Part shown: positions 1 through 64,000 of the stretch, piece by piece | How positions within the stretch are numbered: position 1 is the first letter of the stretch | Layout: each line of letters starts with the position of its first letter | Source: Thermococcus piezophilus | GTDB taxonomy: Archaea > Methanobacteriota_B > Thermococci > Thermococcales > Thermococcaceae | Direction: 5' to 3' | DNA length: 64,000 nt | Assembly (NCBI RefSeq): GCF_001647085.1 | Contig: NZ_CP015520.1 | Span: 62,001 to 126,000, forward strand | Notes under the pieces: model-generated | What the model saw: only the letters and a program-made list of their open reading frames with translations | What the model was told of the DNA's origin: nothing | Databases searched by the model: none | Made by a program: the position numbers and the translations under genes

Positions 1-2
1 GA

Positions 3-454
3 GGAGCAACAAAATGCTGGACGGAACTGCTGGTGGCACTCTTTTGGGCGCTCGTTGGGTTTAGTCTGGCTTTAATCATCTGGCAGAGAAACAGGTTCAG
101 GGCATCTCTGTTCAGGCTCTCGCTCTCTATGACACTTAAAGTCGCCTACATTGAAAAGAGGAGTGTTCCCCTCGGCCTTCTAGTCTTCCTGGGGTCGGCA
201 ATGATAGCGAGTCAGGGTGAGGGTACCTCGCGAAACTTGGGGCGGCAGTATTTCTCTGGTCCCTTCCGTGGGGCATAGACATGACCCACATCACTCAGGT
301 GAGGGTAGGGACAGAGAGGTTAGTCGCGAAAGAGCTCGGAAAAGATGTCCTTGAAAGAACGCTCAAGAATGCAGTGGCGTTGGAAAAGGCCAACAAGAAA
401 CACGATGAAGTAACGGTGATGTCAAACGTGGAAAAAAGAATGAAGAAGGTTTAG
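3..454 (+). pseudogene. membrane protein remnant, frameshifted and cut by window edge
   Basis: The frame open from the window edge encodes two hydrophobic stretches (around 30-90 and 150-205). Its plausible continuation lies in another frame: after about position 220 the useful reading moves to the frame that runs through W-S-L-P-W-G-I-D-M to a stop at 452-454. That last part (ATG at 281) is a charged, Lys/Glu-rich tail of 57 residues. The two halves join best with one indel near 218-226. I do not recognise the family; it looks like an integral membrane protein with a cytoplasmic tail. The true 5' end is outside the window. A separate small soluble ORF at 281-454 is the alternative reading. 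Confidence 0.45.
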
Positions 455-461
455 CACCCAT

Positions 462-974
462 TCAGTCCATCTTGTCCATGTACTCCTTCTTTGCTTTGGC
501 GTGGGTGTGGTAAAACCAGTCGGCAGCCTTCCAGTACTCGAATATCTCATCCTCGCTGAAATAGAGCTTTATCTCCTTCTCTGCGCTCTCCGGGCTGTCG
601 CTGGCGTGGATAACGTTGTATATGGCGTCGCCAACGTCGAGGCCGTAGTCTCCCCTTATGCTTCCGGGCTCGGCATCCTTCGGGTCGGTTGCACCCGCCA
701 TCTTCCTAACGACGCTTATGGCATAGCGTCCCTTGACTACCATGACGACGCTCGGAGCCTTGGTTACGTAGTCAATCAGCGGCTCGAAGAACGGCTTGCC
801 CCTGTGCTCCTCGTAGTGCTTCTCAGCTAACTCGCGGTCGATCCATATCATCTTCATCCCGACGATTTTCAGACCCTTCTTCTCAAAACGGCTTATGATT
901 TCGCCCATCAAGCCCCTAACGACGGCATCGGGCTTGATAATGACCAGAGTACGCTCTATCCTCCTGTCCGCCAT
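462..974 (-). CDS. ndk: nucleoside diphosphate kinase
   Basis: Transfers the gamma-phosphate between nucleoside tri- and diphosphates in the cytosol through a phosphohistidine. The 170-residue product has the family length, the K14-P-D substrate-binding start ([10 protein letters not shown]) and the active-site signature NVIHASDS with the catalytic His at residue 123. ATG at 974 is preferred over an upstream TTG because GGTGTT sits just ahead of it. In Thermococcales ndk normally follows rpl24e directly and precedes infB. Here a secreted-protein gene separates it from rpl24e and no infB follows, so the locus is rearranged on both sides. Confidence 0.96.
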
Positions 975-1054
975 TGGCAACACCAAAAATAGTTGCTGGA
1001 TTGGTTAATAGGTTTTTTGGAAAACAAAAGAAGGCAGAATTCAACAATTAGAAA

Positions 1055-2191
1055 TCACCCAACCTTCACTATCCAAGTTACCGCAGCCCAGATTTCGTGG
1101 CTGTCTATAATTCCTATTATTGTTTTATGCCTAAACTTCGCCCATAGTTTGACGTTGATAACGCTGTGCCAGCTTCCATCATGGAGAACTGACTCTTTCA
1201 CCACACCCTCCGATGAGGGCATGAATCCGATTGTATGATGGGAGGCGTCCTCGTTGTATGGTATATCAAAGTCCCACACCTCCTGAGGGTCAATAGCATC
1301 GCCGTAGACTTTGTACCCCCCAATTGCGAGAGGATATAAGACCGGCCCTATGGTAATTGTTAGAGTTTCATGCTTGTTTATTATCCCGACCGGTTTCATA
1401 ATCCCTAGCCTGCCGTTGAGCGTAGGGTCCACACCCCAATCATGTGTTATTTTGATATCGTTGGTGAAATAGTTTCCATAGTTGCCCCCTATTTCCACAC
1501 CAGGAGTAACGCGATAAGTCCCATGACCGTTTTCATCCGTTGTGCACAGGAATCTTTCCTCAGTAGGGTTACCATCGTTCCACAGCCCCCAGATGTAGAA
1601 CTGGGCGTACAACTTCCCATACGGTGGGTCGTCATATCTAAGCTCCTGCCTCCCAAAGTTATGCCAGTACGGAGAGCTTTCTCCTGTGTATGCCCTGACA
1701 TTTCCATTGCTATCAACGCTCTTGGCTTTCCAGCCTTCAGGAACTCCTATTTTCTCCCAGGGAATGACGTCCGGCATGAACTTTGGTGCCGTTTTGCTCC
1801 ACTCCATCAGTTCATTCTGGACTTCCGTCGGTTGAATGAAAGCACCCTTTCTGGTGGCTAGTATGAGGACGTTAACTCTTCCGTCCTTAGTCACCTTTAT
1901 CCCGTAGCCGCTCAGAACGGCATCGCTTGGAAGTTCAGGGACGGCATAGGCGTGCCACTTTGCCTTTGGTGCGTTCTTAACGACAAATTGCTGAACGGCT
2001 TTCTGGACATTCTTAACGTTCAGTGGGAGACCATTGGGGCTGTAAAGGAGAAGAGTTGTGTAGTTGTTGCCCGGAATCTTCTGAACCGCTGGAGCCACGT
2101 ATTGGATGTTGCCATTGCTCAGGTACGTTGAGACAACAAACAGACCTCCAACCAAGACACCGAGTATAAACCACACAACTTTCTGTCGCAT
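1055..2191 (-). CDS. secreted or membrane-anchored protein of unknown function
   Basis: 378 residues. The N-terminus (MRQKVVWFILGVLVGGLFVV) is a Lys/Arg start followed by one hydrophobic segment, so the protein is exported or anchored by its N-terminus. The rest is polar and rich in Gly, Tyr, Trp and Asn, as in extracellular beta-rich proteins. I see no catalytic motif. ATG at 2191 is chosen because GGGTGGGG precedes it; an upstream in-frame start would put 13 charged residues before the signal. It sits between rpl24e and ndk, which are usually adjacent in this order, so it looks like an insertion into the ribosomal cluster. Confidence 0.75.
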   Translation of the reverse strand: MRQKVVWFILGVLVGGLFVVSTYLSNGNIQYVAPAVQKIPGNNYTTLLLYSPNGLPLNVKNVQKAVQQFVVKNAPKAKWHAYAVPELPSDAVLSGYGIKVTKDGRVNVLILATRKGAFIQPTEVQNELMEWSKTAPKFMPDVIPWEKIGVPEGWKAKSVDSNGNVRAYTGESSPYWHNFGRQELRYDDPPYGKLYAQFYIWGLWNDGNPTEERFLCTTDENGHGTYRVTPGVEIGGNYGNYFTNDIKITHDWGVDPTLNGRLGIMKPVGIINKHETLTITIGPVLYPLAIGGYKVYGDAIDPQEVWDFDIPYNEDASHHTIGFMPSSEGVVKESVLHDGSWHSVINVKLWAKFRHKTIIGIIDSHEIWAAVTWIVKVG

Positions 2192-2315
2192 TCGCCCCAC
2201 CCAACGGGATTGCCACAAAAGATAACGCATTCATCGTATTTAAACATTTTTCCTCTTGAAATTAAAGATTGACAGAAAAGCACATTGAACTAAAATTACG
2301 AAGAAAAGAAAGAAA

Positions 2316-2522
2316 TCACCTCTTCCTCTTGGCCCTCTGAAGGCGGGCCTCCTGGAAGGCCTTGGTCCACTTGAGCTTCCTCGGGTTCCTGCCCATGAAG
2401 TAGTACTTCTCGCACTTGCTGGAGCAGAAGAAGAGCACTCTGCCGTCGTTCCTGACGAACATCTTTCCAGTTCCCGGCTCGAACTCCCTTCCGCAGTAGG
2501 AGCAGACGTTCCACCTGGCCAT
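2316..2522 (-). CDS. rpl24e: 50S ribosomal protein L24e
   Basis: Small zinc-ribbon protein of the large ribosomal subunit (eL24). The 68 residues carry two Cys pairs, CSYC near the start and CSSKC around residues 33-37, which bind one zinc, followed by the basic tail typical of the family (ends RLQRAKRKR). Full length. GGAGGTAAT precedes the ATG. It lies 5 bp after rps28e in the same operon. Confidence 0.96.
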
Positions 2523-2527
2523 CGCGA

Positions 2528-2740
2528 TTACCTCCTGGCTCTGATCTCCCTAGCTTCCCTCTCAGTCTCCCTAAGGATGACTATGTCTCCGACGCGGACA
2601 GGGCCCTTAATGTTCCTCCTAATGACACGGCCTTTATCGCGGCCCTCAAGAACCCTGACCTTGACCTGAGTAACGCCACCAGTGACGCCGGTCCTACCGA
2701 CGATCTCAATAACCTCCGCTGGATATCCTTCGTCGCTCAT
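2528..2740 (-). CDS. rps28e: 30S ribosomal protein S28e
   Basis: OB-fold protein of the small ribosomal subunit (eS28), 70 residues, full length. The family core [15 protein letters not shown] and the conserved ending [10 protein letters not shown] are present. GGGGTG precedes the ATG. Second gene of the L7Ae-S28e-L24e operon, about 78 bp after rpl7ae. Confidence 0.96.
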
Positions 2741-2818
2741 TTCTCACACCCCTTATCTAAAAATCCACTCGCAGAGATGAACTTAAACCTTTCCGTGAGT
2801 GAAAGGAGGAAAAGGAGC

Positions 2819-3190
2819 TCACTTCATGAGCTCCCTAACCTTCATAGCGATTTCCTCAACGAGCTCCCTGCCCTTGCCGGGCTCGATGATGGCGACGCTG
2901 GCAGCTGGAACCTCAATACCAGCGGCAGCGCCGAGCTCCTTCTTGCTCGGAACGTAGATGTACGGGATCTCCTTCTCCTCACACAGCGGTGGGAGGTGGG
3001 CAACGATCTCCTCCGGGTCAACATCCTCTGCAATGATAACGAGCTTAGCCTGGCCCCTCTCAACGGCCTTGGTGGTCTCGTTGGTACCTTTCCTTATCCT
3101 TCCGGTGTCGCGAGCAAGCTCGACAGCCTCAAGGGCCTTCTCAGCAAGCTCTGCCGGAACTTCAAACTTGACGTAGCTTGGCTTCGCCAT
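2819..3190 (-). CDS. rpl7ae: 50S ribosomal protein L7Ae, kink-turn binding
   Basis: Binds kink-turn RNA in 23S rRNA and also in box C/D and H/ACA ribonucleoproteins and RNase P of archaea. The 123-residue product has the family signatures [20 protein letters not shown] and [19 protein letters not shown], and is full length. GGAGGGATGAAGG precedes the ATG. It is first in the operon, with a good TATA box about 60-70 bp upstream. Confidence 0.97.
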
Positions 3191-3245
3191 CCTTCATCCC
3201 TCCGAAACTTCATCGTTCATCGAGTTTTGCGTGCTCAGTTTCATG

Positions 3246-3268
3246 AGGATATTTAAAAGGCTTTCGAT
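3246..3268 (-). promoter_or_regulatory. promoter of the rpl7ae operon (BRE/TATA)
   Basis: Read on the minus strand the segment is CGAAAGCC then TTTTAAATAT, a purine-rich BRE followed by an archaeal TATA box. It lies about 60 bp ahead of the rpl7ae start, giving a leader of roughly 30-35 nt that contains the ribosome binding site. Confidence 0.6.
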
Positions 3269-3336
3269 GGGCATCATCACACCTCAGCAGCGGCCAAGGT
3301 CATCATCGCGGGTAGGATGGGGAAGAGTGGGAAGGC

Positions 3337-3942
3337 TCACTCCCCCTCGTAACCGTGATAAATCTCGAGGCTCCTGCTGGCTCTGGCCCTTATCGGCCTG
3401 CCCATCAGTCTAACTATCTCGTCGGCCCTCACCTTTCCGTGGCGGAGCATCTTCCTCTCGGTCTTTATCTTCTCTATTTTGAATGTGTAGCCGCCAACCT
3501 CGAGAACCTCGCCGATGACGAACTCCTCGTTCCTGTTCACCTTGACCTTGAATGACTGCGTGACGCCCTTGGGAAGGTAGATGGAGACACCTATAACCTT
3601 TGGGTAGGTCAAGCTCTCGCCCCACAGCGTTTTAATCTCGCCTATCTTGGCCTTGTTCACCCGCTTATCACCTTCAAGCTCTATGCCGGTAATTCTGACC
3701 TCGTCGTCCTCGGTTTCAACTATGTCGCCGACCCTGATTTCCTCGCCTTCTGGAAGCTCCGTGAAAGTCTTGAAGCTCCTCTCGTGCTTGCTGACTATGA
3801 GTGGAACCTTTACGAGTTTTGGGAGCGTTATGATCCACACATTGCCGCACTCGTTGCAGCGAAGGGTAAGCTCCCGTCCCCTCTCTTTGATGACTTCAAC
3901 GTCATCGCTACCGCACTCAGGACAGATGAAGTACTCCTCCAT
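3337..3942 (-). CDS. HVO_0476-type zinc-ribbon protein
   Basis: 201 residues. The N-terminus is a zinc ribbon (CPECGSDD then CNECGNVW within the first 40 residues). A beta-rich region follows with a repeated pattern (GEEIRVGDIVETEDDEVRITG and a similar GEVLEVGGYTFKIEKI). This matches the archaeal HVO_0476 zinc-finger family, whose function is unknown; a nucleic-acid role is only inferred from the ribbon. ATG at 3942 is chosen because GGTGAGAGAC precedes it; the GTG three codons upstream is less likely. Confidence 0.75.
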   Translation of the reverse strand: MEEYFICPECGSDDVEVIKERGRELTLRCNECGNVWIITLPKLVKVPLIVSKHERSFKTFTELPEGEEIRVGDIVETEDDEVRITGIELEGDKRVNKAKIGEIKTLWGESLTYPKVIGVSIYLPKGVTQSFKVKVNRNEEFVIGEVLEVGGYTFKIEKIKTERKMLRHGKVRADEIVRLMGRPIRARASRSLEIYHGYEGE

Positions 3943-3993
3943 GTCTCTCACCAGTGGGAAGAGGAGGGACGCGGTTTATAAATGTATGCCACG

Positions 3994-5814
3994 TCACTGG
4001 ATTGCACCAAGCAGTTCCAGGATCCTCAGTGCATAGTACGTCTCTTGTAGCCCCCCATATGAGGTGTCCCCCCTATAAAACCTGAAACCTCCGTATCTGT
4101 ACTTCAGAGAGCTAACGAATGTTATGATATCATCCACCTTTTCGGGACAGTAGTTCATGTACACCAGCGCCTGTATTGTCCCGTAAGTGTTGTATAAGTC
4201 GGGTCCTCCCCATCCTCCATCATGCATCAAACTAAAGAAGTATTGGACAGTTTTGTTATCTTTATAATCGTACCCGAGCTCATGAAGCAGTATAACTGCA
4301 TTCACGGTCTGAAAAAGAGTCATCGGAGTGTCGTTTTTATAGGTCCCAAATGTCCCATCAGGATTTCGCTTTGAGAGTATAGCGTTAATTAGATTCGACT
4401 TAGTTTTTGAACTAAAGGTTACTCCAAGCGCATTTCCAAGTCTAATAAGTGCTATCCAACCTGGATCAGATAGGATTGAATCAACTCGGCTATTAGAATA
4501 CAGTTCCATTAGCCTAACTGTCTCGTTTTTCAGGTATTCCCTTTCATCTTGCTCCATGGTTAGGTTAAGTCTCCCGTATGTTAGATAGATAGAATACAGG
4601 GGCGCAGGATCATCTTGGGAGTACGGCCACCGATTATGGAGAGCGTTTTCCAGATACTCCCTGATCATAGTTCTGTTAACATCCATCCCTATTTTCTCAG
4701 CCACGTAAACGCCCATATATGTCAGTATAGGGCCCCCAAACTTCTGGAAGGTGAAGGCAAACCCCCCAAGGGGACTTTCCCAACTGTGAACAAAGCTTAT
4801 TGTTTTATTGTCAGGCTTTTTCCCTGATAGTACAATAGCCTTCACAGCATAATACGTACCCTGGAACTCCCCATAGTCCTTTCCAAATAAATTAAACCCT
4901 CCATCGGGAAGTTCATGTGATTTGACATACGTGTAAATGGCTTCTGAAATGTTAACGTCCATGAAACCGTTCTCCCTCAATGCCTGGGCCAGATCTGCCA
5001 CCAAAAAGAGTGGAGGATTTATCATCAAAATGCTACTAATGTTCTTAGATATGTTCCTCATGAATGACACACCTTCCTTGTATTCCTGCGTTGAGGTATA
5101 GTTGGCCCCCAATAAATCCAATGTTCTTGTATACCTATTAAACTCCGAAACAAAATTCAAAGCTCCCCATGCATCTCCCCCACGAGGTGGAGTTAAATTC
5201 TTAAATCTCGCCAAACAATATTGGGTTGTATCATTCAATTTACTGGTGTTGTATCCAAGGACGTAGAGTATTTCAATTGCCTGGTCTGTCACGTCAAGGC
5301 CATCATACACAAAGGCACCATTTTCCCTTTTGACACTCAGAACAAAATCTATAATTTTATGCGGGTCTCTAGGAGTTGAGTTCAACATTTTTAGGGTCAT
5401 GACTCCATGGTATACATTTCTAAACCCATACCTTGCTTCCGAGGCATTTTTAAATAAGTTCTCCTCCTGAGTATGGAGCCAACCTATCGTTTGGACTTGG
5501 TTGAAGGGAGTCTCGTTGATCGCCCTAAGGGTAGCCACAAAATAATAAGTTGAGTGTAAGTCCGGTGTGATGGTGTCAACAATCTCGGTGAATCCACCAT
5601 CTGGACATTTAGCGAGGTTCAGCCGTTTAATCGTATAGTCTATCCACTCCTTTCCCAGAAACGCCGAGAGGTTTAAAGTTTGGCCAGTGCAGTGTAACAC
5701 TGGAGGAGCTTCTGGTGAATTGGTCTCTGAGGTGGGATTTTTGTAATAATAGATGCCGATAGATACTCCCCCCACTAAAACGAAAATTAAAAAAAGAGAA
5801 AGTGTCTTTTTCAA
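3994..5814 (-). CDS. secreted alpha/alpha-toroid repeat protein (prenyltransferase/squalene-cyclase-like)
   Basis: 606 residues. A Lys start and one hydrophobic segment (residues 4-24) indicate export with membrane anchoring; a Pro/Ser/Glu linker follows. The rest has at least seven copies of a helical repeat marked by (D/G)GGF, DGGW or NGAF followed about 15-20 residues later by T-Y-Y-A or similar, with about 50-residue spacing in the best-preserved parts. This is the signature of the alpha-alpha barrel shared by terpene cyclases and prenyltransferase beta subunits. No DXDD or DDXXD catalytic motif is visible, and the protein is extracytoplasmic, so enzymatic cyclase activity is unlikely. 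Its start overlaps the preceding gene's stop by 4 bp (ATGA), so the two are probably translated together. Confidence 0.75.
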   Translation of the reverse strand: MKKTLSLFLIFVLVGGVSIGIYYYKNPTSETNSPEAPPVLHCTGQTLNLSAFLGKEWIDYTIKRLNLAKCPDGGFTEIVDTITPDLHSTYYFVATLRAINETPFNQVQTIGWLHTQEENLFKNASEARYGFRNVYHGVMTLKMLNSTPRDPHKIIDFVLSVKRENGAFVYDGLDVTDQAIEILYVLGYNTSKLNDTTQYCLARFKNLTPPRGGDAWGALNFVSEFNRYTRTLDLLGANYTSTQEYKEGVSFMRNISKNISSILMINPPLFLVADLAQALRENGFMDVNISEAIYTYVKSHELPDGGFNLFGKDYGEFQGTYYAVKAIVLSGKKPDNKTISFVHSWESPLGGFAFTFQKFGGPILTYMGVYVAEKIGMDVNRTMIREYLENALHNRWPYSQDDPAPLYSIYLTYGRLNLTMEQDEREYLKNETVRLMELYSNSRVDSILSDPGWIALIRLGNALGVTFSSKTKSNLINAILSKRNPDGTFGTYKNDTPMTLFQTVNAVILLHELGYDYKDNKTVQYFFSLMHDGGWGGPDLYNTYGTIQALVYMNYCPEKVDDIITFVSSLKYRYGGFRFYRGDTSYGGLQETYYALRILELLGAIQ

Positions 5815-6581
5815 CTTCCACCCTCCCTGACTTTATATAAGTTGGCACCCTGGTCGTAAAATACCGTTCCCCCAAAGTAGAACGAGCTGAGGGTATGGTC
5901 TTCTATCTTCCATATCCCCCCAGTTGAAGCCGCCTCTATACCGGAGTAATCCCTGCCTATATAATCAGTATTGTGGAGTACTCCTGAATATGTTGCCGTA
6001 TCAGAGTTCCCGGTGAAACCTGCTCCCAATGGAACCGAGACGCTTACACTTATGCCCACAAACTTTAGTTTGATACTCAGTGAGGCCGTCTCTGCAGGAT
6101 AACTTTGAGACCACCAGTAATCATAAGGCTCCAGCCAGCTAGCTCCTGAGGAGTACCCCCCAACACTGACTACTGAAAACTGATCTTTCTCGATGCTGAG
6201 GTATGCATATGCAGAAATATACACGTCACCCTGGTGAGGAACGCTGAATATTTTTCTCTCCCTATAGTCAAAGTCCGGACCGTACCATTCAATAATACTT
6301 TCAGGAGAACTAGATCCAGAAATAGAATTCTTTGCAGAAGCACGTCTATGAAGTTCTGCAAAATATTTGTTGACAGTCATGAAAACACTCTTCCTGTCTA
6401 TTCCGGGTGCATCTGGGATGGAAACCATCCCATTTTTCACTGTTATGGGAATCATCTGGCCATTCACGGACACTTGGTAGGTATAAATCTCTGGCTGGAT
6501 ACCATAGTTGGCTGCACTTGCTCCCTGCAGCATTGTTCCAAAAACCAAAAGAGCAATCAACCATACTATATGCCTCTGCAT
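5811..6581 (-). CDS. secreted beta-rich protein, partner of the toroid protein
   Basis: 256 residues with a clear signal peptide (MQRHIVWLIALLVFGTMLQG, likely cleaved after ASA). The mature part is rich in Ser, Gly, Tyr and Trp with alternating hydrophobic residues, consistent with an extracellular beta fold. I recognise no family. It is first in a two-gene unit; its stop codon overlaps the start of the toroid gene. The AT-rich upstream region carries its own promoter. Confidence 0.75.
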   Translation of the reverse strand: MQRHIVWLIALLVFGTMLQGASAANYGIQPEIYTYQVSVNGQMIPITVKNGMVSIPDAPGIDRKSVFMTVNKYFAELHRRASAKNSISGSSSPESIIEWYGPDFDYRERKIFSVPHQGDVYISAYAYLSIEKDQFSVVSVGGYSSGASWLEPYDYWWSQSYPAETASLSIKLKFVGISVSVSVPLGAGFTGNSDTATYSGVLHNTDYIGRDYSGIEAASTGGIWKIEDHTLSSFYFGGTVFYDQGANLYKVREGGS

Positions 6582-6620
6582 TCGTCTCCCCTCAAAGGGT
6601 GGTCAAAATTACTTGCACAA

Positions 6621-6641
6621 TTAATATATTTAAGTTTTTCG
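6621..6641 (-). promoter_or_regulatory. promoter of the two-gene secreted cassette
   Basis: Minus-strand reading gives CGAAAAA followed by CTTAAATATATTAA, a BRE-like stretch with a strong TATA box about 40 bp ahead of the start at 6581. The whole 6582-6703 gap is AT-rich and holds no other feature I can support. Confidence 0.55.
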
Positions 6642-6703
6642 TTTGAAAGTGTATTCATAGCGTTTTTATACATTGTAACAAATTTACTATACTAACTCAT
6701 ACA

Positions 6704-7651
6704 CTACTCCCTCAGATAGACCCTGTACGTCCTGCCCTCTTTCACACGCGTGATCAGACTCTTCTCCTCCATTTCGCGGAGGATTATGCTGACCTTCGCT
6801 TTGGAAACGCCGAGCTTTTCAGCGAGCTCGCTCTGGAGAACTGGACCCTCACGGAGGATTGCCAGTATCTTCTCCTCATCGCTCCTCAGGTGCTCCCTTT
6901 CCCTCTCGCGCTTCTTCTCACGGTAGAGAACGTAGCCATAGACACTGCCCGCCCCGAGGAGCAGACCAAGAGCGAAAATACCAATGTAGCCCCAGATTGA
7001 GGGCTGATTGATTTTGATCTCGCCTGAAAAGCCAGCGATGAAGTAGAACTCGTCGCCAGCGCGTATGTTGCTGCGCGTCCACTCTAGGAGAAGCCTGTTC
7101 GTTGAGCTCTCCACTTTGTCGGGCGAGGGGATTATAGGTGAGAGTATGGCATATCCCTTCGGGATGAGGAGCTGCATATGGAACAGCCCGACAGGCTGGC
7201 TGAACTTTATGTAGTAAGTGAACTGCTCCTTGCCATCGACCTCACTTATCATTCCCCGGGTAGTGAAACTGAGCCGTATCTTGGCGCTTTGGCCTGATTT
7301 CAGCGTCGGAAAGTTGAGGTAAATCGCGTTCGTTCCCCCGAGAACCTCCCGGACGGTCACGTTCATCGGAGATACCCCCCCACTAAAGTCCATCACAGCG
7401 CTCGGGTTATCAACCGGGTAGTCCGTGTAGATAACGTACTGGCTCAGGTTTGTATGTGATGTTAGGTCTATCTCTATAGTTTCCTTAATATCGTCTGGAC
7501 TGATGACCTCAAAATAGACCGCGTAGGCGTTTATTTCATAGTTATAGGTCTGTCCGCCCGCCAGAGGGGCTGTCAAAATGAAGAGAGTCATGAATAGCCC
7601 AATCAGAGCTGACTTCCTTCTTCGGGATTTTTGATTTTCAGGAGTGGACAT
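6704..7651 (-). CDS. membrane-anchored winged-helix regulator with extracellular domain
   Basis: About 315 residues. Order: short Arg/Lys-rich start, signal or anchor helix (ALIGLFMTLFILTAPLAGG), about 190-residue extracytoplasmic beta domain, transmembrane helix (WGYIGIFALGLLLGAGSVYGY), charged linker, and a C-terminal winged helix (SELAEKLGVSKAKVSIILREME) of MarR/ArsR type. This is a one-component signal-transducing layout: outside sensor, inside DNA-binding domain. The start overlaps the 3' end of the PAPS-reductase gene by about 49 bp; a shorter start at 7591 would avoid this but shorten the n-region. The ligand is unknown. Confidence 0.75.
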   Translation of the reverse strand: MSTPENQKSRRRKSALIGLFMTLFILTAPLAGGQTYNYEINAYAVYFEVISPDDIKETIEIDLTSHTNLSQYVIYTDYPVDNPSAVMDFSGGVSPMNVTVREVLGGTNAIYLNFPTLKSGQSAKIRLSFTTRGMISEVDGKEQFTYYIKFSQPVGLFHMQLLIPKGYAILSPIIPSPDKVESSTNRLLLEWTRSNIRAGDEFYFIAGFSGEIKINQPSIWGYIGIFALGLLLGAGSVYGYVLYREKKREREREHLRSDEEKILAILREGPVLQSELAEKLGVSKAKVSIILREMEEKSLITRVKEGRTYRVYLRE

Positions 7652-9495
7652 ACGTCCATACACTCCCTGCAGTGGATGCAGAGCTCGGGATTCACCATTA
7701 TCTTTTTGCTCACGGGGTCTATGCTGAGTGCTCCTTCAGGACACTTGCCCACGCAGACACCACAGCCAACGCACTCGTAGGCCCTCTTGACGAGGTAGTA
7801 GGCCTGAACCCCTTCGTTAAAGTCTTCTGTGTAGGCGCCGTCTACTCTAAAGGTAACCATCCCCGCCCTTATGTAGTTTTCGCCTTCCTCAACTTCTCCG
7901 AGGATTGGGGCAACTTCACGAATCCTCTTAAGGTTAACGACGGTGTTGAAGCGGACTGTGAAGACGCCGTTTTCCTCTTCTAGGGAGTACCTGACTGGCT
8001 CCCAGGAGCGCTCTTCTGGAATATCAACGCCGAGCTTTTTTGCTATTGCCTTCTTACCCTTGCTCAGCTTCTTCCAGCGCCAGAAGCCGTAGGTTATCCA
8101 CTCTTCGGGAAGGTTGAAGCGCCTCTTCCAGCGCTCGAGTTCGTTTTCCCACTTGGCCCAGAGCTCGGGCTTCTCCTCCTTCAGCATGTAGATTTCCGCC
8201 AGAGATGAGCTCGGACAGAGAAAGCAACCTATCCTGTCGAGCCTATCCTCATAGAGGGGGTTATATTTCAGCCCGCGGGAGAAGATGTAGAGCCACACCT
8301 CAAGGGCACGCCAGTGGAATATCGGCGATGCCCCGGTCTCGTTGGGCACCCACGGGTTCTTCCACACCCTCGGCTGCTTGAAACGCTTTATGCTCTCGTA
8401 CTTCCTCTGGCCGACGAACATCAGGATGCCCTTCGGGTAGTTCTCCTTTATCGCCATCGTTATCGGACCAAGTTTTGTGACCTTACAGCACCAGCGGTAG
8501 TCCCTCCCAGGTGGGGAGAAGACATGAAGTGCCCTCCAGAAGGCGTCGCCGGCATCTGCAACGACAAACTTTATGCCCTTCGGCTCAAGTTCCTTCCTGA
8601 GCTCTTCGACGTATTCAAGCGTTTCGGGGAACTCTATTCCGGTGTTGTTGAAGAAGACTGTGAAGCCCTCATCGCCGAACTCTTCCAAAGCAAGGCCGAG
8701 AACGGCAAGGCTGTCCTTTCCTCCAGAGAATGCCACCGCTATCGGCAGGTCAGCGTAGCGCATCGCGGTCTTCCTCATGAAGCGCCTTGCCTCTTCTACC
8801 TTCTTCCCCAGCTCGATGCTGTTGGCCCTGAGGACGTCTTCCATCGTGGCCTTTCTGCCCTCGCGGTAGGTTATACTTTTCTGCCGCCTGACTTTGACGC
8901 CCGTTCCGCGCTCCTTGGCCACTAACGCCTCGTAGTCCTTCTTCGCTATGCCCGTCGTTACGACCTCACCATTTGGGGAGATGATAACAACGTCATCGTT
9001 CCGCTGTATGCTCTCTTCGGCCTCCAAGATGCCGACCGAAAGGAGGTTCGAGCCGCTAAGGATGGGCTCTATCGCGCCCTCATCAACGATTATCCATTTC
9101 TTCATTGTCTTCCCAAAGCGTTTCCACAGGGCGATTGCACCCTCGACCTTTAATCCCGGCTTCCAGCGGAGCTCGATGGGGTCAAAGCGGAGCCAGCCGA
9201 AGACGTAGCCGTCAAGGATTATCTCGTAGGCGTCATCTTCGCCTGGGGTCTTGTTGAGCAGGACGACCTTTCCATCGAAGAGCTCGCCGATATCCACACC
9301 GTAGTGCTCCTTAAAGACCGAGCGGATAAACTCGATGTCTCTCTCGAAGGCGAAGCGCAGGTCGCCGGGCGGAGTGATGTTGAGCTTGAAGACGCCATCC
9401 TTTCCGTGAACCGCACAGCTCTCGCCGATGAGCGGAACGTTGCACTCTCCACACCAGTGGACGTAAGCCTTGCCAAGGAAGACTGGCCTTCCCAT
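7603..9495 (-). CDS. PAPS reductase/PP-loop ATPase family protein fused to 2x[4Fe-4S] ferredoxin
   Basis: 630 residues. N-terminal zinc-binding Cys/His segment (HWCGEC with a later C-A-V-H), a PUA-like middle region, then a PP-loop domain with SGGKDS near residue 250 and the downstream WCCK motif found in the PAPS reductase family. The C-terminus has two Cys clusters (CVGCGVCVGKCP and CIHCRECMDVCP) for two [4Fe-4S] centres. The family is common in Thermococcales; whether it reduces sulfate derivatives or modifies RNA is not established by sequence. GGGTGAGAGAAA precedes the ATG, and a TATA box (GCTTTATAAACC) lies at 9527-9538. Confidence 0.85.
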   Translation of the reverse strand: MGRPVFLGKAYVHWCGECNVPLIGESCAVHGKDGVFKLNITPPGDLRFAFERDIEFIRSVFKEHYGVDIGELFDGKVVLLNKTPGEDDAYEIILDGYVFGWLRFDPIELRWKPGLKVEGAIALWKRFGKTMKKWIIVDEGAIEPILSGSNLLSVGILEAEESIQRNDDVVIISPNGEVVTTGIAKKDYEALVAKERGTGVKVRRQKSITYREGRKATMEDVLRANSIELGKKVEEARRFMRKTAMRYADLPIAVAFSGGKDSLAVLGLALEEFGDEGFTVFFNNTGIEFPETLEYVEELRKELEPKGIKFVVADAGDAFWRALHVFSPPGRDYRWCCKVTKLGPITMAIKENYPKGILMFVGQRKYESIKRFKQPRVWKNPWVPNETGASPIFHWRALEVWLYIFSRGLKYNPLYEDRLDRIGCFLCPSSSLAEIYMLKEEKPELWAKWENELERWKRRFNLPEEWITYGFWRWKKLSKGKKAIAKKLGVDIPEERSWEPVRYSLEEENGVFTVRFNTVVNLKRIREVAPILGEVEEGENYIRAGMVTFRVDGAYTEDFNEGVQAYYLVKRAYECVGCGVCVGKCPEGALSIDPVSKKIMVNPELCIHCRECMDVCPLLKIKNPEEGSQL

Positions 9496-9555
9496 TTTCT
9501 CTCACCCGACCTTCAGAAGGTGGAGGGGTTTATAAAGCCGTCCTTCAACAGAAAT

Positions 9556-9565
9556 GTTTATAAGC
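9556..9565 (+). promoter_or_regulatory. TATA box of the stomatin-NfeD locus
   Basis: GTTTATAAGC about 46 bp before the stomatin ATG. It sits back to back with the minus-strand TATA box at 9527-9538 that serves the PAPS-reductase gene, so 9496-9610 is a compact divergent promoter region. Confidence 0.5.
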
Positions 9566-9610
9566 AATTTTATTCTTTTTGAGTTTGAAAACTAACCATT
9601 GGTGATGGTA

Positions 9611-10512
9611 ATGTCTGCTTTCGCAAGTACCGCCCTGCTGATTCTGGGAGTGTTTCCTTTGATAATGCTCCTGCTGAGCGTCAAAGTGATCCGACCGTAA
9701 CAGAAAGGCCTCGTCGAGAGGCTCGGAAAGTTCAACAGAATCCTCGAGCCAGGAATACACTTCATAATACCCTTCATGGAGCGCGTAAGGGTCGTAGACA
9801 TGCGCGAACACGTCGTGGATGTTCCACCACAGGAAGTCATCTGTAAGGATAACGTCGTCGTCACCGTTGATGCCGTTGTCTACTACCAGATTCTCGACCC
9901 TGTTAAGGCCGTTTACAACGTCAGCGACTTCCTTCTGGCCATCGTCAAGCTCGCCCAGACCAACCTGCGTGCAATAATCGGTGAGATAGAGCTTGATGAA
10001 ACCCTAAGCGGCAGGGACATCATCAACGCCAGGCTTAGGGAAGAGCTCGACAAGATAACCGACCGCTGGGGTGTCAGAATAACGCGCGTTGAGATACAGA
10101 GGATTGACCCGCCGAAGGACTTCAGGAGGCAATGGCCAAGCAAATGACTGCCGAGCGTGAGAAGAGAGCCATGATTCTCCTTGCGGAGGGTAAGAAGGAG
10201 AGCGCCATCAAAGAGGCCGAGGGACAGAAGCAAGCAGCGATATTAAGAGCCGAAGGTGAGAAGCAGAGGCAGATACTAATCGCGGAGGGCCAGGCCGAGG
10301 CCATAAGGAAGGTCCTTGAGGCGCTGAAGATGCCAGACGAGAAGTACCTAACCCTCCAGTACATCGAGAAGTTGCCTGAACTGGCCAAGTATGGCAACCT
10401 CATCGTCCCGTACGATACTGAGGCGCTGATAGGCCTGCTGAGAATCCTCCAGAAGGTGAAAGACACCGAACTGCCAAAGGCACCGAAGAGCGAAAAGAAG
10501 CCCGTTGAGTAA
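9611..10512 (+). pseudogene. stomatin/prohibitin-family (band 7) protein, interrupted by a stop codon and a frameshift
   Basis: Band-7 membrane scaffold. The N-terminal anchor (residues 5-27) is followed by VIRP, then an in-frame TAA (9698-9700) where relatives have Tyr (usual sequence [14 protein letters not shown]). The frame then stays open through the band-7 domain ([20 protein letters not shown]) to 10120, where one missing base after PPKD shifts the reading. The correct frame resumes as [19 protein letters not shown] and runs through the long coiled coil to 10512. Two independent lesions make this a pseudogene or a site of assembly error. It stands just upstream of NfeD, the usual partner. 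Confidence 0.85.
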
Positions 10513-10585
10513 GCCGGGAACTCCAGCAATCTTGACCTCGAAACGCTTAAGGACATTATGGGCTAACGACCAATGGCGAGCGGCC

Positions 10586-10998
10586 ATGGATGCCCTTCCC
10601 ATCTCCCTCTTAATTTTGGGGCTGCTGATAATAGTGCTCGACATGATGGTCACTGCTTTCATAACTCCAATAGGCGTTGCCTTCGCCGTCCTTGGGCTGC
10701 TCCTCGGCTTCGGCCGGGGCTTCACCGAGTCCTTCGTCGTTTCACTCGTGGCGGCAGTGATTTCCTACATGGTCGTCGGGAGGTACATCAAGAGGGACGT
10801 CCAGGACATTGGAAAACCGAAGTACACTTTTGAGCTCAAAGGTAAAAGGAAAAGGTTGTCGGGGTCGGAAAGGAGCATTACATCGTCGAGCTCGAGGGAG
10901 ATAAGTGGATAGCCCTCAGCGAGGAGAGGCTGAAGATAGGGGACACCGTCGAGGTCATCAACGTTGATGGCGTCAAGCTCATCGTTCGGAAGGTCTGA
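10586..10998 (+). pseudogene. NfeD-family membrane protein, frameshifted in its C-terminal OB domain
   Basis: Stomatin operon partner. The ATG at 10586 opens with MDALPISLLILGLLIIVLD, followed by two or three membrane helices typical of short NfeD proteins. The frame breaks in an A/G-rich run at about 10843-10854. The other frame then encodes the expected OB-fold end (VVGVGKEHYIVELEGDKW to LIVRKV, stop 10996-10998). The 3' end overlaps the convergent amidohydrolase gene by 20 bp. Decay of both members of the pair suggests the system is lost here, unless these are base-calling errors. Confidence 0.8.
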
Positions 10999-12241
10999 GC
11001 TCTTCCCATAATTCTTCCAGCGTTTTTCCAAACTTTACCAGGACGCCGTTTTTATAGATTATTTCTCCGTTCACAACAACGAGCTCGACGTCGCTTCCCC
11101 TTGTGGAGTAAATGAGATGGGAGTAAACGTTCTCCCCGGGCAGGAACTGGGGCTTTCTCGCGTTTATGAGCACAAGGTCGGCGAGATAGCCGGGTTTTAT
11201 CAGCCCAGCTTTAAGCTTCAGAGCTCTAACTCCACCAATGGTGGCCCAGCTGAAAACCTCCCTCGTGCTGGCCACGTCCGTTCTCTTTCTCCAGACCTTG
11301 TTAAGCACTGCCGCAAAGCGCATTTCAGTGAACATGTCCATAACGCCAACGGGGTTCGGAGAGTCGTTGCCCAGCGCTATGTTCGTCCCTGCGGTGTAAA
11401 GCTCAATTATCGGAGCTATCCTTGCCTCAAGCTTCGCCATACTGAGGGAGCAATGGACGAGAGTGGCTCCGCTTTGGGAGTAGAACTGAACTTCCTCCTC
11501 GCTCAGGTATATTCCGTGCACGCCAATGAGGTTTTCATGGAGAACGCCGGCCTCAGCAAGGTATTCCACGGGAGCGAGTCCGTAGCGCTCCTTAACGGCC
11601 CTGACCTCCTCCCTGCTCTGGGAGAGGTGGACGTGAAGTAGGGCATTTCTCTCGCGGGCAAAGGCACCGATTTCGCGCATGAGCTCAAGTGAGACTGTAT
11701 TCGTTGCATGGGGAGCTAAAGTGGGTTTGACGAGTTCGTCTTTTCCTTCCCAGTGCTTGAAGAACTTGAAGCCCTTTTCAGGCTCCGCGAGGGGAAAGTC
11801 CACCAGGTCCATCACCGTCTGGCCGATGAAGGCGCGTATTCCAAGCTCCCGAGCGGCCCCGGCTATCTCATCGGCAAAGAAGTAGTGGTCGTTTATCGTC
11901 GTGGAGCCGTTGGCCAAAGCCTCCGCCATTCCAAGGAGCGCCCAGCGGCGGATTTCCTCGGGCGTCCAGGTGAGCTCAGTGGGCCAGATTACCTCCTTGA
12001 GCCAGCGCTCTATTGGCAGATCCTCGCCGAGTCCGCGGAGTTTGGCCATGGCTACGTGGGTGTGGGTGTTGATTAGACCTGGCAGAACAAGGTAACCATC
12101 TCCACCGTAGATTTCATCAACTCCGTATTCTCCAAGCTTATCTCTGGGAATAACGTTGATTACCTCGGTTCCATCAACCAAAACTGCATGATTTTTCAGA
12201 ACCTTTTCAGCATCGACCACCGCACCAATGAGCGCAAACAT
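10979..12241 (-). CDS. mtaD: amidohydrolase, 5'-methylthioadenosine/S-adenosylhomocysteine deaminase type
   Basis: Metal-dependent deaminase of the amidohydrolase superfamily, predicted to convert methylthioadenosine or S-adenosylhomocysteine to the inosine form in nucleoside/methionine salvage. 420 residues, full length. Visible ligands: HTHVAM after the N-terminal beta-sandwich, HVHLSQS in mid-protein, VHGIYLS, and the catalytic-Asp region ALGNDSPNPVG. GGGTGATGGA precedes the ATG. Substrate is inferred from family membership; other cytosine/guanine deaminase-like activities are possible. Confidence 0.85.
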   Translation of the reverse strand: MFALIGAVVDAEKVLKNHAVLVDGTEVINVIPRDKLGEYGVDEIYGGDGYLVLPGLINTHTHVAMAKLRGLGEDLPIERWLKEVIWPTELTWTPEEIRRWALLGMAEALANGSTTINDHYFFADEIAGAARELGIRAFIGQTVMDLVDFPLAEPEKGFKFFKHWEGKDELVKPTLAPHATNTVSLELMREIGAFARERNALLHVHLSQSREEVRAVKERYGLAPVEYLAEAGVLHENLIGVHGIYLSEEEVQFYSQSGATLVHCSLSMAKLEARIAPIIELYTAGTNIALGNDSPNPVGVMDMFTEMRFAAVLNKVWRKRTDVASTREVFSWATIGGVRALKLKAGLIKPGYLADLVLINARKPQFLPGENVYSHLIYSTRGSDVELVVVNGEIIYKNGVLVKFGKTLEELWEELRPSER

Positions 12242-12482
12242 TCCATCACCCTTTGAATATATGCCATCTGGATACTTAAAAATTTTGACATAATGACATA
12301 AAATCGCCCAAAGGATTTAAATGCAGAAAAGGGAAAAGTAAAGCCATGCCGCCAATACTGATGATAAGGAAGGGAATAACCGCCCTTGAGCCGTGGATAA
12401 ATTGACGCTCTTCTGTTAACGTGGGTAGTCTGGAATCGCTACCGTTATAAAGCCCATTTCAAAGCCTCTGGAGGTGGTAATG
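12242..12482. other. divergent intergenic region with an orphan short ORF
   Basis: Contains a probable mtaD TATA on the minus strand (12275-12285), a plus-strand TATA-like GGATTTAAATGC (about 12312-12323), and an asnS promoter-like CCGTTATAAAGC (12442-12453). Between the two plus-strand boxes an ATG at 12346 opens only 19 codons (MPPILMIRKG, stop 12403-12405). This may be the remnant of a gene start or a leader; it is too short to call. Confidence 0.35.
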
Positions 12483-13775
12483 ATGATTGATAAGATTTAT
12501 TGCGCGGACGTTAGGCCCGAGATGGAAGGTAGGCGCGTCAAGCTCGCCGGATGGGTTTACAGAAAGAGGGAAGTCGGAAAGAAGGTCTTCATAGTGCTTA
12601 GAGACTCGAGTGGAATAGTTCAGACAATATTCAAGAAGGAGCTGAGTGAAGAGGCCTATGCCGAGGCCAAGAAGGTCGGAATTGAGTCGAGCGTTATCAT
12701 TGAGGGCGTTGTTAAGGCCGATCCAAGGGCTCCGACGGGTGTGGAGGTCCAGGCCGATAAAATTCAGGTCATCCAGAACGTCGAGTTCTTCCCGATAACG
12801 AAGGACGCAAGCGACGAGTTCCTGCTCGACGTGAGACACCTGCACCTTCACTCGCCGAAGGTTGCGGGCATAATGAAGGTCAAGGCAACCATGATGCAAG
12901 CAGCTAGAGAGTGGCTCCTCCAGGACGGCTGGTACGAGGTCTTCCCGCCGATACTCGTCACTGGAGCTGTTGAAGGAGGCGCAACGCTCTTCAAGCTCAA
13001 GTACTTCGACCGCTACGCCTACCTGAGTCAGTCGGCCCAGCTCTACCTAGAGGCAGCCATCTTCGGCCTAGAGAAGGTCTGGTCGTTCACGCCGAGCTTC
13101 AGGGCTGAAAAGAGCAGGACGAGGAGGCACCTCACAGAGTTCTGGCACCTCGAGCTTGAGGCTGCCTGGATGGACCTCTGGGACATCATGAAGGTTGAGG
13201 AGGAGCTCGTCAGCTACATGGTGCAGAGGACGCTTGAGCTGAGAAGGAGCGATATCGAGACCTTAAGGAAGGACTTAACGACGCTCAAGAACACGGTTCC
13301 GCCGTTCCCGAGGATAAGCTACGACGAGGCAATAGACATACTTCAGAGCAAGGGCGTTCAGATAGAGTGGGGCGAGGACATGGGCGCCGACGAGGAGAGG
13401 ATTTTAACGCAGGAGTTCGAGAGCCCGTTCTTCGTCTACGGCTATCCTAAGCACGCCAAGGCCTTCTACATGAAGGAAGACCCAGAAGACCCGAGGAAGG
13501 TTCTCGCGGCAGACATGCTCGCGCCAGAAGGGTACGGCGAGGTCATCGGTGGAAGCCAGCGTGAGGACGACTACGACAAGCTCGTGCAGAGGATTCTCGA
13601 CGAGGGCATGGATCCCAAGGACTACGAGTGGTACCTCGACCTGAGGAAGTACGGCAGCGTTCCGCACAGTGGCTTCGGCCTCGGCCTAGAGAGGCTCGTC
13701 GCCTGGGTGCTGAAGCTCGACCACGTCCGCTGGGCCACTCTCTTCCCGAGGACGCCCAGTAGGTTGTACCCGTGA
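12483..13775 (+). CDS. asnS: asparaginyl-tRNA synthetase
   Basis: Class II synthetase that charges tRNA-Asn. 430 residues: N-terminal OB anticodon-binding domain (VKLAGWVYRKREVG), then the catalytic domain with motif 2 (FRAEKSRTRRHLTEF) and motif 3 (GFGLGLERL). The overall sequence matches the Pyrococcus/Thermococcus AsnRS rather than the paralogous AspRS. GGAGGTGGT lies ahead of the start; the second ATG (12483) gives the better spacing, with 12480 as the alternative. Confidence 0.9.
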   Translation: MIDKIYCADVRPEMEGRRVKLAGWVYRKREVGKKVFIVLRDSSGIVQTIFKKELSEEAYAEAKKVGIESSVIIEGVVKADPRAPTGVEVQADKIQVIQNVEFFPITKDASDEFLLDVRHLHLHSPKVAGIMKVKATMMQAAREWLLQDGWYEVFPPILVTGAVEGGATLFKLKYFDRYAYLSQSAQLYLEAAIFGLEKVWSFTPSFRAEKSRTRRHLTEFWHLELEAAWMDLWDIMKVEEELVSYMVQRTLELRRSDIETLRKDLTTLKNTVPPFPRISYDEAIDILQSKGVQIEWGEDMGADEERILTQEFESPFFVYGYPKHAKAFYMKEDPEDPRKVLAADMLAPEGYGEVIGGSQREDDYDKLVQRILDEGMDPKDYEWYLDLRKYGSVPHSGFGLGLERLVAWVLKLDHVRWATLFPRTPSRLYP

Positions 13776-13802
13776 GTGGCTTTTTGGCTCTAATCTCTTT
13801 AT

Positions 13803-14051
13803 CTAAAAATTTATCATATCCAAAACTGCCAAGAACATTAAGCCTATGACACCCCCAATGGACAATCCAATAATATAGTTTACAAGCAATTGAACAACGG
13901 AATCCACAGCCCATTCGGGATTTATAGTTCCCCCGAAGTATGAGAGGGCAGTTCCAGACGTTACCATTATTATGTTTATCTTTTGTTGCATCTCGTCTGC
14001 TTTGTTTACACCATTGAGAATACCTACAATAAAGCCCATAACACTCTCCAC
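13803..14051 (-). CDS. small two-helix membrane protein, unknown
   Basis: 82 residues with two or three hydrophobic segments (about 28-40, 48-62, 64-80). Gly-rich helix LSIGGVIGLMFLAVLD near the end. No family recognised. The gene and the following 400 bp are more AT-rich than their neighbours and lie on the 3' side of the tRNA-Arg gene, a place where mobile elements often integrate; the protein may be a leftover of one. It is convergent with asnS. Confidence 0.5.
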   Translation of the reverse strand: MESVMGFIVGILNGVNKADEMQQKINIIMVTSGTALSYFGGTINPEWAVDSVVQLLVNYIIGLSIGGVIGLMFLAVLDMINF

Positions 14052-14447
14052 TCAACGGTAAAAGTACTCATCTTTATACCCCAAACAACACTTTCGTGCT
14101 TCCCATACTTAAATTTAATTTGAAAAGTTGAAATATTTGGAAGCATTACACTGCAAAGTTTGATTAAAGTTTGTGATTTCTATTTGGATTGGCCGTTTAA
14201 ACGGTGCACATTAAAATTTTGGCAGTTAGGGTGTGATTTCACTTGAAATTTGCTATTAGGATTTGAGTCCGTTTTTTCTTTTTGACGCCCGTAGGGCGCC
14301 GTATTTGAGGGGACTCGGTGAAGATCGGCTAAGAACAAGGAAATCCAACTAGAATCCGCCTTTTGATAAGGTACACTCTAAAAGAAGACACTCTGAAAAG
14401 CAATCACGAGCCTTGATCAAACTTCGCGAAGGCGAAGTTTGTAGAAC
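14052..14447. other. AT-rich intergenic region without a gene
   Basis: No ORF over 30 codons with a plausible start. It holds a 12-bp palindrome CCGTTTAAACGG (14193-14204), a T-rich run (14269-14283), a short GC hairpin GCCCGTAGGGC soon after, and the perfect hairpin at 14418-14441 listed separately. Possible uses are promoter of the minus-strand membrane gene, an RNA, or a degraded insertion; nothing decides between them. Confidence 0.4.
14418..14441. repeat. perfect 10-bp stem hairpin next to tRNA-Arg
   Basis: CAAACTTCGC, loop GAAG, GCGAAGTTTG: a perfect inverted repeat with a 4-nt loop, 7 bp beyond the 3' end of the tRNA-Arg gene. The stem could form in the tRNA precursor trailer or act as a termination or processing signal. 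Confidence 0.6.
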
Positions 14448-14524
<77 letters not shown>

Positions 14525-14587
14525 TCGGGTTAGTGGTTAAAGGGCGCTCTTATAAAAGTTACGGTGGGAAGAAAAGGGAAGAAGAAT

Positions 14588-15730
14588 TCAGCGCCTCCTC
14601 CTAAGGAGGAGCGGCACTATAGCAAGGCCGACTATCAGGGCCGGTCCGCAGATGCCGGCGTTATCAGTTTCCCCGCTGGTTTCGGTGGTCGTCTTGCCGA
14701 GTATCTCGTCAGCGCTCTTGCCCTCGACCATGAGTTCGGTCCACTGCTTGAGCCAGGCCTCGTAGTTCTTCTCTATCTCGGCCGGGTCAACGGTGACGGG
14801 CTTGTCGACCTCAACCGCGTACTGGAAGACCTCGGGAAGCTGGATGTTCTTGTTGACAGGGTACATCCACTGGTTGACCGGAAGCTTCTCCTGGGCCTCC
14901 TCGCTGATGAGGAACTCTATGAACTTCTTGGCGAGCTCTGGGTGCCTGGCGCCCTTGACTATTCCAGCACCCTCGATCTGGAGGTAGTTGCCCTCAGTGA
15001 AGGCAACAGCACCGATGTTGGTGTTGTTCTCGTAGTAAACGGTTGCGGCTGGCGAGGTGGCGTAGCTGAGCACGAGCGGATACTCGCCCTTGGTGAAAGC
15101 TCCCCAGGCCGCGCTCCAGCCCTCGACGATCTGGACGTTGTTCTTCTTGAGCTTCTCCCAGTAGTAGAGCCAGTCGTCGCCATAAACGGCTATTGTCCAC
15201 AGGAGAAAGGCCATTCCCGGCGAGCTGGTTCTCGGATCCTCGATGATAAGCTTGCCCTTCCACTCGGGCTTGATGAGGTCTTCAAGGCTGGTCGGCGGGT
15301 TCTGAACCATGTCCTTGCGGTAGTTGATGGCTATGTAGCCGTAGTCGTAGGGCGTGAGGTGGAATGTCGGGTCGAAGTTATTGATTATCCACTGGGGAAT
15401 AACGTCGGCGTTCTCTGGCTTATATGGCTCCAGCACGCCAGCGTCTATAGCCTTCGCGAGGTAGCTGTTGTCTATTCCAACGACGACGTCAGCCTGCGGG
15501 CTGTCCTTCTCGAGGATAAGCCTATTGAGGACCTCTCCAGCGTCGCCTATGAGGACGAGGTTAACCTTAACGCCGTACTTCTCCTCGAACATCGGAACTA
15601 TCTCCTTCATCCACCACTCTATGCTGTCATAGGAGTAGACGGTAAGCTCCTCCTGAGCCTTTACGGGCCTTGCAGCACCGATGGCCCCAACAAGGAGCAG
15701 CAGGATGAACAACGCGGCAAACTTTCTCAT
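14588..15730 (-). CDS. CGP-CTERM-anchored ABC transporter substrate-binding protein (thiamine-type)
   Basis: 380 residues. Signal peptide (residues 1-25, cleavage near VKAQ), then a periplasmic-binding-protein fold resembling the TbpA/thiamine group (LTVYSYDSIEWWMKE, LIGDAGEVLNRLILEKDS, YDYGYIAINYRKD). A Thr/Ser/Glu linker leads to CGPALIVGLAIVPLLLRRRR, the CGP-CTERM sorting signal of Thermococcaceae, so the protein is fixed to the cell surface. GGAGGTGACATC precedes the ATG. No permease or ATPase gene lies next to it; its transporter must be elsewhere. Thiamine as ligand is an inference from resemblance. Confidence 0.85.
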   Translation of the reverse strand: MRKFAALFILLLLVGAIGAARPVKAQEELTVYSYDSIEWWMKEIVPMFEEKYGVKVNLVLIGDAGEVLNRLILEKDSPQADVVVGIDNSYLAKAIDAGVLEPYKPENADVIPQWIINNFDPTFHLTPYDYGYIAINYRKDMVQNPPTSLEDLIKPEWKGKLIIEDPRTSSPGMAFLLWTIAVYGDDWLYYWEKLKKNNVQIVEGWSAAWGAFTKGEYPLVLSYATSPAATVYYENNTNIGAVAFTEGNYLQIEGAGIVKGARHPELAKKFIEFLISEEAQEKLPVNQWMYPVNKNIQLPEVFQYAVEVDKPVTVDPAEIEKNYEAWLKQWTELMVEGKSADEILGKTTTETSGETDNAGICGPALIVGLAIVPLLLRRRR

Positions 15731-15830
15731 GATGTCACCTCCAGTAATTGATTATACGTTTCAATAAGGGAGTAATATATGGACTAAATAAAGCTTTGCT
15801 TCCCAGAAATGGGAAAAACAAAAATGTAAC

Positions 15831-16748
15831 TCAAGTGCTGAACTGGACGTAGAGGAAGTAAGAGTATATCGCCAGGAAGACTACCCCAGTGACCCTGCTC
15901 ACCTTTCCGGTGAAGCGTAGGGAGAGTGTAAGGATTACCATGACCACCAGCGTCAGTGGGAGGGTGAATGAGAATATACCCGGATCAACCCCTATGGGCC
16001 TTATCACCGAGGCGATGCCTATGACCATGAGCACGTCGAGGATGTTGGCACCGATTATGTTGCCGACGCTGATGTTGGGAAGCTTCTTGAGTGTTGCCAT
16101 GAGGGAGTTGGTGAGCTCCGGGAGGGATGTCCCTATTGAGACGAGGGTAAGCCCTATGACGACCTCTGGGACTCCCATTTCCCTCGCGAGAGTTACCGCG
16201 CTGTCGACGACCAGCCTCGCACCGACAACCACCACGAGACCACTGCCGAGCATTATGAGAACATCCCTCTTCGGATTGCCGCGCCCGGCGTTCATCTCCC
16301 CGGGGACCATGTGCTTCCGGTAGAGGTAGTAAAGGAAGCCGAAGTAGATAAGGATTAAGCTCGCCCCGTCGAGCCTGCTTATCGTCCCGTCATACATCAG
16401 GAAAGCGGCGTATGCAGTAACGACAACCATGAAGAGGGAGTTCTTCCAGGCGGTTGCCTCAACGTTGAGCGGAAGGATGAGTGAGGATATTCCAAGTATC
16501 AGGGTGATGTTCGCCAGCGCACTTCCGATGGCGTTTCCAAGGGCTATACCACTGTTTCCACCGTATGCTGCCAGCGCCGATACCGTTACCTCAGGCAGGG
16601 TCGTCGCTATGCTGGCCAGAACGAGCGCTATGATGAACTCGCTCACCCCAAAGCCTTTCGCCACGCGCGAGGCTGCTTCTACGAAGAAATCGCTTCCCTT
16701 GATCAGAAAGACGAACCCCACAATGAACGCGACGATTTCAACTATCAC
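15831..16748 (-). CDS. calcium/sodium antiporter (CaCA family)
   Basis: About 305 residues with 10 hydrophobic helices in two inverted halves. Each half carries an alpha-repeat: GNAIGSALANITLILG in the first and SIGTSLPELTNSL with GNIIGANILDVLMV in the second, the ion-binding signatures of the K-independent Na+/Ca2+ exchanger-like family. Exchanges Ca2+ for Na+ or H+ across the cytoplasmic membrane. GTG at 16748 is chosen for the GGTGGGAGA ahead of it; TTG at 16760 is the alternative. Confidence 0.88.
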   Translation of the reverse strand: MIVEIVAFIVGFVFLIKGSDFFVEAASRVAKGFGVSEFIIALVLASIATTLPEVTVSALAAYGGNSGIALGNAIGSALANITLILGISSLILPLNVEATAWKNSLFMVVVTAYAAFLMYDGTISRLDGASLILIYFGFLYYLYRKHMVPGEMNAGRGNPKRDVLIMLGSGLVVVVGARLVVDSAVTLAREMGVPEVVIGLTLVSIGTSLPELTNSLMATLKKLPNISVGNIIGANILDVLMVIGIASVIRPIGVDPGIFSFTLPLTLVVMVILTLSLRFTGKVSRVTGVVFLAIYSYFLYVQFST

Positions 16749-16786
16749 TTCTCCCACCAAGATAGGCTAGGAAAAGGATTTAAAAG

Positions 16787-17302
16787 CTATTTGCCCCCGG
16801 ACAAATCTCCCCCTTTGCTTTCCATTTTGATAACGTAATCGGCGGCATTCTGAAGGGCCACAGAAAAGCCCGGCTCAACTCCTATAACTATCGTCTCCTT
16901 TCCCTTCCTCTTGACCTCGTTGATTATGGGCAGAAAATCCGCGTCACGCGTCGCCAATGCGATTACCTCAACGTCAGAGTTGTATATAAGCTCCATAGCC
17001 TCTATCGCTATCCTCACGTCGGTGTCGCCGGCAACGATTATCGGCTCAAGTCCCTGGTTTACCACCGCCTCTATCAGCCCCTGGGGCGCATACTGGTTGA
17101 GAACGACCTTGGCCACGCGAATCGTGCCGATCCTATCGAGTGCCTCAACTATGTCCTCCAGCTTTATCCAGAACTCCTTCCTGAGGATGTTCGGCCCGTC
17201 GATGATGAGGCCTATGCTCCTCTTGCTCTTCGGCTTTGGGGGTTTCTCGGGGGGCACTTCCTTCTCTCCACGCTTGAGAACCTTGAAGAGCGCCTCCTTC
17301 AT
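16787..17302 (-). CDS. NYN-domain (LabA/DUF88-like) putative RNase, acidic residues intact
   Basis: 171 residues. After a Pro/Lys-rich N-terminus the NYN (PIN-like) domain starts at IIDGPNILRKEF (Asp35), continues with AGDTDVRIAIEAM (Asp93, Asp95) and ATRDADFLPII (Asp120, Asp122), and ends in a Rossmann-like IVIGVEPGFS. These acidic positions form the metal site in NYN/PIN nucleases, so metal-dependent RNase activity is likely but unproven. Start overlaps the stop of the upstream paralogue (ATGA), so the two are translationally coupled. Matches the archaeal TIGR00288 group as I recall it. Confidence 0.85.
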   Translation of the reverse strand: MKEALFKVLKRGEKEVPPEKPPKPKSKRSIGLIIDGPNILRKEFWIKLEDIVEALDRIGTIRVAKVVLNQYAPQGLIEAVVNQGLEPIIVAGDTDVRIAIEAMELIYNSDVEVIALATRDADFLPIINEVKRKGKETIVIGVEPGFSVALQNAADYVIKMESKGGDLSGGK

Positions 17303-17811
17303 TCTCCCTCACCCTTTGGAGTCAATATTACTGCGTAATCCGCGGCATGTTTGAGCGCTGCACTGAAGCCGGGCTCTATTCCTATGACTATCGTCTCCTT
17401 TCCCTTCTCCTTTGCCTTGAGAATCACCGGCAGGAACTCCGCGTTTCTCGTGGCAAGGGCAATTACGTCGATGTTGGGGTTGTAGATTTCCCTCATGGCC
17501 TCAACGGCAAGCTTGACACCGGTCTCTCCAGAAACTACCACCACATCAAGCCCCTGGTTGGCAACTGCCTCTATCAGCCCCTGGGGCGCATACTGGTTGA
17601 GTATAACCTTTGCAACCCTGAGGTCACCAATACCCTCAAGGGCCTCCACTATGTCTTCAAGCCTAACACCGAATTCCTTTCGGAGGATGTTTGGGCCATC
17701 TATAAGCAATGCTATCCTCTTACCCCTGCTTATCTTCCGCCGCATCATTCCAATACTTCTCATCCCCTCCTTGGTTATCGAAACTATCCTCTCCCAGTTG
17801 CTACCTGACAT
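17299..17811 (-). CDS. NYN-domain paralogue with substituted acidic residues
   Basis: 170 residues, a tandem duplicate of the following gene (long shared stretches such as VLNQYAPQGLIEAV and KEKGKETIVIG-type ends). Only the first Asp (Asp38 in LIDGPNILRKEF) remains. DTD became ETG (96-98) and RDADF became RNAEF (122-126), so three of the acidic positions are neutral or altered. This suggests a regulatory or structural partner rather than a nuclease. ATG at 17811 begins MSGSNWERIVS; an upstream frame extension adds 15 residues without support. A TATA-like CTTTTTATAGG lies about 45-60 bp upstream (17855-17870). Confidence 0.82.
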   Translation of the reverse strand: MSGSNWERIVSITKEGMRSIGMMRRKISRGKRIALLIDGPNILRKEFGVRLEDIVEALEGIGDLRVAKVILNQYAPQGLIEAVANQGLDVVVVSGETGVKLAVEAMREIYNPNIDVIALATRNAEFLPVILKAKEKGKETIVIGIEPGFSAALKHAADYAVILTPKGEGE

Positions 17812-17881
17812 AGCTGTCACCGCTGTGATGGATGCATCGGATGAATTACGTGGCAATCCTATAAAAAGTTAGTTTAAGGCC

Positions 17882-20317
17882 TTAGCCAATTACCCGTTTA
17901 TAGTAGTACCAGAGCCCCCTGATGATGTCCCTAACTTCAATCATGGTGAAGATTTCCGTCCTGTCTATGAGCTTGGCCGTCTCTTCCCAGTTGTGGGCCT
18001 GCAGGACCCTGTAAATCAGCAGTTTTATCTGCCTCTCGTCGAGATACGGTTTCATCCAGCCGTCGAGGAAGTAGAGTTTGACTATGGGTTTAACCGCATC
18101 AACGACGGTATCGTATGTGAGCACCTTGCCCGTGAAGGCGTCGAGGCGCTTCTTCTGCGTCTCGGTCAGGTGTATCGGATAATCCACGGCTTCACCGAAG
18201 GGACTTTCAAAGAGCCAGCGCGCTATTTCGGGCTCCAAATCCCTGTGAGTATCGCCAAGCCACTCCGTGAGGCGGATTCTGAACTCATCGTTGGCCTTTT
18301 TTATGAGCTTCTCCGCCCTCTCGCTGAGGGGCTTGAGTACTATGGCCGTGTATTCCCCGCTCACGAGGTTCCTAGCGGGGCTGAGATGTACAACTGCAAA
18401 GCCGTTCCTGACCCAGAACCGTATGAGCTCTTCACTCGCGCCAAAGCCCGAGCCTATCCAGTCGAGGCCCTTCTCCCTCGCTTCCTTTTCGAGGAGCTCC
18501 AGTGCCTTGCTTCCAAGCCCCCTATCCATCGCGTCTGGATGCGTGGCGATTCTGACTATGCGGTAGCCCTTAAGCTTGGCAAACTCCTTCAGGTAGTGGT
18601 GCTTCACCATCATGTCGGGGATTATGTTGCCCCTCGGCTTATAGCCCTTGGCCATCTTGTCTATAACTTTCTTCGGGATGTTTCCTTCTTTGGCTATCTG
18701 TATGGCCGTTACTATTTTCCCGTTCTTCAGCCGCAGAACGCGAGCCTCGTGGTGGGGTGCATCCGCGAGAAGGGCCACGTCGCTCGGTCTGTTGCGATAG
18801 TGGGCGAGGATATATATGCCGACGAAGTTCCTCAGGTCTTTCCTGTCGTTTTCGAACCAGTCATCCATGTCGGGCTCCTCGAAGTAGACCTCCTTATTCT
18901 TAATCAGCTCGTAGTCCTCCTCGGTGAGCTTAACCGGCTCTGCATCGAGCAGGAGAACATCGAAGAGCCACTTCTCTATCGGGTCGCCCTCAGCATAACG
19001 TATCGGCTCGTCCATGTGGAGCTCCTTGAACTGGCGCTTCTCTTTTGCCCTTTTGAGGAACTTGACGGAGAAGCCCCTTCCAGCTCCTTCATAGCCGTGA
19101 ACCGTTGAGGAGTAAACCACGCGGGGCTTGTTGAGGTACTTGTGGAGTATCGGCACATGGATTCCAGCAGCCTCGTCGAGGATGTAGAGGTCGGCATTCT
19201 TTTTGTAACCCTCGGTCGGTGGATAATAGCGCAGGCCTATTTTCCTCGCGTAGAGCTCCTTTATGAGTCCCTTCTCTTCTATAACATTTGGATTGAAGCC
19301 GAGCTTTTCCAGAGCCCTCCTGGCGAAGCGGAAGAGGCTCTGAACGTTTTCTGGCTCAGGTGCAGTAATAACTATCCTCATCCTCTTTTTCAGGGCCAAA
19401 GCCAGGCCTATCGCCGCTATTCCAACGGAGACGCTCTTACCCCTGCCCCTGTCGGCGGTGAGAACGACCATACCCTCGTTCTCCACCAGCTCCTCAAAGG
19501 CCTTCAGGACTTCAACCTGGCCCCCAGTCAAGGCCATCTCGTAGAGCTCGCGCGGGAAGATAGTTTCTTCGGGAATATCGACGCCCTTTCTGGCCTTCAC
19601 CTTGGCCTGGCTCTTGTTCCGCTTAGGCTTCTTTTTGGCCTTCCCGTTCTCGGTGATTATGTAGATGCCATCGTGCTCAGTGAACTTTCTTATGAGCCTC
19701 CTGTTGAAGCGCTTCTTGACGTCGTCGATGGTGTACGGAGGAGTAACGAGGCTCTTGTGAAAGCCAGTCCACATGTTCTTCCACTTCTCGAACGGATGAG
19801 CCAGCACGAGTATTAGGCCGCCTCCCCTGACCGTCTCGATTATCCTTCCGAGGTCATTGGGGGAGTAGTCGTAGCTTAGGTCAAGAACAAGGAGGTCGTA
19901 GGTTCTTCCTAGTATGTCCCGGGTGTGCTTGAAGGTTACGGCCTTGACATTAACGTCAGAACCGGCCAGAACGTCGAAGTGCTTTCTAAAAGCCTCGTAC
20001 CGCTTCCTTCCGAAGGTTTCCTCTCCAAGGGCATCGGTGGCGTAGAGAACCTCGATTTTATCCTCGCTCTCATCGCGGAGCCTCTTCTCCTTCAGCTCGT
20101 CGATTATCTCGCTTAGAACCTTTGCAGAGGCTCCTGCTAGGATTCCAGCCAGTTCAGCCTTCCTCAGGCTGTCTCCTTCGATGACAATCATTCTCCTGTG
20201 GAACTTCTCAAGGGCCTGAGCGAGGGCCGTCTCGGTGAGCTTGAGAACGGAATCTTTAACTTTCTCGCTCTTGGCGTAGTCTCTCACTTCCTTGTCAAAG
20301 CGGACCTTGACGGTCAC
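17882..20317 (-). CDS. tmcA: RNA cytidine acetyltransferase TmcA/Nat10
   Basis: Makes N4-acetylcytidine in RNA using acetyl-CoA and ATP; the Thermococcus enzyme modifies tRNA, rRNA and other RNAs. 811 residues in order: N-terminal domain of unknown function, RecA-like ATPase with Walker A GRGKS (about 290-295) and DEAA box in LYILDEAAGIHVPILH, GNAT domain with the acetyl-CoA loop RGLGSKALELLEKEA (about 610-640), and C-terminal RNA-binding helical region. GTG at 20317 fits best (GGGAGGTGA five bases before); GTG at 20326 is in frame. A TATA box (CTTTTTAAATCC, 20348-20360) gives a short leader. Confidence 0.93.
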   Translation of the reverse strand: MTVKVRFDKEVRDYAKSEKVKDSVLKLTETALAQALEKFHRRMIVIEGDSLRKAELAGILAGASAKVLSEIIDELKEKRLRDESEDKIEVLYATDALGEETFGRKRYEAFRKHFDVLAGSDVNVKAVTFKHTRDILGRTYDLLVLDLSYDYSPNDLGRIIETVRGGGLILVLAHPFEKWKNMWTGFHKSLVTPPYTIDDVKKRFNRRLIRKFTEHDGIYIITENGKAKKKPKRNKSQAKVKARKGVDIPEETIFPRELYEMALTGGQVEVLKAFEELVENEGMVVLTADRGRGKSVSVGIAAIGLALALKKRMRIVITAPEPENVQSLFRFARRALEKLGFNPNVIEEKGLIKELYARKIGLRYYPPTEGYKKNADLYILDEAAGIHVPILHKYLNKPRVVYSSTVHGYEGAGRGFSVKFLKRAKEKRQFKELHMDEPIRYAEGDPIEKWLFDVLLLDAEPVKLTEEDYELIKNKEVYFEEPDMDDWFENDRKDLRNFVGIYILAHYRNRPSDVALLADAPHHEARVLRLKNGKIVTAIQIAKEGNIPKKVIDKMAKGYKPRGNIIPDMMVKHHYLKEFAKLKGYRIVRIATHPDAMDRGLGSKALELLEKEAREKGLDWIGSGFGASEELIRFWVRNGFAVVHLSPARNLVSGEYTAIVLKPLSERAEKLIKKANDEFRIRLTEWLGDTHRDLEPEIARWLFESPFGEAVDYPIHLTETQKKRLDAFTGKVLTYDTVVDAVKPIVKLYFLDGWMKPYLDERQIKLLIYRVLQAHNWEETAKLIDRTEIFTMIEVRDIIRGLWYYYKRVIG

Positions 20318-20367
20318 GGCCGTCACCTCCCGGCTTAAAGAGATAAGGAGGATTTAAAAAGATGGCG

Positions 20368-20541
20368 TCAGCGGTAGAAGTGAACTCTAACCGCGTAATC
20401 CGTCGTGAATTTTATGGCTTCAGCTTCCATTCTTTCCTTCTTCAGGTACTCTTCCAGCGCCTCGAAATCGCTCTCGGTGACTTCGTCCTCACCGCCCCAT
20501 CCTGGGACTGCTTGCGAAGAAGGGTATAAATACGTTGCCAA
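20368..20541 (-). CDS. small acidic protein, 57 residues, TTG start
   Basis: Open frame ending in a TGA at 20368-20370, with sequence like YLYPSSQAVPGWGGEDEVTE followed by an acidic helix (FEALEEYLKKERMEAEA) and the end YAVRVHFYR. The composition is protein-like and codon use matches neighbours. The only start is TTG at 20539-20541 (an upstream in-frame stop lies 12 bp before the codons shown here), with weak ribosome binding. It lies 50 bp ahead of tmcA on the same strand. No known family; it could be a real small protein or a truncated remnant. Confidence 0.5.
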   Translation of the reverse strand: MATYLYPSSQAVPGWGGEDEVTESDFEALEEYLKKERMEAEAIKFTTDYAVRVHFYR

Positions 20542-20686
20542 GATACCAAGTACTCATGGTCCTTAGTATCATCTATCCCACTAAAATATCAAAGAACCGG
20601 CAAAATTTAAAATTTTTGGAGAGAAATTTATACAAGTGACAGGAAATTGAGAAAAAACTTTTAAACGGTCCATCTAACTTCCGCCC

Positions 20687-21277
20687 ATGAGAGCATACAT
20701 CCTGGCCTACCCAGAGAAGCGCTGGGAGAACTACACGATACCAGTAAACGACGAGCCTGTGGTAAAGCTTACTGAAAGGCGGCTTCTGATGAGCAAGCGC
20801 ATAGATGATGTAATAACCATCGTGAGGAAAGACAAGCTGAAGCTCTATTCCCTTCACGTCTTAAACCCCCTGCCGGCCAAAGGAAGGAACAAGCTCGAAG
20901 CCCTTCTAAACGCCCTTCCATCCGGAGAGTCAATATTTCTCGCCGAGGGCAACATGCCACTCATAATGCCCTTCCTGGTAAATTACCTGACTGGTCTCTT
21001 CTATGAGAACGAACCCAAAGCCCTAATTCCGGTCTGGCGCGACGGGACTGCGGAGATGACGCACGCCGTCTATGAATCCAACGCGCTGAAGGATGCTATA
21101 GAAGCGGCATTGGCAGAGGGTTACAAAAGCCTGAGCAGGATTACGGAGTTCCTCGACTACGAGCCCGTCTCCATCGAGGAGCTTGCCAAGAGAAACCCGA
21201 AGGTTACGTTGAGCTTCTTTAAGGTGAGAAACCAGTTCGACGTCCACTTTGCAGAGGAGACGCTGAGGAAGCTCTGA
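20687..21277 (+). CDS. MobA-like nucleotidyltransferase domain protein
   Basis: 196 residues resembling a reduced MobA/CobY-type GT-A nucleotidyltransferase: short N-terminus, LTERRLLMSKRIDDVITIVRKDK in place of the usual Rossmann start, and EGNMPLIMPFLVNYL where relatives have the DMP substrate loop, followed by a domain with TEFLDYEPVSIEELA. The canonical LAGGxSxRMG loop is absent, so activity is uncertain. A TATA-like AAAACTTTTAAACGG lies at 20654-20668, giving a short leader. Nothing adjacent shows its pathway. Confidence 0.55.
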   Translation: MRAYILAYPEKRWENYTIPVNDEPVVKLTERRLLMSKRIDDVITIVRKDKLKLYSLHVLNPLPAKGRNKLEALLNALPSGESIFLAEGNMPLIMPFLVNYLTGLFYENEPKALIPVWRDGTAEMTHAVYESNALKDAIEAALAEGYKSLSRITEFLDYEPVSIEELAKRNPKVTLSFFKVRNQFDVHFAEETLRKL

Positions 21278-21403
21278 ACCCAGATTTGCCGGAAATTTTT
21301 CCAAATTTTCGTGGGAACCCTTAAATAGTAGAAGCGACATAATTAACATGGCAGAAGTTCGAAAGTTCTTCTGCTTGGTTCGGACCAAAGGGAGAGATGA
21401 TTT

Positions 21404-22435
21404 ATGAAAAAAATTCTCAGCGCAGCGGTATCGCTGCTAATTCTATTTAGTGTGATGGGCGTATTTAGCCCAGGTATTGTTTCTGCTGGGCCCATGAGCG
21501 GATACAATATTCTGATTCTGAAAAACGTAGACGCCTGGAACTTACCTGCATTGGAGAACATGCTCACGGATATGGGGGTACCTTACGACGTTATGACCTC
21601 GGGAGAGCTGAAGAACAAAACTGCCCAAGAGCTAATCGAGACCTACGATATGATAATCATTGTAAGCGACCAGCCGCAGGCATTCTACGACGACCTCGGC
21701 ACTCAGATGAACAAGCTCGAGGAGTATGTGAGGGCCGGAGGAATCCTAGAGATACATGCCGCCAACTGGGGATGGCACGGAGGGGTATGGACAACACCTC
21801 TACCCGGAGGAGCGGAGATAGTGCAGGGTTACTCAAGCTACGATTATCTGATAGCCAACGGCACAACTCTGGTGAGCAGCTACGCGAGCCACGGCTACTT
21901 CATCAACCTGCCAGCTAACGCGGAGATAATTACAGTTCAGGCACCCTCGGGAACCCCTGATTACAACAAACCAAGCACAGCGATATATTCGCTGGGAAGC
22001 GGCAAGGTTTTCGTGACCGGACTAACCATAGAATACAGCGTCGCAAGGACAGGTCCGGAGTGGGAAGCATTCTTCAGGGAAATGCTCATGAACAACTTGG
22101 GCTACTCCCAATTCGTGCCAGTTGCTCCGGTTATTGTCATTGGAGGAACAGACTTCATGACATTCAACTTCTACTACTACATCCAGTACAAGCGGGCGCT
22201 TGAGAAGTTCAACACAATGTACAGAGAGGCTGTGGCCGGAGGAATGGACAACGAAACGCTCGGGCTCGCTATGACTCAGAACGACACCGCAGCAGCTTAC
22301 TATGCGAACGCAAGTAGATACGGTCCCGTTGTTTCAAACTTCCCCAGAGTTTACATCTTCATAGACTTAAGGAAGGCCGCACTGCACCAGAAGCAGGCAG
22401 TTGGAATATTGAAAGAAGCAATGGAAGACTGGTGA
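21404..22435 (+). CDS. secreted protein with ThuA/GATase-like alpha/beta domain
   Basis: 343 residues. Signal peptide (residues 1-28, cleavage after VSAG). The mature part starts YNILILKNVDAWNLPALENM and has alternating beta and alpha elements (YDMIIIVSDQPQAFYDDLG, LEEYVRAGGILEIHAANWG), the pattern of class-I glutamine-amidotransferase-like (ThuA/flavodoxin-like) domains. No catalytic Cys-His-Glu triad is evident. GGGAGAGATGATTT precedes the ATG, and CCCTTAAATAG (21318-21328) is a likely TATA box. Function unknown. A related architecture (an ILGQPSQAFSPDE motif) is seen in the CGP-CTERM protein at 30888. Confidence 0.7.
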   Translation: MKKILSAAVSLLILFSVMGVFSPGIVSAGPMSGYNILILKNVDAWNLPALENMLTDMGVPYDVMTSGELKNKTAQELIETYDMIIIVSDQPQAFYDDLGTQMNKLEEYVRAGGILEIHAANWGWHGGVWTTPLPGGAEIVQGYSSYDYLIANGTTLVSSYASHGYFINLPANAEIITVQAPSGTPDYNKPSTAIYSLGSGKVFVTGLTIEYSVARTGPEWEAFFREMLMNNLGYSQFVPVAPVIVIGGTDFMTFNFYYYIQYKRALEKFNTMYREAVAGGMDNETLGLAMTQNDTAAAYYANASRYGPVVSNFPRVYIFIDLRKAALHQKQAVGILKEAMEDW

Positions 22436-22442
22436 CTTCTTT

Positions 22443-22958
22443 TCACCCTATTTCCACCGCTTTTCTGACCCTGTCTGCTATCACAATGGCAACAGCGGCT
22501 TTAACTGTATCCACTGGCAGGAATGGAGTGACGCCGAGGAGGAAGGCCTTTTCGAAGTCCCCTCCCATGAAGAGGCCGAGCCTCAGCCAGCCAAGGAGGT
22601 ATATAATCCCAACTCCCAGGATGGAGCCGATGAGCATTCCTCTTCTGCCAAGCCTTTCAGTGAACAGCCCGGTAAGATAGGCCGCTATGGGAAACGCTAC
22701 TATGTAGCCGCCAGTCGGGCCGTAGATAACTGCAAAGCCGCCATGGAAGTTGGCGAACACTGGGAGACCCACTGCCCCCATGACAACGTAGACGAGCTGA
22801 CTGAGAAGTCCAAGCCTTGCCCTCAGAATCAGCCCGCTCATGAGTACGAAGAGCACCTGAAGCGTCACTGGGACGGGGCCAATTGGAACGCTTATCTGGG
22901 CCCCAACCGCAGTTAAGGCTGCGAGGAGTCCCGCAAAGGCAACCTCCTTAGCCCTCAT
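22443..22958 (-). CDS. bioY: biotin ECF transporter substrate-binding component BioY
   Basis: 171-residue membrane protein with six hydrophobic segments. Contains the family features: QISVPIGPVPVTLQVLFVLM near the start, GLPVFANFHGGFAVIYGPTGGYIVAFPIAAYL in the centre (biotin-binding region). Captures biotin and works with the ATPase and permease encoded divergently. ATG at 22958 has GGTGGTAGC ahead; an upstream extension of 25 residues is not supported. It is divergently transcribed from the ABC genes with only 48 bp between, so the two promoters share one region. Confidence 0.92.
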   Translation of the reverse strand: MRAKEVAFAGLLAALTAVGAQISVPIGPVPVTLQVLFVLMSGLILRARLGLLSQLVYVVMGAVGLPVFANFHGGFAVIYGPTGGYIVAFPIAAYLTGLFTERLGRRGMLIGSILGVGIIYLLGWLRLGLFMGGDFEKAFLLGVTPFLPVDTVKAAVAIVIADRVRKAVEIG

Positions 22959-23006
22959 GCTACCACCTTGGAAAGCTTTTAAACTCGAAACCTTGAAAAT
23001 TCCCCG
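22959..23006. promoter_or_regulatory. shared divergent promoter of the biotin transporter genes
   Basis: 48 bp containing AAGCTTTTAAACTCG (about 22974-22988), an A/T core that can act as TATA in either direction, and short leaders to bioY (minus) and the ATPase (plus). A repressor binding here could control both units; no clear operator is visible. Confidence 0.5.
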
Positions 23007-23798
23007 ATGATTGAAGTTAAAAATCTTTGGCATATCTACGAGAACAAAAAGGAAGCGCTGAGGGGCATAGACTTTAAGATGGGCGAGGAGATAGCAGCAC
23101 TAGTAGGTCCCAACGGGTCCGGAAAGACAACCTTTGCCAAACACTTGAACGGCCTCCTGAAGCCGACCAGGGGGGAGGTTCTCGTAGATGGCATGAGGAC
23201 AACTGAACATACGGTCGCGGAGCTGTCCATGGTCGTTGGCTACGTCTTCCAGAATCCGGAGCACATGTTCTTCGAGGAGAACGTGTTCAATGAGGTTGCC
23301 TTCGGGCCGAAGAACCTCGGGCTGAGCGAGAGTGAGGTGGAAGAGCGGGTGAGGTGGGCGCTGGAGTCCGTCAATCTCCAGGAATACGACGACAGGACGC
23401 CCTATTCCCTGAGCGGTGGGGAAAAGCAGCGCCTGGCCATAGCCTGTGTTCTGGCGATGAAGCCGAAGTACCTCATCCTCGACGAGCCGACGACCGGTCT
23501 GGACGCGAGGAGCTCGCGGAGCGTGGTTAAGGTCATAAAAAAGCTCAGGGAGGAGGGGCATGGAATTCTTCTAATAACTCACGACATGGAGCTAGTTTTA
23601 GAGCTTGCCGAGAGGGTAGTGCTTCTTAATGATGGAAGGAAGGTTTTTGATGGTTCAGTAGAAGAGTTCTTCTCCCTGCCCCTGCACGATTACAGGCTCG
23701 AGAAGCCCGAACTGCTGAGGGTAAGTGAGCGGCTCGGAGTGGGGTTCGTCAAAAGCGTCAGCGATCTCGTGAGAGCCATAGTGGGTGATGGGGTATGA
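23007..23798 (+). CDS. ECF transporter ATPase (biotin-linked)
   Basis: 263-residue ABC ATPase of the cobalt/energy-coupling type. Walker A GPNGSGKTT, Q-loop in YVFQNPEH, signature SLSGGEKQRLAIA, Walker B YLILDEPTTGLD, H-loop ITHD. C-terminal extension of about 40 residues is typical of ECF ATPases. Couples ATP hydrolysis to BioY-bound substrate uptake; linkage to biotin is from the neighbouring bioY. Its stop overlaps the next start (ATGA). Confidence 0.9.
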   Translation: MIEVKNLWHIYENKKEALRGIDFKMGEEIAALVGPNGSGKTTFAKHLNGLLKPTRGEVLVDGMRTTEHTVAELSMVVGYVFQNPEHMFFEENVFNEVAFGPKNLGLSESEVEERVRWALESVNLQEYDDRTPYSLSGGEKQRLAIACVLAMKPKYLILDEPTTGLDARSSRSVVKVIKKLREEGHGILLITHDMELVLELAERVVLLNDGRKVFDGSVEEFFSLPLHDYRLEKPELLRVSERLGVGFVKSVSDLVRAIVGDGV

Positions 23799-24556
23799 TG
23801 TACTCATTCTACCGCGAGGGGACTTCTCTCTTGCACCGCCTCGACCCGCGCGTCAAGATAATTGGCACGATAGTCGGGATAGCTGGCATAATGCTTTTCA
23901 ACGACCCCTACTTCCTCCTCCCTCTGTTCTTCGCCACCCTTCTCCACGGCCGCCTGATTGGAGGGATTGAAATAAAAGAACAACTCCGCCTTCTGAAGCC
24001 CCTCCTGCCAATCGTTACGATAACGATAATCGTATGGCCGATAATCTACAGACCCAGACTTATGGGCTTCCTCCTCGGAATCTCCTTCTCCTTCAGGCTG
24101 CTCACCTTCGGCCTGCTGACCTTCATCCTGCTGATGACAACGCCCCAGAGAGACCTTATTCTTGGATTCGTTCGCTTGGGCATGCCCTATGAGTTCGGGC
24201 TGACGATCTCAATAGCCCTCCGCTACATTCCGACCCTCTACCTGCTGACGAAAAACATAATGGACGCCCAAATGGCACGCGGCTGGGAAATGGAGAAGGG
24301 CAACTTCATAGTCAGAACGAAGAGGATGACCGTTGTCCTGATTCCACTCCTAGTTTCCTCACTCAAGACTGCCCACGAACTGAGCATAGCCCTCGAGAGC
24401 CGCGCTCTGGGTGCGAGCAAGAAGAGAACGTTCCTATACGACATCAAGATGAGTGGGAGGGACTATGCAGCCACCCTGGCCGTTCTGCTCCTCTTTGCGC
24501 TGGCGCTTTACGTCAGGTACGGTCTTGGCCTCGGCCACATAAGGATATACAGTTAG
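23795..24556 (+). CDS. ECF transporter transmembrane component (CbiQ/BioN-like)
   Basis: 253-residue membrane subunit that links the two ATPases to BioY. About six hydrophobic segments; two short conserved loops near 150-215 carry the coupling motif (AQMARGWE, ALESRALGASKKR) with the Ala-Arg-Gly signature of the EcfT family. Second gene of a two-gene unit, overlapping the ATPase gene by 4 bp. The 3' end overlaps the convergent gene at 24553 by 4 bp. Confidence 0.9.
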   Translation: MMYSFYREGTSLLHRLDPRVKIIGTIVGIAGIMLFNDPYFLLPLFFATLLHGRLIGGIEIKEQLRLLKPLLPIVTITIIVWPIIYRPRLMGFLLGISFSFRLLTFGLLTFILLMTTPQRDLILGFVRLGMPYEFGLTISIALRYIPTLYLLTKNIMDAQMARGWEMEKGNFIVRTKRMTVVLIPLLVSSLKTAHELSIALESRALGASKKRTFLYDIKMSGRDYAATLAVLLLFALALYVRYGLGLGHIRIYS

Positions 24557-25188
24557 AGGAGCGGCTTAACGAGTGAGTCAATCGGTATTGAATGATTCCC
24601 GATGCTCGAAATGAACTCGGCCGGAGCTTTGAGGACGGTCATGTTCAGCCGGTAATGGCCGCGGTAGGAGTTCGTTCTGAGAACGAGCAGGCTTTCGAAG
24701 AGCTCTGGGAGTGTGTAGAGTTCTCGGAACTCGCCGGATAAGTCGAGTTCGTTCAGATCCATTGTGGTGTGGGTGAGAACCAGTATCAGGCCTTTCTCAT
24801 CGACCAGCCTTCTGAGTTCCATAATAACCTCAGCGTTTCTGTTGAGAAGCGTGGAGAAGTGGGATATAACAATAAGGGAGTGCTCTTCCACGAGTTTGAG
24901 TGCTTCTGAAAGCTCTTCCATTGAGTAGACGTTGCCGAGGTAGAGGTTCGAGACGTCCTCGGTGAGGCGCTTGAGCACTTTAATCGAGAAGGAGCTGCCA
25001 GGTCCTACGTGATAAACGGGCCCCTCAGACAGGGCATTCGCCACCAGGTGGTACAGAAAAACCGTGCTGGCGAGTTCGTCAGTTGAGATGATCCCTGCTA
25101 GGCTCCCCTCGCCAAACCCGAGGGGAAACTCCTCGAAGGGCTTTACCTCCCTCAATTGAACCTCGGCCGGTTGGAAGAACATGGGCAT
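24553..25188 (-). CDS. RecA-superfamily-like protein without a P-loop
   Basis: 211 residues resembling a RadA/KaiC-type core: an N-terminal segment (FGEGSLAGIISTDELAST), a beta strand with Walker-B-like LIVISHFSTLL and LILVLTHTTMDLNELD, and the end of a RecA fold. A canonical GxxxxGK(S/T) Walker A is missing (the equivalent area reads EGPVYHVGPGSSF), so it is unlikely to bind ATP in the usual way. Such orphan RecA-like paralogues occur in Thermococcales with unknown roles. A TATA box TATAAATATC (25208-25217) lies about 25 bp ahead, giving an almost leaderless transcript. Confidence 0.6.
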   Translation of the reverse strand: MPMFFQPAEVQLREVKPFEEFPLGFGEGSLAGIISTDELASTVFLYHLVANALSEGPVYHVGPGSSFSIKVLKRLTEDVSNLYLGNVYSMEELSEALKLVEEHSLIVISHFSTLLNRNAEVIMELRRLVDEKGLILVLTHTTMDLNELDLSGEFRELYTLPELFESLLVLRTNSYRGHYRLNMTVLKAPAEFISSIGNHSIPIDSLVKPLL

Positions 25189-25248
25189 CACGTAGTATAG
25201 CGTGCCCGGGATATTTATACCTTTCCGAAAATAATGAGAGTCAGAGGG

Positions 25249-25641
25249 TCATGCCAGGGCAACCAGACCGAGAAGCACGAGGAGCCCTACCACCACGACC
25301 TCTATTATCGCCGCCAGAATCCAGGCTAAAAACGCCCTGACCCAGTCGGTGTTGAAAATCGTCTTAATGACCCATACGTAGGCCAGGATAAATGCTACTA
25401 CCGCGAGAAGGACATTCATTGGGGCTATCCAGATAAGCAGCACTGCAACCACAGCGTACGCTATTGCTCCAACGATTCCGCCGCCAACTATTGCCAGCAT
25501 CGCCTTAAGCGTTGAGGCCTCTTTTATCCCGACCAGATAGGCCGCTAGCGACAGAAAGAACCCTGCTATGAACAGGGAGAACAGGAAACCGAGGAAATAC
25601 GCAGCCCCGAGTCCATATACAAATCCATGCCCGTAGGGCAT
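25249..25641 (-). CDS. four-helix membrane protein, unknown
   Basis: 130 residues with four long hydrophobic helices and few charged residues; possibly a permease fragment or a small channel-like protein. ATG at 25641 has GGAGGTGAAAGA ahead; the longer 141-residue reading would add an unlikely soluble N-terminus. It lies between two genes of opposite direction and has no obvious partner. Confidence 0.55.
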   Translation of the reverse strand: MPYGHGFVYGLGAAYFLGFLFSLFIAGFFLSLAAYLVGIKEASTLKAMLAIVGGGIVGAIAYAVVAVLLIWIAPMNVLLAVVAFILAYVWVIKTIFNTDWVRAFLAWILAAIIEVVVVGLLVLLGLVALA

Positions 25642-25733
25642 TCTTTCACCTCCGATGAAAAATTTAACTCCCAACTTATTAACCCTCCCAAAAGGCCTTT
25701 AAGTTGGAGGAGTTATTCCAGTCGGTGGAGAAA

Positions 25734-26525
25734 ATGCTGGAGTTCCTGTGGAGCTTTATAAACCAGTACTTCATCGAACCGATGTACACGAGGAGTGGTT
25801 ACAACCCATACAACACCTTTGTATATGCCCTTCTGCTCGGCTTCGGAATTATATATTCATATAAGCATATAATTAAGCCCCTCAAAATCAGGGTCGATGA
25901 GAGGATTTTCCTGGCCGTAACGCCGATGGTAGTTTTTGGCGCAACCGTAAGGGCGCTGGTCGATGGAGGCGTCCTCCCCAAGAATCCACTAATTCTAACG
26001 CCCGGAATATTCTTTACGGCCTTCGTTCTTATAGTCCCAGCTCTCATAGCCGATGCAAAGCTCAAGACATACCCCAAGATAAACGTTGCCTGGGGGACGG
26101 CTTTAGCGCTGTGGGCCAACTATCTTCTCGTCACCAACGCCAAGAGCTGGGAACCCTACGAGCTGACGCTGATTCACACGGCGGTGAGCTTCCTCGCGGT
26201 TTTTGCCTTCTACCGCTGGAGGCCCTTCGAGAGGCTCTACCTCTACCCAGTCTTAGCCCATTACTTCGACATAGCCTCGACGGTGGTAGCGATTCACTTC
26301 TACGGATACAGGGAAGTCCACTGGCTGGAGAATATCCTAGTCACACACTTGGGGGCATACTTCTACTACCCCTGGATAACCTTCATCCTGGTCATCGTCT
26401 ACTACGGCCTTAAATACCTAGTCCCGGACGAGGAGGAGCGCTACTTCTGGTACCTGGCCATCTACATCCTCGGCCTCGGCCCAGCCATAAGGGATCCAGC
26501 TCAGCTGGTGCTGCAGATAGGCTGA
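25734..26525 (+). CDS. DUF63 family membrane protein
   Basis: 263-residue integral membrane protein with about eight hydrophobic segments. FLAVTPMVVFGATVRALVDGG and LAHYFDIASTVVAIHFYG match the archaeal DUF63 family. Function unknown. ATG at 25734 is chosen for GGTGGAGAAA ahead; the TTG at 25704 gives ten more residues. Convergent with the helicase gene; an inverted repeat fills the junction. Confidence 0.8.
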   Translation: MLEFLWSFINQYFIEPMYTRSGYNPYNTFVYALLLGFGIIYSYKHIIKPLKIRVDERIFLAVTPMVVFGATVRALVDGGVLPKNPLILTPGIFFTAFVLIVPALIADAKLKTYPKINVAWGTALALWANYLLVTNAKSWEPYELTLIHTAVSFLAVFAFYRWRPFERLYLYPVLAHYFDIASTVVAIHFYGYREVHWLENILVTHLGAYFYYPWITFILVIVYYGLKYLVPDEEERYFWYLAIYILGLGPAIRDPAQLVLQIG

Positions 26526-26576
26526 GCTCTGGATCTCCCGGTTTTATCTTTGCAGAAAGCTGAAGTCAAAAAAGGA

Positions 26577-26621
26577 GAACACGGTTATCCTTAAGAGCAG
26601 TCACCGGCGATAACCGTGTTC
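26577..26621. repeat. 13-bp perfect inverted repeat at a convergent gene junction
   Basis: GAACACGGTTATC (26577-26589) and its exact complement GATAACCGTGTTC (26609-26621) flank a 19-nt loop. The right arm lies inside the last codons of the helicase gene, and the left arm outside it. It could fold in the transcript of either gene as a terminator or processing hairpin. Confidence 0.65.
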
Positions 26622-29141
26622 CCCTCTTCCCCTTTGGCCTTCTCTACCGAGCGTTCTTCCCTCTTCAATCTCCCTTCTCAGAACCTTCGCCTCGTTCTCC
26701 GCCTCCCTGACGCGGAAGACCCTCGCGATTCTCTCAATCGCCTCTAGCTTCCTGATTATGCCGTCCAACCATGTGAAGACGTCGCCGGAATAAACGATCA
26801 GCCCGTAGACCGTTCTGAAGTGGTCGGCTATCTGAGTGGGGTGCTTTCCTTGGCGCCTGAGCTCGATTATCAGGTTGCTAACGCGCTCCATGGCATATTC
26901 GGTGCAGTCATCCTCGGGACACATAAAGAACTCCTGGTAGATTGTGAAGAGCCTCTCGGCCGCGTTCGGGCTGAGTTCTGGGATAACCTTATCGAGCTCT
27001 TCCAGGATCGACGCGAAGCTCGGTGAGAAGACGTTGGCGCTCAGCCTTCCCCTCACGGCGCCTTCAAGCTCTCTCTGGAGCGTTCCGCTCAGATAGATGT
27101 TCTCGAAGGGGAAGAGCTTGATTGCTATCCACCTTGATGGCCTCTTTCCGAGGCTCTCCCTTATGAAGCTCGCCTCCTTAGGCAGGAGGAAGCTCATGCT
27201 CACGGCCCTTCCGTAGGGAGTGACATCGACGAGGGAGCCATTAAGGTGGACGAAGTCATACTCCTCCAGCTTCTCCAGAACCTTCTCGGCGCTCTGGTTG
27301 GCGCCGAGACATTTACTTTGCACGTCCTCGATGACGTCGAGACGATTGAAGACGCAGGCGTGGGCCAGAACGTTGTCCTGCTCGAGCTCGTCGCTCCACT
27401 CAACGATGACGGGCTCAATTGGAGCGGTGAGCAACTTGAACGCAATCTCGTCCTCGGAGCCTTCCATCTGGGCTGAGTACTTCCTCCCCGGCTCGACTAT
27501 GATGTAGACTTTGCCCTTCTCGTGGTAGAGCGGCCTTCCAGCGCGGCCGAGCATCTGGTGGAACTCCCTAATGGTAAGCCACTTGTTGCCCATGGCGAGG
27601 CTCTCAAAGATGACCTGCGAAGCCGGGAAGTCAACGCCCGCTCCTAGGGCGGCTGTGGTAACTACAACGTCGAGCATCTGAGCCTGGAATTCCATCTCGG
27701 TGAGCTTTCTCTGTCTGTAAGGTAAGCCAGAGTGATAGGGCTTCGCCTTTAGGCCTTTGCTCGTGAGATATGCGGCAAGTTCATGCGTCCTCTTGCGTGA
27801 GAAGGTGAAGACTATTGTCTGCCCCTTGTAACCTTGCCGCGACTTTCTACTCGCCTCAGCACGGCAGAGATTCGCTATATGCCTCCACTTCTCACCTTCG
27901 CTTCTGACAATGAGTATATGCCTTTCCAAATCGACGGGCCTTTCGTCGTAGAGAACCAACTTAAGCCCGAGCTCCTTGGCAAGCTCACCGGGGTTTCCGA
28001 CCGTCGCGCTCAGGCCGATGAACTGGGCGTTGGGGTAGAGCCTCCTGAGGCGGGCTATTAACCCATCCAGCCTCGGCCCGCGCTCTTCGTCGTCGAGGGT
28101 GTGTATCTCGTCTATGACAATGGTTCCCACGTTGCCAATCTTTCTCCCAGCCCTAAGGAGGTAGTCAATTCCCTCATAGGTTCCGACTATTATGTCGGCA
28201 TCTATACCCGTATCTACAACTACAAGCTCGTCCTTCGTTTTAATCCTGCTCATGCCGACCCTTATCGCCACGCGAAGGCCGAGCTTTGAGTACCTTCTCC
28301 TGAAGGCCTCATACTTCTGATTGGCTAGGGCCACAAGGGGCACCAAAAAGAGCATCTTCTTTCCTTCCATTGCCTTCGGAATCCCCGCCAGCTCGCCTAT
28401 GAGCGTCTTCCCGCTCGCCGTGGCGGAAACCACAAGTAAGCTCTCACCTTCCAGAAGGCCGTGCTTTATGGCCAAGCTCTGAACGGGAAGGAGCTCGCTA
28501 ACACCCTCTGACTTGAGAATGGATTTAAACTTCTCCGGGAGATTCAGCTCGTCCACCTTGAGCCTCTCAACCCTTGCGTGCTTGGCCTTGAGCTCGTCCC
28601 ACTTCGTGACCTCCGGGTGTTTAGTCGGGTCGAAGCGGGGGTCAAAGGCATAGAGAACCTTGTCAAGATCCCTAAAGCGTTTGAGGAGCTTCTTCGCCTG
28701 GTCAAACATGGCTACGCTGTTGAACTTGAAACGGAGCTCCCTCTTCAGCTCGTCCTCGGCGCAGCGCTCGCAGATGAATTCATTTTGGTATTTTATCCTG
28801 TTGCCCTCCGTTAGAACCGTGATTTGGCCCTGGAGGAGGCATAAACGGCACAGCTCGGCAATCTCAACGCGTTTGTTCTGGAGCCTCCGGTTGAAGTAGT
28901 CCTCCCACTCGTCGGCGTTGACGAGGACTATCCTCGCTGTTCTCAGAGATTTTTCAATCTCCTTCGGGTTCCTGTACTGGCTGCCCTCCAGAACCTTGAA
29001 GAGCCTCCCGTCGCGCATTATGAAGCGGTAGATTTTATCGGCCTTGAGGTTCTTCATCTGGGATAGTTTTTCAGGTTCGTTCTCGATGAAAAACGCCTCT
29101 AATTCGTTCTTTTTTTTCCCTGGACGAAGAACGAAGAGCAT
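26601..29141 (-). CDS. DEAD/DEAH-box helicase with extended N-terminal domain
   Basis: 846 residues. The N-terminal third is a family-specific domain with two Cys pairs (CRLC...CERC) likely binding zinc. The helicase core follows: motif I ATASGKT, motif II DEIH, motif III SAT, and motif VI QMLGRAGR, as in Ski2/Hel308-like SF2 enzymes. The C-terminus carries a helical domain and ends in an acidic-basic tail. In archaea such proteins are annotated with DUF5814-type regions; substrate not known. ATG at 29141 has GGGTGATTCTC ahead and begins 5 bp after the Lrp gene's stop, so the genes are co-transcribed. Confidence 0.82.
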   Translation of the reverse strand: MLFVLRPGKKKNELEAFFIENEPEKLSQMKNLKADKIYRFIMRDGRLFKVLEGSQYRNPKEIEKSLRTARIVLVNADEWEDYFNRRLQNKRVEIAELCRLCLLQGQITVLTEGNRIKYQNEFICERCAEDELKRELRFKFNSVAMFDQAKKLLKRFRDLDKVLYAFDPRFDPTKHPEVTKWDELKAKHARVERLKVDELNLPEKFKSILKSEGVSELLPVQSLAIKHGLLEGESLLVVSATASGKTLIGELAGIPKAMEGKKMLFLVPLVALANQKYEAFRRRYSKLGLRVAIRVGMSRIKTKDELVVVDTGIDADIIVGTYEGIDYLLRAGRKIGNVGTIVIDEIHTLDDEERGPRLDGLIARLRRLYPNAQFIGLSATVGNPGELAKELGLKLVLYDERPVDLERHILIVRSEGEKWRHIANLCRAEASRKSRQGYKGQTIVFTFSRKRTHELAAYLTSKGLKAKPYHSGLPYRQRKLTEMEFQAQMLDVVVTTAALGAGVDFPASQVIFESLAMGNKWLTIREFHQMLGRAGRPLYHEKGKVYIIVEPGRKYSAQMEGSEDEIAFKLLTAPIEPVIVEWSDELEQDNVLAHACVFNRLDVIEDVQSKCLGANQSAEKVLEKLEEYDFVHLNGSLVDVTPYGRAVSMSFLLPKEASFIRESLGKRPSRWIAIKLFPFENIYLSGTLQRELEGAVRGRLSANVFSPSFASILEELDKVIPELSPNAAERLFTIYQEFFMCPEDDCTEYAMERVSNLIIELRRQGKHPTQIADHFRTVYGLIVYSGDVFTWLDGIIRKLEAIERIARVFRVREAENEAKVLRREIEEGRTLGREGQRGRGEHGYRR

Positions 29142-29146
29142 GAGAA

Positions 29147-29611
29147 TCACCCGAGGGTTACCCAGTTCTCCTTGAAGGTGTCAATTATCAGGGTTATCTT
29201 AATCCTCTCAAGGTTTTTCCCAAAGTACTTCCTCTTCAATAGTCCTGCAAAGTCCTTAACTTCGTCCGTGTTATGGAAGTTCGCCTGTATGAGTATCTGG
29301 TTCTCGCCGCTTCGCCTGTAAACGGCGCAAACATTGTCAAGCTTAGCTATTCTGGAGAGAATTGCATCAACGCTTCCGTCGTCGATGGCTAACCTAATCT
29401 CAAAGAAAGCCTGGACGAACTCATCCAGAAAAGCTGGGTCGATTACGGCCGAGTAGCCCTTTATTGCCCCCAGCTTCTCCAGCTTCTCCAGCCTGTTCTT
29501 CACGCTCGCGGGAGAGAGTTTAACTCGCTTACCCAGCTCAGTTAGGGTAATCCTCCCGTTTTCCCGCAGGATTCTGATGATCTCTCTGTCCTTCTCGTCT
29601 ATCCCTGGCAT
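29147..29611 (-). CDS. Lrp/AsnC family transcriptional regulator
   Basis: 154 residues: N-terminal HTH (GRITLTELGKRVKLSPASV) and a C-terminal RAM (ligand-binding) domain (KGYSAVIDPAFLDEFVQAF). ATG at 29611 has GGTGA ahead. It precedes the helicase gene by 5 bp and follows tyrS by 25 bp on the same strand; feast/famine-type regulation by amino acids is inferred from the family. Confidence 0.9.
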   Translation of the reverse strand: MPGIDEKDREIIRILRENGRITLTELGKRVKLSPASVKNRLEKLEKLGAIKGYSAVIDPAFLDEFVQAFFEIRLAIDDGSVDAILSRIAKLDNVCAVYRRSGENQILIQANFHNTDEVKDFAGLLKRKYFGKNLERIKITLIIDTFKENWVTLG

Positions 29612-29636
29612 GTCGCTCACCAAATGAAAAACAGAA

Positions 29637-30764
29637 TCAGCGGGTAATCTTTATCTCCCTCATGAGCTCCAGCGGCTCTGGGTGCTTTTTGAAGTAGTCT
29701 CTAACCGGCTTGAGCAGCTCAATGAGGTATTCTGCGACGGCGTTTTTCAGGTCGAGCGGGTGGAGTTTTCCTTCCGCAAAGTCTCTCTTGAGTTCCTCGA
29801 AGGTCGTGTAGGTAACGTCGCCGCCAAACTTGGCCGGCCTGTGGATTGTAAACTCCGTTGGCTCCTCTCGGAAGATGATGTACTCAGCCCAGTCGAGAAC
29901 GGGGTTGTACTTGACCTCCTTGGCAGGGCAGAAAGCCTTCCTGAGCTTCTGCTTAATCTCCTCCGGGGTGTTGTGGATGAAGACGGCCGAATAAGGCTTG
30001 CTCTTGCTCATCTTCATCTGGGTCTTGAGCTCCTTGAACTGCTCCTCGCTCTCTATCGGCCACACCGGCGGCTCCTGAAGGCCGAGCAGGAGATGGTGGT
30101 GAAGAGCAACGGGCTTCAGCTTCTCGCCGTTGTGCTCTATAGCGTGGTACTTTAGCTTTTGGGCGACCTCTATGGCTATGACGTGAGCTTTCCTCTGGTC
30201 CATTCCGGCGTGCGCTATGGTAACGCCCTGGTAGAAGATATCAGCAACCTGCATAGCCGGGTAGATGAGCTTTGCAAAGTCTATGGCCTCTCCCATCTGG
30301 CGGCCCATAATGGTTATGGAGCGCATCATTCTCGCTAGGGTAACGTTCTTGGAGATGTCTATGACCGTCTGCCAGTAGTCGCCCTTCTCGAGGATTTCAC
30401 TCGCCAGCACGAACTCGACCTTATCAGGGTCGCCGCCCATAACCTTTATGCTCTGCTTCATGCCCTCCTTGAAGTATGTAAGAGCAACTTTCTGGATGAC
30501 CTCCAAATCGCCGCCGAGCTTGTCGTTTATCCAGCTGTGCCAATCGGCAAGGAAAATCCTCGTCTTTATTCCCGCCTTCTGGAGGTCTGCTATCTTGGCA
30601 CCGGCCATCAAACCAGTTCCCAAGTGAATGTAACCGCTTATTTCAAAGCCGATGTAGTGCTGCATCGGGGCACCTATTTCCAGGAGGTGTCTCAGGTTCT
30701 CAATGGTCAGTAGTTCCTCCGTGGGCTTCTTGGTCATCAGCTCTATCTTCCTCTCTATGTCCAT
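29637..30764 (-). CDS. tyrS: tyrosyl-tRNA synthetase
   Basis: Class I synthetase of the archaeal type, 375 residues. The HIGH-type motif appears as GYIHLGT (about residue 47) and the KMSKS loop as KMSKSKPYS (about 228). QLTVGY-type tyrosine pocket residues follow the expected order (DQRKAHV). Charges tRNA-Tyr. GGTGGTGAGC precedes the ATG. It is followed by an Lrp gene on the same strand. Confidence 0.92.
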   Translation of the reverse strand: MDIERKIELMTKKPTEELLTIENLRHLLEIGAPMQHYIGFEISGYIHLGTGLMAGAKIADLQKAGIKTRIFLADWHSWINDKLGGDLEVIQKVALTYFKEGMKQSIKVMGGDPDKVEFVLASEILEKGDYWQTVIDISKNVTLARMMRSITIMGRQMGEAIDFAKLIYPAMQVADIFYQGVTIAHAGMDQRKAHVIAIEVAQKLKYHAIEHNGEKLKPVALHHHLLLGLQEPPVWPIESEEQFKELKTQMKMSKSKPYSAVFIHNTPEEIKQKLRKAFCPAKEVKYNPVLDWAEYIIFREEPTEFTIHRPAKFGGDVTYTTFEELKRDFAEGKLHPLDLKNAVAEYLIELLKPVRDYFKKHPEPLELMREIKITR

Positions 30765-30887
30765 GCTCACCACCTAAAGCCAAAATATCCTAAGCCCTTA
30801 AGGACTTTACGGAACTTTTTCTAGCCTGTTAAAGTTCGGATTCATAAGATTTATAACTTTTCGTGAAGTATAAGCGACGGTGATACC

Positions 30888-31946
30888 ATGAGAAAGGCTG
30901 CAATAATACTTGCGGTTTTTGTTTTCTTTGGTGTTTTTGGATTTGCCATGGCCAGCGCCACAACCATTGGCATCGACCTCTCCCACGGTGAAAGCGACAA
31001 GGGCCTCTCTGTTCTGACCGACAAGGACGGCAACGTCCTCGCAGAGGGAATGATCAAGACCATCAGCGACGTTAACTGGGTCTATATTGGTGACCCGACC
31101 CTTGCAGACACCCTCGGAATTCAGAACATCGGCGACAAGATAACCTACGACGCCCTCAAGGACGTCGACTTCCTCATTCTCGGACAGCCGAGCCAGGCCT
31201 TCAGCCCGGACGAGATACAGGCCATCGTCCAGTGGTGGAACGACGGCAACAGGATTCTCTGGGTGGCTGCAGACTCTGACTACGGTGACGGTCCGAACAG
31301 GATTGACTTCGCCGATACGGTTCTCGATGCAATCGGTGCCAACCTCAGAGTTGACCAGGCCTCAGTTGAGGACGCTACCAGCAACGCTGGAGCTGGCTAC
31401 CGTGTCATTGGTCTTGTTAATCCCGATCCGGACACCCCTGAGAAGGACATGATAACCAAGGATCTCGCCAACGGTGGAAAGGTTCTCTTCCACGGACCGG
31501 GTGTTGTTGCCTACGTTGATGAGAGCGGCAACTGGAAGCCGCTTCCAGTCGGCGGTGGAATCGAGAACATCTACGTTATAGTCACCAGCAGCGATGATGG
31601 CCAGATCGTTGAGAACACTGACCCAGCAGCCAACGCCTACACCGCCGGTGACACCGGCAAGTTCCCACTCATGGCGGTTCAGCTCTTCCCCGACAAGAAG
31701 AACGTCCTCATAGTCAGCGGCGAGACCCCCTACGGTGGCTATGAGCCAATGTGGACTCCCGAGTACAAGGGCATACAGCTTGACGGGCCGCAGTTCGTCA
31801 CCAACTTTATTAAGTGGGCCATCTATGTCCAGCAGGAGCTCGGCCAGGAGACTGCAACCGAGACCGGTGAAAACAGCACCTGCGGTCCGGCTGCTCTGGT
31901 TGGCCTCGCTCTCATACCGCTTGCCCTCTACAGAAGGAGGAAGTGA
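30888..31946 (+). CDS. CGP-CTERM secreted protein (ThuA-like domain)
   Basis: 352 residues. Signal peptide (residues 1-22, cleavage after AMAS), mature domain starting TTIGIDLSHGESDKG with alternating beta/alpha elements and a nucleophile-elbow-like ILGQPSQAFSPDE, and a Thr/Glu linker before CGPAALVGLALIPLALYRRRK, the CGP-CTERM signal that attaches it to the surface. ACGGTGATACC precedes the ATG; ATTTATAACTT (30849-30859) is the likely TATA box. It stands just before an ABC importer and shares its direction, so it may be a surface partner of that transporter; the function is unknown. Confidence 0.8.
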   Translation: MRKAAIILAVFVFFGVFGFAMASATTIGIDLSHGESDKGLSVLTDKDGNVLAEGMIKTISDVNWVYIGDPTLADTLGIQNIGDKITYDALKDVDFLILGQPSQAFSPDEIQAIVQWWNDGNRILWVAADSDYGDGPNRIDFADTVLDAIGANLRVDQASVEDATSNAGAGYRVIGLVNPDPDTPEKDMITKDLANGGKVLFHGPGVVAYVDESGNWKPLPVGGGIENIYVIVTSSDDGQIVENTDPAANAYTAGDTGKFPLMAVQLFPDKKNVLIVSGETPYGGYEPMWTPEYKGIQLDGPQFVTNFIKWAIYVQQELGQETATETGENSTCGPAALVGLALIPLALYRRRK

Positions 31947-32039
31947 TTTATTCTCCCCCTTTTCTTTGCCTTTTGAACCATTAATTTTTTATTGACTTTG
32001 AGCAATTTCAATCGATTGAACCTAAGCAGGTGATAAACC

Positions 32040-33437
32040 ATGAAGAAGCTGGCATCAATCGGCCTTATTTTGCTCCTTGCCCTTAGCGTCATTGCGAGCG
32101 GCTGTATCAGCAGCAACGGCGGGTCTTCTGGAATAACCCTTGTTATCTTAACGAGACATGACACCACCATACAGAAGCTCACCAAGGAAGAGTTCCTCAA
32201 TAGCGATGTCGCCAAGCAGTACAACATCGTTGACCTCAAGTTCGTCAAGGCCACAGAAGCGACCTGGATCAAGCTCATCGACAGAGGCGATGCTGACCTT
32301 GCATGGGGTGGTGGTCCGACTCTCTTCGATGACCTCAACAAGCTCGGCTATCTCAAGCCAATAGAGGACAAAAAGATTCTTAGTCTCATCGGAACCGACA
32401 TTAGAGAAGAGATAAACGGTATCCCACTCGTCAGGTATGGCGACGACGGCAAGGTCTACTGGATAGCAGCTGCGCTTTCCTCCTTCGGATTTACCATCAA
32501 CCAGCAGGTTCTTAAGCAGTGGAACCTTCCGGAGCCCGAGAAGTGGGAGGACCTTGGAAGTGAGGCCTTCGCCATGGACCCGCAGATGGTCGGAATTGCT
32601 GACCCAACTAGGAGCACCTCCAACACGAGGATTTACCAGATCATCCTCCAGGCCTTCGGCTGGGACAAGGGCTGGCAGATCCTCACCAGGATAGCCGCCA
32701 ACGCCAAGATATACGACGCGAGCGATGCCGTTAGGGACGACGTCATAGCCGGAAACATCGCCGTTGGTACCACCATTGACTTCTACGGATACACCGCAAT
32801 GAAGCAGAACCCGGAGTGTGTCTACATAATCCCAAGCGGGGAAAGCGTCCTCAACGGTGACCCGATAGCCATCGTCAAGAGCATCTCGCCTGACAAGGTC
32901 GATGCTGCTTACGCCTTCATCTACTGGCTCCTTACCGACGGTCAGAAGATATGGCTCGACGAACACGTTAACAGGATGCCGGTTAATCCGAAGGTCTTCT
33001 ATACCGACGCAGGAAAGCAGAGGCCCGACCTCTGGAAGGCCTACAACCTCACTCTCCAGGCTCAGGGCATATACTTCGATGATGCCAGGGCTCTTAAGAC
33101 CGTTAACGTCGTCAAGCAGTACTTCAAGGCCACCCTCGTTGATGCCAACGCCGACCTCCACAGGGTCTGGGTAGAGCTTGTCCAGGCCCATAATGAGGGC
33201 AAGATAACCGACGAACAGTTCGAGCAGCTCAAAGCTCAGCTGCTCGCCCCGATAAAGTTCAAAGACCCCGAGACTGGCCAGGAAGTAACCCTCACCGAGG
33301 AGTACGCGGCCAAGATAAACGACAAGCTCCTGGAGGACGCCAACTTCAGAGACCAGATAATGACTGAGTGGAAAGAAGCAGCAAGGCAGAAGTACCTTGA
33401 CGTCGAAAGGCAGCTCAAAGAACTCATCGGCGGCTGA
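32040..33437 (+). CDS. ABC importer solute-binding lipoprotein
   Basis: 465 residues. Lipobox IASGC places the acylated Cys at residue 22. The mature protein has the two-lobe binding-protein pattern (ITLVILTRHDTTIQKL start; ADLAWGGGPTLFDDLNKLG). It resembles the AfuA/FbpA and phosphonate/iron-type groups, but substrate cannot be assigned. About 140 bp precede the permease gene. Together with the next two genes it forms a complete importer. Confidence 0.82.
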   Translation: MKKLASIGLILLLALSVIASGCISSNGGSSGITLVILTRHDTTIQKLTKEEFLNSDVAKQYNIVDLKFVKATEATWIKLIDRGDADLAWGGGPTLFDDLNKLGYLKPIEDKKILSLIGTDIREEINGIPLVRYGDDGKVYWIAAALSSFGFTINQQVLKQWNLPEPEKWEDLGSEAFAMDPQMVGIADPTRSTSNTRIYQIILQAFGWDKGWQILTRIAANAKIYDASDAVRDDVIAGNIAVGTTIDFYGYTAMKQNPECVYIIPSGESVLNGDPIAIVKSISPDKVDAAYAFIYWLLTDGQKIWLDEHVNRMPVNPKVFYTDAGKQRPDLWKAYNLTLQAQGIYFDDARALKTVNVVKQYFKATLVDANADLHRVWVELVQAHNEGKITDEQFEQLKAQLLAPIKFKDPETGQEVTLTEEYAAKINDKLLEDANFRDQIMTEWKEAARQKYLDVERQLKELIGG

Positions 33438-33572
33438 AGGGCTGCGCCCGCGCTTTTCTTAATTTCCTTCTCTTTAACATTCTCACGGCAAACTATTTAA
33501 ACCCACAATTTTTAAACAGGACAGTTTGGCCAGTGGTAGTTGGCAAGACATAAACCCAAGGAGGTGTTCAAT

Positions 33573-35414
33573 TTGGCCAAAGTCAGCAAATGGAGCGAGA
33601 GGCTGTTTGGAACGCCGCTCTTCGAGCCAATAGTAGCTTTTTCGTATCTGTTTCCACTCAGCTACATAGCGCTATTCCTGATAATTCCCGTGGTTTTAAT
33701 GCTCGGTGTGGCCTTCATATACAACGGACACTTCTCCCTCGAGTGGTTCAGAAGCATACTAACGGACCCAACGTACATAAGCTTTAGACCCGACGGAGAG
33801 CTCGTCAAAGTCGTCCCGGGGCCGGGAGGAGAAACCCTCTACCTCTTTGAAGGCCTCGACTTTGGAATCATTTTCAACTCAATCATACTGGCGATTGTTG
33901 TCACCCTTGCCACGGCCATCCTCGGAACGGTCTTCGCCTTCGTTATGGCCCGCTACGACTTCAAGGGCAAGAACCTCATTAGAATTCTGCTCTTCATCCC
34001 GCTGCTCGTCACTCCTTTCGTCAACGCCTACGTCATCAAGAAGATGTTCGCCATAAACGGAGTGTTCAACTATATCTTCCACGACATCCTCGGCATTCTT
34101 CCGCTCATTAAGGTTGATGGTCTCGCCGGTGTCGCGCTGGCGCAGATAATGGCCTACTATCCAATAGTATACCTCAACGCCTATGCGAGCTTTATCAACA
34201 TAGACCCAACCCTGGAGGAGCAGGCCGAAAACCTCGGAAGCAAAGGCTTCCACCTCTTCAGGACGGTGACCTTCCCGCTCGCCCTTCCGGGCATAGCCGC
34301 GGGAGCGACGCTCGTCTTCATCTTCAGTCTCGAGGATTTGGCCGCACCAATAGTCTTCCACAGCCACCCATTCGCCAAGAAGCTTATCTCCTATGAGATA
34401 TACAGCAGCTTCATCAACGAGCTCGGTGTCACCAGCCCCAAGGTAGCGGCCCTCTCGATAATCATGCTCGTATTGGCCATAGCGGCCTTCCTTGGAATCA
34501 GGAAGTACGTCAGCCTGAGGCAGTACTCGATGATAAGCAAGGGCGGAAGGTGGAAGCCGCGTGTTTCAAAGCCCAAGTCATGGCAAGCCGCTATAATTTA
34601 CCTCGTCCTCGTTCCGCTGCTGATCTTCACCATCTTCCCTCAGATAGGTGTCATAATGCTCGCCTTCTCGGAGCAGTGGAGCACCACCCCACTCCCACAG
34701 GGCTTCACCCTCGACTGGATTAAGATGATGTTCACTGATCCACAGGTCAGCTCTGCCATCGTCAACAGCCTCACCTACGCTGGATCAGCAATAGTGCTCA
34801 TAATCCTGCTCTCAATTACGTCATCCTATGCCGCGGGCAGGTTCAAGGGCAAGCTCGGACCAATACTCGAGAGCGTTGTCATACTGCCCATGGCCGTCCC
34901 AGGTATCGTCGTGGCGATGGGATACTTCTACTTCTTCTCGTCGGCATTTAAGGGAACCCTCCTCGACCCAACGAACCTCAACGCCTTCAACCCGGCGTTT
35001 GTGCTCATACTGGCCTACTCCATCAGGCGTCTGCCCTTCGCGGCGCGCTCAACTTACGCCGGACTGCAGCAGGTTCACGTTTCCCTTGAGGAAGCGGCCA
35101 TGAACCTCGGCGCAACGAGGTGGAAGACCATAGCGAGCGTCCTCATGCCCCTGATTTACCTAAACGTCTTCGGAGGCGCGATGCTGAGCTTCGTCTATGC
35201 CATGAGCGAGACAAGCACGAGCATAACCCTCGGTGCAATGCAGCCAGATAAGATGCCGATGACCGCTTACATGGCCGAAGTCCTCAGGGGAGCAACTGGA
35301 AGCGTCCACATAGTGGCCGCGATGGGTGTGCTCCTCATCGTGGTGCAGATAACGTCAATAGTGATTGTCAACCTGCTGACCAAGCAGAGGTACTCCTTCA
35401 TCGGTCTCACATGA
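33573..35414 (+). CDS. ABC importer permease with two fused transmembrane domains
   Basis: 613 residues with about 12 membrane helices in two halves, each carrying the coupling (EAA) loop: EEQAENLGSKGFHLFRTVTF and EEAAMNLGATRWKTIASV. This FbpB-like fused layout is typical of iron, phosphate-related and thiamine-type importers. The TTG at 33573 (GGAGGTG 6 bp before) starts MAKVSKWSERLF; a longer reading begins 11 codons earlier. A TATA-like CTATTTAAACC sits around 33494-33504. Confidence 0.86.
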   Translation: MAKVSKWSERLFGTPLFEPIVAFSYLFPLSYIALFLIIPVVLMLGVAFIYNGHFSLEWFRSILTDPTYISFRPDGELVKVVPGPGGETLYLFEGLDFGIIFNSIILAIVVTLATAILGTVFAFVMARYDFKGKNLIRILLFIPLLVTPFVNAYVIKKMFAINGVFNYIFHDILGILPLIKVDGLAGVALAQIMAYYPIVYLNAYASFINIDPTLEEQAENLGSKGFHLFRTVTFPLALPGIAAGATLVFIFSLEDLAAPIVFHSHPFAKKLISYEIYSSFINELGVTSPKVAALSIIMLVLAIAAFLGIRKYVSLRQYSMISKGGRWKPRVSKPKSWQAAIIYLVLVPLLIFTIFPQIGVIMLAFSEQWSTTPLPQGFTLDWIKMMFTDPQVSSAIVNSLTYAGSAIVLIILLSITSSYAAGRFKGKLGPILESVVILPMAVPGIVVAMGYFYFFSSAFKGTLLDPTNLNAFNPAFVLILAYSIRRLPFAARSTYAGLQQVHVSLEEAAMNLGATRWKTIASVLMPLIYLNVFGGAMLSFVYAMSETSTSITLGAMQPDKMPMTAYMAEVLRGATGSVHIVAAMGVLLIVVQITSIVIVNLLTKQRYSFIGLT

Positions 35415-35424
35415 GGTGATGAAA

Positions 35425-36489
35425 ATGGTTGAGGTCAAGCTTGAGAACATCGTCAAAACCTTTGGAGATACCGTCGCCCTCAAGGGGATAAACCTTGACA
35501 TAAAGCACGGCGAGCTCTTCACCCTGCTCGGACCGAGCGGATGTGGAAAGTCCACAACCTTGAGAATAATAGCTGGCCTTGACTTCCCGGACAGCGGAAC
35601 CATATGGTTCGACGACCAGGACGTTACCTACATGAGCTCCAGCGAGAGGGGAGCGGTTTTAGTCTTCCAGAACTACGCCCTCTGGCCACACATGACGGTG
35701 TTCGACAACGTCGCCTACGGTCTGAAGATCAAGAAGCTTCCGAAGGATGAGATAGAGAGGAAGGTCAAGTGGGCGCTGGAGCTGGTCAAGCTCTCGGGCT
35801 TCGAGGATAGGTATCCAACCCAGCTCTCCGGCGGTCAGCAGCAGCGTGTCGCCATCGCTAGGGCCCTCGTCGTTGAGCCGAAGATACTCCTCCTCGACGA
35901 GCCGCTGAGCAACCTCGATGCCAAGCTCAGGCTTGAGATGCGTTCCGAGATAAGGAGGATTCAGCGCGAGCTTGGAATAACAGTCCTCTACGTCACCCAC
36001 GACCAGGAGGAGGCTATGGCAATCAGCGACAGAATAGCCGTTATGAACGTCGGAACGGTTGAGCAAGTAGGAACGCCGAAGGAGATATACGAGAGCCCCA
36101 AGACCGAGTTCGTCGCTTCCTTCATGGGCAAGACCAACGTCATTCCGGCCAAAGTCATCGAGAGGAACGGGGACAGGGTTACCGTCGAGTTCGAGGGTAT
36201 AAGGCTGGATGGTCTTTACTACACCGAGAAGAGCGACAAAGTTGTTATCGTCATAAGGCCGGAGAGGATAAAACTCAAGCCCGTCGAGAAGGCGGTCTCA
36301 TTCACAGGAACAGTAGACCTCATTGAATACTACGGCTTCTTCGTCGAGGTCATTGGCCTCTTCGGGGAGACCAGGATTATCTCCAGAACCATCAGCGACA
36401 AGGAAGTTGCCCACCTTAGACCGCTCCAAGAGGTCACATTCTACGTTGATAGGGACGATATAATCGTCCTTCCAAAGCAGCAGCTTTAA
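35425..36489 (+). CDS. ABC importer ATPase
   Basis: 354 residues. Walker A GPSGCGKST, signature LSGGQQQRVAIARAL, Walker B ILLLDEPLSNLD, H-loop VTHDQEEAM, then a C-terminal MalK-type (TOBE) regulatory domain. Drives uptake by the preceding permease. ATG at 35425 has GAGGTGATGAAA ahead and lies 10 bp after the permease stop. Confidence 0.92.
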   Translation: MVEVKLENIVKTFGDTVALKGINLDIKHGELFTLLGPSGCGKSTTLRIIAGLDFPDSGTIWFDDQDVTYMSSSERGAVLVFQNYALWPHMTVFDNVAYGLKIKKLPKDEIERKVKWALELVKLSGFEDRYPTQLSGGQQQRVAIARALVVEPKILLLDEPLSNLDAKLRLEMRSEIRRIQRELGITVLYVTHDQEEAMAISDRIAVMNVGTVEQVGTPKEIYESPKTEFVASFMGKTNVIPAKVIERNGDRVTVEFEGIRLDGLYYTEKSDKVVIVIRPERIKLKPVEKAVSFTGTVDLIEYYGFFVEVIGLFGETRIISRTISDKEVAHLRPLQEVTFYVDRDDIIVLPKQQL

Positions 36490-36523
36490 ATTCCCTTTTC
36501 TCCATTTCCCCTTGGTGGCACGG

Positions 36524-37123
36524 ATGCTCGAACACTTCAACGAAGGACAGGTTTACGAGGTTCTCCTGGTTACGCACTCCAATGCCACTCCAGTAGGTGC
36601 GGTCAGGAAGGGAGAGGCTCTCAACTTCAAGCTCTTCGGTGGGAGAAGTGCGGAGGAGCTGAAAGCCCATCCCTACGCCTCGATTCAGATAACAAACGAC
36701 GTCGAGCTCTTGGTCAAGCTCGCGCTAAACATTCCAGTGAACGTTGAGTTCGCGGAGGGAACGTCCCATCGCTGGATTAAAGGCCTTCCAGGGATTTATG
36801 GGGAAGTTAAGCTCATGGAAGAAACCTACGAGGACGAACTCGGAAATGCCACCGTTCTCAGGTGTTCCCTCAAACCAGAGGGCGTTATAGAGGGTTCCCT
36901 TCCCCCTCGACCCATAAGCCGTGCCGATTACCTTCTCCTCGAAATGGCAGTTGATTTGACGAGGCTCTTCGTGACCACGAGGGAGGTAAAGGTTGAGCTG
37001 GCAAGGAACCTCTACGAGCGAATTTGGATAAACTATCAGATGTATAAACGCTTCGGAGGAAACTCTGAAATTGCCGAAAAAATTATGGGATGGGCAGTCT
37101 CGTCGCTCAGATGGAACCCCTGA
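36524..37123 (+). CDS. DUF447-like flavin-binding-fold protein
   Basis: 199 residues. The FMN-binding split-barrel-like pattern (EGQVYEVLLVTHSNATPVGA at the start, PRPISRADYLLLEMAVDLTR later) matches the archaeal DUF447 family. Flavin binding is suggested by fold only. ATG at 36524 has GGTGGCACGG ahead. It follows the ABC genes by 34 bp, so it may be part of the same unit; its link to transport is unknown. Confidence 0.7.
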   Translation: MLEHFNEGQVYEVLLVTHSNATPVGAVRKGEALNFKLFGGRSAEELKAHPYASIQITNDVELLVKLALNIPVNVEFAEGTSHRWIKGLPGIYGEVKLMEETYEDELGNATVLRCSLKPEGVIEGSLPPRPISRADYLLLEMAVDLTRLFVTTREVKVELARNLYERIWINYQMYKRFGGNSEIAEKIMGWAVSSLRWNP

Positions 37124-37190
37124 ACTTCAAATGCTGTTTAGAAAGGGAAAACTTATAATTCAGTTTTCCTATGGATGTCTTGGTGATACC

Positions 37191-39191
37191 ATGCTGGGCA
37201 AAAGAATAATAGTCCTGTTGGTAGCCCTTTTCACCTTGACAGCAATTCCAACGACCACCGTTTCAGCCATAGCAACTGACCTCGCCCCGGGGGACGTTTT
37301 AGTCAAACCACTTCCAGGTGCTCCAGCGATAGGGCTCCCTGGAGACACCATTGAAATCTACCCCGCTGAGGGTGTTACAATACAGAGCCTCCAGATAATC
37401 TCAATCCTCCACGGTCCCTACGACCTCCAGATACTAGACACTGAGAACAGTGTAATAAAGGCCAAGATACCTGATGATGCAGTCCCAGATGTCTATTTCC
37501 TCGTCGTCAAGAGCGACAAGGGCGAGGTAACCATACCCAACGGCGTGTGGGTCATGAAGGAGGCACCCACTGTTCTCAGGATAGCCCAAGGAAGCGACCT
37601 CCACATCACGAGCGGCTCCAAGATGGGGTTCGTCTGCGGTGACTACTTCCAGAAGAGCACCACCGAGATACTCGAGTACTGCCGGAATCCGATACCTCTG
37701 CACAGCTACACCGCTACCGACAGCTTCATGACGTACTACGCAATGGTGGGTTTGAATGGAGAGAACATTGTGAACATTATCCTCTCTACAGGTGACGATG
37801 TCGACACCAACGGCGACAGGACAGGTTATCAGATGCTCGACGAGACCATACTCCACGCCACGGCCGCTGGAACACCTTTCATAAGCGTGAAGGGCAACCA
37901 TGACCACCCACCGACCTACTACACCGAATACGTTGGCCCGAGGTACTTCTATGAGGTCATCGGGAACTTCATCATCATAGGACTCGACAGCCGCGGCGAG
38001 GAGAGGCACCCCGAGATGGAGCAGCTCGAGTGGATGGAGCAGGTTCTCAAGGATCACCCAGGCAAGATACCCATAGTCCTCGTTCACCATCCGTTCTGGT
38101 ACATAAGCAGGTACGAAGGAGGAGTCGTTGAGAACCTTACTGCCTTCGACGACAACGACTGGCAGCAGATAAAGAAGCTCGCCAGCTGGGACTGGGTCGG
38201 AAAGAACGGAGAATATGAGGACATCGCAAGGAAGTTCCTCCAGATAGTGGAGGAGTACAATGTCAAGCTCATCCTCAGCGGACACATACACAAGGACAAG
38301 CCCGTCCTCTACATCGACAAGAACGGCAACAAGCACTGGTTCTACACACTCACCACTACTGGCGCCCCGGATAAAACCAGCAACCCACCAAGCCAGACCG
38401 ACATTAACAGGGGCTATACCCAGCCCTCATGGTACGGCTCCCAGGTCATCTATGTCTATTCCGATGGAAAGGTTGAGTTCCCGTTCGTGAACGACCTCTT
38501 CGCCGAGAACACGATAATCTCCCTCCCAATACCACAGAAGTTCATAGTCTTCAGGCAGAACGGTGAAGAGGGGACGGCAGTCAAGTTCATCAACGAGCTC
38601 GGCCAGAGCATCAGCGGGCCGTTTGTCCTCGAGATTCCGGAAGGGGCCAAGATAGACCCGCAGGCCACTAACATAACCTACACCGTCCTGGGCGAGAGGG
38701 AAATCGGCGGAACCTACTACATGCTCCTTAACATCACCGTTCCAGAGGGAATGAGCCAGATAGCAGTGGTCAAAGAGACCGATACCAAGGCACCAGAGGT
38801 GAGCATCGGCTACCTCTCGCCGAGCAAACCCAAGCCAGGACAGGCCTTTAAGGTCTACATCAGCGCCAACGACAACGTCGGAATCAAGGACATGAAAGTT
38901 GAGGTCATCGTCGACGGAAAGGTCGTTGCTGAGTATCCAGCCTTCTCGATGAAGCCGGCTGAGGTTGAAGCAACCTACTTCACCGAGATTCCTGGAGTGG
39001 ACGCAGAGAGCTTCACCATCAAGGTCATAGCGACCGACTTCTACGGCAACACTGGAGAAGCCGAGTACACTTACTCGGGCACTGCTACACCAACTACAAC
39101 CACCCCAACTGCCTCTGGCGAAAGCACCTGTGGTCCAGCCGCCCTCGTTGGTCTGGTGATGATTCCGCTCCTCCTTAGAAGGAGGAAGTGA
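37191..39191 (+). CDS. CGP-CTERM surface metallophosphoesterase
   Basis: 666 residues. Signal peptide (residues 1-24), an Ig-like N-terminal domain, and a calcineurin-like phosphoesterase core with the dimetal ligands: GSDLHIT, STGDDVD, KGNHDHPP, VHHPFW and SGHIHKD. A C-terminal Ig-like beta domain (DNVGIKDMKVEVIVDG) and a Thr/Pro linker lead to CGPAALVGLVMIPLLLRRRK, the CGP-CTERM anchor. It is thus a surface-attached phosphatase, consistent with phosphate or organophosphate scavenging near the importer encoded upstream. GGTGATACC precedes the ATG at 37191; an earlier in-frame ATG overlaps the DUF447 gene. Confidence 0.88.
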   Translation: MLGKRIIVLLVALFTLTAIPTTTVSAIATDLAPGDVLVKPLPGAPAIGLPGDTIEIYPAEGVTIQSLQIISILHGPYDLQILDTENSVIKAKIPDDAVPDVYFLVVKSDKGEVTIPNGVWVMKEAPTVLRIAQGSDLHITSGSKMGFVCGDYFQKSTTEILEYCRNPIPLHSYTATDSFMTYYAMVGLNGENIVNIILSTGDDVDTNGDRTGYQMLDETILHATAAGTPFISVKGNHDHPPTYYTEYVGPRYFYEVIGNFIIIGLDSRGEERHPEMEQLEWMEQVLKDHPGKIPIVLVHHPFWYISRYEGGVVENLTAFDDNDWQQIKKLASWDWVGKNGEYEDIARKFLQIVEEYNVKLILSGHIHKDKPVLYIDKNGNKHWFYTLTTTGAPDKTSNPPSQTDINRGYTQPSWYGSQVIYVYSDGKVEFPFVNDLFAENTIISLPIPQKFIVFRQNGEEGTAVKFINELGQSISGPFVLEIPEGAKIDPQATNITYTVLGEREIGGTYYMLLNITVPEGMSQIAVVKETDTKAPEVSIGYLSPSKPKPGQAFKVYISANDNVGIKDMKVEVIVDGKVVAEYPAFSMKPAEVEATYFTEIPGVDAESFTIKVIATDFYGNTGEAEYTYSGTATPTTTTPTASGESTCGPAALVGLVMIPLLLRRRK

Positions 39192-39280
39192 GAGGCATTT
39201 TCCCTTTTTATTATTACTCTCTGCCCACTTTTGAGAGTATAGGAAGAGAAGAGTTTTTAAACCATCCCCTAAACCCTACC

Positions 39281-39904
39281 ATGGTGGTGAAGGTGAAGTT
39301 TAAGGGGAAGGCCTTTGGTAACCTCGTGAGAATAGAGTTTGACATACTCACCCTTGGCGAGCTTAAAATAGATGACCTAAGAGACTTTGATGTTAAATCG
39401 ATTAAAATAGAGCTCAGGCCTACGTCATCGGGTATCAAGGTCATAGGCATATGGGAGGGAACGGTCGACAATACCGGCGAGGGAATAAAAAAGGCCCTTG
39501 AGGAGAGCTACAAACTCCGCGAGAGGATTCTCAACAAGATAAAGAGCAAGACCGAGGCGATAAGGAGCACAATGCGCCAGCTCGGCTTCAGGGAGGAGAT
39601 CGAGGGGTACGGCAGCGTCATAAGGTTCATCAAGAAGATCGGCTCCTACGAGATAGTTGTGGTCGCATCAACCACCGATGACATGGTCAGGGTCGAAGTT
39701 TACGGCAACGACAGAAAGATAATCAGCCCCGAGATAGAGAGCATCTTCGAGGACGTCGAGATAGAGGAGCTTGAGATATACGACCTCGAGGACGAGAAGG
39801 AAGAGAGGCTCGTCATCAATCTTGAGATACCGAGGAACGAAGAAAAGCCAGAAAGGAAAATAGTGGAAGCCATTAGAATGATAGAAAACATGCTGATGGC
39901 ATGA
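39281..39904 (+). CDS. hypothetical protein, charged alpha/beta
   Basis: 207 residues. N-terminal beta segment (VKVKFKGKAFGNLVRIEFD), a central helix (EEIEGYGSVIRFIKKIGSY), and a highly acidic C-terminus (IFEDVEIEELEIYDLEDEKE). No family recognised. ATG at 39281 is preferred: TTTTTAAACC (39253-39262) is a TATA box about 20-25 bp ahead, giving a nearly leaderless transcript. It stands apart from the convergent pseudogene that ends at 39906. Confidence 0.6.
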   Translation: MVVKVKFKGKAFGNLVRIEFDILTLGELKIDDLRDFDVKSIKIELRPTSSGIKVIGIWEGTVDNTGEGIKKALEESYKLRERILNKIKSKTEAIRSTMRQLGFREEIEGYGSVIRFIKKIGSYEIVVVASTTDDMVRVEVYGNDRKIISPEIESIFEDVEIEELEIYDLEDEKEERLVINLEIPRNEEKPERKIVEAIRMIENMLMA

Positions 39905-39905
39905 C

Positions 39906-42022
39906 TCACCTGTACTTGCTCTCCAGCTGTATTCTCTTTAATTTTGAGGTTATCCCCTTTATTGGCACGGTATCCTCGCTGAGTATCCTTCCAGTTCGGG
40001 TATCGAGTCTGGCGTAGTAGAATCTGTCATTTCCTGAAAGCTTGATGTTGATGTAAGCCTTGTCTTTGTAGTGGGCCAGTCTCCCCGTTTTTGGTTCTCC
40101 TCTCTGTATTTCCTCCTGATGTGCTCGCGGTACATTGCTTCTACTGCCGTCTCCGTGAAGCGGACGTCCTGGCTGAGAATCTCCCCCGTGGCCCTATAGA
40201 GGAACTTTTTAACCTTAGTCCCCCCGCAAATTCGATCTCCCCGTGCTCGTGGAGTTCAATCCCCTTGAGGACTGCCTCCTCATCGATTTCCTTAGCCTTC
40301 TCCTCGGCAAGTTTCTCCGCCAGCTCCCGTTTGAGAATCCTGTGAATCTCCTTAATGAGCTTTCCGTCCTTGCCCACGGGATCTTCACTTCGTGTTTCTC
40401 ATCTTCAGCCGAGACAATGTACTCTGCATCTGCCTCCTCAATAGAAGTTATTGTGAAGTTCGGGTACCTGCCGGCTACTATCTCCTTGACACGTTCGGGC
40501 GTTATTTCAATACGGTAGTCAAGGACATCCCCCGTGGCACCATCGACTTTCACGATTGCCCTTCTATCCTCGCTCTCCAGGTTCAGCTCGAGGTACTTAT
40601 GCTTGAGCATGCGGTAGCCTTTAAGCTCCAGATTCCTGAGGGGAAAGTCGCCTCTAGACATCTTTGACGTTCTTGTATGCATCCTCCGGCGAAGGAAGCT
40701 TTCTCACCTCGGCATAGCTCTCCCTCGTGAGATCAACCTCAAGGACGGCGATGCCGTCCTCACCCAGAACCTCGGCGATCACAAGTTTTTTTGTTCTTCT
40801 CCAGACCCAAAAGTTGCCCGTTGGATAGACCGTCTTCAGGAGCTCATTGAGAGCCTCATCGCTCATCAGGCACCCTATTCTATGGGGCCGCTCAGTGTAC
40901 TCTTTGAACGAAACCTTGAAGGAGAACCTCTCGGTTCTTCCAGTAATTTTCACCTTTCCCTTCTCCCTTTTCAGCCCGATTTCAGGGGGGCTCGTCCCCG
41001 ATGAAGTCCATAACCAAGTTCTCTGCTTTCTTCACAAAATATTCATCCGGAAGGGGGCTATATGTTGAATTCCATTTCACCACTCTCGAGGTCTATCTCC
41101 GCTCTCGCCCTGTTGTCCCCGACCTTAAGCTCAAGCTCGGCCACCTTCAGAACATACACCTTCTTCCTCTCGTGGATGACCACCTTACCATCGAGACGTT
41201 CAGGTCTTTTGAGGCCTTGATTTGAGTATAAGAACGGCCGCACTTGGGCTTATATTCCTCTCGGTGGCGCGTATTATGGAGCGGTCGTTGAGGAGGATCT
41301 TTGTGATAAGAACACGAAGCTTCTCGTTGGATGTACCCTGAGGACGACTACCGGGCGAGAAAACAACGGCCTTATCCTTATCTCCGCCCTCAACGGACCA
41401 CAAGAAAATGTAGGCGCTAGATAGGGTAACTGAGAGAGACTCGAGCTCAACCTCCTCTGCCTTTATCAGATACTTCGAGGAGGCAAAGGAGGCAACCTTC
41501 TTAACGACACTATCGGCTGAGAACTCATACAGCAGGGGAACATCTAGTTCGAACTCCTCAAGCGGACTCTCCTCACCTTTCTTCTCTTTCTTAGTCTCTG
41601 CCATTCTGATAATCTCAGAGGGAGGCTCGATGGAGTAGTTGTTGAAGAGCAAGACGAGCTTCTCACCGTCCCACGGGATTACCCTTCCCCTGTATTCCCT
41701 CGAAATTAGAACCTTAGCGTCCTTTGTAAACCTCATGATCGAGATAAGTATCCCCTTGTCGGCCTTTGTATTTATCCACGAGGCCGGCAAAGACGTTAAC
41801 ATCCCGAGAAGCGGCGAGCCTCTTGTGGTGAATCGCTATAACGAGCTTTTCCGTTCCAGAGAGGGGATCACCGCGTATGGCAACTACATCAATTCCCCAC
41901 TCTTTCTTGCTTGCAACCTTCTCGCAGTTCCAAAAGCCCATTCTCTTCAATAGCTCGATGACGTTCTCAATAAACGTTTCCTCCGATGCAAGCATTATCA
42001 AATCCAAGGTCCACACCATCAT
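39906..42022 (-). pseudogene. Mrr-like restriction endonuclease with C-terminal repeat domains, eight frameshifts
   Basis: Reconstructed across frames on the minus strand from about 42022 (possible starts 42022 or 41995) to a TGA at 39906-39908. The N-terminal part has an Mrr-type nuclease core (GIDVVAIRGDPLSG, then AIHHKR). The middle is an acidic alpha/beta region; the end has three repeats of a PepSY-like unit marked GDVLDYRIEITPERVKEI, GEILSQDV and GRILSEDTVPIKGI. Reading frames change near 41765, 41225, 41056, 40985, 40665, 40382, 40213 and 40085; most breaks lie in C or G runs. It is either a long-decayed defence gene or a stretch of poor base calls; the density favours decay. Confidence 0.82.
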
Positions 42023-42124
42023 TCTTACCCATGGCAAGAATCCACCACAGAATATTATTACTTTAAGGTATTTTATAAATCTCTTTCCCCAGAGTTCATT
42101 ATCACTGCAGGTGTTCAAAATAAG
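42022..42124. promoter_or_regulatory. promoter region between the Mrr-like remnant and pgk
   Basis: The minus-strand sequence AGATTTATAAAATACC (about 42070-42085) is a TATA box for the broken nuclease gene. The plus strand carries the pgk-side motif described separately. The 100 bp are therefore a divergent regulatory gap. Confidence 0.5.
42100..42116 (+). promoter_or_regulatory. Tgr-type glycolytic motif upstream of pgk
   Basis: TATCAC-TGCAG-GTGTTC: a perfect left half and a 4-of-6 right half of the TATCAC-N5-GTGATA motif. It lies upstream of the TATA-like TAAGTTTTTAATG (42121-42133), the placement from which the regulator Tgr activates gluconeogenic genes in Thermococcales. Confidence 0.6.
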
Positions 42125-42163
42125 TTTTTAATGTCCTCCATTTAACATCTCCACGGTGATGAG

Positions 42164-43399
42164 ATGTTCAAGCTCACCGACTTCAACTATCATGGCAAAA
42201 CCGTTTTTCTGAGGGTCGATTTGAACTCCCCTGTCAAGAATGGAAGGATAATCAGCGACGCCCGCTTCCAAGCGGTTCTGCCTACCATCGTTTACCTCCT
42301 CGAACAAGGGGCAAAGCTCGTCATAGGAACCCACCAGAGCAAGCCCCACAAGGGAGACTACATCACCACGGAGGAGCATGCCGAGATTTTGAGCAAGCTG
42401 CTCGGCCAGGAAATTGAATACGTCGAGGACATCTTCGGAAAGTACGCACGCGAGAAAATCAAAGCCCTCAAGCCCGGAGAGGCAGTACTCCTCGAGAACC
42501 TCAGATTCGCCGCAGAAGAAGTCGAGTACAAGTCCCTCGAAAAGTGCGAGAGAACCTACTTCGTGAGGAAGCTTGCTCCACTAATTGACTACGTCGTGAA
42601 CGACGCCTTCGCTGCGGTGCATAGAAGCCAGCCTTCGCTGGTCGGCTTCGCCCGCTTAAAGCCGATGATAATGGGATTCCTCATGGAGAGGGAAGTAGAA
42701 GCGCTCACCAGGGCATACGAAACCAATGATGGGCAGAGGGTTTACGTTCTTGGGGGAGCGAAGGTAGACGATTCCCTCCGCGTGGCTGAAAACGTCCTCA
42801 AAAAAGGTAGAGCAGACCTTATACTCACAGGTGGATTGGTGGGGCACGTCTTCACCTTGGCCAAGGGATTCCATCTGGGAGATGCCAACCTGGAGTTTAT
42901 GGCCAGAAAAGGTCTTCTCGATCTTGTGGACTGGGCGGAGGAAATACTAGACTACTTCTACCCGTTCATCAAGACGCCCGTAGATTTTGCCGTTGACTAC
43001 AAGGGCGAACGCCTCGAGGTTGATCTGCTCAGCGACCAGAAGGCCCTCTTCGATGAATATCCAATACTTGACATAGGCTCTAGGACGATAGAGAAGTACC
43101 GCGACGTGCTCGCCAAGGCTGAAATAATAGTCGCCAACGGCCCGATGGGAGTGTTCGAGCGTGAGGAGTTTGCACTCGGCACGGTTGGGGTCTTCAGGGC
43201 AATAGGGGAAAGTACCGCCTTCAGCGTCGTCGGTGGCGGGCACTCGATAGCGAGCATCTACCAGTACAGGATAAAGGGAATAAGCCACGTCTCGACCGGC
43301 GGCGGGGCTATGCTGAGCTTCTTCGCGGGCGAAAAGCTGCCGGTGCTGGAGGCGTTCAGGATAAGCTACGAGCGGTTCAAAGAAAAGACAAAAAGGTAG
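42164..43399 (+). CDS. pgk: phosphoglycerate kinase
   Basis: Reversible transfer between 1,3-bisphosphoglycerate and ADP; in Thermococcales this serves mainly gluconeogenesis. 411 residues, full length. Signatures: FLRVDLNSPVKNG near the start, VLGGAKVDDSL, and the C-terminal glycine-rich SVVGGGHSI and STGGGAMLSFFAGE. An ATG with GGTGATGAG ahead begins the gene. The upstream motif suggests control by Tgr. Confidence 0.97.
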   Translation: MFKLTDFNYHGKTVFLRVDLNSPVKNGRIISDARFQAVLPTIVYLLEQGAKLVIGTHQSKPHKGDYITTEEHAEILSKLLGQEIEYVEDIFGKYAREKIKALKPGEAVLLENLRFAAEEVEYKSLEKCERTYFVRKLAPLIDYVVNDAFAAVHRSQPSLVGFARLKPMIMGFLMEREVEALTRAYETNDGQRVYVLGGAKVDDSLRVAENVLKKGRADLILTGGLVGHVFTLAKGFHLGDANLEFMARKGLLDLVDWAEEILDYFYPFIKTPVDFAVDYKGERLEVDLLSDQKALFDEYPILDIGSRTIEKYRDVLAKAEIIVANGPMGVFEREEFALGTVGVFRAIGESTAFSVVGGGHSIASIYQYRIKGISHVSTGGGAMLSFFAGEKLPVLEAFRISYERFKEKTKR

Positions 43400-43404
43400 A
43401 AGGC

Positions 43405-44172
43405 TCAGTCAATGGTGGCCTTCCTGAACTCCAGAGCGGCTATTCCGACGAAGATCACCGCGAGCACTGTAAGCACCGTCCAGTCGATGGCTATGCTGAA
43501 AGTCGGCTCTATTCCGGCAAGGTAATAGCGCGCCCCATCGACCGCGTAGGTCAGCGGATTGAGCTTGGCCAGGAACTGCATCCAGTTGGGCATGCTGCTT
43601 ATCGGGAAGAACGCACCGCTCAGGAAGGTCATTGGAAGCATCAGCATGGTGATGATTATCTGGAAGCCCTCCATGCTTGTCATCCTCATGCCTATGGCCA
43701 TGCCGAGACCTGAGACGGCTACGCCGACGAGGAAAGCCATCATCAACGTTGGAATGACCCCCGAAAGCTTCAGCCCATCAACAATGAGGAAGCTCAGCGC
43801 GAGGATTATTATTCCCTGGATCATGGCCATCAACGCTCCGCCGACGCTCCTGCCTATTATCGCCTCGACTCTCGATGCAGGGGCAACGAGGAGCTCCTTG
43901 AGGAAGCCGAACTGCCTGTCCCATATGAGCGTTATGCCCTGCATGAAGCCCATGTTGAAGACGGTCATTGCCACTATTCCGGGCACCATGAAGGTCATGT
44001 AGTCAACTCCGCCGAATATCATGCTCGCGCCAGGGAAATTAAATGCCCCAGCCCAGCCCTTGCCGAAGAATATCAGCCAGATGAGCGGGTTTAGGAGGGA
44101 GCCTATAACCCTTGCTTTCGAGCGGATGAAGCGCTTTATCTCGCGGTATATCATGGTAGTAAAGACCCTCAT
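43405..44172 (-). CDS. ABC-2 type exporter permease
   Basis: 255 residues with six hydrophobic helices and a long N-terminal stretch, typical of the DrrB/NodJ ABC-2 family. Paired with the ATPase gene just upstream (4 bp gap). Substrate unknown; drug or lipid export is common for such pairs. It is convergent with pgk (5 bp apart). Confidence 0.86.
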   Translation of the reverse strand: MRVFTTMIYREIKRFIRSKARVIGSLLNPLIWLIFFGKGWAGAFNFPGASMIFGGVDYMTFMVPGIVAMTVFNMGFMQGITLIWDRQFGFLKELLVAPASRVEAIIGRSVGGALMAMIQGIIILALSFLIVDGLKLSGVIPTLMMAFLVGVAVSGLGMAIGMRMTSMEGFQIIITMLMLPMTFLSGAFFPISSMPNWMQFLAKLNPLTYAVDGARYYLAGIEPTFSIAIDWTVLTVLAVIFVGIAALEFRKATID

Positions 44173-44176
44173 GCTC

Positions 44177-45163
44177 TCACCTCCTCATCCTTGCACGCAT
44201 CACCATTTTCATCGCGTTGCTCTCGCCGCCCTCGTCGCGTATTTCCCTGCCGGTGAGGTGGAGGAAGACGTCGTTCAGCGTTGGCCTGTGGTAGGTAACC
44301 TCGAGTATCTTAACTCCACCCTCGCTGGCAAGCTCGAAGAGCTTCGGCAGTGCCTCAGCCGCGTTTTCAACGTCGAGCCGAACTCTGCCGTCTGGCAGGA
44401 GCCTGCAGCCCTTTATGAAGTCCGCCTTTATGCACTTGAGCTCCTCCTTCGGGCTCTCGAGTCTGAGGTAGATTATGTCATTCCCGACGAGCTTCTTTAG
44501 CTCATCAGCCGTTCCTTCGGCAATTATCTTCCCGTGATCCATAATGGCTATCCTGTCAGCCAACTGCTCCGCCTCGTCCATATAGTGTGTGGTAAGAAAA
44601 ATCGTCATGTCGTGCTCCTCCTTCATGGCCTTGATGTACTCCCAGATGTGCGCCCTCGTCTGAGGGTCAAGGCCTATGGTCGGCTCATCGAGGAACAGTA
44701 TCTCGGGCTCGTGGAGCAGAGCACGGGCAATCTCAAGTCTGCGCTGCATTCCACCCGAGAAGAACTTAACCGGCCTGTTCCTGAACTCCCAGAGCTCAAC
44801 GAACTTCAAAAGCATCTCTATCTTTTCCTTGAGCTCGTTTCTACTCAGGCCGTAAATCCTGCCGTGGATGAGCATGTTCTCGTAAGCTGTGAGATCTCTA
44901 TCAACGCTTGGGTCCTGGAAGACTATGCCTATCTTCTTCCTGACCTCCATCGGCTCCTTCACAACGTCGTGGCCAGCCACAATGGCCCTTCCGGCGGTCG
45001 GCCTGAGGAGGGTCGTTAAAACATGAACGGTGGTGGTCTTTCCAGCCCCGTTCGGCCCGAGGAAGGCAAATATTTCGCCCTTCTTCACTTTGAATGAAAT
45101 CCCTTTAACGGCCTCGAAGTCGCCATATTTTTTCACGAGATTCTCAACCTCAATGGCGTGCAT
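44177..45163 (-). CDS. ABC-2 type exporter ATPase (DrrA-like)
   Basis: 328 residues. Walker A GPNGAGKTT, signature FSGGMQRRLEIARAL, Walker B ILFLDEPTIGLDPQ, H-loop TTHYMDEAE, and a C-terminal extension typical of DrrA-type ATPases. ATG at 45163 has GGAGGTGATTGAA ahead. The PadR regulator gene upstream overlaps its leader, so the three form one controlled unit. Confidence 0.9.
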   Translation of the reverse strand: MHAIEVENLVKKYGDFEAVKGISFKVKKGEIFAFLGPNGAGKTTTVHVLTTLLRPTAGRAIVAGHDVVKEPMEVRKKIGIVFQDPSVDRDLTAYENMLIHGRIYGLSRNELKEKIEMLLKFVELWEFRNRPVKFFSGGMQRRLEIARALLHEPEILFLDEPTIGLDPQTRAHIWEYIKAMKEEHDMTIFLTTHYMDEAEQLADRIAIMDHGKIIAEGTADELKKLVGNDIIYLRLESPKEELKCIKADFIKGCRLLPDGRVRLDVENAAEALPKLFELASEGGVKILEVTYHRPTLNDVFLHLTGREIRDEGGESNAMKMVMRARMRR

Positions 45164-45164
45164 T

Positions 45165-45626
45165 TCAATCACCTCCGAGAAGAATGAGCTTAACTCCCCT
45201 TGCGAACTCCCTCATAGCGTGGCTTAACTCCTTTTTCTGCTCATCACTGAGCTCAGGAAGGCTCTCCAAAACAAGGTGTAGAGCGCTTCCAACTTCCCTC
45301 CCGCCAAGTTCGACGAACTCGTTGAAAAGCTCGGCCTTGGTTATGGCCTCCCGGAGTTCCTCCTCGTGAAGTTCGAGATACTCAAGCCCCTTCTCCGTTA
45401 TTCGGTAAACTTTCTTATCTCTCTCACCCTCTCCCGAGACCTCTATGAGTCTACTCCTCCTAAGGCTTGCGAGTATAGGATATATCGTCCCAGCACTTGG
45501 GGTTGGAATCCCGAATCTCTCACTGAGCTTCTGCATTATCGCGTAACCATGCATGGGCTCTTCTTCCAGAAGGCTCAGGATGAGAAGCTTCAGATGCCCC
45601 TTAAATTTTGGCCTCTCCAAATACAT
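45165..45626 (-). CDS. PadR family transcriptional regulator
   Basis: About 153 residues. N-terminal winged helix with the family motif (FKGHLKLLILSLLEEEPMHGYAI and TPSAGTIYPILASLRRSRLIEV), and a C-terminal helical dimerisation region. It probably represses its own gene and the exporter genes and responds to the exported compound. The start ATG is at 45624-45626; the upstream palindromic sites lie directly in the promoter. Confidence 0.9.
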   Translation of the reverse strand: MYLERPKFKGHLKLLILSLLEEEPMHGYAIMQKLSERFGIPTPSAGTIYPILASLRRSRLIEVSGEGERDKKVYRITEKGLEYLELHEEELREAITKAELFNEFVELGGREVGSALHLVLESLPELSDEQKKELSHAMREFARGVKLILLGGD

Positions 45627-45631
45627 CACCA

Positions 45632-45660
45632 GATATATCGAAAGATATATCGTTTAAAAA
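45632..45660 (-). promoter_or_regulatory. PadR-type operator and TATA box
   Basis: Two copies of the self-palindromic GATATATC (45632-45639 and 45644-45651), separated by 4 bp, lie between a TATA-like TTTTTAAACG (45653-45661 region) and the PadR start. Together they form a 20-bp symmetric site. Binding of the repressor here would block transcription, as for autoregulated PadR genes. Confidence 0.65.
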
Positions 45661-45709
45661 GATTTTGGTTCGGAAGGCTTATTACGTTACGGAGAATAAC
45701 GTTTCGGGG

Positions 45710-46147
45710 ATGGTCATGAAGCTCATTTTAAAACCGTTATTCGATGCTAAGCTTCCAGCGGGTTTCGAAGAAATATTGAAAGCCAAGCTCATTGGCAGGG
45801 AAATTAAAGCAGGCCAGGAAATCGAAGTCGATTTGCTGGGGAAGCCGCTCCGCTTCAAGGTCATCTACGCGGAGCCCGAAGTCCTCAAGGTCAGCAGGGG
45901 GACAATGGTAGAGTTAGCCAGTGGAGAAACGCTCGTTGTTGACCTCGAGTTCGACGAGCCTATTAGACATTTGATTTCCTTCGAGAACGGCTTCGTTCTC
46001 GTCTTCCTGAGGAAAGTTCTAATTCTGAACCAAAACGGGCAAAAGATTTATAGCGACGAGTTCGAGGAGGTAAATAAAGTTAGCACCTCCAAAGACACAG
46101 TGGTGATAGTCCATGGCAAGCGAAAAGTCAGGCTCGTTAAGCCTTGA
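45710..46147 (+). CDS. small beta-rich protein of unknown function
   Basis: 145 residues starting MVMKLILKPLFDAKLPAGF (ATG 45716 is also possible). The pattern of short beta strands with a Gly-Lys-Pro turn (EVDLLGKPLRFKVIYAEPE) suggests a double-psi barrel-like or CDC48-N-like fold; this is a weak inference. It overlaps the start of the endonuclease III gene by 35 bp in another frame, so the genes are closely coupled. Confidence 0.5.
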   Translation: MVMKLILKPLFDAKLPAGFEEILKAKLIGREIKAGQEIEVDLLGKPLRFKVIYAEPEVLKVSRGTMVELASGETLVVDLEFDEPIRHLISFENGFVLVFLRKVLILNQNGQKIYSDEFEEVNKVSTSKDTVVIVHGKRKVRLVKP

Positions 46148-46853
46148 GGGCTTCACCTTTTCCGAGAGCTGGGAGAAAAAAAGGAAGAGGGCCAAAAAAA
46201 TCGTAGAGATACTGACGAAGACCCACCCGAGGGAGAAGCTTCTCATCGGCGACCCGTACAGGACGCTTATTCATTGCATAATCTCCCAGAGGATGCGCGA
46301 TGAAGTTACCTATAATGTGTGGGAGGAGCTATTCAAAAGATACGGAGACATTGAGACGATAGCAACAACGCCGGTTGAAGAGATGCAGAAGTTCTTGAGG
46401 AAGAGCGGCGTCGGCCTCTGGAAGACCAAGGGTGAGTGGATAGTGAAGGCGTCCCAAATAATCCTAGAGAGGTATGGGGGAAAGGTCCCCGACAGTCTTG
46501 ACGAGCTTATGAAGCTTCCGGGCATAGGGCGGAAATGCGCCAACATAGTTTTAGCGTATGGCCTCGGCAGGCAGGCGATTCCAGTTGATACCCACGTGAA
46601 CAGGATAAGCAAGCGCCTAGGCCTGGCTCCCCCGAGGGTTCAGCCGGAGAGGGTTGAAGACTACCTGAGGGAGCTCATCCCAAGGGAGAAGTGGATATAC
46701 GTGAACCACGCCATGGTTGACCACGGAAGGGCGATATGCAAGCCGGTGAAGCCAAAGTGCGAGAGCTGTCCGCTCAGGGAGCTCTGCCCCTATGCTAAAG
46801 GCCTTGTCACAGACGAGGACATAAAGGGAAACTCGAAGAAGGGTGGGAAGTAA
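46113..46853 (+). CDS. nth: endonuclease III (DNA glycosylase/AP lyase)
   Basis: 246 residues. Removes oxidised pyrimidines and cleaves abasic sites. Helix-hairpin-helix LPGIGRKCANIVL with the catalytic Lys141, catalytic Asp159 in PVDTHV, and the C-terminal [4Fe-4S] cluster C-x6-C-x2-C-x5-C (CKPVKPKCESCPLRELC). N-terminal extension of about 20 residues. The gene begins inside the 3' end of its upstream neighbour; the ATG 46113 gives a normal length, and a later start cannot be excluded. Confidence 0.9.
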   Translation: MASEKSGSLSLEGFTFSESWEKKRKRAKKIVEILTKTHPREKLLIGDPYRTLIHCIISQRMRDEVTYNVWEELFKRYGDIETIATTPVEEMQKFLRKSGVGLWKTKGEWIVKASQIILERYGGKVPDSLDELMKLPGIGRKCANIVLAYGLGRQAIPVDTHVNRISKRLGLAPPRVQPERVEDYLRELIPREKWIYVNHAMVDHGRAICKPVKPKCESCPLRELCPYAKGLVTDEDIKGNSKKGGK

Positions 46854-46888
46854 TTAACGGGGGAAGAAACGGGAAGTAATATGGGAAA

Positions 46889-47464
46889 TCATTCCTCTTC
46901 TACCTCTTCCCCCGCCAACTTCCTGAGCTTGTCGAGGTCGGAGCCAACCGCTATGAGGACGTCACCCTCCTCTATCTTATCGTCCTTTCCCGGGTTGTAG
47001 ATGTAGCGCGTTCCGCGCTTTATCGCGAGAATTCTCGTTCCAATCTTGCTCGGAAGCTTGAGCTGTTTAAGGGTTTTGCCTATGAGGAGAGAAGCAGGAT
47101 GAACCGTTACCCTTCCAAGCTCCTCCTCGGTGTCCTCCATAATCTTCTTAATTATTGGGTGCGGCTCGACGTCTCTGAGGATGAGATCCGAAATCTTGTA
47201 GGCGGCATCTGAAATCTGCTCGTTTGTATCGGCCATGTCGATGACGCTCAGAAGCTTAACTGGGTCTTCCTCCTTTTTCGCCACCAACAGGGCAAGGCGC
47301 TTGACCTTCAAAGTAAGCTCGTCCATTCTCTCCTCTAAGAGGTAGACCTCCTCAGCTATATCCTCGCTGTTGTACATGACAGCGGAAAAGGCGAGGTCAA
47401 CCATGAGGGACGAGAGGTCCTTCATCTCAATGAGGCAGTTCCTAATCTCATCGAGCTCATTCAT
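46889..47464 (-). CDS. PhoU-like/TrkA-C domain protein (second copy)
   Basis: 191 residues. N-terminal PhoU-like helical part with the repeated pattern IAEEVYLLEERMDEL, and a C-terminal RCK/TrkA-C domain (ASLLIGKTLKQLKLPSKIGTRILAIKRG). Such proteins often act as cytosolic regulators of cation channels or transporters. It overlaps the preceding paralogue by 8 bp. Confidence 0.85.
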   Translation of the reverse strand: MNELDEIRNCLIEMKDLSSLMVDLAFSAVMYNSEDIAEEVYLLEERMDELTLKVKRLALLVAKKEEDPVKLLSVIDMADTNEQISDAAYKISDLILRDVEPHPIIKKIMEDTEEELGRVTVHPASLLIGKTLKQLKLPSKIGTRILAIKRGTRYIYNPGKDDKIEEGDVLIAVGSDLDKLRKLAGEEVEEE

Positions 47465-48065
47465 TGCTCATCACCTTTATGTTGCCCCTTGCTATCTCTT
47501 TGAGGTACTCTATCGAGGTCCTCGTGCCCCTGCCGATTAGTATGTCCCCGGGGAATACCTTGAAGTCCCCATCGGGGTCGAATATCCAGCGCTTCCCGCG
47601 TCTGACCGCTATAATCCAAACTCCGGTGTTAGTTGCAAGGTCAAGCTCCTCGAGGGTCTTGCCGACAAGAAGCGAGTCTGCCGAGATGTAGATTTTCCCT
47701 ATTATCTCCTCGCTGCCGAGGATGGCCTCAGTGATAACGGGGTGGAGCTCGACGCCCTCGAGAACCATCTTGGCCAGGTCTGCGGCTGCGTTTGACATAT
47801 CATCTATAGCGTGGGCCATGTGAAGTATCGACGTTATCTGCTCGGCCTCTTTGGGGTTCCTTGCGGCCAGAACCGCGTGAACCATGAGGTGGTAATTGAG
47901 CAGGTCCAGATATTCCTCCAGTTCAAGGACTTCCTCCGCTATTTCATCCTCCTTGAAGAGAACGGAGGAATAAGCCAGGTCAACCATTAACTCGGCGGTG
48001 TTCTTCATCTCAACGAAGATGTCCTTAACGTTTTTGGGAACCTCGATTTCGTCCCACTCTTCCAC
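47457..48065 (-). CDS. PhoU-like/TrkA-C domain protein (first copy)
   Basis: 202 residues with the same layout as its neighbour: PhoU-like helices (IAEEVLELEEYLDLLNYHL), then TrkA-C (SADSLLVGKTLEELDLATNT, VWIIAVRRGKRWIFDPDG). Likely a ligand-sensing subunit of the ion transporter encoded divergently. The GTG start has GGTGAGAGTCTG ahead. Paired duplication of the regulator is notable. Confidence 0.85.
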   Translation of the reverse strand: MEEWDEIEVPKNVKDIFVEMKNTAELMVDLAYSSVLFKEDEIAEEVLELEEYLDLLNYHLMVHAVLAARNPKEAEQITSILHMAHAIDDMSNAAADLAKMVLEGVELHPVITEAILGSEEIIGKIYISADSLLVGKTLEELDLATNTGVWIIAVRRGKRWIFDPDGDFKVFPGDILIGRGTRTSIEYLKEIARGNIKVMSNE

Positions 48066-48174
48066 CAGACTCTCACCGATAGGGGAATCGAGGGGAATCT
48101 TATTTAGTTTTCGCCCGCGAAAAGTTTAATACCCACCGAGGTCAACGTTTAGGGGGTGAGATGGATGGAGAGTG

Positions 48175-49353
48175 ATGCCAGTGATAGTCCAGGACCTCAA
48201 AGGGAAAGTAAAGAACGCTTACAGGGTCTCGTTGCCATCGTTAGTCGTCTCTCTGATAATTGGGTTCTTCGGCGGAACTTTCCTCGGTACGTACCTTGAC
48301 AAGATAAATCGCGATTACCCGGGTCTCCTCGTCATTCTCCCCGGCATGATGGGTCTCCGCGGCAACGTTTTTAGCTCTATGGCCTCACGCTTCTCCACGA
48401 TGCTGTATCTCGGTGACCTCGAACCATCCCTAAGGGATAAGAAAGTCCTCAAGAACATCGCCATAGCCATGCTCCTCTCACTGATTCCCGTCACAATTCT
48501 ATGGGCCATTGGAGTACTCAGGGGGATACGGTACCATGCCCTTGAAATCCTCCTTGTAGTGGTGAGCTCGACCATACTCGTATCCTTTATCCTCGGCTAC
48601 TTCACGGCCTTTGTGACGATATTCGCGTTCAAGAAGGAGATAGACCCGGACAGCATAGCATCTCCACTCGTCGCCTCGATGGGCGATTTGCTCACGATTC
48701 CGGCGCTGATAGCGTTCATACTCCTCCTGGAAAGGTCAAAGGAGATCTTCTGGGGAAGCAACTTGGTTCTGATTGTTCTCCTCCTGTTCCTGATTGGGAT
48801 TTCACGGGTTAGAAAGGCCGAGCTCCTGGAGCTCAGAGAGCTTTTTACAATAATTACGGCCCTCGCTCTCCTCTCACTTATATCCGGCTTCACACTTCAG
48901 CGCTTCAGCGGGCTGATTCAGGCGTCTATAATCCTCGGTTTTGCCTACCCCTCAATCTTGAGTAGCTTCGGAAACTACGGCTCGATAATAGCCGCTAAAA
49001 CTTCAACAGCGCTCCACCTCGGTGAAATAGATGGTTACTTCTCGAGGGAGCCCTTTTTGGAGATAGTCTCACTCTTCCTCACGACGCCAATTATCGGCCT
49101 GCTGATAAACGCCTTTGGGATCCTTATAGCTTACCTCATACTTGGCGTTGAACCGAGGGTCATATACGAGCTCGTTCTCAGCTACCCCTTCATGGCCCTC
49201 TTTATCATGCTCTACTCCTACACCATCTCATACTTCCTTTTCCAGAAGAACATCGACCCAGACAACGTTGCAATTCCGCTCATCTCCAACAACAGCGATA
49301 TATTTGGGACGATTTATGTCATCCTGATAGCCAAGCTCATAGTGGGTGGTTGA
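48175..49353 (+). CDS. MgtE/SLC41-type divalent cation transporter
   Basis: 392 residues, integral membrane, with two tandem MgtE-type transmembrane domains (each with the PGMMGLRGNVFSSMASR or FGNYGSIIAAKTSTALHLG signature region). No N- or CBS regulatory domain, unlike bacterial MgtE; the two PhoU/TrkA-C proteins in the divergent unit may provide the regulation. Imports or exports Mg2+ or a related ion. ATG at 48175 preferred for GGAGAGTG ahead. Confidence 0.86.
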   Translation: MPVIVQDLKGKVKNAYRVSLPSLVVSLIIGFFGGTFLGTYLDKINRDYPGLLVILPGMMGLRGNVFSSMASRFSTMLYLGDLEPSLRDKKVLKNIAIAMLLSLIPVTILWAIGVLRGIRYHALEILLVVVSSTILVSFILGYFTAFVTIFAFKKEIDPDSIASPLVASMGDLLTIPALIAFILLLERSKEIFWGSNLVLIVLLLFLIGISRVRKAELLELRELFTIITALALLSLISGFTLQRFSGLIQASIILGFAYPSILSSFGNYGSIIAAKTSTALHLGEIDGYFSREPFLEIVSLFLTTPIIGLLINAFGILIAYLILGVEPRVIYELVLSYPFMALFIMLYSYTISYFLFQKNIDPDNVAIPLISNNSDIFGTIYVILIAKLIVGG

Positions 49354-50110
49354 GGTGCTTGGGCTTTCAACCACGGCCCTTGATGGGGAGTTTGAGGTTT
49401 GGATTGAGAAGGTCAAAAACCTCGGCTTTGAGTTCATTGAATTCGTGAGTGAGTGGCCGCGATATCTGACGCATGAGAACTACCGCCATTTCGCAGAAGT
49501 CATAGAATCTTCCGGCCTGAAGCTCAGCATCCATGCCCCATTCAGCGACGTGAACATCGGGGCGTTTAGCGAACGCATAAGAAGAGCTTTCCTCGAGGTT
49601 CTCAGGGAGACCCTTGAGGTCGCGGCTCAGATGAATGCCACTGTAGTTACCATCCACCCAGGCCACTGCTCGCCGCTCAGCATAAAACACCGCGATAGGT
49701 ACCTCAAGATACACAGGGAATCGCTCCACAGGATAGCTAACTGGGGTGAGGAGCTCGGCATTAGAATCGGTGTAGAAAATATGCCCCGCTTTCCCATTCT
49801 GGATGCCCAGAGCTGCGACAGACTCGCAGAGCTGGTGGAGGGCATCGAGATAGGAGTCACTTTTGACGTCGGCCATCTGAACACGACGACGGCTAATTTC
49901 GACCGCTTCCTTGAACTTCTAGGGGACAGAGTAGTCCATATTCACCTCCACGACAACCTAGGAGAGCGGGATGAACACCTGCCCCTCGGTGATGGTGCGG
50001 TACCATGGGAAAAACTACTTCCCAAGCTGCCGAAGGTGACCAAAGCACTCGAGGTGGCGGACATAAAATCAGCGGGAAAAAGCCTCAAATTTTTGAAAAG
50101 CCTGCATTGA
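49346..50110 (+). CDS. sugar phosphate isomerase/epimerase-like TIM barrel
   Basis: 254 residues of the AP endonuclease family 2 fold. Metal-binding signatures: SIHAPFSDVNIG, VTIHPGHCSP, GVENMPRFPI, VTFDVGHLNTTT and HIHLHDNLGERDEHLPLGDG. Substrate unknown; could be a sugar isomerase or a DNA repair-related enzyme. It begins at GTG 49346 or 49355 and overlaps the transporter gene by 8 bp, so it is probably co-transcribed. Confidence 0.82.
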   Translation: MVEVLGLSTTALDGEFEVWIEKVKNLGFEFIEFVSEWPRYLTHENYRHFAEVIESSGLKLSIHAPFSDVNIGAFSERIRRAFLEVLRETLEVAAQMNATVVTIHPGHCSPLSIKHRDRYLKIHRESLHRIANWGEELGIRIGVENMPRFPILDAQSCDRLAELVEGIEIGVTFDVGHLNTTTANFDRFLELLGDRVVHIHLHDNLGERDEHLPLGDGAVPWEKLLPKLPKVTKALEVADIKSAGKSLKFLKSLH

Positions 50111-50213
50111 TGAACCTTCTAATTCATTAAAGCCTCCTTTGGTAAACATAAGGCTTTTATACATCCAGAATGAGAAGAAAAAGGGAGATTATTTTCTGTC
50201 GGAGGGATGAGCA

Positions 50214-51632
50214 ATGGAGCCAAGGATAGTTGAGGAAATGAGGCCCTTTTTTGACCCAACGGCGGTCGCTATCATCGGCGCAACCAACAAGAAAGGGAAA
50301 GTCGGAAACGTCATTTTTGAGAACTTCAAGATAAACAAGGAGCGCGGTATCTTTAAGGGCAACATCTACCCTGTAAACCCGAAGCTCGATGAGATAGACG
50401 GGTACAAGGTTTACAAGAGTGTTGAGGAGCTCCCGGATGACACCGATTTGGCCGTCATCTCGATTCCTGCCCCGTTTGTTCCGGACACGATGAGGCAGAT
50501 AGCGAAGAAGGGCATTAAGGCAGTTATCATCATTACAGGTGGCTTCGGTGAGCTCGGTGAAGAAGGGAAGAAGCTCGAGCGCAAGATTTATGAGATTGCC
50601 AAGGAGAACGGCATAAGGATCATTGGTCCAAACTGCGTCGGTGTTTACGTGCCAGATACAGGAGTTGACACCGTCTTTCTGCCCGAGAGCAAAATGGACA
50701 GGCCAAAGAGCGGGCCGATTGCCTTCGTCAGCCAGAGCGGTGCTTTTGCCGCTGCCATGCTCGACTGGGTGGCAATGGCTGGAATAGGCATCGGTAAGAT
50801 GGTCAGCTACGGCAACAAGCTCGACGTCGACGATGCCGACCTTATGGACTACTTCATCCACGATGACAGCATAAACGTCGTCACCTTCTACATCGAGGGC
50901 GTGAAGGATGGGAGGAAGTTCATGGAAGCCGCCAAGAGGATAACCAAGGTCAAGCCGGTCATAGCCCTCAAGAGCGGAAGAACCGAGTACGGTGCCAAGG
51001 CAGCTTCATCTCACACCGGTTCCCTGGCTGGAGCGGACACTATCTACGATGCAGTCTTCAAGCAGACGGGTGTAATCCGTGCCGAGGACTTCGAGCACAT
51101 GTTCGACTTAGCGAAGGCCTTCGCAGCTCTGAAGGACAAGCTTCCGAAAGGCGACAGGATAGGCATAATCACCGACGGCGGTGGAGCAGGAGTCATGGCG
51201 AGCGATGCCGTTGCCAAGTTTGGCCTCAGGATGGCCGAGCTGAGCGAGGAAACACTCAAGTTCCTCAAGGAGAACTTTCCACCACACGCCGTTGCTGGCA
51301 ACCCAACCGATGTCGTCGGCGACACCGATGCCGAGCGTTACAGGATAGCAATTGAGGGATTCATCAACGACCCGAACGTAGATGCGATACTTGTAATAGT
51401 CCTCTTCCAGGTTCCGCTCCTTGAGGAGGAGAAGATAATCAACATCTTGGCCGAATACCAGAAGAATAGCGACAAGCCCATCGTTGCTGTAGCCATGGGC
51501 GGTAAGAAGACTGACTACTATGCCAAGATGCTCGAAGAAAAGGGCGTCCCCGTCTATTCAACCCCCGAGAGGGGAGTTAGGGCCCTGGCGGGCCTTGTCA
51601 AATATGCCAAATACCTCATGAGGGGGGACTGA
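50214..51632 (+). CDS. acdA: acetyl-CoA synthetase (ADP-forming), alpha subunit
   Basis: Converts acyl-CoA, ADP and phosphate to acid, CoA and ATP; the main ATP-yielding step of peptide and sugar fermentation in Thermococcales. 472 residues: CoA-binding domain (AIIGATNKKGKVGN), then ligase domains with the phosphohistidine in SSHTGSLAG (His267) . GGAGGGATGAGCA precedes the ATG. The beta subunit gene follows 30 bp downstream. Isoform (acetate, aryl or succinyl preference) cannot be told from sequence alone. Confidence 0.94.
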   Translation: MEPRIVEEMRPFFDPTAVAIIGATNKKGKVGNVIFENFKINKERGIFKGNIYPVNPKLDEIDGYKVYKSVEELPDDTDLAVISIPAPFVPDTMRQIAKKGIKAVIIITGGFGELGEEGKKLERKIYEIAKENGIRIIGPNCVGVYVPDTGVDTVFLPESKMDRPKSGPIAFVSQSGAFAAAMLDWVAMAGIGIGKMVSYGNKLDVDDADLMDYFIHDDSINVVTFYIEGVKDGRKFMEAAKRITKVKPVIALKSGRTEYGAKAASSHTGSLAGADTIYDAVFKQTGVIRAEDFEHMFDLAKAFAALKDKLPKGDRIGIITDGGGAGVMASDAVAKFGLRMAELSEETLKFLKENFPPHAVAGNPTDVVGDTDAERYRIAIEGFINDPNVDAILVIVLFQVPLLEEEKIINILAEYQKNSDKPIVAVAMGGKKTDYYAKMLEEKGVPVYSTPERGVRALAGLVKYAKYLMRGD

Positions 51633-51662
51633 CTCTATTATTCCATTTGCGGTGGTGATATT

Positions 51663-52391
51663 ATGAAGGAAGAGGCCCTGAAGGTTATTGAAGAGGTTTT
51701 GAAGTCCAGGAGGACTGCACTCGTTGAGTACGAGGCCAAGCAGGTCCTCAAAGCGTATGGCCTTCCCATTCCTGATGAAAAACTTGCCAGGACCCTCGAC
51801 GAGGCTCTCAAGTACGCAGAGGAGATCGGCTACCCAGTTGCCATGAAGCTGATGTCGCCGCAGATACTCCACAAGAGCGACGCTAAAGTAGTTCTCCTCA
51901 ACATAAAGACTCCCGAGGAGCTCAGGGAGAAGTGGGAGCTCATCCACGAGAATGCGAGAAAGTACAGGCTAGATGCTGAGATACTCGGCGTCCTGATTGC
52001 TCCGATGCTCAAGCCCGGAAGGGAGATCATTATAGGCGTTACCGAAGACCCGCAGTTCGGCCATGCAATAATGTTCGGCCTTGGTGGAATCTTCGTAGAG
52101 GTTCTCAAGGACGTCACCTTCAGGCTGGTGCCGATTACCGAAAATGACGCCAGGAAGATGATCAGGGAAATCAAGAGCTACCCGATTCTCGCCGGGGCGC
52201 GCGGAGAAGAACCAGCGGACATTGATGCAATAGTTGACCTCCTCCTCAGGGTCAGCCAGCTCGTGGATGAGCTCAGGGACTACATCAAGGAGATGGACCT
52301 CAACCCGGTCTTCGTCTACGAACAGGGTAAGGGTGCAGTTATCGTCGATGCAAGGATAATCGTCAAAGAGCCGGCAGAGAAGAAAGAGTAG
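51663..52391 (+). CDS. acdB: acetyl-CoA synthetase (ADP-forming), beta subunit
   Basis: 242 residues, ATP-grasp fold: YEAKQVLKAYGLPIPDEKL near the start, GYPVAMKLMSPQILHKSDAKVV with the nucleotide-binding Lys, and MFGLGGIFVEVLKDV, DLNPVFVY at the end. Pairs with the alpha subunit to complete the synthetase. GGTGGTGATATT precedes the ATG. Confidence 0.94.
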   Translation: MKEEALKVIEEVLKSRRTALVEYEAKQVLKAYGLPIPDEKLARTLDEALKYAEEIGYPVAMKLMSPQILHKSDAKVVLLNIKTPEELREKWELIHENARKYRLDAEILGVLIAPMLKPGREIIIGVTEDPQFGHAIMFGLGGIFVEVLKDVTFRLVPITENDARKMIREIKSYPILAGARGEEPADIDAIVDLLLRVSQLVDELRDYIKEMDLNPVFVYEQGKGAVIVDARIIVKEPAEKKE

Positions 52392-52427
52392 ACAAGCTCT
52401 GAGTACAAGGAGAGGTGCGCCTGAGCC

Positions 52428-52757
52428 TCAGGCCTTTTCTTTCCCATCTATTTCTTCCCTCGTGACTTCCTGAATGTAGCCCAAAATGTCGTGGAGGGTG
52501 AGAAAGCTTATCGTGGCATCAACGGCAGACAAAAGATTGCCAGCGATGAGGAATAGCAGCGCGAAGAAGAACTCTATTGCAGAATAGATGAGGGCAATTT
52601 TTATGGTAGTTCTGTTCTCCTTCACGAGGCCATAAGCGAGCCCCATGCTTAAAAGGCCGAAGGCAAGGTAGACAATCGAGCCGAAGGAATAGGCGTAGTA
52701 CAGAAGCAGAAAGCCGTTGAGAAAAAGAAGATAGGTGGCAAGGGTTAGCCGTTTCAT
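52428..52757 (-). CDS. small membrane protein, three to four helices
   Basis: 109 residues with hydrophobic segments at about 5-25, 27-45, 51-70 and 72-84 and a charged C-terminal tail (EVTREEIDGKEKA). No family recognised. Its ATG overlaps the stop of the cysteine synthase gene (ATGA), so it is translationally coupled to that gene. Confidence 0.55.
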   Translation of the reverse strand: MKRLTLATYLLFLNGFLLLYYAYSFGSIVYLAFGLLSMGLAYGLVKENRTTIKIALIYSAIEFFFALLFLIAGNLLSAVDATISFLTLHDILGYIQEVTREEIDGKEKA

Positions 52758-53657
52758 GTAATCCCCAGGTAACTCTCAAAGATCTCCACGTATTTAAACC
52801 CATCGTCCGGGAAGACTAGAACGTAGGTTTTCTCCCCGAATTCGCTGGAGATCTTCTCGTACGCCTTGACCACCGCTCCCGAGCTGAGCCCTATCAGGAG
52901 CCCGTCCCTGCGGGCCACTCCAATGGCCCCTTCAATGGCCTCGTTCCGGGTTATCTCCACGACCTTGTCTATGTCTACCTGGAAGTACCACTTGGGCTTT
53001 GTTTCAAGGCGCTTTATGCCGGGGATTTTCTCACCCTTCGCTGGGACGACGCCCACAACGGTTGTATCGTAGCGCTCCTTGAAGTACTTCGCCAGACCCG
53101 CTATGTGGCCCGAGGTGCCTATGCCCGCTATCACAACGTCAGGCTTTTTACCGATGCTCTTCAGCTGCTCGTCTATCTCCCGGGCGGTAAAGCGGTAGTG
53201 GGCCTCGAAGTTGTCGTTGTTCTCGAACTGGTTGAGGTTAGCCGCCCAGGCCTTCTTCGCCTCTTCGACGACGTACTGAACCATGGCGGGATCTATGGTC
53301 TCGAAGTCCGTCATGACGACATCCGCACCGAGGACTCTGAGCAGAACCTGGGTGGCCTTTGGTGTAGGCTTTGGCAGGTATGCCCTGAACCCCATACCGA
53401 GAACGTTGCTGATGGCAGCCAGAGAAATCCCGACGTTGCCGGAAGTTGCCTCAAAAAGCTTCCTGGTGCCGTTGATGTCCCCGCGCTCGATGGCCTTCAT
53501 AAGCATGTTAAAAACGGCCCTGTCCTTGATGCTCCTGCTGAAGGGGTTAAAGAACTCTAGCTTGGCAAAATACATCCCTCCTCTCAGTGGAAAGCCTAAC
53601 CAGGGGGGTTGGCTTGTACTTTTCGAACAGTTCCAGTGTGCTGTTAAACACGTTCAT
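52754..53657 (-). pseudogene. cysteine synthase-like PLP enzyme, N-terminal frameshift
   Basis: PLP-dependent family that makes cysteine or related sulfur amino acids. From the ATG at 53657 (GGTGATTGCAA ahead) the reading gives the family N-terminus (ELFEKYKPTPLVRLSTE), then breaks at an AGGAGGG run near 53578; the correct frame resumes at MYFAKLEFFNPFSRSIKDRA with the PLP Lys in SIKDRA, and continues with EATSGNVGISLA and IAGIGTSGHIAGL (PLP phosphate loop) to the end. An internal ATG at 53575 is preceded by GAGGAGGG and could still start a shortened protein lacking about 27 residues. Either a recent mutation or an error. Confidence 0.8.
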
Positions 53658-54113
53658 TTGCAATCACCATAGAGGGCTCCGATAAAGCCGTTAAAAACTT
53701 TCCTAAAACGAACAGTTATACACAAAATTGGGTAATTAATTTGCGTTTTAAATACTTGGACATAACTCCAACAGTTGCGCGTTATTCAACGTGAGTTTTA
53801 ATTGTCGTATTTCAAAGACAAAAGTGTTATATACAAATTTGAGTAATTACACTTGACAGCCTTGTTAGGGAAGGGCGAATGCGGAATTGGATAATCATCC
53901 AAGAGCATGTTAAAAAAGTCCATCCAGTAAGAACTGACGTGACTTGGAATGGCTCATAGCCTACTACCGGCAAGTGGCTGAACTGGCGGTCCAAATCGAC
54001 ATGAGAATGAGAGAATAGACATAGATCCCAGAATTTTGTAGTATGTAATTGGAGAGAGTATGGAACCCAATGTGGATGGGACTGAGTAGTAAGGTGGTAA
54101 ATGGTGGAGTGTC
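53658..54113. other. AT-rich region with a 24-bp imperfect direct repeat
   Basis: No supported gene. 53715-53738 and 53826-53849 match at 21 of 24 bases (GTTATAyACAAAwTTGrGTAATTA), 111 bp apart. A 26-codon ORF (53879-53959, MRNWIIIQEHVKKV) and scattered stop codons follow. The repeat may mark duplicated promoters or regulator sites upstream of the cysteine synthase gene, which is read away from it. Confidence 0.4.
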
Positions 54114-55084
54114 ATGAAGAACGATAAAAAGGTTTTGGCAGGATTTTTAATTTTTTGCTGTTTCTTTTTATTATTAAAAAGATAACTCACTCCCTCCTAA
54201 TGAGGTGAAGGATTACATTTACAAAATAAGTCCAACATCTCAATAAGTGTCAACGAAACAGGTGATAATAAGATACTTGTTCTGATAGCAACCGATGGGG
54301 TTAATTTTGAGGAAGAGACTACTGGTTTCATTCAATGTTTATTGGTAATCCAAGTTAAATCTCAGTACTATCAGAGCGGACTTGAGCATCTCGGGAACTT
54401 CACCCCCTTCCTTAACGGAACGCCGAAGGCGAACGTGACCTTAGAAGGTGTGGAAGAAAATTATTTCTGTGTCCCTGAGGGGTAGTCGTGTATTCATACT
54501 ACCCAGGGGAACGGAGAAGCTCCGTGGCGCTGTTTGACTACAACTCAACCCCCATATGGAAGGAAAAATACCGAACCTTCCCGGAAATGTACCCCAATAG
54601 GAGCATAATCCTCGCGGATTTGTTCATTCACTTTGTGAACACCTCTGACGGGAACATAAGCAGTAAGATATGCCCCGACGTCAGGAGGCCGTACATCTCA
54701 CACATAAGGATTCTGGGTGAGACGGTGTACTATACAATGGGCTACTATGACATTGATCTGTGGAAAACGGGGGCGTTGATATACCTCGTGAGAGCTGAGG
54801 AGGTGAAAAAGAGTGAAATCGCCACGATTGAAGGGCACCCCCCTCGGTGTTAGACTGCTGATTGACGCCAACGATGAATATGTGGCGGTGGCTTACTACC
54901 TTCGGACGAGCTCAGGAACGAGAAGAACGGAGTCTGTGTGTTTACAGTAGGGAGCTTAAGAAAACTCGCCTGTAAAGAGTTTGAAGACGGAGATAGGCCA
55001 CTGAACGTCAAACTCGAAGGAAACGTCATATACGTCCAAACAACCAAGGGAGTAAAAGCATACAAAATACCCAGCCCGCGGTGA
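54114..55084 (+). pseudogene. secreted beta-propeller-like protein, degraded
   Basis: ATG at 54114 (GGTGGAGTGTC ahead) starts a signal-like MKNDKKVLAGFLIFCCFFLL, followed by a stop, then pieces in several frames: ISISVNETGDNKILVLIATD, HLGNFTPFLNGTPKANVTLE, YSYYPGERRSSVALFDYNS, and VKLEGNVIYVQTTKGVKAYK to a stop at 55082-55084. The repeated beta-strand blocks resemble PQQ/WD-type propeller repeats of Thermococcus surface proteins. At least four frame breaks and one or more stops; clearly inactive. It abuts the ThiI-like remnant on the other strand. Confidence 0.7.
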
Positions 55085-55146
55085 CCAGTGGTGTACTCAG
55101 GGATGCCTGTATAAGAACTGCACCTGCATCCTCGATGTGGACCTGA

Positions 55147-55770
55147 GAGAATCTCATGCGAGGAATAAGATGCTTTAAAGCACCCTCCCCTCACGAGTTT
55201 CTCCCTTATCTTCTCGAACTCTCCAAGGGAGCCGCGCACTACCGGATACTTCGGCACGAACGGACAGGACTCTTCAGGTTCTATGCTTATTTCGAACGTG
55301 CCCATCTCCTTTGCCATCCTGACTATCTCCCCCTTGTCAAGGCCGATGAGGGGCCTCAAAATAGGCAGAACACTTGCCTGACTTATTATCAGCAGGTTGT
55401 CAAGGGTCTGCAATGCCACCTGCCCGAGGGAATCGCCAGTAACTATAGCTTTTGCCCCGACTTCGTGCCCCACCCTGCAGGCCTTCCTCAGCATCGTGTA
55501 CTTGCAGAAAAGACACGCCCACCTGGCCTTTCCAATCTCGACCGGCTTGGAAAATATCGGCGCCTGTTCCTCGTAAGCATCAACGATTACGGGCTCATTG
55601 AGCTTTCAGTACTTACTCAGAATCTCGCAGAGCTCCAGAACTTTTGACTCCTTCTTATCGCTCTGCCTGAAGTGGACTGGCGTTATCTCCATGCCCTTTC
55701 TGAGCATAAGGTATATCGCCACTGGGGAATCAATGCCCGAACTGAGCAGTGCAACGGCCTTCATGGGCAT
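55147..55770 (-). pseudogene. ThiI-like PP-loop protein with an internal TGA
   Basis: Minus strand: ATG at 55770 starts MPMKAVALLSSGIDSPVA, a PP-loop SGIDS ATP pyrophosphatase. A TGA at codon about 54 (LSKY-stop-KLNEP, near 55608) interrupts it, then the same frame runs on through FCKYTMLRKACR, TGDSLGQVALQTL and FEISIEPEESCPF, the ThiI C-terminal signature. The frame stays open past the likely end into the neighbouring remnant. It lacks the THUMP domain and so is a short ThiI paralogue. No selenocysteine context is visible, so the TGA is probably a true stop. Confidence 0.78.
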
Positions 55771-55805
55771 TGGTTCTCCCAAGCCCTTAAGAGGGTTTTC
55801 TGAAC

Positions 55806-56354
55806 TCAGGGTTTGAAACCCTTCAGCAGGATTCCGAGATAAACGAACCAGGCCAGGATGAAGGCTGCTCCGATGAGCTCCGGAATGGCCAGACCTTTGA
55901 AAACCCTTGCCTTGATCAGGTAGAGTATCACGAGGAAGACGAGGACCGAGAGAACCGTCCAGAGGTAGTTAATTGGGTTGGTCCTCCCGAGTTTCGCTCC
56001 GACAATTGCAATGTCTGCCAGGGCAAGGATGTAGAAGAGGACCGCAGAGGGTGCGTGGAAAGGCAGCTCCTCCGGAAAGATTCCCACGAGGAAGAGGAAG
56101 GCTATCGCGAAGGGCATAAGGTAGGAGAGGCCGTTCCTGAAGGCGACGAGTGAGGGGAACATTGCTATCAATGCAAAAAACATCAGGAAGCTGTTGAAGA
56201 GCCAGCGGTTGGGGTTTTTAAGCGAACCCATGTCGCTCAGCGCGTTGTTCGTGAAGGAAAACCAGGGGTTGGCGCTTATCACAATTGCCAAGCCGACGAT
56301 AAAGATTACCGGGAGAGACAAGGCCAAGTAGGAGGCGAGGCGCTGGGGGACCAT
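55806..56354 (-). CDS. DUF998 family membrane protein
   Basis: 182 residues with six hydrophobic helices; NALSDMGSLKNPNRWLFN and the following helices match the DUF998 family, whose function is unknown. ATG at 56354 has GAGGTGGAATCA ahead. It lies 17 bp downstream of thiI on the same strand and probably shares its transcript. Confidence 0.75.
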   Translation of the reverse strand: MVPQRLASYLALSLPVIFIVGLAIVISANPWFSFTNNALSDMGSLKNPNRWLFNSFLMFFALIAMFPSLVAFRNGLSYLMPFAIAFLFLVGIFPEELPFHAPSAVLFYILALADIAIVGAKLGRTNPINYLWTVLSVLVFLVILYLIKARVFKGLAIPELIGAAFILAWFVYLGILLKGFKP

Positions 56355-56371
56355 TGATTCCACCTCACAGC

Positions 56372-57514
56372 CTAACACTCCCTCCTCGGCTCTTCACCAA
56401 AAACCGCCTTGTGGAGCTTCCTGAACTCCTCCCATGAGCCTCTGATTATTGGGTGCTTGGGGGCGAAAGGCATCTCGTCCTCTGGGAGCGTGGAAAGCTC
56501 GAAGGTGCCGATTCTCTTGGCGATCTCAACTATTTCCTCCTTATCCATGCCGATTAGCGGGCGGTAAATCGGCAAATCGCTTGCCTGGCTGACAATGTAC
56601 ATGTTCTCAAGCGTCTGGCTCGCAACCTGCCCGAGGGAGTCGCCCATGACGATGCCTTTCGCCCCAAAGTCCTTCGCTATTTTATCGGCGTACTTCACCA
56701 TCATGAACTTGCAGAAGACACAGGTGTACTTCTCCTTTCCGAGTTCTCTCAGCTTCTCAAGAATTCTCTCGCGCTCCTTTGGATTGACGACTATCAGCTC
56801 GCCCTTGCCGCCGTAGCCGTACTTCTTGAGCTGGTTCCATATCTTCCTAACCTTTTCGAGGGTCTTCTCGCCCATGTAGATGTGCACAGGTATTACCTCG
56901 ACACCGCGCTTCATCATGAGAAAAGCTGCAACTGGCGAATCTATGCCCCCGCTGAGGAGCACAACTACTTTGCCCTGAGTCCCTATCGGGAGGCCTCCCC
57001 AGGCCCTAACCTTGTCGACGAAGATGTAAGCTTTGCCATCCATCAGCTCAACGCCAACCTCTATGTCGTACTCATGAAGATTAACTTCACTCTCCTCGTT
57101 CTCAAGGATGTATTCGCCGACCTTGGCCTGGATCTCCGGACTCTTCAGCGGAAACTCCTTGGTGATTCTCCTCGCAGTTACCCTAAACCGGGGCTTTTCT
57201 AAGCCGAGCTCTCTTTTCTTTCTCCTGAAGAGCTTAAGGGCAGTCTTGTTAATCTTCTCGAGGTCCGCATCAACCTCCATCGCCGGCGAAAGGGAGACTA
57301 TGCCGAAGACCCGCTTAAGAACCTCAACGGCCCCTCCAGCCCTGTTCGTCTTCACCAGAATTCTACCGTGCTTGGCCTCGATCTTCTTGAACTCCACACC
57401 CTCGCTCACTAGGGCCTCGCGGATGTTGTTCATGAGGATGTTCTCGAACCATCTCCTCGTCTGCCTCGACTTTGTGCCTATCTCACCGTAGCGCACGATG
57501 ACAACGTTGAACAT
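56372..57514 (-). CDS. thiI: tRNA 4-thiouridine synthetase ThiI
   Basis: 380 residues. N-terminal ferredoxin-like and THUMP domains (RYGEIGTKSRQTRR start), then the PP-loop domain SGGIDSPVAAFLM and the catalytic-Cys region CVFCKFMMVKYADKIAK, GDSLGQVASQTLENM. Adenylates and thiolates uridine 8 of tRNA (and may serve thiamine synthesis). No rhodanese domain. ATG at 57514 has GGTGATGCAC ahead. A partial paralogue lies just downstream beyond DUF998. Confidence 0.92.
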   Translation of the reverse strand: MFNVVIVRYGEIGTKSRQTRRWFENILMNNIREALVSEGVEFKKIEAKHGRILVKTNRAGGAVEVLKRVFGIVSLSPAMEVDADLEKINKTALKLFRRKKRELGLEKPRFRVTARRITKEFPLKSPEIQAKVGEYILENEESEVNLHEYDIEVGVELMDGKAYIFVDKVRAWGGLPIGTQGKVVVLLSGGIDSPVAAFLMMKRGVEVIPVHIYMGEKTLEKVRKIWNQLKKYGYGGKGELIVVNPKERERILEKLRELGKEKYTCVFCKFMMVKYADKIAKDFGAKGIVMGDSLGQVASQTLENMYIVSQASDLPIYRPLIGMDKEEIVEIAKRIGTFELSTLPEDEMPFAPKHPIIRGSWEEFRKLHKAVFGEEPRREC

Positions 57515-57519
57515 GTGCA

Positions 57520-57846
57520 TCACCTCACCACGTGGGGGAACTTTATCACTATCTCCACGTACTTCTGGATAACCACGTAGAGAACTATCGAGATGAGGTA
57601 CGATGACAGCAGTATCAGCTCGTTCATCTCGAAGATATGGGCGGCTATTTCCTTTGCCCTCGGGGTGGCGTCAACTATGGCGCGCATGTATTTGGCCTTG
57701 AGCCAGTGATTTATTTGAACGGCCAGGACAAGGAGCAGAACCCCAACTACCCCCCACATCTTACCGAGCGCCAGCATGAGGAACAGGGTGGACGCAACTA
57801 TTATCCAGCCGCCTATGACCCCGAGGAGTATGACGAACTCTATCAT
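57520..57846 (-). CDS. small membrane protein, three to four helices
   Basis: 108 residues with hydrophobic helices at about 2-26, 30-46 and 74-92 and a central basic/acidic stretch. No family recognised. It ends 5 bp before the thiI start and is likely in the same transcript. Confidence 0.55.
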   Translation of the reverse strand: MIEFVILLGVIGGWIIVASTLFLMLALGKMWGVVGVLLLVLAVQINHWLKAKYMRAIVDATPRAKEIAAHIFEMNELILLSSYLISIVLYVVIQKYVEIVIKFPHVVR

Positions 57847-57889
57847 CCTTCCACCAGAAAGGGTTGAGGGGTTGGGAATAAAAAAGTTG

Positions 57890-58490
57890 CTAAATGAAGC
57901 GGGTTATCTCCCCGAGCATACGACGCCTCCCGCGAGGTTTCTGTTCCCGCCGGGGATAACCAATGGGAATCACCCCGACGAGGTAGTAGTTTTCATAGAG
58001 TCCGGCGAGTTTTCTGACCTCCTCCGCTATCCCCCGGAAGTTAGTGACGCCTATATAGACCGTCCCGAGTCCCAGCTCTACTGCCTTAAGCATGAGGTTC
58101 TGTATGGCCATCGCCACGCTATCAACACTCCAGATGAACTCCAAATAGTCGAATTCGCTCCCCTCGAGGAAGCAAACCCTCTTATCTATGAAGATGGCGA
58201 TGTAAACTGGGGCTTTGTACATGCCTTCCTTGTACATACTCTCCTGAAGCTTTTTCATCCGGGATATTAACAGCGCGGTAGTACTCCTCCATGCCCCTTG
58301 TCATGAGGCGATAGATCTTTTCCCGAGAGTCTTCGCTCTTAAACACGACGAAAGTCCAGTTTTCACGTCCACTGGCAGTGGGGGCCCTTACTGCGGCCTC
58401 AATCATACTTCTGATGGCCTCTCCCGGAACGTCCCTCTCGTCAAAATACCTGACAGAGACCCTTTTTGATATAGCCTTCTTGAGCTCCAT
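57890..58490 (-). pseudogene. nitroreductase family protein, one frameshift
   Basis: FMN-dependent NAD(P)H nitroreductase-like. From ATG 58490 (GGATGATGTT ahead) it reads ELKKAISKRVSVRYFDERD, AAVRAPTASGRENWTFVV and the region up to AVNIP, then breaks near 58257-58265. The next frame continues MKKLQESMYKEGMYKAPVYI and ends with LGLGTVYIGVTNF and YYLVGVIPIGYPRREQKPR, the FMN-binding end. A single indel in the two-part reading suggests recent loss or an error. Confidence 0.8.
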
Positions 58491-58586
58491 AACATCATCC
58501 CAGAGAACTTCAACGGCAATATTAACCAGCCTTTCCAAAACCAAAGGTTTAAGAAAAAGGACGGATAGTCTCTACAAGGTGAAAGT

Positions 58587-59300
58587 ATGTACGGATGGAG
58601 AGGCAGACTGGGTCTTATCGTTCCCTCATCAAACACAACAATGGAGATGGAGTTCCACTCGTCGCTCCCCGATGGGGTCTCGCTCCACACCTCAAGGGTT
58701 CCGCTCAGGAACGTTACAGAAGAAGAGCTCATCAAGATGAACGCTTTAGCGGTTGAGAGCGCCAAGCTGCTCCGCGATGCGGGGGTCGAGCTTATACTCT
58801 ACGGCTGCACGAGTGGTTCATTCATCGGCGGCAAGGACTTCGAGAAGGAGCTCGAGGCGAAGATGGAGAATGAAGTAAACGTCCCCGTTGTCAGCACGAG
58901 CACCGCCGTGATCGAGGCACTGCGGATGCTCGACGCCCAGTCGATACTCGTGGTTACTCCCTATACGGACGAAATAAACGAGCGCGAGAGGGAGTTCTTG
59001 GAGGCCAACGACTTCGAGGTTCTCGACATAAGGGGCCTCGGTATAGAGGACAACGCCCAGATAGGGAAGCTCGAACCCTATGAGGCCTACCGCCTGGCCA
59101 AAGCGACCTTCGTTGATGAGGCGGACGCAATATTCATAAGCTGCACCAACCTCAGGACCTTCGAGATAATCGAGGCACTTGAGGAAGACCTTGGAGTGCC
59201 GGTCGTCACCAGCAACCAGGCGTCTCTTTGGCTTGCCCTGAGGGAGCTCGACGTCATGGAGAAGATTCCCTGGCTTGGAAGGCTCTTTGTGGAGTTCTAA
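58587..59300 (+). CDS. maleate isomerase/arylmalonate decarboxylase-like (Asp/Glu racemase family)
   Basis: 237 residues. The family's two catalytic Cys positions are visible: LYGCTSGSF (about residue 73) and FISCTNLRTF (about residue 188). The N-terminus begins RGRLGLIVPSSNTTMEMEF. Acts on a carboxylic-acid substrate in the cytosol; specificity unknown. GGTGAAAGT precedes the ATG. Confidence 0.82.
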   Translation: MYGWRGRLGLIVPSSNTTMEMEFHSSLPDGVSLHTSRVPLRNVTEEELIKMNALAVESAKLLRDAGVELILYGCTSGSFIGGKDFEKELEAKMENEVNVPVVSTSTAVIEALRMLDAQSILVVTPYTDEINEREREFLEANDFEVLDIRGLGIEDNAQIGKLEPYEAYRLAKATFVDEADAIFISCTNLRTFEIIEALEEDLGVPVVTSNQASLWLALRELDVMEKIPWLGRLFVEF

Positions 59301-59376
59301 GCCCGCCTCCCTCCAACATTTTTATGTCCACCCCTCCGAAACCCTTTTAAGAGGACATGCCTTTTTCTCAAGTGTT

Positions 59377-59393
59377 AGTCACTAAGGGTGATA
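59377..59393 (+). promoter_or_regulatory. Tgr-type glycolytic motif between TATA and start of pfkC
   Basis: AGTCAC-TAAGG-GTGATA: a perfect right half and a 4-of-6 left half of TATCAC-N5-GTGATA. It sits downstream of the TATA box (CCTTTTAAGAGG, 59343-59353) and overlaps the ribosome binding site of pfkC, the placement from which Tgr represses glycolytic genes. Confidence 0.55.
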
Positions 59394-59396
59394 CAT

Positions 59397-60772
59397 ATGG
59401 AGCTCCTCAACGCGGCAAGGGAACTCTCGATATACACCGCTTACAACACGAACGTCGATGCCATAGTTTTCCTCAGGGGGAAGACCGTCCAGAGACTCAT
59501 AGACGAGTTCGGGGCGGAGGCGGTTAGAAGAAGGATGGAGGAGTATCCGAGAGATAAACGGGCCCCTTGACTTCGTTGCGAGGCTCGTCCATGCCCTCAA
59601 GACAGGCAAGCCGATGGCCGTTCCGCTCGTGAACGAGGAGCTCCACTCATGGTTCGATTCTCACTTCAAATACGACGTTGAGAGAATGGGCGGTCAGGCT
59701 GGGATAATAGCCAACCTACTGGACAACCTCAACTTCAGGCGCGTTATAGTATACACGCCCCATCTGGCTAAAAAGCAGGCCATGATGTTCGTTGATAGGT
59801 CCAACCTATTATATCCCGTTGTCGAGGACGGGAGGCTGGCCTTCAAGCACCCGCGCGAGGCCTACCGCGAGGGCGACCCTATAAAGGTTAACCGCATCTT
59901 CGAGTTCCGCGCGGGAACTACCTTCAAGCTGAGGAACGAGACGGTAGAGGTTCCATTCTCGGGCAGATTCATAGTCTCGACCCGCTTTGAGCGCATCAAA
60001 GTACACACCGAGCCAGAGCTCAGACCGTTCCTCCCGGAGATAGGCATGGAAGTGGATGGTGCCATTCTCTCGGGTTATCAGGGAATAAAGCTCCGCTATT
60101 CTGACGGCAAGGACGCCAATTATTATCTCAAAAAGGCCAAGGAGGACATAATGCTCCTCAAGAGAGAAAAACGTCAAGGTTCATCTCGAGTTCGCCTCGA
60201 TTCAGAACAGGGAGCTCAGAAAGAAGGTCATCTACAATCTATTCCCGCTCGTCGACAGCGTAGGCATGGACGAGTCGGAGATAGCTTACATCCTGAACGC
60301 TCTGGGATACTCAAAGCTTTCGGACAGGATATTCACCTACAACCGCATCGAAGATACCGTGCTCGGAGGGAAGATACTCATCGACGAGATGAACCTCGAG
60401 ATCCTTCAGATTCACACGATTTATTACATCATGCACATCACTTACACGGACAACCCATTAAGTGAAGAAGAACTGAGGAAAAGCCTTGAGCTGGCCACAG
60501 CCCTTGCTGCAGCGAGGGCTTCACTCGGCGAGATTAAATCGCCCGAGGACTACAGGGTGGGCCTCAGAGTCCCATACAACGAGCGTGGTGAATACGTCAA
60601 GCTTCGTTTTGAGGAGGCAAAAAGAAGACTGAGGACAAAAGAGTACAGAGTGGTCATAATCCCGACGAGGCTCGCGCAGAACCCCGTGTCGACGGTTGGG
60701 TTGGGCGACACGATTTCCGCCGGGGCCTTCACGAGCTACTTGGCACTGCTGAAGAAGAAAGGGGAACTCTGA
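59397..60772 (+). pseudogene. pfkC: ADP-dependent phosphofructokinase, two frameshifts
   Basis: Uses ADP to phosphorylate fructose 6-phosphate in the modified Embden-Meyerhof pathway. The ATG at 59397 gives AARELSIYTAYNTNVDAIVF. A first break near 59552 (one base missing in GAGAGATAAACGG) moves the frame to NGPLDFVARLVHALKTGKP, MGGQAGIIANLLDN and FRAGTTFKLRNETVEVP. A second break at an AAAAA run near 60165 leads into VKVHLEFASIQNRELRKK, GLGDTISAGAFTSYL (the catalytic GxGD region) and the stop at 60770-60772. Order and length match the full enzyme (about 455 residues). If real, glycolysis through this enzyme is lost in this strain. Confidence 0.88.
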
Positions 60773-60776
60773 ATTT

Positions 60777-61625
60777 TTATTCTTCCAGAATCGAGTCTAT
60801 CAGTCTCGCCTTCTCCTGAGCCTTTCTGAGGTGCTCCACGGTGACTTTCGTGTAAATCTGGGTCGTCGAGAGGTTCGAGTGGCCGAGTAGCTCTTGAATC
60901 GCCCTTATGTCCACACCGTTCTCGAGCATGTGGGTGGCGAAGCTGTGGCGGAGCATGTGAGGAGTAGCCCTAACGCCCGCCCTCTCACCGTACTTCCTAA
61001 GGAGATACCAGATAGTCTTTGGCGAAAGCTTGTCTTTCCTCTCGCGCCTCTCCTCCACGAGGAGGTACTCGCTGTCGTCGTTCCTGCCCCTGAGGTAAGC
61101 CCTTATCTCCTCCAGCAAGGAGCGGGAAATCGGGACTATTCTATCCTTCGCACCCTTTCCACCGCGAACGACAAGGAGCGAGCGCTCAAAGTCCACATCG
61201 GATTTTTTCAGATTGCACAGCTCACTAACGCGCAGACCAGCTCCGTAGAGAAGAAGAAATATAAGCCTGTCTCTCTTCCTCGTCGGAGGAATCACCGAAA
61301 GGAGCCTTCTCACTTCCTCCCTCGTGAGGCTCTTGGGCAGGCTCTTAGGCACTTTGGGAGGTTTGAGCTTCTCGGCCTCCTCATCGTAGCCCTCAAAACG
61401 GAAATAGGAGCGGAGCGCTTGAACAACAAGGTTAAGGCTCCTGTTGGAGTAACCCTCCTTTCTCAGCCGGGCAAGAAAACGAAGGGCGGAGCGGGCGCTG
61501 AGTTCCCCACCCCATTCAAGGTAACGCCTAACGTAGTAGGAGTACATCCTAATCGTGTTCGGGCTCTTGCCCTCCAAATCAAGGTAGGTCTCGTACTCCT
61601 CGATGAGGCCGTTTAGCCCTTCCAT
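60777..61625 (-). CDS. xerA: tyrosine recombinase XerA
   Basis: Archaeal XerC/D-like recombinase that resolves chromosome dimers at the dif site. 282 residues with the N-terminal SAM-like domain and catalytic residues Arg132 (AGLRVSEL), Lys157 (RGGKGAKDR), His223 and Arg226 ([12 protein letters not shown]), His249 ([13 protein letters not shown]) and Tyr258. The gene lies 1 bp after the Toprim gene on the same strand. No dif-like site was identified by eye. Confidence 0.93.
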
Positions 61626-61626
61626 A

Positions 61627-62517
61627 TCACAGCCCCTTCAGGAGCCCCTCGATGTCGTCGGACTTAACCTCCGGGTCAGCGGCAACCTCAGGCTCTTCGG
61701 ATGGCTTCGGTGGTAGTGGCTCATCTTCAGGGGACTCGGGCGGTTTCGGTGGTTCTTCCCGTATGGCGAGGCTGAGGTAAACGGTCTTGAGGAGCTCCTC
61801 AACAAGAGCCTTGTCCTCGGCGAAGATGTAGCCCTGACCAACGACAACCCTGCCAGCCAGTCCGAGCTTTTCGACGGCCTTTCCTATATAGGCCTCATCT
61901 GGAACCGGCTCAGCCGGGAAGAGGGACTTCCAGGCTTCGTCAATGCGGAAGATGTTCTTGGCGTTCTCAAGAAGGGCCTTCAGCCCCTCATTCTCTTCCC
62001 TAAGCCTGTCGTTTTCGGCTTTAGTCTCCTCATAAGCCTTGGTGAGCTTCTTGTACTCCTCGTGGAGCCTCTTATACTCCTCGGCCAGGCCATCGTAACG
62101 GCCCTTGAGGTCGAGAAGCTGGTTCCTCAGTGCCATGTACTCCGGGAGAATCTGGAGGCTCTTGAGACCGGCCCTAACCAGTGTGTTCTTAAGTTCCTTC
62201 CTGACGAGCTCGACATCTACGTGCTCAAGGTCGTGGCCGAGAGGGAGCTTCATCCTCTCAATGTGGCCGACCATCTCGCTCAGCTCATTAAAAAGCCTCT
62301 CAGCAAGGTCTCTTCCAACGCGGTCGGCGTCAGTGGCTATGATAAGCAGGTCAGCCCCAGCTGCGGCGCTCTTTGCAATCTCAACGTTGGTCGTCGGGAT
62401 TATGGCAGAAATCGTTATGTTGTACTCACTTCCCAAGGCAAGCCCTTGGAGAGCTTTACTTACCACTTCAACGTCGCTCGCACCTTCAACTAAAATTCTA
62501 ACATCGACTATGGCCAT
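61627..62517 (-). CDS. Toprim-domain protein with coiled coil
   Basis: 296 residues. Toprim fold at the N-terminus: the glutamate in [10 protein letters not shown] and the [12 protein letters not shown] Asp pair. A long charged coiled coil (about 130-185) follows, and a Pro/Glu-rich C-terminus ([17 protein letters not shown]). Toprim domains act in DNA and RNA strand transfer or cleavage; the role here is unknown but genes for XerA and this protein are next to each other in Thermococcales. ATG at 62517 has GAGGTGATGGGA ahead. Confidence 0.8.
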
Positions 62518-62566
62518 TCCCATCACCTCGCGGGGTCGTTACCCCTTTGAAAATAGGATGGGGTCT

Positions 62567-63283
62567 TTAAAAATCCTCCCTCAGCTCAATCTCAAGGCTC
62601 GGCCTTTCGAGGACCACCCTGCCATCTGGAAGGAGTGAAATGCTCAGCGCGTGGATTTCAACGCCTGTTTTCTTGGCATCACTCAGAAGGTGCGCTATCT
62701 CAGGGTCGCCTTCTTTGTAGGGTCTGAACTTTTCAACCCTTGGCATAGCCCCAATGAAGAATATCATCGCCCTCTTTCCAGCCTTCTGCAGCTCTATCAG
62801 CTCCCTTATGTGCTTCTGGCCGCGGAGCGTCGGGCAGTCGGGGTACATCGCGTATTCCCCGCTTTCACCACCCCTCAAAACCGCGCTCTTCATCTCAGCG
62901 TAAACCTCTCCGCCCGGACACTCAAAGAGGTAATCCAGGCGGGACTTCTCAACGGTTACCTCCTTCCTCTTTATCCTGCAGTCTTTAAGCCAGGGAACCA
63001 GGCCAAGCTCCAAGGCTTTCTCAAAGGCTTTAGCTTGAGTTCTCGTGTCTATAACCGCACCCTTCCCGTGAAGGTCTTCAAAGGCCACCAGTATAAAATC
63101 CGTCTTCCCCCCGCTCTTGGGAACGCAGAAGGCCTTTCTGCCATCAACCATGAACTCATCCAATCTGCCTGTGTTGGTAACCCATGCCCTTCTTTCCTCT
63201 CCGTCAACCTCTACAAGGGCAACAAAGCGGTGGAGCCTTTTGAGGAAAGTGCATGGTACAACGTTGAGCCTGAGCAACTCCAT
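62567..63283 (-). CDS. sfsA: sugar fermentation stimulation protein SfsA family
   Basis: 238 residues, full length, of the SfsA family (DNA-binding/nuclease-like fold). VPCTFLKRLHRFVALVEVDG at the N-terminus, HLHGKGAVIDTRTQ-type central part, EVYAEMKSAVLRGG and YPDCPTLRGQKHIREL match. Cellular role in archaea is unknown. GGAGGTCAATCC precedes the ATG. Confidence 0.88.
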   Translation of the reverse strand: MELLRLNVVPCTFLKRLHRFVALVEVDGEERRAWVTNTGRLDEFMVDGRKAFCVPKSGGKTDFILVAFEDLHGKGAVIDTRTQAKAFEKALELGLVPWLKDCRIKRKEVTVEKSRLDYLFECPGGEVYAEMKSAVLRGGESGEYAMYPDCPTLRGQKHIRELIELQKAGKRAMIFFIGAMPRVEKFRPYKEGDPEIAHLLSDAKKTGVEIHALSISLLPDGRVVLERPSLEIELREDF

Positions 63284-63450
63284 GGATTGACCTCCCCGTC
63301 TCGGGATAAAAGCGTTACTCTGGAAATTTATGTCCAGAAACTGGATAATCTCTAGGGGATAAGATTTCCCGCGGTCTGTTCTGAGGCACTTGAGTACAAT
63401 GAACTCCCGGCCCACCTAAAACCTTAAATATCTCCCGATTGAGCATTTAG

Positions 63451-64000
<550 letters not shown>

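Follow-up and report, generated by a model that had tools for sequence, protein, structure and literature searches.

A conserved gene pair of Thermococcales predicted to encode an NYN-domain nuclease and an NYN-domain pseudonuclease

Two adjacent genes of Thermococcus piezophilus, located in the stretch of DNA analysed here (termed the window, 64,000 nucleotides), encode paralogous NYN-domain proteins of the TIGR00288 family. The product of the upstream gene (copy 1) is very probably a pseudonuclease, which would not cut RNA by the standard mechanism, and that of the downstream gene (copy 2) is predicted to be an RNA-cutting nuclease. Judging from the comparisons described below, we consider it somewhat probable that this pair arose by an ancient duplication and now acts together, with copy 2 as an endoribonuclease and copy 1 as a pseudonuclease in a heteromer. 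We infer the loss of catalysis in copy 1, the formation of the heteromer and the direction of regulation. The positions of the two genes and of the features discussed are summarized in Table 1. The two copies are approximately 60% identical to each other and are the only TIGR00288 members encoded in the 1.93-Mb genome. Copy 1 contains the GETGV and RNAEF motifs, whereas copy 2 contains the GDTDV and RDADF motifs.

Table 1. Positions in the window of the NYN gene pair, its metal-site codons and its upstream region
Feature	Position	Strand	Remarks
tmcA, putative tRNA-Met cytidine acetyltransferase	17882..20326	-	Neighbouring ORF; identity from the earlier sequence-only reading and protein make-up; not a constant partner
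TATA-box-like element TTTTTATA	17860..17867	-	Between tmcA and the pair; presumed promoter function
Shine-Dalgarno-like GGTGA before copy 1	17817..17821	-	GGTGA recurs ahead of many starts in other genomes
Copy 1 (ETG/RNAEF), 170 aa	17299..17811	-	ATG start at 17811; transcribed first; NYN TIGR00288, probable pseudonuclease; metal-site pattern D-G-N
Copy 1 N-terminal segment, residues 1-31 (W-E-R-I..TK-G..SI..RK)	17719..17811	-	Resembles single-copy relatives of the class; unrecognisable in copy 2
Copy 1 Asp38, retained (= copy 2 Asp35)	17698..17700	-	Residue alignment across genomes
Copy 1 Glu96, replacing Asp93	17524..17526	-	Conservative; outside the three core ligands
Copy 1 Gly98, replacing catalytic Asp95	17518..17520	-	Gly in 88/88
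Copy 1 Asn123, replacing catalytic Asp120	17443..17445	-	Asn in 88/88
Copy 1 Glu125, replacing Asp122	17437..17439	-	Conservative; outside the three core ligands
ATGA shared by the copy 1 stop and the copy 2 start	17299..17302	-	Read from the sequence; 51/88 genomes have this -3 overlap
Copy 2 (DTD/RDADF), 171 aa	16787..17302	-	NYN TIGR00288, predicted active nuclease; metal-site pattern D-D-D
Copy 2 catalytic Asp35 codon	17198..17200	-	VPA0982 D14; invariant
Copy 2 catalytic Asp95 codon	17018..17020	-	VPA0982 D92
Copy 2 catalytic Asp120 codon	16943..16945	-	VPA0982 D115

The TIGR00288 scores of copy 2 (214.4 bits) and copy 1 (200.8 bits) are both above the curated NCBIfam cut-off of 178.45 bits, and both copies also exceed the Pfam cut-off for NYN (PF01936). 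AlphaFold models of the two copies have pLDDT values of 82 and 83, with low confidence in the N-terminal segment of copy 1. The best fold matches of both models are VPA0982 (2QIP) and the MARF1 NYN domain (6FDL and 5YAA), with E values of 1e-5 to 1e-8, and this model comparison assigns an NYN/PIN-like fold to both copies. These closest solved folds are only approximately 15-20% identical in sequence to the copies, and a sequence search of the PDB gives a weak match to 2QIP only. They share the three metal-site aspartates with copy 2. A paired pseudonuclease is described neither for VPA0982 nor for MARF1 in the literature cited here.

The catalytic aspartates of solved NYN domains are D14, D92 and D115 in VPA0982 and D358, D426 and D452 in MARF1 (PMC11346440). 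In the HMMER alignment with 2QIP, D95 and D120 of copy 2 align with D92 and D115 of VPA0982, provided that the numbering is offset by three residues, presumably by a tag in the deposited construct. D35, the first aspartate of the strand-1 motif, is the counterpart of D14. Thus, copy 2 has the three aspartates of an active NYN ribonuclease, and these are invariant in 89 genomes. In 88/88 genomes, copy 1 keeps the first catalytic aspartate, and the second and third are replaced by Gly and Asn; it is therefore very probably a pseudonuclease. In the sequence-only reading, the altered residues belonged to the metal site, which the alignment with solved NYN domains bears out for D95 and D120. That reading had also stated that copy 1 has lost its acidic residues. 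This is correct for the changes of D95 to Gly and D120 to Asn, but is overstated, because two of the four changes (at copy 2 positions 93 and 122) are conservative replacements of Asp by Glu. D93, the first aspartate of DTD, had been taken as a metal ligand, but lies outside the structure-defined catalytic set of D35, D95 and D120. Asp38, Glu96 and Glu125 of copy 1 provide three acidic residues near the site that are invariant in 88/88 genomes, as they would be if copy 1 were an enzyme with a rearranged metal site, perhaps with another chemistry or substrate. Such an enzyme is improbable, because two of the three structure-defined ligands are replaced by Gly and Asn, and because MARF1 loses most of its activity upon the D426/427A mutation, which strongly lowers activity and affects the same place (PMC6294520).

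The distribution of the pair was analyzed by searching 94 Thermococcales genomes, of which 88 contain an intact adjacent pair. In all 88, both copies are adjacent and on the same strand, and at six positions copy 1 has the pattern D, N, E, G, N, E and copy 2 the pattern D, N, D, D, D, D. These results, together with the family scores, confirm that two adjacent NYN paralogues exist of which one is altered and the other intact, and the recurrence of the pair in 88 genomes rules out a sequencing or annotation artefact. A copy 1 orthologue with all of its acidic residues, which had been named beforehand as a finding that would speak against the loss, is found in 0/88 genomes. None of the 94 Thermococcales genomes searched contains one copy alone. 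The 89th pair (G029, L217), from a genome in two contigs, has an intact copy 2 and a copy 1 with a 5' frameshift just after IDGPNIL. The E/G/N/E residues and all later residues of this copy 1 are conserved downstream of the frameshift, which may represent a recent pseudogene or a sequencing error. The five genomes without a match are mostly incomplete, and G076, which is 96% complete, has no match either to the family or to copy 1 itself.

Two further kinds of TIGR00288 or NYN gene were observed in these searches. A third, dispersed NYN paralogue is present in genus g4 (L228-L233; G084, G079, G075, G078 and G077) and in G089 (L227). Its first catalytic aspartate is replaced by Asn (INGPN/VNGPN), but D95 and D120 are kept, so that its loss is the complement of that in copy 1. 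A third TIGR00288 gene with the full residue set, unlike both copies, lies in a fragmented genome on a small contig (L040, G091:C77) and is likely a contaminant.

Both copies are under strong and similar constraint. Across 130 close pairs, the median dN/dS is 0.027 (copy 1) and 0.024 (copy 2), and the numbers of invariant core columns are 70/133 and 69/133, respectively, in 88-89 species. These values rule out the decay of a redundant copy 1. Because 70 of the 133 columns of copy 1 are invariant, four columns taken at random would all be so in approximately 8% of cases, and the invariance of the four altered sites is by itself weak evidence. As would be looked for in a composite pair, one paralogue has the catalytic set, the other is without it, and both are constrained. 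In a tree built with the trait columns left out, copy 1 forms one clade (SH-aLRT 98) and copy 2 another (SH-aLRT 97), and therefore the duplication is older than the sampled genera. The identity between the copies is 0.686 within genomes and 0.682 between genomes, which, together with the separate clades, rules out homogenisation of the copies by gene conversion. The best tree groups copy 1 with copy 2 to the exclusion of single-copy relatives of the same class (support 88), but grouping of copy 1 or copy 2 with these relatives is also allowed (AU p 0.51 and 0.55). The distance matrices of the two copies correlate at 0.63, which is mostly species-tree signal. The ancient, uniform and retained change of the metal site suggests that the pair is a working two-part enzyme and not an enzyme with a decaying duplicate.

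The two copies have also diverged from each other in a reciprocal manner. Thirteen core positions are fixed differently between them; at four of these, which lie in or next to the metal site, copy 1 is the changed one. Almost all archaeal single copies have K129 and E132, and copy 1 retains both, but in copy 2 the charges on this helix are reversed, with E129 in 89/89 and R132 in 84/89 genomes. Likewise, the N-terminal profile of the single-copy relatives gives a median score of 8.1 bits for copy 1 and -1.9 bits for copy 2, compared with a 95th percentile of 3.0 bits for shuffled sequences. Thus, each copy is without something that its partner has kept, which is the metal site of copy 2 on the one side and the N-terminal segment and the charges at 129 and 132 of copy 1 on the other. 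Such reciprocal loss is the trace expected from a division of labour inside one complex, but is not proof of contact. It is also conceivable, though unlikely, that copy 1 is a stand-alone RNA-binding protein derived from a nuclease fold, which is co-expressed with copy 2 from an operon and forms no complex with it. The dN/dS values, which indicate separate constraint on each copy, and the degenerate sole copies of other archaea described below, in which the fold is kept without the full metal site, agree with this possibility. The strict co-retention and the gene overlap in the 88 genomes and the reciprocal loss fit a shared complex more easily.

The wider TIGR00288 family in archaea contains both complete and degenerate members. 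In relatives from the same class that have one copy only, the residue set is complete. These proteins (e.g. L070-L086) resemble copy 2 in family, fold and metal site and copy 1 in the N-terminal segment, but differ from the pair in being encoded by one gene, with all residues present and no pseudonuclease partner. In family f34 (8 genomes; L147-L149 and L236-L240), a second, non-adjacent copy with D120N accompanies a complete first one, so that a degenerate pair is present here independently; three of these patterns were tabulated and the other five were read from the sequences. In f18 (DNKESA) and f14 (DNDHHR), the sole TIGR00288 protein found with a full score is degenerate, and one contig (L031) has the pattern DNDNNA. 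The family may therefore have a role without catalysis. The recurrence of degenerate members is in favour of the fold having a lasting use without the metal, and an ancestral role that was partly RNA binding is possible. In some archaeal lineages (L038, L039, L142-L146, L235 and L241), the best or sole TIGR00288 protein is without most of the metal ligands (GKVE/RSAAY or IDVH/SRHAR).

The translational coupling of the two genes, noticed in the window, is kept across genomes, since most of those in which copy 2 does not start at the -3 overlap position have a deeper overlap. A TATA-like element is present 30-70 nt upstream of copy 1 in 64/88 genomes, compared with 19% of shuffled sequences. The sequence-only reading had linked the pair to tmcA. 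This gene is a same-strand neighbour in the window, but is not a constant partner, because it lies upstream of the pair in 63/88 genomes and because a separate TATA-like element precedes the pair in most cases. The constant linkage expected of an operon is thus not found. Because tmcA is also absent beside the pair in two genera (g3 and g4) and beside the gene of the single-copy relatives of the class, it represents a local neighbourhood and not a conserved operon, and a functional operon with tmcA as a general link is unsupported. The gene order bears on another possibility, namely that copy 1 inhibits the nuclease or acts as a dominant-negative brake on it, holding it inactive until it is released by a signal, as an antitoxin does. 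Copy 1 is translated first and is coupled to the nuclease, an order common in toxin-antitoxin pairs. Nevertheless, a brake of this kind is improbable. The mobile and patchy spread of type II toxin-antitoxin modules is not seen, because the family is present in 89/94 genomes and in 73/74 of those of good quality, and its near universality in the order is accompanied by very low dN/dS values. In addition, the single-copy relatives have the intact protein without a second copy.

Pairing of an inactive with an active domain has been described for human SMG5-SMG6 in nonsense-mediated mRNA decay (NMD), in which an inactive PIN domain completes the active site of the active one (PMC12923823) and also completes the RNA-binding surface of its partner. 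The archaeal pair resembles SMG5-SMG6 in consisting of paralogous PIN-like domains, one very probably inactive and one predicted to be active. It differs in that SMG5 and SMG6 are large, multidomain eukaryotic proteins of the PIN branch, whereas the archaeal copies are small, single-domain NYN proteins encoded by overlapping genes. Regnase-1 (MCPIP1) requires a PIN dimer for activity (PMC4772114), in which the second PIN domain gives residues near the active site of the first, but this enzyme is a homo-oligomer and has no pairing of nuclease and pseudonuclease. The CRISPR-associated NYN protein of Bacteroides fragilis (PMC11346440) is a prokaryotic ribonuclease with an aspartate triad as in copy 2, but is a single active Mn-dependent enzyme from a type III CRISPR locus. 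The NYN domain of MARF1 is monomeric in solution (PMC6294520).

The heteromer model is favored because of the pairing itself, the fixed change of the metal site, the equal constraint, the separate clades, the gene overlap, the reciprocal retention and the precedents of SMG5-SMG6 and Regnase-1. The monomeric state of MARF1 NYN, the degenerate sole copies in f18 and f14 and the frameshift in G029 copy 1 are points against it. According to this model, copy 2 would be the endoribonuclease, with D35, D95 and D120 binding the catalytic divalent metal. Copy 1, which keeps the fold, the first aspartate and an N-terminal segment similar to that of the single-copy relatives, would join copy 2 in the heteromer and would most likely position the RNA and/or complete or gate the active site of copy 2. 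RNA would be cut only once the complex has assembled, by analogy with SMG5 and SMG6. A further and more tentative proposal, which we regard as possible but rather doubtful, is that the two copies form an obligate composite NYN endonuclease, an archaeal counterpart of SMG5-SMG6 with an independent origin, in which the pseudonuclease gives residues or RNA contacts in trans, and that related archaea have repeatedly made degenerate NYN partners.

The family, the fold and the idea of paralogous pairing are already known. A literature search, with most subscription journals outside its reach, retrieved nothing on TIGR00288 or on an NYN pair in Thermococcales. A fixed archaeal gene pair of an NYN nuclease and a pseudonuclease was likewise absent from the literature searched. 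The pairing of a PIN-like nuclease with a pseudonuclease has been explained only recently, in human mRNA decay (SMG5-SMG6). If the heteromer model is correct, Thermococcales would provide a small, presumably heat-stable, two-gene version of this pairing, fixed across an order in which T. kodakarensis is genetically tractable, and the principle would be directly testable. It would also provide a first function for the uncharacterised family TIGR00288.
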